Shown one piece after another: positions 1 to 21,633 of a stretch of DNA of 21,633 nucleotides. Location: the IMG/VR virus record IMGVR_UViG_3300007760_001202, positions 1 to 21,633 of that record; one strand, given 5' to 3'. Source of the DNA: a virus. The notes below the pieces were generated by a model that was not told the DNA's origin, did not search any database, and saw only the letters and a list, made by a program, of their open reading frames with translations. The stretch's first letter is position 1, and each line of letters begins with the position of its first letter. The position numbers and the translations under genes are program-made.

Positions 1-1176
1 TTTGCGCTCTGTCATCTCAATTTCTGTGGCTCCCCCCACATGGATAACCGCTACCCCGGACGACAATCTCACAATACGCTCTTGGATCTGCTCGCACTTT
101 TGAATTGATTCAGTCTGACTAATCAGTGCTTTTAAATTCTCAATGCGTTCTTCTACTTTTTCAAAATTTGCATGTCCTCCCACAAGAGTAGTCCTGTATT
201 GAGTACTTTCAATAAACTTGGCGCTTCCTAGGTGAGACATTTGCACGTCCGGTAACTTAATACCGCTTTCGCGAGTTATAAAGGTTGCACCAATTGAAGT
301 TGCGAGATCATCTAAGGTGTGGCGCCTTTCTTCTCCATATCGCGGTGCTTTGATAGCGGCCACTTTCATAGTGCCACGCATGGCATTCATAATAAGAGCC
401 GCTAAAGCTTGACCTTCTATATCTTCTGCAACAATGACTAGGGGGCGCCCTTCTCTTGCCATCATTTCCAAAAGAGGTAAAATTTGTTCTACAGTTGTAA
501 TCTTATAGTCGGTTACCAAAATGAGCGGCTCCTCATGGTGCATAACCGCCCTGCGCTCATCGGTAACAAAAGCGCCGGCGCAGTACCCAGCATCAAACCT
601 AAACCCCTCTGTAACGTCAAGGGAAGTTTCCAGCGACCGTGACTCTTCAATGGTGATTGATCCGTCTTGTCCAACGCGATCAACAGCTAACGCAATAAGT
701 TCACCTATTGTCTTATCATTGTTTGCGGATATAGTGGCAATATGCTGAATGTCTTCGATGCTTTGCACTGGGCGCGCCAATTCTTTAAGGTTGGCTGTTA
801 CTTCCTGCACTACCGAATTCAATCCTCGTTGTAATTCTATCGGAGACATGCCGGCTAAAATATATTTCTGAGATTCTAATAGGATTGATCGCGCTAGCAC
901 TGTAGCCGTTGTGGTCCCGTCACCAGCGTCACTATTAGTTTGAATAGCTGCCTGTTTGATAATTTGGGCGCCTGCATTTTCGAAAGGATCATCAAGCGCA
1001 ACAAAATGCGCTACCGTGACCCCATCTTTTGTAATAAAAGGAATCTTCCCCTTTTCCTGCAACAAAACATTACGACCACGTGGTCCCAATGTAGACGCAA
1101 CGTTGTCTGTCAGAACATTTACTCCCTTCATAATTTTTTGTTGTAAACTTTCTTTACTCTCATAATCTCTACTCAA
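1..1176 (-). CDS. groEL: GroEL-type chaperonin (60 kDa), 3'-truncated by window edge
   Basis: This is an ATP-driven group I chaperonin subunit that forms a ring folding chamber. The first 392 residues lie in the window and the rest is off the left edge. Visible signatures: TLGPRGRNV near residue 29, ITKDGVTVA near 48, and the ATP-binding DGTTTATVLA after Asp86, which corresponds to E. coli Asp87. The apical domain includes AEDIEGQAL and MRGTMKVAA. The sequence runs colinearly with E. coli GroEL to about residue 390. The catalytic Asp equivalent to E. coli Asp398 would lie outside the window. The TTG start at 1176 is chosen because it follows GAGGTGA at proper spacing, is preceded by an in-frame stop, and gives an N-terminus matching GroEL; the first internal ATG would remove the conserved start. 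A sigma70-type promoter sits directly upstream. Phage chaperonins are known from jumbo phages and virioplankton. The matching co-chaperonin candidate lies at 16410-16685. Confidence 0.95.
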   Translation of the reverse strand, partial: MSRDYESKESLQQKIMKGVNVLTDNVASTLGPRGRNVLLQEKGKIPFITKDGVTVAHFVALDDPFENAGAQIIKQAAIQTNSDAGDGTTTATVLARSILLESQKYILAGMSPIELQRGLNSVVQEVTANLKELARPVQSIEDIQHIATISANNDKTIGELIALAVDRVGQDGSITIEESRSLETSLDVTEGFRFDAGYCAGAFVTDERRAVMHHEEPLILVTDYKITTVEQILPLLEMMAREGRPLVIVAEDIEGQALAALIMNAMRGTMKVAAIKAPRYGEERRHTLDDLATSIGATFITRESGIKLPDVQMSHLGSAKFIESTQYRTTLVGGHANFEKVEERIENLKALISQTESIQKCEQIQERIVRLSSGVAVIHVGGATEIEMTERK

Positions 1177-1194
1177 TGCTCACCTCATGTTAAT

Positions 1195-1223
1195 AGTATA
1201 ATCTCTTTTAAACAGTTTGTCAA
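1195..1223 (-). promoter_or_regulatory. sigma70-type promoter for the GroEL gene
   Basis: On the minus strand, TTGACA (1218-1223) is followed by a 17-base spacer and TATACT (1195-1200). It lies in the 57-base gap between the 533-residue protein gene and the chaperonin. The predicted start near 1188 leaves a leader of roughly 12 bases carrying the ribosome binding site. Its spacer contains TTTAAAAGAGA, which recurs in the promoter at 8682-8710. Confidence 0.8.
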
Positions 1224-1233
1224 GTTATTTATT

Positions 1234-2835
1234 TCAAGCTTCTGTCTCGGGGGTAGCCACGTCTGCAGCCAAGAGCTTCACTACTTCTGTGCCCTCGTCT
1301 TGTGCTTTTTGATTAGCGTTCATCGCTGTCGAGCGCCTGTCTGAACTAAAGTATTTACCAATATTTTCAGTAAAATCCTTCGTTGTCTCTAAAAGCGTCA
1401 TCATATCGGTGCCCATCTTCTTGATATAAATATCAGCACATGCCTTAATATTTTTAGTAGAGAGATTAAGCTCGCCATAATATACAACGTTGGCAATATT
1501 AGTAATCTTCTCGGTGGCTGCAGCACTAATTGCCCACTGCTTTCCTCCAGTGTCGCCTTTGGTTTCCATGAGTTGGCGCTCTTGTTCCATCATAATCTTC
1601 TCTCTCTCGTGAAACTCTCCAAAATAAGACTCTGCGAGTTGTTTGGGCTCTTCGGGCTGACCTTCAGCATATCCAGTGTTGTATGCCTTTATTGCTGCGT
1701 TAAGGACTCTCTTCTGTTCAGGCCCTTTCAGTTCGGGTTTTGTTGCGAGCCAGCTTTCAAAATCAGGTTCTTTGCCGGCTTCCGCATCAGCCTTGCCTTG
1801 TGATCGGGCGGAAAATCTCTCTGCTCTTGTTCTTTCTCCCGAATACTGTTTCTGCTTTACAGCCGGATCTTTGGGCGCGCTGGCGCCGGCATCAAAGTTG
1901 CCTTGATCATCAAGATTCTTTTTGAACATCCCCAAGCTCTGATTGTATCCCGGAGTCTGTAAAAGAACTTCTTGCATTTTGAGCAACAAATCGGGAGTGG
2001 CCGGTGACGACCACGCTTGAGCGAGTTCATTAATTGCCGGTCCTTGATCGCCAAGAAGATCAGCGTTGCCGGCAGTCTCCATGATCGCTACAAAGTTTTT
2101 GCGACTAATAACGAAGTCAAGTAACATCAACTCAGTAACATCATCGCCATCCGAATTTTTGCGCCCAATTAAATATTTGATCTTTTCAACCCCAGAGCCG
2201 CCGCGAATAAACAAGTAGTCCACAAGATTAGTAAAGCTTCCGTGAATGGGCGTTTTAGGGCTGAGTAATTTAAGGCTGACCGGCTCTTCATCGCCAGTAA
2301 CAAAGTCTTCGATAGGGAGAGTTCCACCAACGCGACCAGCGATTTGTTTACCGTCTGTGATCGCTGCCATAAACCCCTCAAACACGAAGCCCGACGATGA
2401 CTCACTATAGTCATTCAAACATGCTTGAAGCGCCTCGATAATCATCATCATATTTAAAATGGCATTGAATCTCATGCCGGTGCCCTTGCGCTTTGCCGAG
2501 ACGGGATCAACAAAGCTGTTGACGTGAGCGATCCTGGCCTGAACACTCGGTTGACGCGTAATCGATGCAAAAATTCTATCAATATCTTTTCGTGATTGAC
2601 TGTTGGGATCGCCCCACGCTTCATTGGGCATGAGCTTTGGAATGGGAATAGACATGCTGAAGCGTTCTGCTTCGTTGAGAAGGGGAGTTGGGGTAGAACT
2701 ATCTATCACCTCACCCCCTATCGTCTCATAAACTCTCTCCACCATTTCTAATAGCGAAGAAAGATCAACAGTGTTTTTCTTTTCTTTTTCTTTACCATAT
2801 TCTATTTCTAAAACATCACTTAATCCATCAGACAT
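1234..2835 (-). CDS. 533-residue conserved-looking phage protein, possible PD-(D/E)XK nuclease-like fold
   Basis: I do not recognise a named family. The N-terminal 70 residues look low in structure. Residues 120-210 are the most family-like part: FEGFMAAI (Glu153), LPIEDF (Asp177), then VSLKLL (Lys189), followed by GSFTNL. That order of Glu, Asp and SxK resembles PD-(D/E)XK nucleases, which is inference only. Residues about 330-400 are charged and contain a G-K-A-D-A-E-A-G segment and a YNTGYAEG segment. The C-terminal 130 residues are helical and Lys/Glu-rich. The start has SD AAGGAG eight bases upstream and lies 11 bases after the ClpP-like gene, so the two are co-transcribed. A separate promoter follows it. 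Alternatives are a structural or capsid-associated protein. Confidence 0.75.
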   Translation of the reverse strand: MSDGLSDVLEIEYGKEKEKKNTVDLSSLLEMVERVYETIGGEVIDSSTPTPLLNEAERFSMSIPIPKLMPNEAWGDPNSQSRKDIDRIFASITRQPSVQARIAHVNSFVDPVSAKRKGTGMRFNAILNMMMIIEALQACLNDYSESSSGFVFEGFMAAITDGKQIAGRVGGTLPIEDFVTGDEEPVSLKLLSPKTPIHGSFTNLVDYLFIRGGSGVEKIKYLIGRKNSDGDDVTELMLLDFVISRKNFVAIMETAGNADLLGDQGPAINELAQAWSSPATPDLLLKMQEVLLQTPGYNQSLGMFKKNLDDQGNFDAGASAPKDPAVKQKQYSGERTRAERFSARSQGKADAEAGKEPDFESWLATKPELKGPEQKRVLNAAIKAYNTGYAEGQPEEPKQLAESYFGEFHEREKIMMEQERQLMETKGDTGGKQWAISAAATEKITNIANVVYYGELNLSTKNIKACADIYIKKMGTDMMTLLETTKDFTENIGKYFSSDRRSTAMNANQKAQDEGTEVVKLLAADVATPETEA

Positions 2836-2846
2836 TTTTTAACTCC

Positions 2847-3479
2847 TTATACAATCTCGTCCGCAATTCCATATTCCACGGCTTCCTCTGCTGATAAATA
2901 GATATTAACCTTTTGCTCCAGCATTTTTTTAAGTTGGGATTTGGTCATTTTTGTTTCCTCTATTAAACGGTTTATGTACATTGCCTGTAAATCTTGAATA
3001 GCTTCCATTTCATTAACTAAGTTGTGGAGAGAGCCGTGGTTGCCAGCTACCACCGAATGGAGCATGACACGACAGTTTTTTCCAATTTTACGCTTACCGT
3101 GTGTTCCACCGGCGAGGAGGAGCACACCAGCCGACATCACCTTTCCCATCCCAATGGTGCTGATGTCTGTGGTTCCTTGGATTTGCTTCATCATGTCATA
3201 CAAAGCAAACATGTCATCGGCATTACCTCCATATGTAGAAATATAAAAGTCGATGTCTTTCCGTTTAGTTTGGTCTTCAATAAGTTTGTTTTGTTCATTC
3301 ATATACAAAAGAGACAAAATAACCTCTGCTACTTTTTCTTCAACAACATCCGCGAATAGCCCCACTAGTCGCAATTCAGGCTCAGCGTTCTGATCGGCTC
3401 CTCCTTGGACGAGGAGAATCTTTTTACCATCATCCCCTTCTATGAGTTTGTTCACTTTTTCTTTAATACGATCAATCAT
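2847..3479 (-). CDS. ClpP-like serine protease (S14 family), Asn at the triad Asp position
   Basis: This 210-residue protein matches ClpP peptidases in length and order. ISTYGG near residue 80 corresponds to the ClpP INSPGG strand. The nucleophile Ser116 sits in KVMSAGVLLLAGG and His141 in MLHSV, exactly 25 residues apart as in E. coli ClpP. The tail YLSAEEAVEYGIADEI aligns with ClpP FLSAPEAVEYGLVDSI. The triad Asp before that tail is replaced by Asn192 (VNIYLSA), so activity may be altered or lost. ClpP forms heptameric rings that normally need a Clp ATPase; none is in this window. The start has SD CGGAGG and follows the membrane-protein gene closely. Possible roles are host or phage protein turnover or capsid-related processing. 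A second paralogue lies at 9449-10054. Confidence 0.9.
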   Translation of the reverse strand: MIDRIKEKVNKLIEGDDGKKILLVQGGADQNAEPELRLVGLFADVVEEKVAEVILSLLYMNEQNKLIEDQTKRKDIDFYISTYGGNADDMFALYDMMKQIQGTTDISTIGMGKVMSAGVLLLAGGTHGKRKIGKNCRVMLHSVVAGNHGSLHNLVNEMEAIQDLQAMYINRLIEETKMTKSQLKKMLEQKVNIYLSAEEAVEYGIADEIV

Positions 3480-3480
3480 C

Positions 3481-3885
3481 TTAATCCTCCGTAATAAATT
3501 TTATTAAATCATCTCGATTAGTCTCTAAAAATTTCATCGCACTATCCCAGTCATGAAACTTAACCAAGTGGTCAAAGAACCCCCCGTGCGCATCAACAAT
3601 CTTTTGAATGGCGCGCTTTTTATATAACGTCAATTCATCGGTGAATTGACGCTGAAAAGCTTGAAGGTTTTGCTCACTAGCTTTGCTTTCTTTAAGAACA
3701 TTTAAGCGATACTGGCGGGAATATTGAAAATTTTCTAAAGCTTTCACAGTAATAAATAGTGCGATTAATTGAGTGACATGGATTAATTGCATACTTTTTC
3801 GCGCACTGCTCAGAAAATAGAACGTTTTACAGGTTATGTAACCAAACACAAAAACCAAACAATAAAGCCACACGCTATGATCCAT
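3481..3885 (-). CDS. Small membrane-anchored protein of unknown function
   Basis: This 134-residue protein has one clear N-terminal hydrophobic segment (about residues 5-26, WLYCLVFVFGYITCKTFYFL) followed by a Lys/Arg-containing stretch, so an anchored protein with a mostly cytoplasmic body is likely. Residues 35-52 are a second, weaker hydrophobic or amphipathic helix. The remainder is charged and helical, ending in DDLIKFITED. I recognise no family. The ATG at 3885 is preferred. Longer starts at 3897 (ATG) and 3909 (TTG) exist, but 3909 lies inside a terminator hairpin and has no SD, while 3897 has AAGG directly abutting it. It is the first gene after the promoter at 3934-3962 and is followed closely by the ClpP-like gene, so it may be a membrane partner of that protein; this is inference. 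Confidence 0.7.
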   Translation of the reverse strand: MDHSVWLYCLVFVFGYITCKTFYFLSSARKSMQLIHVTQLIALFITVKALENFQYSRQYRLNVLKESKASEQNLQAFQRQFTDELTLYKKRAIQKIVDAHGGFFDHLVKFHDWDSAMKFLETNRDDLIKFITED

Positions 3886-3908
3886 ATCACTTCCCATCCT
3901 TAAAAACA

Positions 3909-3936
3909 AATAACCACTGGGGGTCCAGTGGTTATT
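3909..3936 (-). terminator. Rho-independent terminator, 12-bp perfect stem, 4-base loop
   Basis: On the minus strand, AATAACCACTGG, loop ACCC, CCAGTGGTTATT is followed by TGTTTTTA at 3901-3908. The stem is perfect and the U-rich tail is on the minus-strand side only, so it would end transcripts coming from the acidic-protein gene (stop at 3966). Its 5' arm overlaps the -10 box of the next promoter by three bases. Confidence 0.85.
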
Positions 3937-3962
3937 ATAACTCTTTACAAACTAAAAGTCAA
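3934..3962 (-). promoter_or_regulatory. sigma70-type promoter overlapping the terminator
   Basis: On the minus strand, TTGACT (3957-3962), a 17-base spacer and TATAAT (3934-3939). The -35 box begins two bases before the end of the preceding gene's stop codon region. The expected start near 3926-3928 falls inside the 5' arm of the terminator hairpin. The spacer GTTTGTAAAGAG resembles GTTTAAAAGAG in the GroEL promoter, at the same distance from the -10 box. Confidence 0.8.
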
Positions 3963-3965
3963 TTA

Positions 3966-4574
3966 CTATTTGTGAGTAAGTCGTTGAAAAATCCTCTCAG
4001 TGAGGGCATCAATCATTTCGGCCTTTTTATTTTCTTTAACTAGGCGTGACGCAACACGCTTGGCTACCGCATTTACTAGATCTTCTTTGGTCTCGTATAG
4101 ATCGCGATTTCCAGGCATCTCTTCTACTTCTTCTTCAGCTTCGATGTCCATACCGGCAGGCTCGCCTAAATCTTCTTCAGCCGATACATCTAATTCTTCT
4201 TCACCCCCTTCGAGGTCTACCTCTTCTTCGGCGCCAAGTTCGCCCATTTCAATACTAACTTCTTCTCCGGTCGCGTCTTCAAGCGCGCCGGCAAATGCAC
4301 TCATAAAGTCATCGAGAGAAATTTGCAGCCCATCGCCGCCCATGTCCATGCCCATGTCATCTTCTACTTCGGCGTCCATGGATAACTCATCTTCGACTGG
4401 CTCGTCTGGAGCCATTTCAACTTCGGCATCCATTTCGATCTCTTCGTCTCCAAGCTCCATTGGCTGCTCTTGGAGGCTTAAGCCTTCTACTCTGCTGTTG
4501 CCAACGGCGCCCATATTGGCTAATTTCATAAAACGACGAATCTCTGATTCAGTCAAAAGTTTCTTACGAGCCAT
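3966..4574 (-). CDS. Very acidic protein, scaffold/prohead-core-like, unknown function
   Basis: This 202-residue protein has a basic start (MARKKLLTESEIRRFMKLANM), a long central region (about residues 40-155) made mostly of Asp, Glu, Met and Gly, and a helical C-terminus with Lys/Arg (VASRLVKE, LTERIFQRL). The core carries the repeated phrase MDAEVE, so it is low in complexity. Acidic, helical proteins with short basic ends are typical of phage scaffold or prohead-core proteins, but no diagnostic motif is present, so this role is inference. The start has SD AAAGGAG with seven bases to the ATG. It is the last gene before the terminator at 3909-3936. The long open frame antisense to it is a shadow of the codon bias. 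Confidence 0.8.
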   Translation of the reverse strand: MARKKLLTESEIRRFMKLANMGAVGNSRVEGLSLQEQPMELGDEEIEMDAEVEMAPDEPVEDELSMDAEVEDDMGMDMGGDGLQISLDDFMSAFAGALEDATGEEVSIEMGELGAEEEVDLEGGEEELDVSAEEDLGEPAGMDIEAEEEVEEMPGNRDLYETKEDLVNAVAKRVASRLVKENKKAEMIDALTERIFQRLTHK

Positions 4575-4633
4575 TATAATTCTCCTTTAAATAAAAACTC
4601 ACCTGTAATTAGTGGCGTCATCCCATAAATACC

Positions 4634-4897
4634 TTAAAAATTTAAACCATTCTGTATACAATGCTTTTTTAACTTTTTCAAAGCTTCTGTTTCTATCTGT
4701 TTTACTCTCGCAAAAGAAACATGCAGACGATCTGCAACCTCACGCAAAGTGAGCCTCCCATTCTCATAAACAGAAATCAAAGAACAATTATATTCGGGCG
4801 AATAATCAATCCAAAGACGACATTCTTGCTGGGGACATTTAATTGCGTGGCGACGGCACAGCCGCGAACATTCTAATAAGCCATCACGTTGTTTCAT
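4634..4897 (-). CDS. Short sigma-70 region-4-like DNA-binding protein with Cys cluster
   Basis: This 87-residue protein has two visible parts. Residues 10-26 contain Cys10, Cys14, Cys21 and Cys26, a possible metal site. Residues 49-77 read LTLREVADRLHVSFARVKQIETEALKKL, broken here only by description, and match the helix-turn-helix of sigma factor region 4, which contacts the -35 promoter box. Region 2 is absent, so it cannot be a full sigma factor. It may act as a transcription regulator or a split sigma, which is inference. Its start overlaps the stop of the upstream gene by four bases (ATGA), so the two are translationally coupled. The following acidic-protein gene could be a target of such late-type control. 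Confidence 0.8.
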   Translation of the reverse strand: MKQRDGLLECSRLCRRHAIKCPQQECRLWIDYSPEYNCSLISVYENGRLTLREVADRLHVSFARVKQIETEALKKLKKHCIQNGLNF

Positions 4898-5220
4898 AAG
4901 TCTGGAAATTCCTCTTCTAATAAATCAAATATGTTATCCACCTCTCCCTCTGTCAGCGCAAAATCTCGTAATTTTTGGCGACCCTTTTTTTGAAGCTTGT
5001 CGGACTTTGTTAACTTAGCCTTTGATTTGGCTGCAATCTCATTAGTATATTCTAAAATTCGCTCATCATCTTCAATCAATCCTGTAATGATGTGCCGAAA
5101 AAAGGTGGCTTGCGTCAATCTCAAATATTTAAGCTTTAAAATAAGCTGTGCGTGACGATAATCGTTTTCAGTAAAAACAATACGTTTTGTTAAATTGCCG
5201 TAATCGATGCTCGTGCTCAT
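4894..5220 (-). CDS. Putative ribbon-helix-helix DNA-binding protein
   Basis: This roughly 108-residue protein is of unknown family. Residues about 10-18 (LTKRIVFT) can form a strand, followed by two helices (DYRHAQLILKLKYLRL and FFRHIITGLIEDD) separated by a short turn, the order of a ribbon-helix-helix DNA-binding domain. The second half is Lys-rich and then acidic (LLEEEFPDL). The ATG at 5220 is chosen because it gives the four-base ATGA overlap common in this window; an ATG six bases earlier is possible, and neither has a strong SD. It is coupled at its end to the sigma-region-4-like gene, so the pair looks like a regulatory cassette. The fold assignment is inference from pattern only. 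Confidence 0.7.
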   Translation of the reverse strand: MSTSIDYGNLTKRIVFTENDYRHAQLILKLKYLRLTQATFFRHIITGLIEDDERILEYTNEIAAKSKAKLTKSDKLQKKGRQKLRDFALTEGEVDNIFDLLEEEFPDL

Positions 5221-6236
5221 GTCCATTGCCGGTTCAAAATATGTGTATGACTTTCACTCAACCCAGAAGGGGTTTGATGCACAAATCGGGCTCGAGCTTG
5301 TAACTCTTTTAGATTGCGCGCGCCGGTGTAAGAAAACCCAGAACGAATTCCTCTTTCTAATTCTTCGAGGATGTGCTTCACGGGTCCACGATATGGTACG
5401 CGCGCGGCCACTCCTTCGAACGAGCTATAGTGTCCATGCCAATCTACTTGTGCCTCTTTACTTGCCATTCCTCGGTAAGATTTCCATCGGGTACCGTCTA
5501 TGTCCTGGAGGATTTTTCCTGGCGTCTCCTCGGTACCAGAGAGCAGTGAGCCACACATTACAGCATCGGCGCCGGCTGCCAATGCCTTAACCATGTCGCC
5601 AGCATTGCGGATGCCTCCGTCAGCTATAATCTTAATGTCTCGGTCTGTCTTGGCACAGTTTATAATCGTCTGTAATCCCGGAATTCCGTGTCCAGTTTGA
5701 ATTCTAGTGGAACAAATAGATCCGCCACCTATATTGCAGCGCGCAGAGTGGGCGCCCCAGTCGGCTAAATCATTGATGCCTTCTAAAGTGGCCACGTTGC
5801 CTGCCATGATATGAATGTTATCGTCTAAGCGGCTTCGAAGGACCTTAAGTGCGTTCTTCATCAAAATATGATGACCGTGAGCTACGTCCACACAAATGAT
5901 ACTTACTCCGGAGAGTGCTAAATCAGTGGCACGCTCTTCAAAGTCTCCTGTGACGCCAACGGCTCCCCCCACCACCGCTTCCGATGGAAGCGCATCGAGG
6001 TGCCGGCACTGCTCTTCAATCGACATATAGCGATGAATGATGGCTGTCGCGCGATGTGCGTCCATCGCCCCAGCCATGCGGGAGTCCGAGATGGTATCCA
6101 TCGGGGAAGCGATGATGGGCAGCAGCAGATATGCGTTTTGCCCTAAGTCGGAAGAAATGTCGATTTCTTGTCGCGAAGTAATATCTGAGTATTGGGGCGA
6201 CAAGAGAACGTCGTCATAGGAAAGCCCACGTTCCAC
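5217..6236 (-). CDS. guaB: IMP dehydrogenase/GMP reductase family enzyme without CBS domains
   Basis: This 339-residue TIM-barrel protein would oxidise IMP to XMP with NAD, the first step toward GMP. Visible motifs: LSYDDVLL near residue 5, ASPMDT near 43, the NAD-side DVAHGH near 117, the catalytic loop with Cys175 in GGGSICSTR, ADGGIRN near 205, and a C-terminal VPYRGP plus SGLSESHTH matching bacterial IMP dehydrogenase. The two regulatory CBS domains normally inserted after about residue 85 are absent, so guanine-nucleotide feedback may be lost. The loop reads GGG where the family has GPG, and the usual Arg-Tyr flap pair is not evident (only Tyr270), so GMP reductase or a variant activity remains possible. 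It starts with GTG, sharing one base with the preceding stop. Confidence 0.88.
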   Translation of the reverse strand: MERGLSYDDVLLSPQYSDITSRQEIDISSDLGQNAYLLLPIIASPMDTISDSRMAGAMDAHRATAIIHRYMSIEEQCRHLDALPSEAVVGGAVGVTGDFEERATDLALSGVSIICVDVAHGHHILMKNALKVLRSRLDDNIHIMAGNVATLEGINDLADWGAHSARCNIGGGSICSTRIQTGHGIPGLQTIINCAKTDRDIKIIADGGIRNAGDMVKALAAGADAVMCGSLLSGTEETPGKILQDIDGTRWKSYRGMASKEAQVDWHGHYSSFEGVAARVPYRGPVKHILEELERGIRSGFSYTGARNLKELQARARFVHQTPSGLSESHTHILNRQWT

Positions 6237-6646
6237 TATTCTTCATCCTGTGAAGCTTGTGCTGCAGCTTTCGCTTCCTTGGCTTTAGCAGCCTCTTGAC
6301 TGCGGCGAAAAGTAGGTGATCGAACTTCTAAGTCATCGCCCGAGATGCCTCCTTCTTCCGGGGGTCTATCGCCCCGTCGTGTGACGCCGTCCATCCCTCG
6401 AGTGGGATCGGGAGCAACAGGAGGAGCAGCACGGGGCGCAAATCGCGGTCCAAAGTATTGCTGCAAAGTTATCATTACATTCTCATTTTCAGCTAATGCT
6501 TTGCCGTGTTTGGCAATCTCTTCTACCCACTCTGTGTGATCGGGGACAGCGCTGGGATTTGTAAGCAATAGTTCAAGAGTAGCATATGCTTCTAGTGCTT
6601 TCCCTCGTAGCTGCAAAATGGCAGCCTCATATAAATTTTTTGACAT
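6236..6646 (-). CDS. Conserved-looking phage protein of unknown function
   Basis: This protein has an ordered, helical N-terminal half (residues 1-70, with YEAAILQLRGKALEAYATLE and ending LQQYFG) and a low-complexity tail rich in Pro, Ala, Arg and Glu (about 70-136). I recognise no family with a function. The ATG at 6646 is chosen because AAGGAG lies eight bases upstream, inside the end of the thioredoxin-like gene; a longer start would lie upstream of that SD. Its stop shares a base with the GTG of the IMP dehydrogenase gene, so the two are translated together. Confidence 0.8.
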   Translation of the reverse strand: MSKNLYEAAILQLRGKALEAYATLELLLTNPSAVPDHTEWVEEIAKHGKALAENENVMITLQQYFGPRFAPRAAPPVAPDPTRGMDGVTRRGDRPPEEGGISGDDLEVRSPTFRRSQEAAKAKEAKAAAQASQDEE

Positions 6647-6647
6647 C

Positions 6648-7016
6648 TTATTTCTCCTTTTCAATAAATGATTTGATATCTTTCACATTATACCATGTCT
6701 TCTTGTTGTTTTTCCCCTTGGGGGGATCGGGCATTACTCTAATGCGGGGGGACCTTTTTCCCAACTTCATTACACAAATGGTGGGAATTCCATGAAATCC
6801 CAAAATTCGTTCTACGTCTCCATAGTCCATAACATTAAAAGCAAAAAAATGTACATCTGGATAGTGCGTTGCTATATCTTCATATGGCTCTTGCAGCGCA
6901 TGACAATAGTGACAATTATTAGAATAAAACTTCACCACAATAGTAGCTTTGTCTTCTTTAATTTTGCCACCTAAAATTTGCTGCAGCGCACGTTTAGATA
7001 GTCTTTCAATCGGCAT
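6648..7016 (-). CDS. Thioredoxin-like protein
   Basis: This 122-residue thioredoxin-fold protein has the redox pair Cys35-His-Tyr-Cys38 after the strand TIVVKFYSNN, and the cis-Pro loop GIPT near residue 77. Thioredoxins supply electrons to ribonucleotide reductase and other enzymes; the class II reductase in this window (16923-18896) has a C-terminal Cys pair that needs such a donor, so that is a natural partner by inference. The active-site CHYC differs from the CGPC of canonical thioredoxin, so glutaredoxin-like or disulfide-isomerase-like behaviour is possible. The region around residues 88-108 (PPKGKNNKKTW) is basic and unusual. The start overlaps the stop of the upstream small gene by 11 bases, with AAGGA as SD. 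Confidence 0.88.
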   Translation of the reverse strand: MPIERLSKRALQQILGGKIKEDKATIVVKFYSNNCHYCHALQEPYEDIATHYPDVHFFAFNVMDYGDVERILGFHGIPTICVMKLGKRSPRIRVMPDPPKGKNNKKTWYNVKDIKSFIEKEK

Positions 7017-7248
7017 TCTTTTTTCCTTGAGCGCGTTCCTTGCGGCGTGTTACGGCGGCGCCCTCTTCTATTAAAGCTGCGAGGCGCGCGCGCTCTTTAG
7101 CGGCGCCCACTCCTTCACCAAGGCGCTCATCTAGCACCTTAAGCTGTTGAGTGTGGGTGCGAGAGGTGCGACACTCAGCCATTTCTTGCGCTTGTTCCCG
7201 CAACTCTTGGCGCCTGGCGCGCCCTCTATTAATCCGTCTCGTGCTCAT
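7006..7248 (-). CDS. Small basic, helical protein of unknown function
   Basis: This 80-residue protein is dominated by Arg, Glu, Ala and Gln, starts MSTRRINRGRARRQ and looks like a charged continuous helix or coiled coil. No cysteine pair or catalytic motif is visible. It is supported as a gene by an excellent SD (GAGGAGGTGAT before ATG) and by overlaps with both neighbours. A nucleic-acid or structural role would be a guess. Confidence 0.7.
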   Translation of the reverse strand: MSTRRINRGRARRQELREQAQEMAECRTSRTHTQQLKVLDERLGEGVGAAKERARLAALIEEGAAVTRRKERAQGKKNAD

Positions 7249-7480
7249 CTATCACCTCCTCGGCTTTCTGAATACATGTAGGACAGAAGAGTCTCACCAT
7301 CTTCTCGCGTATTACTACCTTCCAAGAGAATACCATACTTTTATCTTGTTTGTCAAATGGGTTTTCGCATGCAGTGCATTTATCTGGAAGCTGGTTAAAA
7401 AGGAAAATTTTATCCGAGAGTTTTACTTCGGCATCATCCAACCCTTGCTTCTTAAGCGCTCGTCGTTGTTCACGATTCAT
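7229..7480 (-). CDS. Small putative zinc-ribbon protein
   Basis: This 83-residue protein starts MNREQRRALKK, a start I associate with small phage proteins, and has two Cys pairs: Cys35-x2-Cys38 (CTAC) and Cys66-x2-Cys69 (CPTC), about 28 residues apart. This spacing suits a zinc ribbon that binds nucleic acid or protein. SD GGAG lies seven bases before the ATG, which overlaps the stop of the methyltransferase gene (TAATG). Function is unknown. Confidence 0.75.
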   Translation of the reverse strand: MNREQRRALKKQGLDDAEVKLSDKIFLFNQLPDKCTACENPFDKQDKSMVFSWKVVIREKMVRLFCPTCIQKAEEVIDEHETD

Positions 7481-7962
7481 TAAATTACTCCAATCTTAGG
7501 AAAATCTATATAAACATTTCGTGCGCTATTATGAAACACTACTACTGCTGACGGGAAAGGAGCACTATTTTCTCCGTTTCCAAACTTTAGGCGCCCCTTA
7601 ACAAAATATAACTCATGAGCTTTTAGCACATAATCGTGCCAATATCGCGTATCAGTTCGCGCAGGAATCAATGCCACAACAGTGGTGTTCTCCTTACGTG
7701 ATTCTTCGTAAGCTTTTTTGATCCAGTCCTTAATTCCTCGACCATAAGGGGGATTCATAAATACAACGTTTCCTCCCCAATCTTGTTCAAGACCGTTGTC
7801 GTCCTCGGTATAGTGGTTTGCTACTTTATAGTTGGACTGGTTTGAACATGGGTCCAACGTAAAAGGCCCAAATTTGTCTGACAATTTGTCAAAGAAATGT
7901 TGAGGAGTACCCCACTCTTTTGATTTCGAACTGAACATTACTTGTTGTGTACTTTTATCCAT
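7480..7962 (-). CDS. Phage DNA N6-adenine methyltransferase (Dam family)
   Basis: This 160-residue enzyme would transfer a methyl group from S-adenosylmethionine to adenine N6 in DNA. The start of the domain reads KSKEWGTPQHFFD (residues 13-25), then FTLDPC (34-39), and the catalytic NPPYG motif is at 70-74, followed by ALIPARTDTRYWH. This order is that of the short phage Dam family (DNA N-6-adenine-methyltransferase), whose members are about this length. The target site cannot be read from the sequence. Possible roles are protection from host restriction or marking for packaging. It overlaps the dUTPase stop by eight bases and has GGGAG as SD. Confidence 0.88.
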   Translation of the reverse strand: MDKSTQQVMFSSKSKEWGTPQHFFDKLSDKFGPFTLDPCSNQSNYKVANHYTEDDNGLEQDWGGNVVFMNPPYGRGIKDWIKKAYEESRKENTTVVALIPARTDTRYWHDYVLKAHELYFVKGRLKFGNGENSAPFPSAVVVFHNSARNVYIDFPKIGVI

Positions 7963-8413
7963 CTGTGCTCCCTAGCGCTCCTGCGCCTCTATCGCTAATT
8001 GTAATTGGTTCATCATATAATCGATCATTCGCCGCTTCAGCAGGGCGAAAGTGTACTACCGGAATCATTACCAGTTGAGCAATCTTGTCTCCTGGTTGAA
8101 TCACTTGTAACTGCTTTCCGATATTATGGAGATTAATAAACACCTCCCCATCATATCCTGAATCCACAACGCATGCCCCCACAATGAGGCTGCGCTTTGC
8201 TGCTACACTTGAACGGTTCTTGACTTCTATCATGTAACCGTGTGGAACACCAAAGCGCAGCCCGGTGGGGATTACTTTGCCCTCTCCCGGTCGGATCGGC
8301 ATTGTTTCTGCCGGCTCCATGGGAGAATAATATACATCCAACCCTGCATCCGAAGGATGTCCTCGCGTGGGCGGGTGCGCGTCCGGACGGACTGGGACAT
8401 ATTCTACAATCAT
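7955..8413 (-). CDS. dut: dUTP diphosphatase (dUTPase)
   Basis: This 152-residue homotrimeric-type dUTPase converts dUTP to dUMP and diphosphate, keeping uracil out of DNA and supplying dUMP for dTMP. All five family motifs are visible: HPSDAGLDVY (19-28), KNRSSVAAK (65-73), VVDSGYDGEVFINLHN (82-97, catalytic Asp84), QPGDKIAQL (106-114) and SDRGAGALGSTDG (140-152). The last motif has Leu where most members have Phe, the residue that stacks on the uracil, a small but visible departure. Its start makes a four-base ATGA overlap with the preceding gene. Confidence 0.95.
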   Translation of the reverse strand: MIVEYVPVRPDAHPPTRGHPSDAGLDVYYSPMEPAETMPIRPGEGKVIPTGLRFGVPHGYMIEVKNRSSVAAKRSLIVGACVVDSGYDGEVFINLHNIGKQLQVIQPGDKIAQLVMIPVVHFRPAEAANDRLYDEPITISDRGAGALGSTDG

Positions 8414-8661
8414 TCTTCTACTTCTCCGGTCAACATCTTAAAGTTATCAACCACCTCGTCAATGTTATATTTACCCTTATATAAGCGGTAAGCTTTGACT
8501 GCTGCTCGAATCTCGTCTGTATTCAGCCAGCCATTCTCGCGGAATTCCTTACGTAGATCTCTCTTTTGATCCTTATAGGGTTCCATGCACTCTTCAATTG
8601 CGTCTAGTGAACGGATGTATTCCTTCACATAACGCTTCTTTTCTTCGTATGTATTGGCCAT
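8410..8661 (-). CDS. Small helical protein of unknown function, first gene after promoter
   Basis: This 83-residue, highly charged protein with predicted helices includes the phrase KRDLRKEFRENGWLNTDEIRAAVKAYRL, quoted here in parts: a basic helix, a short loop with GWLN, then a second helix. The layout of an acidic/basic helix followed by a loop and a second helix vaguely recalls GapR/DUF2312-type DNA-binding proteins, but I cannot confirm it. SD AAGGAGG lies seven bases before the ATG. It is the leader gene of the transcription unit driven by the promoter at 8682-8710. Confidence 0.75.
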   Translation of the reverse strand: MANTYEEKKRYVKEYIRSLDAIEECMEPYKDQKRDLRKEFRENGWLNTDEIRAAVKAYRLYKGKYNIDEVVDNFKMLTGEVEE

Positions 8662-8681
8662 TAAGCCCTCCTTACATTATT

Positions 8682-8710
8682 AATATAACAAATTCTCTTT
8701 TAAATGTCAA
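8682..8710 (-). promoter_or_regulatory. sigma70-type promoter for the dUTPase-to-scaffold gene block
   Basis: On the minus strand, TTGACA (8705-8710), a 17-base spacer and TATATT (8682-8687), in the 56-base gap between the J-domain gene and the 83-residue gene. The -10 box ends 20 bases before the ATG, and AAGGAGG sits in between. The spacer contains TTTAAAAGAGA, shared with the GroEL promoter at a different offset. Confidence 0.85.
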
Positions 8711-8717
8711 TCACTTT

Positions 8718-9437
8718 CTATAGATTTAATTGAAAAACATGGTTAAGAAAATCACGAATCAAATTATCTTTGCATTCGTCATCTTCGCAATCGGCAAATC
8801 TGTAATTATAGGTGTTTGTCTCTTTTCCTATGCGCCCAATTGTTGTCTTTAGTTCTCTTTTCATCCATCGTGTTTGTTGTTTATAATTTTTGGGAAGCGG
8901 AATGTTATATTTTTCAGCGCACTCCAAAAGCACAAAATACCACCGCTCATCTAGGGCTTCTTTTGCTTTCTTAAACATTGCAAGTTTTTCTTCCCTTTCT
9001 TCTTTAGATAAGTTTTGACTAACGAGTTTGTCCGGATGCAGCTTTAAAGCAATCTTTTTAAACAGCTTAGAAAATATCTCATGAACCTCATCTTCCTCTT
9101 CATCTTCCTCTTTTGGTTTTATCTTAATGTTTTCACCAGGCATGTCGTTATCCTCGGAGACACCTTCGTAAGGGGCTATTCCTGTTGACCCGCTGTAGTG
9201 AGAGGAGGCATCAAACGTGTCATCCAAAGTAGTTCCGTAGAGTTCCTCCAAGTGCTCCGCATGCTTCCGATTAAGCTCATCTAAATCAATATGGTGTCTC
9301 TTACAAAACTCCTCATAATACGACTGAAAGTCTGTTGCTCCTGTGCTGGCAATTTCTTTAATTAAGTCTAATTCGTCATAGGTATAGCGCAACTCATTGA
9401 GAAGCTTCTTCCATTTAAGTTTGTCAGTGACTGCCAC
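8718..9437 (-). CDS. J-domain (DnaJ-like) protein
   Basis: This 239-residue protein contains a J domain in its second half (about 118-175): a helix LFKKIALKL, the invariant His134-Pro-Asp136 motif, then the helix MFKKAKEALDE. J proteins activate the ATPase of Hsp70, so this one would recruit the host DnaK or a phage Hsp70 outside the window. The N-terminal 70 residues are helical (KKLLNELRYTYDELDL), followed by an acidic low-complexity linker, so the J domain is not N-terminal as in DnaJ. The start is GTG at 9437, with no convincing SD; translation may reinitiate after the ClpP-like gene that ends 11 bases upstream. No J-protein zinc-finger repeats are seen. Confidence 0.85.
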   Translation of the reverse strand: MAVTDKLKWKKLLNELRYTYDELDLIKEIASTGATDFQSYYEEFCKRHHIDLDELNRKHAEHLEELYGTTLDDTFDASSHYSGSTGIAPYEGVSEDNDMPGENIKIKPKEEDEEEDEVHEIFSKLFKKIALKLHPDKLVSQNLSKEEREEKLAMFKKAKEALDERWYFVLLECAEKYNIPLPKNYKQQTRWMKRELKTTIGRIGKETNTYNYRFADCEDDECKDNLIRDFLNHVFQLNL

Positions 9438-9448
9438 ACTATAATTAT

Positions 9449-10054
9449 CTATTTAAAGTCAAATTCAATTCTAGCTGAGATCTTTAATTCGGGAATGTGT
9501 CCGTGATTAGCCAGCTTGTGTTTGCGCGCTGCATCAAATTCTAAAAACCAATCGGCATGACCTTTTTCATGAATGATATCTAAGAAATAATCTTTGTGGT
9601 GTCCACAGTTTTCCGCCATCATAGTATAAAGCTTTTGATTCAGGCGCTCGGTCTCAGCCGCGTCAGCTTTAATCTCTTCCACCTTGCCAAAGCCCATCGA
9701 ACTTACATCATGAATCATGAGGGTGGCATCCGGATCCATATAGCGATGACCTTCTGCTCCAAAACTAAACAGCACTGCGCCACACGACATAGCTTTCCCC
9801 TGGACAATCGTGGCCACTGGCAGCGTCGAGTGTTTGATATCTGAAATCATCGACATCAGACTGTACACCTGTCCACCGTAACTATCTATAATTACTGGAA
9901 CAATCGGTTGTCCTGTATTGTGCGCCTTGTTCATTTTGGTGCAAAACTCATTTGCTGCAGCTTCGTCAAACTTCTTGACTCTGATGATAACCGGCAGGTC
10001 ATCGACTAACTCTTTCTCTTTAAGGAGTGGACTAAAATATTTTATTACTTTCAT
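9449..10054 (-). CDS. ClpP-like serine protease (S14 family), triad intact
   Basis: This 201-residue ClpP-type peptidase has the strand IDSYGG (56-61, equivalent to INSPGG), nucleophile Ser90 in GKAMSCGAVLFSFG, His115 in LMIHDVSS (25 residues after Ser as in E. coli ClpP) and Asp168 in HADWFL at the triad Asp position. All three triad residues are therefore present, unlike its paralogue at 2847-3479, from which it is otherwise strongly diverged. The acidic/His-rich stretch around residue 150-165 is unusual. It sits between DNA polymerase III alpha and the J-domain gene, close to both. Proteolysis of host or phage proteins is the likely role; the ATPase partner is not in the window. Confidence 0.9.
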   Translation of the reverse strand: MKVIKYFSPLLKEKELVDDLPVIIRVKKFDEAAANEFCTKMNKAHNTGQPIVPVIIDSYGGQVYSLMSMISDIKHSTLPVATIVQGKAMSCGAVLFSFGAEGHRYMDPDATLMIHDVSSMGFGKVEEIKADAAETERLNQKLYTMMAENCGHHKDYFLDIIHEKGHADWFLEFDAARKHKLANHGHIPELKISARIEFDFK

Positions 10055-10057
10055 TGT

Positions 10058-13000
10058 TTATCCCAATATCTTAAACGTCTTACCAATGGCGTATGTGGAG
10101 AATCCCCACTGTTCATCATATTTCAGGCGCGCCATGTAAGGTCTGTTTAAGTAAATACGATCCTTCTCAGGTTTTACACCCCAACATCTAATCTTTGTCT
10201 GTTGATTGTTGCTATCGATCACTTCCACAATCCAATAAAGCTTCCCGTTCTTGGTCTTTCTCTCGACAATTTTACGAGGAATAAACCAACACACCAAAAG
10301 TTCACGATCAAATTCAGAAATTGGAGGAACTCCTCTCGATTGTAAGTGTTCTATGGTTTCTAAGCTAATAACCAAGTTAATAGGAAATACCCCAGTCAAA
10401 TCAGTTTTAAACTGAATGATTTCTTCTTCCGAGAAATCTCCTTCTGGCTTAAACGTTTCGATGTTTTCGGCCAATTTCTTCAAACTCTTCGGTCGATCTA
10501 CGATACATGCAGACCAAAAGTGCTTCCGACCTGTGAACCGATCATCAACAATGTGGTCGAGGGCTCCGCCGCGACACAAGGCGTCTAATGATTTCTTATT
10601 CAGTTTGCCGTACACAACTTCTTCACGAAACAAAAGATCTTCCGCATTTGTAAACGGACGGTTATTAAGAATCTGCTCAATGGCAGCCATCCCCAATCCC
10701 TTAATAGAGGTGAGCGGCTGAATGAGAGTCTTGCCGTCTTCGCTAATCTCCCACACCGTTCCCGACTTGTTGATATCTAAGGGAGCAATCTTAAATCCAA
10801 ACTGCTTAGCGATGTTAATAGCCTTTTCCTTTCTACTCTCAGGCTCTTTATCAAGAAACGCTGCCATCCACTCGACAGGATAATAGTTCCAGAGCCAAGC
10901 GCACTGGAATGAAATAATACTATAACTGACAGCATGCGACTTGTTGAAACCATAGCCCGAGAAGTACTCGAACTTGTCCCATAGCGATTGGGCTGCGTCC
11001 TTATCTATACCCTTGTCAAGACACCCATTAATGAATTTTGTATGCAACTTTTGTTTGACGCTTCCTTTGCCGGTGCCCTTCTTAGTGAGCACCTTACGAA
11101 GCATGTTGCCTTCATCTAAGGTCAAGCCTCCAAGCTTGTGAGCGAGAAGTGCAATTTGTTCCTGGAAAATAAGGAAGCCGTATGTTTCCTCTGTAATTTC
11201 TCGCGCCTCGTCAGAGAGGTATGAAATATACTGAGGGTGGCTCTTGGCTTCTACATAGTCTGCGTCCACTCCTGCGGAGAGAGGACCGGGTCTAAAGATA
11301 GACGTAACGGCCGACACATCAATGATGTTTTCCGGCTTTCCTCTCACGCAAAAGCTTTGTGCTCCGGTTTCCGTAAACTGGAATATACCAGCCCAGCGTC
11401 CAGCATGAAACACTTTCTTGTAAACCTCTTGATCGTTCATGTCTATAACGTCTGGATGTAAGTTCTTGGCGTAATAGTCTTTTACTTGCTCGAAGGTGGG
11501 ATCCTCCACGCCATGATGGCGGCGCAAAATATGTTCAATACATCCCTCCATCATCTTCAGCGTTGATAGCCCCAACAAATCAAACTTAATGAACCCCATC
11601 GGCTCAAGATGTCGAACGTTCTGACCTTCGGACCAGGGAGTCTGTCGCACTCCACCCGAGTTAATCAAAGGCATGCTTCTATCTAGGTTCTCGGCAATCA
11701 CCACACCACCAGCGTGGCGAGAGCATGAGCGTACCTGTCCAACCAAACCCTCAACGTGAGCTTTGACTGCTGGGTGTGTTGCTAGATATACCTGGAGGGA
11801 AGGTGAGAATTCCATCACCTCTTCCCACGTCGGTGCATACACACCAGCTTTAATACCGTGCTTCTTCTTAGCAATCGGTGTCGCTTCGCGGATCATGACA
11901 CCAGTCACAGTGTTCGCTTCGATGAAGGGAATACCATACAGTTTTGAAATGTCCTTAATGAGCGAGCGAAGCTGCAGCGTGTTCCAATTGGAAATTGGGG
12001 CTACTGTGTCCTCTCCCCACATCTCTACAAGTTTCTCCTTCAAAAGCATACTATCAGAGACATCATAATCAATGTCTGGATAGTCGGTTGCATCTGAACG
12101 CAAGAAGCGAGAGAATAGGAGTCCGTGTTTGATAGGATCAACCTGCGTAATACCGAGGGCATATGCCACAAGAGAACCAGCGGCTGACCCTCGACCTGGA
12201 CCTGCTAGCATCATGCTAGTGGCCACATCAGCGATTGCCTTCATAGTCAAGAAATACTTAGAGAATCCTCGATCACCAATAATGTCTAGCTCGCGCTCAA
12301 GACGCTCAATGTAGGCTTGATTGGTGTGTAGTCCTCTTTCTCTCAAACCTTCGAGAGAAAAGTTGGTTAAAGCTTCTGTATCCGTGAACCCAGCGGGTAC
12401 CACAAACGACGGAAGCCGTACCGTGTTGTCGGGGAAGAAGGTGTCGATTCGCTCGTGCGCGATTGTGTAGGTTTCCTCGATAGAATTAAGCACAATATCA
12501 TCATCGTAATCATAGTCTTTAGCATACTCCTTATAAGATTCCCACATTTGATCGCCGTTCTTTGGATACAATTCATATCCAATTTCTTCGACGCCGTCGG
12601 GTAAATCGCTATCTTCTGCCCAAGAGGGTGTGCCTTTACCAAGCCAACCAAGACGCTTGTAAAGTTCTCGGTCCTTCCAAGCGTCAGGGTTGGGGTAATG
12701 GCTATCGGCTGTAGAAATCAGTCCAACGCCAAACTCTTTGGCCACTGTAATAATATGTTGATTCAGCGCGTGCTGTTCTGGGATATTGTTCCATTGTAAT
12801 TCGGCATACCAACGATCACCAAAGATATCGACCATTTGGCGGGTAGTTTCGCGCATTGCTTCCAGCACTGCTTCGTCACCTTCCTCTCTGTTTTCCCAAT
12901 AATTTCCTGCATATACGCCCCCCAAACATGCGGAAGTGGCAATGATACCTTCGCCATACTTTTTTAAGAGTGCGTAATCTACGCGAGGATAACGGTAATA

Positions 13001-13480
13001 GTTTTCAGGCTGGTAAGATTCTGAGATTAGTTTAAAGAGGTTGTTTAGCCCCGTTTGGTTCTGTACTAGTAGTACAAGATGGCGCCTTCTACGGAGTAGA
13101 TCTTGCACCTTTTTGCTATCCCCTTCGTCCTCTACTGTGGCGCCCGATTGTTCTTCTTTTTTGATAGAGCGTGCCTTCTTTTTGTCTTCCATGGCGCGAG
13201 TGTACTCTTCCCGCCAATCTTTCAAGGAAGGCAAAAAATAAGCTTCGCACCCAAAGATAGGCTTAAAAGCTTTACCTTCTTCTTGCATCTTCTTAGCATG
13301 CAAGACTTGATATGCTAGCCCATTCATGTTGCCATGATCAGTTAACGCCAATGCATCGCTTCCATTCTCATAAGCGAAGTCCATGTGCGCGTTCGGATAG
13401 CCAATAGCATCAAACAATGAGCCTGCCACGCTATGCGCATGCAAGCCAACAAATTTAATCGTAGTTTTTTTATGGTTCAT
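10058..13480 (-). CDS. dnaE: DNA polymerase III alpha subunit (C family)
   Basis: This replicative DNA polymerase of 1140 residues is close to the 1160 of E. coli DnaE. The PHP domain occupies about 1-270 with His14-x-His16-Ser, LTDHGNM near 46, FGCEAYF near 76 and ADSHYPN near 258, so its metal ligands look largely present. The palm has GPGRGSAAGS (427-436), the catalytic PDIDYD (468-473) and a third Asp634 in IKFDLLGL. A GYGFNKSHAVSYS element is visible near 870, followed by a helix-hairpin-helix-like segment (SIKGLGMAAIEQIL) and an OB-fold-like tail. No clamp, loader or exonuclease subunit is in the window. Start overlaps the preceding stop by four bases (ATGA) and has AGGA as SD. A promoter candidate lies just upstream. 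Confidence 0.96.
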   Translation of the reverse strand: MNHKKTTIKFVGLHAHSVAGSLFDAIGYPNAHMDFAYENGSDALALTDHGNMNGLAYQVLHAKKMQEEGKAFKPIFGCEAYFLPSLKDWREEYTRAMEDKKKARSIKKEEQSGATVEDEGDSKKVQDLLRRRRHLVLLVQNQTGLNNLFKLISESYQPENYYRYPRVDYALLKKYGEGIIATSACLGGVYAGNYWENREEGDEAVLEAMRETTRQMVDIFGDRWYAELQWNNIPEQHALNQHIITVAKEFGVGLISTADSHYPNPDAWKDRELYKRLGWLGKGTPSWAEDSDLPDGVEEIGYELYPKNGDQMWESYKEYAKDYDYDDDIVLNSIEETYTIAHERIDTFFPDNTVRLPSFVVPAGFTDTEALTNFSLEGLRERGLHTNQAYIERLERELDIIGDRGFSKYFLTMKAIADVATSMMLAGPGRGSAAGSLVAYALGITQVDPIKHGLLFSRFLRSDATDYPDIDYDVSDSMLLKEKLVEMWGEDTVAPISNWNTLQLRSLIKDISKLYGIPFIEANTVTGVMIREATPIAKKKHGIKAGVYAPTWEEVMEFSPSLQVYLATHPAVKAHVEGLVGQVRSCSRHAGGVVIAENLDRSMPLINSGGVRQTPWSEGQNVRHLEPMGFIKFDLLGLSTLKMMEGCIEHILRRHHGVEDPTFEQVKDYYAKNLHPDVIDMNDQEVYKKVFHAGRWAGIFQFTETGAQSFCVRGKPENIIDVSAVTSIFRPGPLSAGVDADYVEAKSHPQYISYLSDEAREITEETYGFLIFQEQIALLAHKLGGLTLDEGNMLRKVLTKKGTGKGSVKQKLHTKFINGCLDKGIDKDAAQSLWDKFEYFSGYGFNKSHAVSYSIISFQCAWLWNYYPVEWMAAFLDKEPESRKEKAINIAKQFGFKIAPLDINKSGTVWEISEDGKTLIQPLTSIKGLGMAAIEQILNNRPFTNAEDLLFREEVVYGKLNKKSLDALCRGGALDHIVDDRFTGRKHFWSACIVDRPKSLKKLAENIETFKPEGDFSEEEIIQFKTDLTGVFPINLVISLETIEHLQSRGVPPISEFDRELLVCWFIPRKIVERKTKNGKLYWIVEVIDSNNQQTKIRCWGVKPEKDRIYLNRPYMARLKYDEQWGFSTYAIGKTFKILG

Positions 13481-14364
13481 TCTTCATCCTTTATAAGACA
13501 TATTTTAGCATGTCGGTGGGGTCCTGTCAAGTCTTTATAAGGTTTAGTAATAATATTATCTGATCCTAAAAAAGCTTTATAATTTTTCCACTCTGAAAGA
13601 TCATGAAACCATTCTAATTCTAAATGCTCACAGTCCGTCACATCAACTTTATCAAACACTGTGGCAAAATCAAAACTTCTAGCTGACCATCTTTGCTCTA
13701 ATGGTAACTTTTGGGAAGGAAACTTTTCTCCTTCGAGCGGTGGTAAATACTCCCGACTCGTTAGTTTGTTTACATTTCGCCTGCATTGTATAAAATCCTT
13801 TCCTCTCATGGTGAAAGACAGCGGTAGGTTGTCTTTTACTGTTTTATTGTAATAGGTAGTAAAAAAATTGGAATTTTTATTGGCAATTTTTTTGCGGTGA
13901 TCGCGCAATGAATAAACATCATAAGCTGCCAGAGGGAAGGAAATAAAATATTTTTCTGGCACGAGCCATTTAGATATTCGGTTTCCCACCCACCATGCCG
14001 AATTTACGCCATGCAAAACAGACCAACCATAAGAATCGCGCCGGCTACGATCACGCACATCTATAGGCACATAATAAATAGGTATTTCCTTTCGCACTTC
14101 TTTATAAAATCTAGTCATGGTCCGATTATAATACACCGGATCGTATACCCATTCCCCTACAGTCTTGCGTACAATAGGAGCTAAGTCAGCGTTGGCCACA
14201 ATCCAAATGGTATCGCAACCTGCCATGGCACATTCAAAAACCGACTTTTGAATGGCTGTAAAACCAGCGTTGAGCGGCAACATACACACGGGCACCTCCC
14301 CATCGTAATCTGTTTCCAAATTAGCGAGAGGGATAATGCCGGCAACGTGTACAGTTCCACTCAC
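13477..14364 (-). CDS. Nucleotidyltransferase-fold-like protein of unknown substrate
   Basis: This 295-residue protein begins VHVAGIIPLANLETDYDG (residues 5-22), then VCMLPLNAGFTAIQKSVFECAMAGCDTIWIVANAD in parts up to Asp60, and later GWSVLHGVNSAW and FISFPLAAYD. This order (glycine/proline loop, helix, AGCDTIWIV strand, Asp) resembles the sugar-nucleotide or MobA-type nucleotidyltransferase fold, although the classic GGxGTRL loop is missing. The C-terminal 100 residues are unassigned. It starts with GTG and overlaps the preceding stop (GTGA). It ends four bases into the polymerase gene. A conserved but uncharacterised phage protein, possibly acting with the gene at 14361-15233; the substrate is unknown. 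Confidence 0.8.
   Translation of the reverse strand: MSGTVHVAGIIPLANLETDYDGEVPVCMLPLNAGFTAIQKSVFECAMAGCDTIWIVANADLAPIVRKTVGEWVYDPVYYNRTMTRFYKEVRKEIPIYYVPIDVRDRSRRDSYGWSVLHGVNSAWWVGNRISKWLVPEKYFISFPLAAYDVYSLRDHRKKIANKNSNFFTTYYNKTVKDNLPLSFTMRGKDFIQCRRNVNKLTSREYLPPLEGEKFPSQKLPLEQRWSARSFDFATVFDKVDVTDCEHLELEWFHDLSEWKNYKAFLGSDNIITKPYKDLTGPHRHAKICLIKDEE
13502..13530 (-). promoter_or_regulatory. Candidate internal promoter for DNA polymerase III alpha
   Basis: On the minus strand, TTGACA (13525-13530), a 17-base spacer and TAAAAT (13502-13507), within the last codons of the nucleotidyltransferase-like gene. The -10 box ends 21 bases before the polymerase ATG, the same geometry as at the GroEL and 8682-8710 promoters. 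It overlaps coding sequence, so chance is harder to exclude. Confidence 0.5.
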
Positions 14365-15233
14365 AAAGTTCTCAGAAGTCGATGGTTACCCAGATAAAGC
14401 GACTGGCAATCTCTGAGTAGATCTTCTTCTTTAACTTTTGGAATCTCAATTGGGCTCTTTGTCTCATGGGCACTCTCCTTTTTAAACGTTTGTTGCGCCT
14501 TTTGCTTTCGGCGGCTGAGATGTGTTGTTCTAAATTTATAATGTTTTGGTTTTCCATTGGGTCCATATCCATTGAATTTTCCTTTCATTCCTCTCTTCTC
14601 CATTTCATGAATCATTTTAAAACGGGCCATGGTTTCGGAATAGTCAAAGTCTAAAAGTTGTTGGTCAGTTAAGTGTGATACCACACAAGCATCCTTAACA
14701 GCAGTATTGCCATCAATTCTGTCGGAAGGATAAAACCATATTTGCTTAACGAAAGCATCGTCAGTTTCAATGTAGTCAATGTTATGCTTCCCTCCTCGAT
14801 TAAATGATATCCAATCATAACATATGTATGTGGGGTTGTCAACCTTTTTATAGTTTAAAAGTTTATGACAATTATTGTCACCAAAATAATAACAATGATT
14901 AAATTCCACCGTTCCTATCTTTGAATATTCATTAGACAAAATGAGATTTTCTCCAGTATATCTCATCGACTTGCATAGGTTTGCTGCAGGTACTTTTCCG
15001 CAATAAGAAAGGAGAAACATTAATCTCTCCCATAAAAGCTCTTTTGGGATCCCTACCTTTTTATCTTCGCCAAAAGTTTTTAAACGACTTTCAACATTCT
15101 CGAGACACAGAGAAGATAAGTCCTGGTTGGGGCTCAAATAATCAAAACGAAAAGGGCGTTGCGCTTCAGAAAAGAAAACTGGCAATTCATTATTAAAAGC
15201 GAACATCAAAGCTTCAAGCGAACTACCAATCAC
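14361..15233 (-). CDS. Conserved-looking phage protein, Rossmann-like N-terminus, unknown function
   Basis: This 290-residue protein starts with MIGSSLEALMFAFNN, a short strand, Gly/Ser loop and helix like the nucleotide-binding edge of a Rossmann fold, followed by LPVFFSEAQRPFRFDYL. No second dinucleotide-binding signature is obvious. The middle contains VEFNHCYYFGDNNCHKL and TYICYDWISFNRGG, and a basic tail near 225-265 (FRTTHLSRRKQKAQ) that may bind nucleic acid or protein. It starts with GTG and a poor SD; the frame is open to a stop nine codons upstream with no better start. It is translationally coupled (GTGA) to the nucleotidyltransferase-like gene, which suggests a shared pathway. Function is not recognised. 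Confidence 0.75.
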   Translation of the reverse strand: MIGSSLEALMFAFNNELPVFFSEAQRPFRFDYLSPNQDLSSLCLENVESRLKTFGEDKKVGIPKELLWERLMFLLSYCGKVPAANLCKSMRYTGENLILSNEYSKIGTVEFNHCYYFGDNNCHKLLNYKKVDNPTYICYDWISFNRGGKHNIDYIETDDAFVKQIWFYPSDRIDGNTAVKDACVVSHLTDQQLLDFDYSETMARFKMIHEMEKRGMKGKFNGYGPNGKPKHYKFRTTHLSRRKQKAQQTFKKESAHETKSPIEIPKVKEEDLLRDCQSLYLGNHRLLRTL

Positions 15234-15246
15234 TATCTTATCGTAC

Positions 15247-15492
15247 TTAAGTATTACTTATCACCTCTACCACTGTTGTTCCTGGGTGGGGGTTGACAAC
15301 AATTTTCTCGCCACTACGCAGACATATCCACATGCCCTCCCAACGTTCAAGGACCAAGACAGGGTCAGACCAACCCTCATCGTCCAGCCTGGGAGAGACA
15401 ATGTCCCAATTAATTGCTACACCGGAATCATTATATTCGTGATTAGTGTGAACCCAGTCATCTCGGTATCTTATTAGATCTCCAACTTTCAT
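15247..15492 (-). CDS. Small putative SH3-like protein
   Basis: This 81-residue protein starts MKVGDLIRYRDDW and contains WSDPVLVLERWEGMWICLRSGEKIVVNP in parts, a pattern of short strands and turns like small SH3-fold phage proteins. There is no catalytic motif. The ATG overlaps the endolysin stop by four bases (ATGA). It might accompany the amidase as a wall-binding or unrelated small protein, but I cannot assign a function. Confidence 0.75.
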   Translation of the reverse strand: MKVGDLIRYRDDWVHTNHEYNDSGVAINWDIVSPRLDDEGWSDPVLVLERWEGMWICLRSGEKIVVNPHPGTTVVEVISNT

Positions 15493-16394
15493 TCGTCTTC
15501 TTGAATCTCATCAATCAACTGTTGAATATCCAGGCCTGCGCAATCAATCTTTCTTTTGCTACAGTGGTAGTGACTCACAATACCAGCAAACTTACCATAT
15601 ACTACTTCTTGTACATAACGTGTTTCTGTCTTGTCAAATTGATTAAGAGGGGTTTTAAACTCTACTTTGGTGGCCGCTTCAATAGCCTTCCATAAGGCTT
15701 GGGCTGCCTCAATCTGAGCAGGGTAGAAATCTAAAAATGGCTCGAGCTTGTCACCATGCACCCATGCATCTGTTTTCAAAGGTCGTTCCCCGTGCCCATT
15801 CCTCTTATACCAATCTTGATATTTAAGATAATAAGCATTAGTAATTTCAACCCCCACAGAAGCACGGTTCACGCGGCTCGTTCCGGCGTGCCATGCAGCA
15901 TGTTGCATATCCATAGTCTGATAAATAGTGCCATCATTATCGATTAAAAAATGTACAGAGATTCCCCTTTTGTTAAGAACCTCTTGACAAGTGCGAGAAT
16001 TTAAGCACACATCCCAATGATTTACAAACAATCGAATACTACGTTGAGGTCTTCCTGAATAGTTGTAGTAATTTCCAGCCTTAGTGGCTATTCCTTCTGA
16101 CTCGGACCACAAGACTACTTTCTCCCATTCAATGGGAATAAAGTTGCCGTTATATACTAAATGGTTTGAGTATTGAGGTTCTTTCTCTTTAGCCTCATCA
16201 ATAGTGCACTGTCTTTCAGTCCAAATACGCCCAAAAGTCATGGGTCCGCAGAGCCCGTCGGCCAATAGTCCACGAATACGTTGCCATTTTTTAATAGCTC
16301 TAACTAATTTTTCATCAAAATATTTCTCGCCAAACCATGACGGCTCCCATCCCAATCGTGTTGATGACGACTGGTTATAAAAGTCTTTGTCCAT
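15489..16394 (-). CDS. N-acetylmuramoyl-L-alanine amidase endolysin with N-terminal peptidoglycan-binding-like domain
   Basis: This 301-residue lysin would cut the bond between N-acetylmuramate and the peptide stem of peptidoglycan. Residues about 28-60 (AIKKWQRIRGLLADGLCGPMTFGRIW, in parts) match the PG_binding_1 repeat. The amidase_2 domain follows: His126 in FVNHWDV, the strand SVHFLIDNDGTIYQ (146-159), HAAWHAG near 165, catalytic-region Glu183 in VGVEI, and His275 in VSHYHCSK with Asp284/Cys285 as the third zinc ligand. No signal peptide or holin is seen here, so export is likely holin-dependent. It sits directly after the GroES-like gene with SD AAAGGAA, an unusual position among replication genes. 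Confidence 0.93.
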   Translation of the reverse strand: MDKDFYNQSSSTRLGWEPSWFGEKYFDEKLVRAIKKWQRIRGLLADGLCGPMTFGRIWTERQCTIDEAKEKEPQYSNHLVYNGNFIPIEWEKVVLWSESEGIATKAGNYYNYSGRPQRSIRLFVNHWDVCLNSRTCQEVLNKRGISVHFLIDNDGTIYQTMDMQHAAWHAGTSRVNRASVGVEITNAYYLKYQDWYKRNGHGERPLKTDAWVHGDKLEPFLDFYPAQIEAAQALWKAIEAATKVEFKTPLNQFDKTETRYVQEVVYGKFAGIVSHYHCSKRKIDCAGLDIQQLIDEIQEDE

Positions 16395-16409
16395 TATTGT
16401 GGTTCCTTT

Positions 16410-16685
16410 CTATAAGATGCCTACAACATAATTATCGAGAATTACAGTAAACCTCTCTTTCTGGATAATAATTTCTTCTATCATGCTTTGATTAACTATA
16501 ATTTGGCCGCCCTCTATAAGAGTCTCCGCAAACCGTACGTCTGAAGCCCACCCCTTCACGATTCCCACAGCATACATCTCTTGTGTAGGCGCATAATCTT
16601 GCGGCAGCACTACTCCCGAGGCTAATTCGGCAGGAGCATCCGGCGGCATTTCCACATGAATATATCGATTAAGTGGCTTAAACAT
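16410..16685 (-). CDS. groES: GroES-like co-chaperonin
   Basis: This 91-residue protein is close to the 97 of E. coli GroES. It starts FKPLNRYIHVE (compare IRPLHDRVIVK), has the mobile-loop hydrophobic tripeptide in SGVVLP (23-28), a YAVGIVKGWASD turn, GGQIIVNQSMIEEI and a C-terminal VILDNYVVGIL that fits the GroES terminal strand. GroES caps the GroEL chamber and contacts it through this loop. T4 gp31 shows that a phage-encoded co-chaperonin can enlarge the chamber for capsid protein. It lies about 15 kb from the phage GroEL gene and could serve either that ring or the host ring. Its ATG overlaps the stop of the preceding gene by eight bases, with SD GGAG directly upstream. Confidence 0.88.
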   Translation of the reverse strand: MFKPLNRYIHVEMPPDAPAELASGVVLPQDYAPTQEMYAVGIVKGWASDVRFAETLIEGGQIIVNQSMIEEIIIQKERFTVILDNYVVGIL

Positions 16686-16908
16686 CTCCTACCTCGCACT
16701 TAATAATTTTCTTGTGTGTTTGGTATTCTTCTTTTGTTAGGAAGATTTCTTCTCGACACTCGCATTTTTTACAATACATGGATATATGAACGTTGTCGCC
16801 AGCCGTAGCACGAATTTTACCACTAGGGCTCCAATAGCATTCGTCCACGTTCCTCCTTTTGCATATTGCTTTCATTCTTTTTTCATTCAACAAATAATTA
16901 AAATTCAC
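16678..16908 (-). CDS. Small Cys-rich, putative zinc-binding protein
   Basis: This protein has 76 residues from a GTG start at 16908. The GTG is preferred because GAGAGG lies six bases upstream, it does not overlap the reductase gene, and the ATG at 16941 has no good SD. Six Cys are present (16, 24, 46, 49, 51, 71), with CKKCEC at 46-51. That is compatible with a metal-binding fold, but no known family is recognised. It lies between the ribonucleotide reductase and the co-chaperonin genes and is probably in the same operon. Confidence 0.7.
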   Translation of the reverse strand: MNFNYLLNEKRMKAICKRRNVDECYWSPSGKIRATAGDNVHISMYCKKCECREEIFLTKEEYQTHKKIIKCEVGDV

Positions 16909-16922
16909 ATTTACCTCTCGTT

Positions 16923-18896
16923 TTAAAATGTCACTTCGCATGCTTCGCCATCACAAAATTTTGTTCCGGTGCCTTGCTCTTCCACAACAAGCCTTTGAAT
17001 AGGGCGAATAGATTTAATTAGTTCTTCGTATTTTTCTTTAGTAATCGATTCATATGGAGCCTGTTTATAGCCAGTTTCTTCATGCTTCAAAAAAGAAACA
17101 GCCTTAAGGCGCGTCTCATACATCTCCAAGGCATCTTTAATCTGAGGGGCTTCCTCAGGCTTGAAGGTAACTGTTACCGAAACTGAATTATCAGCCCAGT
17201 AATATTGATATTGGGCAGCAATTTCCAACTGTTCCCACATGGTAGCATTTCGCTTGCCTTTCTTAAAATAAGGCTCATGAACCGGGAACTCCACCACAGC
17301 CGTATTGGGAGAGTACTCGTCGTCTTCTATGTAATAGCCCGCCTTACGCAAGGGCTCGAGCATTTCTGAATACTTTGAGAACCGAATGCGACGAATATAA
17401 TATTCATCCTCGGGAAAATGAATACCAGGCGTGGAACCATTCAATAGAGATACCGTTCCCGAAGGCTTAATAGACGTCGTTCTAATCGATTTAGGGATGC
17501 AGAGCCAATTGGAATATTCTTCGTCAAGCTCCTTAATGTATTCATAAGCCTCGTTGCACCATTTATATATCTCGCGACGACCATGCTTGTTAAAAGCTTG
17601 GATTACTCCAGACTGTGACAACCCAATACGACGGTTTTTAAGCATCTTAGCATTTGTTTCAGGCCAATGAGTGTTAGATAGGGTAATCGTTTTTCCATAC
17701 AAGTAGGCAATCTTAAGAGTACGCAAGTAATCCTCAAAATCATCATGTTTTGCTGGGAACGTCTCCACTAGGCAGCACAACTCTGCATCCTCGAGTTGTT
17801 GTTCTACACAGGGATTAAATCCAGCTATATTAATGTCATCAAGCCGCTCGCCATCCTTAAAGCGTCCACGGCGGCGAGCATTCTCCAGCCAAATGTATCC
17901 TGGTTCGCCGTTCTGTTGGCTTTGCTTAGCGTGCCATGTATAATCCATTCCTACCACGGCATTAAAAGAATTGTTAGAGCCCCATCGATGATGATAAAGC
18001 TTTTCTTGATCGTTCTTCATTTGAAGGTAATACATATCATCGTGCTTTCCCATCGCCAAAGCAGCAGAGCGCCTAACGTTGCCGGCTACTACACAACGCC
18101 CAATAAGATTCTCTGTATCTACAATATCCACAGACGTGATGATTTCTCCAATCTTAGGAGTATAAAGTTCTGTCAAAGAGTGATGCAATTCTTTTAGAGG
18201 CTCGGGACCACTCGACGTTCCTCCGAAGCCTCGGATGGGAGCGCCCAACGGTCGAATTGCAGAATAGTCAAATCTGGGAATTTTTTGGCCGAAAAAAAAT
18301 CCGTCCAGCAGCATATGAACCGAATTTACCCACCCTTCCCTGGAGTCATCAATCACATGTACGTCATTAGTATATTGGGGCTCTTCGATGGTAATAACTC
18401 CAGCCCCTTCGGTGTCAAACCCTACTCCAATGCCCACCATTAGTGCGTCCATCATCCATGCAAAAAGATAGCCCCCCTTAGTGGGGATGTCACGAGTAGA
18501 TCTAAAAGCACAATTAAACAACCCTGCAGCAGTCCGCTCTTCAACAAATTTGGTCCCCATCATCCACAGTCCGCGGCCCGGAGGCGTCCACTTCAAATTA
18601 AACAAGCGATCATAAGCGTCCTTTGCGGTTGCTTGTGCTTTGGCATCATTCCACTCGAGCCCTAGTAAGACTACGTGTTCCTTTTGCATGTTAAACATGC
18701 CTTCAATTACTCGGCGGCAAGTTTGCCACCACTCTTCAGTGCCGGTGGCGCCCGGTTCGAATTCACTCAACCTACGAGCATATGTCCGCTTAAACGTAAC
18801 ATATCCTAACGGTCCCCATGGAATCTCAGCTACTTTATATGGTTCAACAAAAGTATCCGATAATCTAAATCTGCGAATGTTGTTTAAAGTTCTCAT
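16923..18896 (-). CDS. Class II (adenosylcobalamin-dependent) ribonucleoside-triphosphate reductase
   Basis: This enzyme reduces NTPs to dNTPs using a cobalamin-generated thiyl radical. All key residues can be placed by comparison with L. leichmannii reductase: Cys129 in LFNCAF and Cys374 in AELCCLVE as the active-site disulfide pair, Cys363 as thiyl radical residue and Glu365 in NPCVE, and a C-terminal shuttle pair Cys648-x4-Cys653 (CDGEAC) with CEVTF at the end. The spacing 363 to 374 equals the 408 to 419 of the reference. TPPGRGLWMMGT (104-115) and KPSGTVSLL (477-485) are family motifs. Length 657 is shorter than the reference 739. The host must make or import B12. Start overlaps the helicase stop by four bases (ATGA). 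Thioredoxin at 6648-7016 is a plausible reductant. Confidence 0.93.
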   Translation of the reverse strand: MRTLNNIRRFRLSDTFVEPYKVAEIPWGPLGYVTFKRTYARRLSEFEPGATGTEEWWQTCRRVIEGMFNMQKEHVVLLGLEWNDAKAQATAKDAYDRLFNLKWTPPGRGLWMMGTKFVEERTAAGLFNCAFRSTRDIPTKGGYLFAWMMDALMVGIGVGFDTEGAGVITIEEPQYTNDVHVIDDSREGWVNSVHMLLDGFFFGQKIPRFDYSAIRPLGAPIRGFGGTSSGPEPLKELHHSLTELYTPKIGEIITSVDIVDTENLIGRCVVAGNVRRSAALAMGKHDDMYYLQMKNDQEKLYHHRWGSNNSFNAVVGMDYTWHAKQSQQNGEPGYIWLENARRRGRFKDGERLDDINIAGFNPCVEQQLEDAELCCLVETFPAKHDDFEDYLRTLKIAYLYGKTITLSNTHWPETNAKMLKNRRIGLSQSGVIQAFNKHGRREIYKWCNEAYEYIKELDEEYSNWLCIPKSIRTTSIKPSGTVSLLNGSTPGIHFPEDEYYIRRIRFSKYSEMLEPLRKAGYYIEDDEYSPNTAVVEFPVHEPYFKKGKRNATMWEQLEIAAQYQYYWADNSVSVTVTFKPEEAPQIKDALEMYETRLKAVSFLKHEETGYKQAPYESITKEKYEELIKSIRPIQRLVVEEQGTGTKFCDGEACEVTF

Positions 18897-20296
18897 ATGT
18901 TTATATCCCTCTTTTTATCCTTCTTAAGTTTTTCATATTTCTGTTGCAATAAGTCTCTCTGCATCGACGCGTCCAGAGTAACGGGGTTTAATGGCACCTT
19001 GCCTCCCGGCATGTGGGGATTGTTCTTAGGCAATATTCTAATCTTTACATTAGAGGTGTCCATCAGAATGGGAAAAACAATACCATCGGGTCCGTTTCTA
19101 TTTTTCGCTATAAAAATCTTTCCTAAATTCTTCTGTTTATCTTCAATGGTTCTTGATACAGAGAAGATGAAATCTGCAACAAAGCATTTGTTAAAGGCTT
19201 CGGAGATTTGTTCCATCGTGATCACTTCGGCATTGAGTCCTGACCGGTTAGTTTGCGAGGCTGTCCAGATAGGACACTGAAACTCGGTCGAAAGAGAACG
19301 CAACTCTTCGTAAATGGATTCCAATTCATTCCTCTTTTCCTTGCGCACTGTCACTGGCTTAAGTAAGTCGCCGTAGTCTACAATGATCACACCAGGCTTA
19401 ACGCCTCGCTTTACCAACTGAGAGAGGTGAGCCCGAATAGTATTAGTAGACGCAGACTTCGTAGGGTATTCTTTAATAATCAGCGAGCCTTCTAGTTCTT
19501 TAACTTCTTCATATACTTCTTCTTTAAAATTAATAATATCAGATAAAGGATATCCTGTCAAACAACTATCATAACGATTTGCAATTACGGTATCTTGAAG
19601 CTCTAAAGTATAATGGATAACTGTCTTTCCTTCTTGGAGCGCATTCACTCCTAAGTGTACCAGAACCATAGACTTGCCGGCGCCAGTTGGCGCAATCACC
19701 ACTCCCAATTCGCTCTTACCAAGCCCTCCTCCAAAAATATTATCAACCTCGTTCCACCCAGTTGTAACAGGACAACGGTGCTTGGGTGCAAAGCGCTTTT
19801 CAAAGTCGGCCAAGTAATCATAACCAAAATTGTTTTCGGATCCTAGTTTGAGTGCGTCATTTATGGTTCTAGAAATCTCATCAAACGAACAGTTCTGTAG
19901 AAGATTCACAGACTTAAGCATTGCCTCTTTAAGGTTCTGCTTACGACAAAAATCAATTGACTGTTCCTTGATATACTCGACATCTGTTAACTCACGCTGG
20001 TGAATACGCGCAAAGTATTCGCGCACCTGCTTTTGAATTACTGCGTCTTCATCTTCTAGATCTGTGCGCAGTATTGTCATGACTGCTTCGACCGAGGGGT
20101 GCTTATTGTACCTGGCGCGATAAGCTATAATCTTGTGTACAAATACCCTGAGATATTGCAATTCTAAGAAATTGATATCTAAAACTTCTGTAATTTGATC
20201 TGCAAATGGACGATCTTCAAAAATTAATTGTACTAAGCCTTCTTGAAAAGCTTTTCCATAACGCCCAAAGTTAATATTTTCGGCAGTTGCCAGCAT
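18893..20296 (-). CDS. Replicative DNA helicase, DnaB/T4 gp41 type
   Basis: This 467-residue RecA-fold hexameric helicase would unwind the fork ahead of the polymerase. An N-terminal helical domain (1-165) is followed by TTGWNEVDNIFGGGL (178-191), Walker A APTGAGKS (202-209), the catalytic-type Glu232 in YTLEL, Walker B VIIVDYGD (Asp307) and a WTASQTNRSG element near 345. A basic tail (YEKLKKDKKRD) may contact DNA or partners. It starts with ATG after SD AAAGGGG and is followed immediately by the reductase gene (ATGA). No helicase loader, primase or single-strand binding protein is visible in the window. Confidence 0.92.
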   Translation of the reverse strand: MLATAENINFGRYGKAFQEGLVQLIFEDRPFADQITEVLDINFLELQYLRVFVHKIIAYRARYNKHPSVEAVMTILRTDLEDEDAVIQKQVREYFARIHQRELTDVEYIKEQSIDFCRKQNLKEAMLKSVNLLQNCSFDEISRTINDALKLGSENNFGYDYLADFEKRFAPKHRCPVTTGWNEVDNIFGGGLGKSELGVVIAPTGAGKSMVLVHLGVNALQEGKTVIHYTLELQDTVIANRYDSCLTGYPLSDIINFKEEVYEEVKELEGSLIIKEYPTKSASTNTIRAHLSQLVKRGVKPGVIIVDYGDLLKPVTVRKEKRNELESIYEELRSLSTEFQCPIWTASQTNRSGLNAEVITMEQISEAFNKCFVADFIFSVSRTIEDKQKNLGKIFIAKNRNGPDGIVFPILMDTSNVKIRILPKNNPHMPGGKVPLNPVTLDASMQRDLLQQKYEKLKKDKKRDINI

Positions 20297-20339
20297 TGGT
20301 TCCCCTTTGTAATATGTTGTGTCACTAATAACGATAGCG

Positions 20340-21323
20340 CTAAACAGCTTCGTCTTTTTTCTTCATGTTGCAGTTATAGTTGATGCGATTCAAGGCAGTT
20401 CGAAGATCTTCCCAGTTTAACTCTCCGAAGCCATCCTCTCTCATCATGCGTATAATTTCTGTCTTATTAAATGTACATTCAAAGTTTTCAATAGCCTCTT
20501 TCACAACCATTTTAGATTGAAAAGACATCTGAGGAACGTACAGTTGCATCATTGTATAATTATGTTCAACAACCTCCTTTCCCTCCACAATATTGGAAAA
20601 GAATTTAAGTTTACTGTTTGTTTTTTTGCAGAAATCTATAACCTCTTGAATTGTATAAGCTTTCTCGGCCGATAAAAAATTGAGCCTTTTTGCAACCGTC
20701 GCAAAGCCGGCGCCCTTGATCCCCGGAAGGTTATCCGAGGGATCGCCAATGATGGCGCGCGCTAGTGCCATGTTGGTGGGGTGCACTCCCATTTGTTCCA
20801 CAATGCGCTGTTTGTTTAGGACCTCTTTCTTGGTAGGTCGATATAACACCGTCTCTTCGTCGCATAACTGCATAAAGTCCTTGTCATTGGAGACAATAAT
20901 TTTTTGCCATCCTTTATAGTATTCCATCTGGGTGAGATAAGCAATCACATCGTCAGCTTCAATCTCTGGGATGATCGTTTGCACAATGGGCATTTCATTA
21001 AGGTACTCCATCACTCTCACCTGTTGCCAAGTTTTGTTTTCTACTACTTCGTCCTCTGAAAGGTTATGGAAAGCACGGTTTAAGCGCAAAGGTTTGCGAC
21101 CGTCCTTATAGTTTTTGTCCATAATCTTTCGCCTCTTTGAGCCATTAGGTCCGTCCCAAATCACTGCGATTTCGTCTGGATTTGTTTCTCGCACTAGCTT
21201 CTGTAGGATTTTCATAAACCCTTTGATTCCTCCAATGGGTTGTCCATTAGAGGAGAGGCTCGGATCTACAATATAAGCTCTCAAGTATGCGTTTAACGCA
21301 TCAATAATCAACACTCTTTTCAT
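20340..21323 (-). CDS. FEN-type 5'-3' exonuclease (RNase H/flap nuclease)
   Basis: This 327-residue nuclease removes RNA primers or flaps during replication. Visible acidic metal-site clusters match the FEN/T4 RNase H family: Asp8 in LIIDALN, Asp57 in IWDG, Glu120, Glu122, Asp124 and Asp125 in PEIEADDVIA, Asp147 and Asp149 in SNDKDF, and Asp194 and Asp197 in GDPSDNLPGIKGAG, which is also the helix-hairpin-helix-like H3TH. The C-terminal 100 residues differ from DNA polymerase I and are not linked to a polymerase domain, so this is a stand-alone nuclease. Its ATG overlaps the stop of the small Cys-rich gene by four bases. Confidence 0.92.
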   Translation of the reverse strand: MKRVLIIDALNAYLRAYIVDPSLSSNGQPIGGIKGFMKILQKLVRETNPDEIAVIWDGPNGSKRRKIMDKNYKDGRKPLRLNRAFHNLSEDEVVENKTWQQVRVMEYLNEMPIVQTIIPEIEADDVIAYLTQMEYYKGWQKIIVSNDKDFMQLCDEETVLYRPTKKEVLNKQRIVEQMGVHPTNMALARAIIGDPSDNLPGIKGAGFATVAKRLNFLSAEKAYTIQEVIDFCKKTNSKLKFFSNIVEGKEVVEHNYTMMQLYVPQMSFQSKMVVKEAIENFECTFNKTEIIRMMREDGFGELNWEDLRTALNRINYNCNMKKKDEAV

Positions 21324-21487
21324 TCGTTATCTCCAGTATCATTACAAATTATGTGGCCATTCTCATCAAGGGGAGGCAAAATTTCGTGAGCAGTGTCGCC
21401 GGGACACCAACAATTCAAACCACCAGGACATTTATCATTTCTCAATTCCAATCCCGGATCACATGCACACAACCACACCACTAACAT
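21320..21487 (-). CDS. Very small Cys-rich protein, unknown function
   Basis: This 55-residue protein has six Cys (7, 9, 20, 26, 28, 48) and starts MLVVWLCACDPG, a short hydrophobic run ending in a Leu-Cys-Ala-Cys that weakly resembles a lipobox; the N-terminal basic residues of a signal peptide are missing. The middle reads DKCPGGLNCWCPGD, a compact Cys/Gly motif. The stop overlaps the nuclease ATG (ATGA), and the start lies two bases after the stop of the deaminase gene. No strong SD is visible. The coupling on both sides supports a real gene; a membrane lipoprotein or small metal-binding peptide is only inference. Confidence 0.55.
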   Translation of the reverse strand: MLVVWLCACDPGLELRNDKCPGGLNCWCPGDTAHEILPPLDENGHIICNDTGDNE

Positions 21488-21489
21488 AA

Positions 21490-21633
21490 TCACAGTCTAT
21501 AGCTCCCGACTTCATCGTCATCAATAGTGTATACCACACGTTTCACGCCTACATATTTCAACGCCGCATGACACATGGAACAAGGCTTGCTCAATCTATA
21601 TTGGTCATCAGTTTTTCCTACGCGAGCCACATA
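21490..21633 (-). CDS. Zinc-dependent nucleotide deaminase (dCMP deaminase-like), 5'-truncated by window edge
   Basis: Only the last 47 residues are in the window. The zinc-site signature SKPCSMCHAAL and the following YVGVKRVVYTIDD match the cytidine/deoxycytidylate deaminase superfamily (PCxxC with strand and helix). dCMP deaminase would make dUMP for dTMP, which fits the dUTPase in this window; cytidine or tRNA adenosine deaminases share this motif, so the substrate is not proven. The His/Cys-Ala-Glu half of the active site lies outside the window. The tail EVGSYRL is short. Confidence 0.8.
   Translation of the reverse strand, partial: YVARVGKTDDQYRLSKPCSMCHAALKYVGVKRVVYTIDDDEVGSYRL

Follow-up and report, generated by a model that had tools for sequence, protein, structure and literature searches.

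Genes and features at the junction

The window, a 21,633-base record of an uncultured virus in IMG/VR, carries on its minus strand a junction between a gene for an acidic 202-aa protein and a gene for a 134-aa protein, with a ClpP-like gene next downstream (Table 1). The order acidic gene, promoter, hairpin, membrane-like gene and ClpP-like gene also occurs in numerous relatives among uncultured phage contigs. Neither the acidic protein nor the 134-aa protein matched a family in Pfam or PHROGs; the latter has relatives and an N-terminal hydrophobic stretch, judged by eye, which makes it membrane-like. Its gene most likely starts at ATG 3885, while the listed ORF start, TTG 3909, falls within the hairpin. 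The junction DNA gave no similarity match to annotated phages, Rfam at the gathering threshold gave no hit, and a tRNA search found none. The gene immediately upstream of the acidic gene (4634-4897, minus strand) encodes a small protein in which Pfam detects a sigma-70 region 4 domain (1e-9), and this protein might have a bearing on promoter use.

Table 1 Features of the junction and its flanking genes in the window.
Feature	Position	Strand	Basis and remarks
Acidic 202-aa protein gene (upstream)	3966..4574	-	ORF; stop codon 3 nt ahead of the -35
-35 hexamer TTGACT	3957..3962	-	Sequence; 5/6 consensus; relatives mostly TTGACA, sometimes TTGACT
-10 hexamer TATAAT	3934..3939	-	Sequence; last 3 bases are the first 3 of the hairpin 5' arm
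Hairpin 5' arm	3925..3936	-	Sequence and folding; 9-10/12 nt upstream of the expected start
Expected transcription start	3926..3927	-	Predicted from sigma70 rules
Hairpin loop ACCC	3921-3924	-	Sequence
Hairpin 3' arm	3909..3920	-	Sequence and folding; co-variation in relatives
U-rich tail TGTTTTTAAG	3899..3908	-	Sequence
134-aa protein gene (downstream)	3481..3885	-	ORF, ATG 3885; relatives detected
ClpP-like protein gene	2847..3479	-	Pfam CLP_protease 2e-31; PHROGs head maturation protease 7e-21

The promoter (3962-3934, minus strand) consists of TTGACT, a 17-nt spacer and TATAAT, with 11 of 12 consensus matches; it has the near-consensus hexamers and the 16-18 bp spacing of the sigma70 type. 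The hairpin, AATAACCACTGG-ACCC-CCAGTGGTTATT (3936-3909, minus strand), has 12 perfect pairs, five of them G-C, and leads directly into a U-rich stretch, as in the sequence of an intrinsic (Rho-independent) terminator; the U-run (TGTTTTT) is broken by one G. The inverted repeat spans about -9 to +19 of the promoter. An earlier note on this DNA had described a 12-bp perfect hairpin with a U-rich tail on the minus strand, whose coordinates hold base for base, and a TTGACT-17-TATAAT promoter whose -10 box shares three bases with the 5' arm, which is exact in the sequence. The start that it predicted (3926-3928) contains the seventh and eighth nucleotides past the -10, T3927 and G3926, where sigma70 rules place it; G3926 is the first purine there.

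Folding of the two RNAs and comparison with chance

The RNA of 3936-3896 folds at -17.0 kcal/mol (z -4.2), and none of 200 shuffles was equally stable. With the predicted start, the promoter's own RNA is expected to lack 9-10 nt of the 12-nt 5' arm. When RNA was begun at 3927 or 3926, the hairpin no longer formed and the whole leader reached -6.0 kcal/mol; beginning at 3929 or 3928 left only the apical 5 or 4 pairs. RNA begun at 3933 retained nine pairs, and escape from the hairpin therefore depends on a normal start distance. We dropped the idea of bidirectional termination because the tail on the plus strand, TATTATAAC, is poor, even though the hairpin there is equally stable (-17.9 kcal/mol). 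Processing of a 12-bp stem by RNase III is unlikely.

Simulation of 400 one-strand windows under a Markov-1 model yielded 103 promoters with at least 11/12 matches, and none had an adjoining stem of 7+ bp with a T-tail. Random 74-mers placed after a -10 had a stem of this kind in 0.59% of cases and a stem of 10+ bp in 0.005%. A chance origin of the promoter-hairpin junction is excluded. The window itself has six promoters with at least 11/12 matches on the minus strand and none on the plus strand, and the hairpin stands at one of these six. A weaker promoter (10/12) with an adjoining hairpin was noticed on the plus strand (13808-13842), inside minus-strand genes.

Conservation among relatives

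To locate the junction in relatives, we used as a marker the ClpP-like gene that lies beyond the 134-aa protein gene. A first scan located 80 loci, and in 78 of them the junction has a promoter of at least 10/12 matches with a hairpin after it (two of the 78, L059 and L079, are missed by a stricter stem and tail filter). The exceptions are L021, whose contig is cut off, and L041, which has the hairpin without a promoter. Two pairs of loci (L003/L065 and L004/L006) represent the window's own population, differing at 0-3 positions across about 4-6 kb to either side. Two further scans from distant ClpP queries brought the total to 192 loci; L021 was too short, and the remaining loci gave 155 distinct upstream regions, some of which come from one contig whose match began at a different point. 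Kept outside the analysis were L005, a distant relative with 22% identity, and L226, a piece around it.

The promoter is present in 154 of the 155 distinct upstream regions (L140 counted), and 141 have both the promoter and a perfect adjoining hairpin with a T-tail, defined as a perfect stem of 7+ bp beginning at most 10 nt after the -10 and followed by at least four T in eight; these 141 reduce to 90 distinct junction sequences. The numbers 155, 154, 141 and 90 count distinct sequences and not independent events. Among the 13 other regions, nine have imperfect hairpins with T-runs when judged by eye (L125, L128, L129, L130, L136, L138, L165, L175 and L184), three entries from two contigs (L132, L144 and L156) share a common junction with a decayed hairpin, and L140 is not comparable, as its match starts at residue 44. 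At the decayed junction the promoter is intact, the 5' arm is nearly gone, and the 3' arm and T-run are left, a natural case of hairpin loss.

The earlier note had suggested comparing related phages for conservation of the overlap: the promoter-hairpin junction is kept, but the register of the hairpin to the -10 varies, from a 3-nt overlap (5 nt in L173) to a 7-nt gap. In all 90 junctions the -35 starts close to the upstream stop codon, from 4 nt ahead of the codon's end (taken where the longest open frame terminates) to 8 nt past it, with a median of 1 nt past. We infer that a terminator must stand some way off the stop codon to be free of the ribosome and that the promoter takes up the intervening DNA. 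A motif near TTACGAGnnGT was observed in the -35/-10 spacer of L010, L025, L047, L050, L073 and others, phages that are otherwise diverged; it is possibly a regulator site or a sign of shared ancestry.

Co-variation of the stem

We aligned the 80 distinct hairpins of the 90 junctions with MAFFT. Paired cells amounted to 85.1%, compared with 25.2-59.1% when the partner was slid by 1-3 columns, and 114 double-sided changes, seen in 8 of the 12 pairs, were counted against 24.8 in shuffles; every pairing measure was above all 500 shuffles. The stem sequence varies while its pairing is kept. The double-sided changes are the better evidence because the stems had been chosen for perfect pairing, which favours structure. 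A pairing count of 609/609 upstream of the start was set aside, as perfect pairing was demanded by the stem caller.

Most of the double-sided cells (81/114) are in columns 19-21, which in rows where the hairpin overlaps the -10 lie at or after the expected start; the other 33 are in columns 11, 12, 13, 17 and 18, upstream of it in such rows. Part of the column 17 changes come from a side clade in which those bases belong to the promoter's own RNA. The column pair 11-46 is A-U in 39 hairpins, U-A in 16, G-U or G-C in five and unpaired in 20. Column 11 is a -10 base in the rows with a 3-nt overlap; in these, a promoter position and its partner in the 3' arm have thus changed jointly. A pair with its 5' base ahead of the start can form only in RNA derived from upstream, which supports a role of the hairpin in read-through RNA.

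Predicted loss of the hairpin from the promoter's own RNA

For the 90 junctions, the start was assumed to be the first purine among positions 7, 8, 9 and 6 after the -10, in that order. A purine at 7, 8 or 9 is present in 89 of them, a weak test since purines are common there. The own RNA would lose at least 8 nt of the 5' arm in 35 junctions, 5-7 nt in 35, 4 nt in 11, 1-3 nt in six and none in three, that is, at least 4 nt in 81/90. The median hairpin stability falls from -16.4 kcal/mol in the full RNA to -4.5 in the own RNA. A hairpin of -10 kcal/mol or better is kept in the own RNA of 17 junctions (L033, L045, L047, L048, L050, L053, L057, L058, L059, L073, L078, L081, L082, L142, L154, L161 and L162), and nothing stronger remains in the other 73. 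With the start fixed at 6, 7, 8 or 9 nt after the -10, the keepers number 34, 17, 12 and 9 of 90, respectively. Escape is therefore not a rule for the whole family.

On a quick ClpP tree of 89 junctions (L142 was too short), 12 of the 16 keepers fall into one clade together with L061; the clade has an SH-aLRT value of 87 and is not starred. The tree needs six changes, and its starred branches force four. Stems in this clade are mostly G+C-rich. Three keepers, L047, L058 and L073, lose none of the 5' arm and would have the entire hairpin in their own RNA, with a poor T-tail. Escape thus appears to be the common state, and one clade would have lost it or uses the hairpin otherwise. The hairpin of this side clade lies further downstream, within the own RNA, and may be a leaky attenuator or a 5' stem-loop.

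A second element with the -10 box inside the hairpin

A contig of the window's population (G001) has an element of a different geometry at C1:40326-40354 (minus strand), about 325 bp past window position 21633. Its sequence reads TTGACTT AAGCCTCCC ACTTGGT TATAAT ATAACTAACT GGGAGG TTTTTGTG. The -35/-10 spacer contains the 5' arm, the hairpin (-22.2 kcal/mol) encloses the -10, and the expected start is just before the outer 3' arm, in which GGGAGG can serve as a Shine-Dalgarno sequence. This loop-type element was also found in G019, before the same gene as in G001, and before different genes in G006 and G008.

An IMG/VR scan for a promoter with GGAGG, a T-run and ATG matched 76 contigs with 52 distinct sequences. 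A helix between the spacer and the GGAGG arm was present at 8+ bp in 24/52 and at 6+ bp in 28/52, compared with 5/86 and 19/86 among the matches listed for a control with an A-run (Fisher p 3e-8 and 2e-4, values that are optimistic because the 52 include related sequences). Lower G+C in the A-run spacers (0.33 among the matches listed, against 0.42 for the T-run set) accounts for part of the difference. Swapping the spacers among the 52 left the helix in 5.0% (8+ bp) and 25.5% (6+ bp), and among the matches listed for cellular genomes it occurred in 11/118 and 34/118, respectively. When TATAAT was searched between CCTCC and GGAGG, a -35 of at least 5/6 matches accompanied 32 of 72 distinct sequences among the matches listed, compared with 4 of 56 for TAATAT (p 3e-6), with some matches common to both scans. 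The observed coupling of the hairpin to the T-run is as expected of a terminator, and the loop-type element could apparently provide both termination and a block to translation.

Promoters and hairpins across the genomes

The promoters of these phages are close to consensus: the exact pattern TTGAC-N18-TATAAT occurred at 74 sites in 17 contigs and the reversed pattern at one; 16 of the 17 contigs have these sites on one strand only, and some contigs, e.g., G005 and G014, have their sites in common. The junction hairpin is the only intergenic hairpin with a T-run to pass our filter on the coding strand of the 48.5-kb contig that represents the window's population; three others lie inside ORFs. 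Five long contigs have 9, 20, 10, 10 and 18 promoters with at least 11/12 matches, and the filter retained one hairpin-bearing promoter in each, that at the ClpP junction; two further promoter-hairpins, in G006 and G008, are of the loop type. An intergenic hairpin with a T-tail was also noted at G005 coding position 21097, 2 nt after a weaker promoter (10/12, TAAACA-17-TATAAT), and is possibly a third instance.

Proposed function and alternatives

We propose that the junction is a 64-bp two-way boundary element between two transcription units. Polymerase arriving from the acidic-protein gene would transcribe both arms and the U-rich tail and stop at about 3899-3908 by intrinsic termination. 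Polymerase at the overlapping sigma70-type promoter would start at about 3927/3926, within the 5' arm; its RNA would be without the basal 9-10 nt of that arm, so that the 3' arm would be single-stranded beside the U-tract, and this transcript would elongate onward into the membrane-like and ClpP-like genes. From the sequences and their folding, we infer the terminator function, the position of the RNA start and insulation as a selected trait. That read-through RNA is terminated, own RNA escapes and the two units are insulated from each other is, in our judgement, likely; our confidence goes no higher because the double-sided changes lie mostly at or after the expected start. The claim of the earlier note that read-through RNA forms the full hairpin and own RNA cannot is supported for the window, where geometry, folding, conservation, co-variation and the second element agree with it, but it is not universal, given the 17 keepers.

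The arrangement might instead reflect compaction only, a terminator and a promoter squeezed into a short intergenic gap in a register that has no selected escape function. The -35 lies at most 8 nt from the stop-codon end throughout and the hairpin slides relative to the -10, as expected from mere packing; however, a promoter with a terminator right behind it would suffer unless its own RNA escapes, and the loop-type element reaches the same property by a different geometry, and we regard compaction alone as unlikely. Part of the overlap may come from compaction. Alternatively, the own RNA could be the main target of the hairpin, which would be a leaky or regulated terminator similar to an actuaton (see below) or a 5' stem-loop that stabilises the RNA. 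The 17 junctions that keep the hairpin, the grouping of 12 of the 16 tree-placed keepers in one clade, and the intact 5' arms with poor U-tracts in L047, L058 and L073 point in this direction. In the window, by contrast, starts from 3929 to 3926 leave remnants of only 0-5 pairs, and in 73 of the 90 junctions nothing stronger than -10 kcal/mol remains, which makes such a role quite improbable as the general explanation. The inverted repeat could also work as DNA, either as a cruciform or as a protein-binding operator over the -10, since it reaches from about -9 to +19 of the promoter. This is hardly credible: most relatives have a T-run after the repeat, pairing is maintained as the stem sequence changes, and the register to the -10 differs by at least 10 nt between relatives, unlike an operator.

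Comparison with known systems

In phage T4, RNA of gene e that starts within the 5' strand of a hairpin is established to escape it; the full hairpin blocks translation of this gene (PMC3014915). In the gene e, soc, 49 and I-TevI leaders, as predicted for the window element, RNA from upstream carries the full hairpin and is silenced. The T4 hairpins hide the ribosome binding site and block translation, whereas the window hairpin is a predicted terminator; the T4 promoters are late gp55 promoters, whereas that of the window is of the sigma70 type. Sequestration of this kind is absent from the window, where the start codon at 3885 and the purine-rich stretch preceding it lie after the tail; the loop-type element of G001, unlike the window junction, carries GGGAGG in its 3' arm. 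The principle of a start inside a hairpin is thus known from T4 gene e for translation, and its use for termination looks new. Gene III of filamentous phages is a possible precedent; a literature search on it brought no usable result.

Kayviruses, like the window, have a terminator and a promoter (t97/p98) at one junction; p98 comes immediately after t97 with no overlap mentioned in the available part of that account (PMC7698491), whereas the window elements overlap. The same account places one late-promoter-like sequence just before terminator t33 (PMC7698491). Cyanobacterial actuatons resemble the window in having a promoter and then an incomplete terminator before a gene, but termination of the actuaton's own RNA yields an sRNA, and gene expression depends on read-through (PMC5386190), whereas the own RNA of the window should escape. 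A complete terminator in the own RNA, the mark of an actuaton, is absent from the window for starts at 3927/3926, and a stable hairpin is kept in 17 of the 90 junctions; the side clade with the shifted hairpin is closer to actuatons than the window is. The text on terminators and overlap in the LUZ100 report contains no such element (PMC10134795), and the word "terminator" is absent from the available text of a review on T4 late genes (PMC2988020). The open-licence literature, searched with narrow terms, yielded no recognised description of a promoter whose RNA escapes an overlapping terminator, which is weak evidence of absence.

Elements with a start inside a terminator may be a general phage device, of about 55-65 bp, that keeps neighbouring units independent without any protein. 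This reading comprises, jointly, a terminator for incoming RNA, a sigma70 promoter that escapes the hairpin and, in the loop type, a Shine-Dalgarno sequence in the 3' arm; we give it an even chance. If it is correct, adjacent transcription units would be insulated in very little space, and the 3'-arm Shine-Dalgarno sequence would also bar leaked read-through RNA from translation. The junction is conserved across diverse uncultured phages, and the other geometry is present in further viral contigs. The simple prediction is that start and stop map within one hairpin. For annotation, a terminator called directly after a promoter need not silence that promoter. The element may also be a compact part for synthetic constructs, and the side clade with the shifted hairpin offers a natural experiment on the loss of escape.

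Additional observations

A second ClpP-like protein is encoded in the window at 9449-10054 (minus strand; Pfam 3e-21), besides that at the junction. In L003, a GroEL-like chaperonin (8710-10281, plus strand; PHROGs 2e-140) follows a 533-aa gene downstream of the junction. Near-identical start regions, with TATA(A/T)T followed by ATAGGTATAGAAA, were observed at G005 coding positions 82908, 85858, 89717, 92381, 94233, 95822 and 97387, which looks like the copying of a single promoter-leader cassette to several places in the genome.
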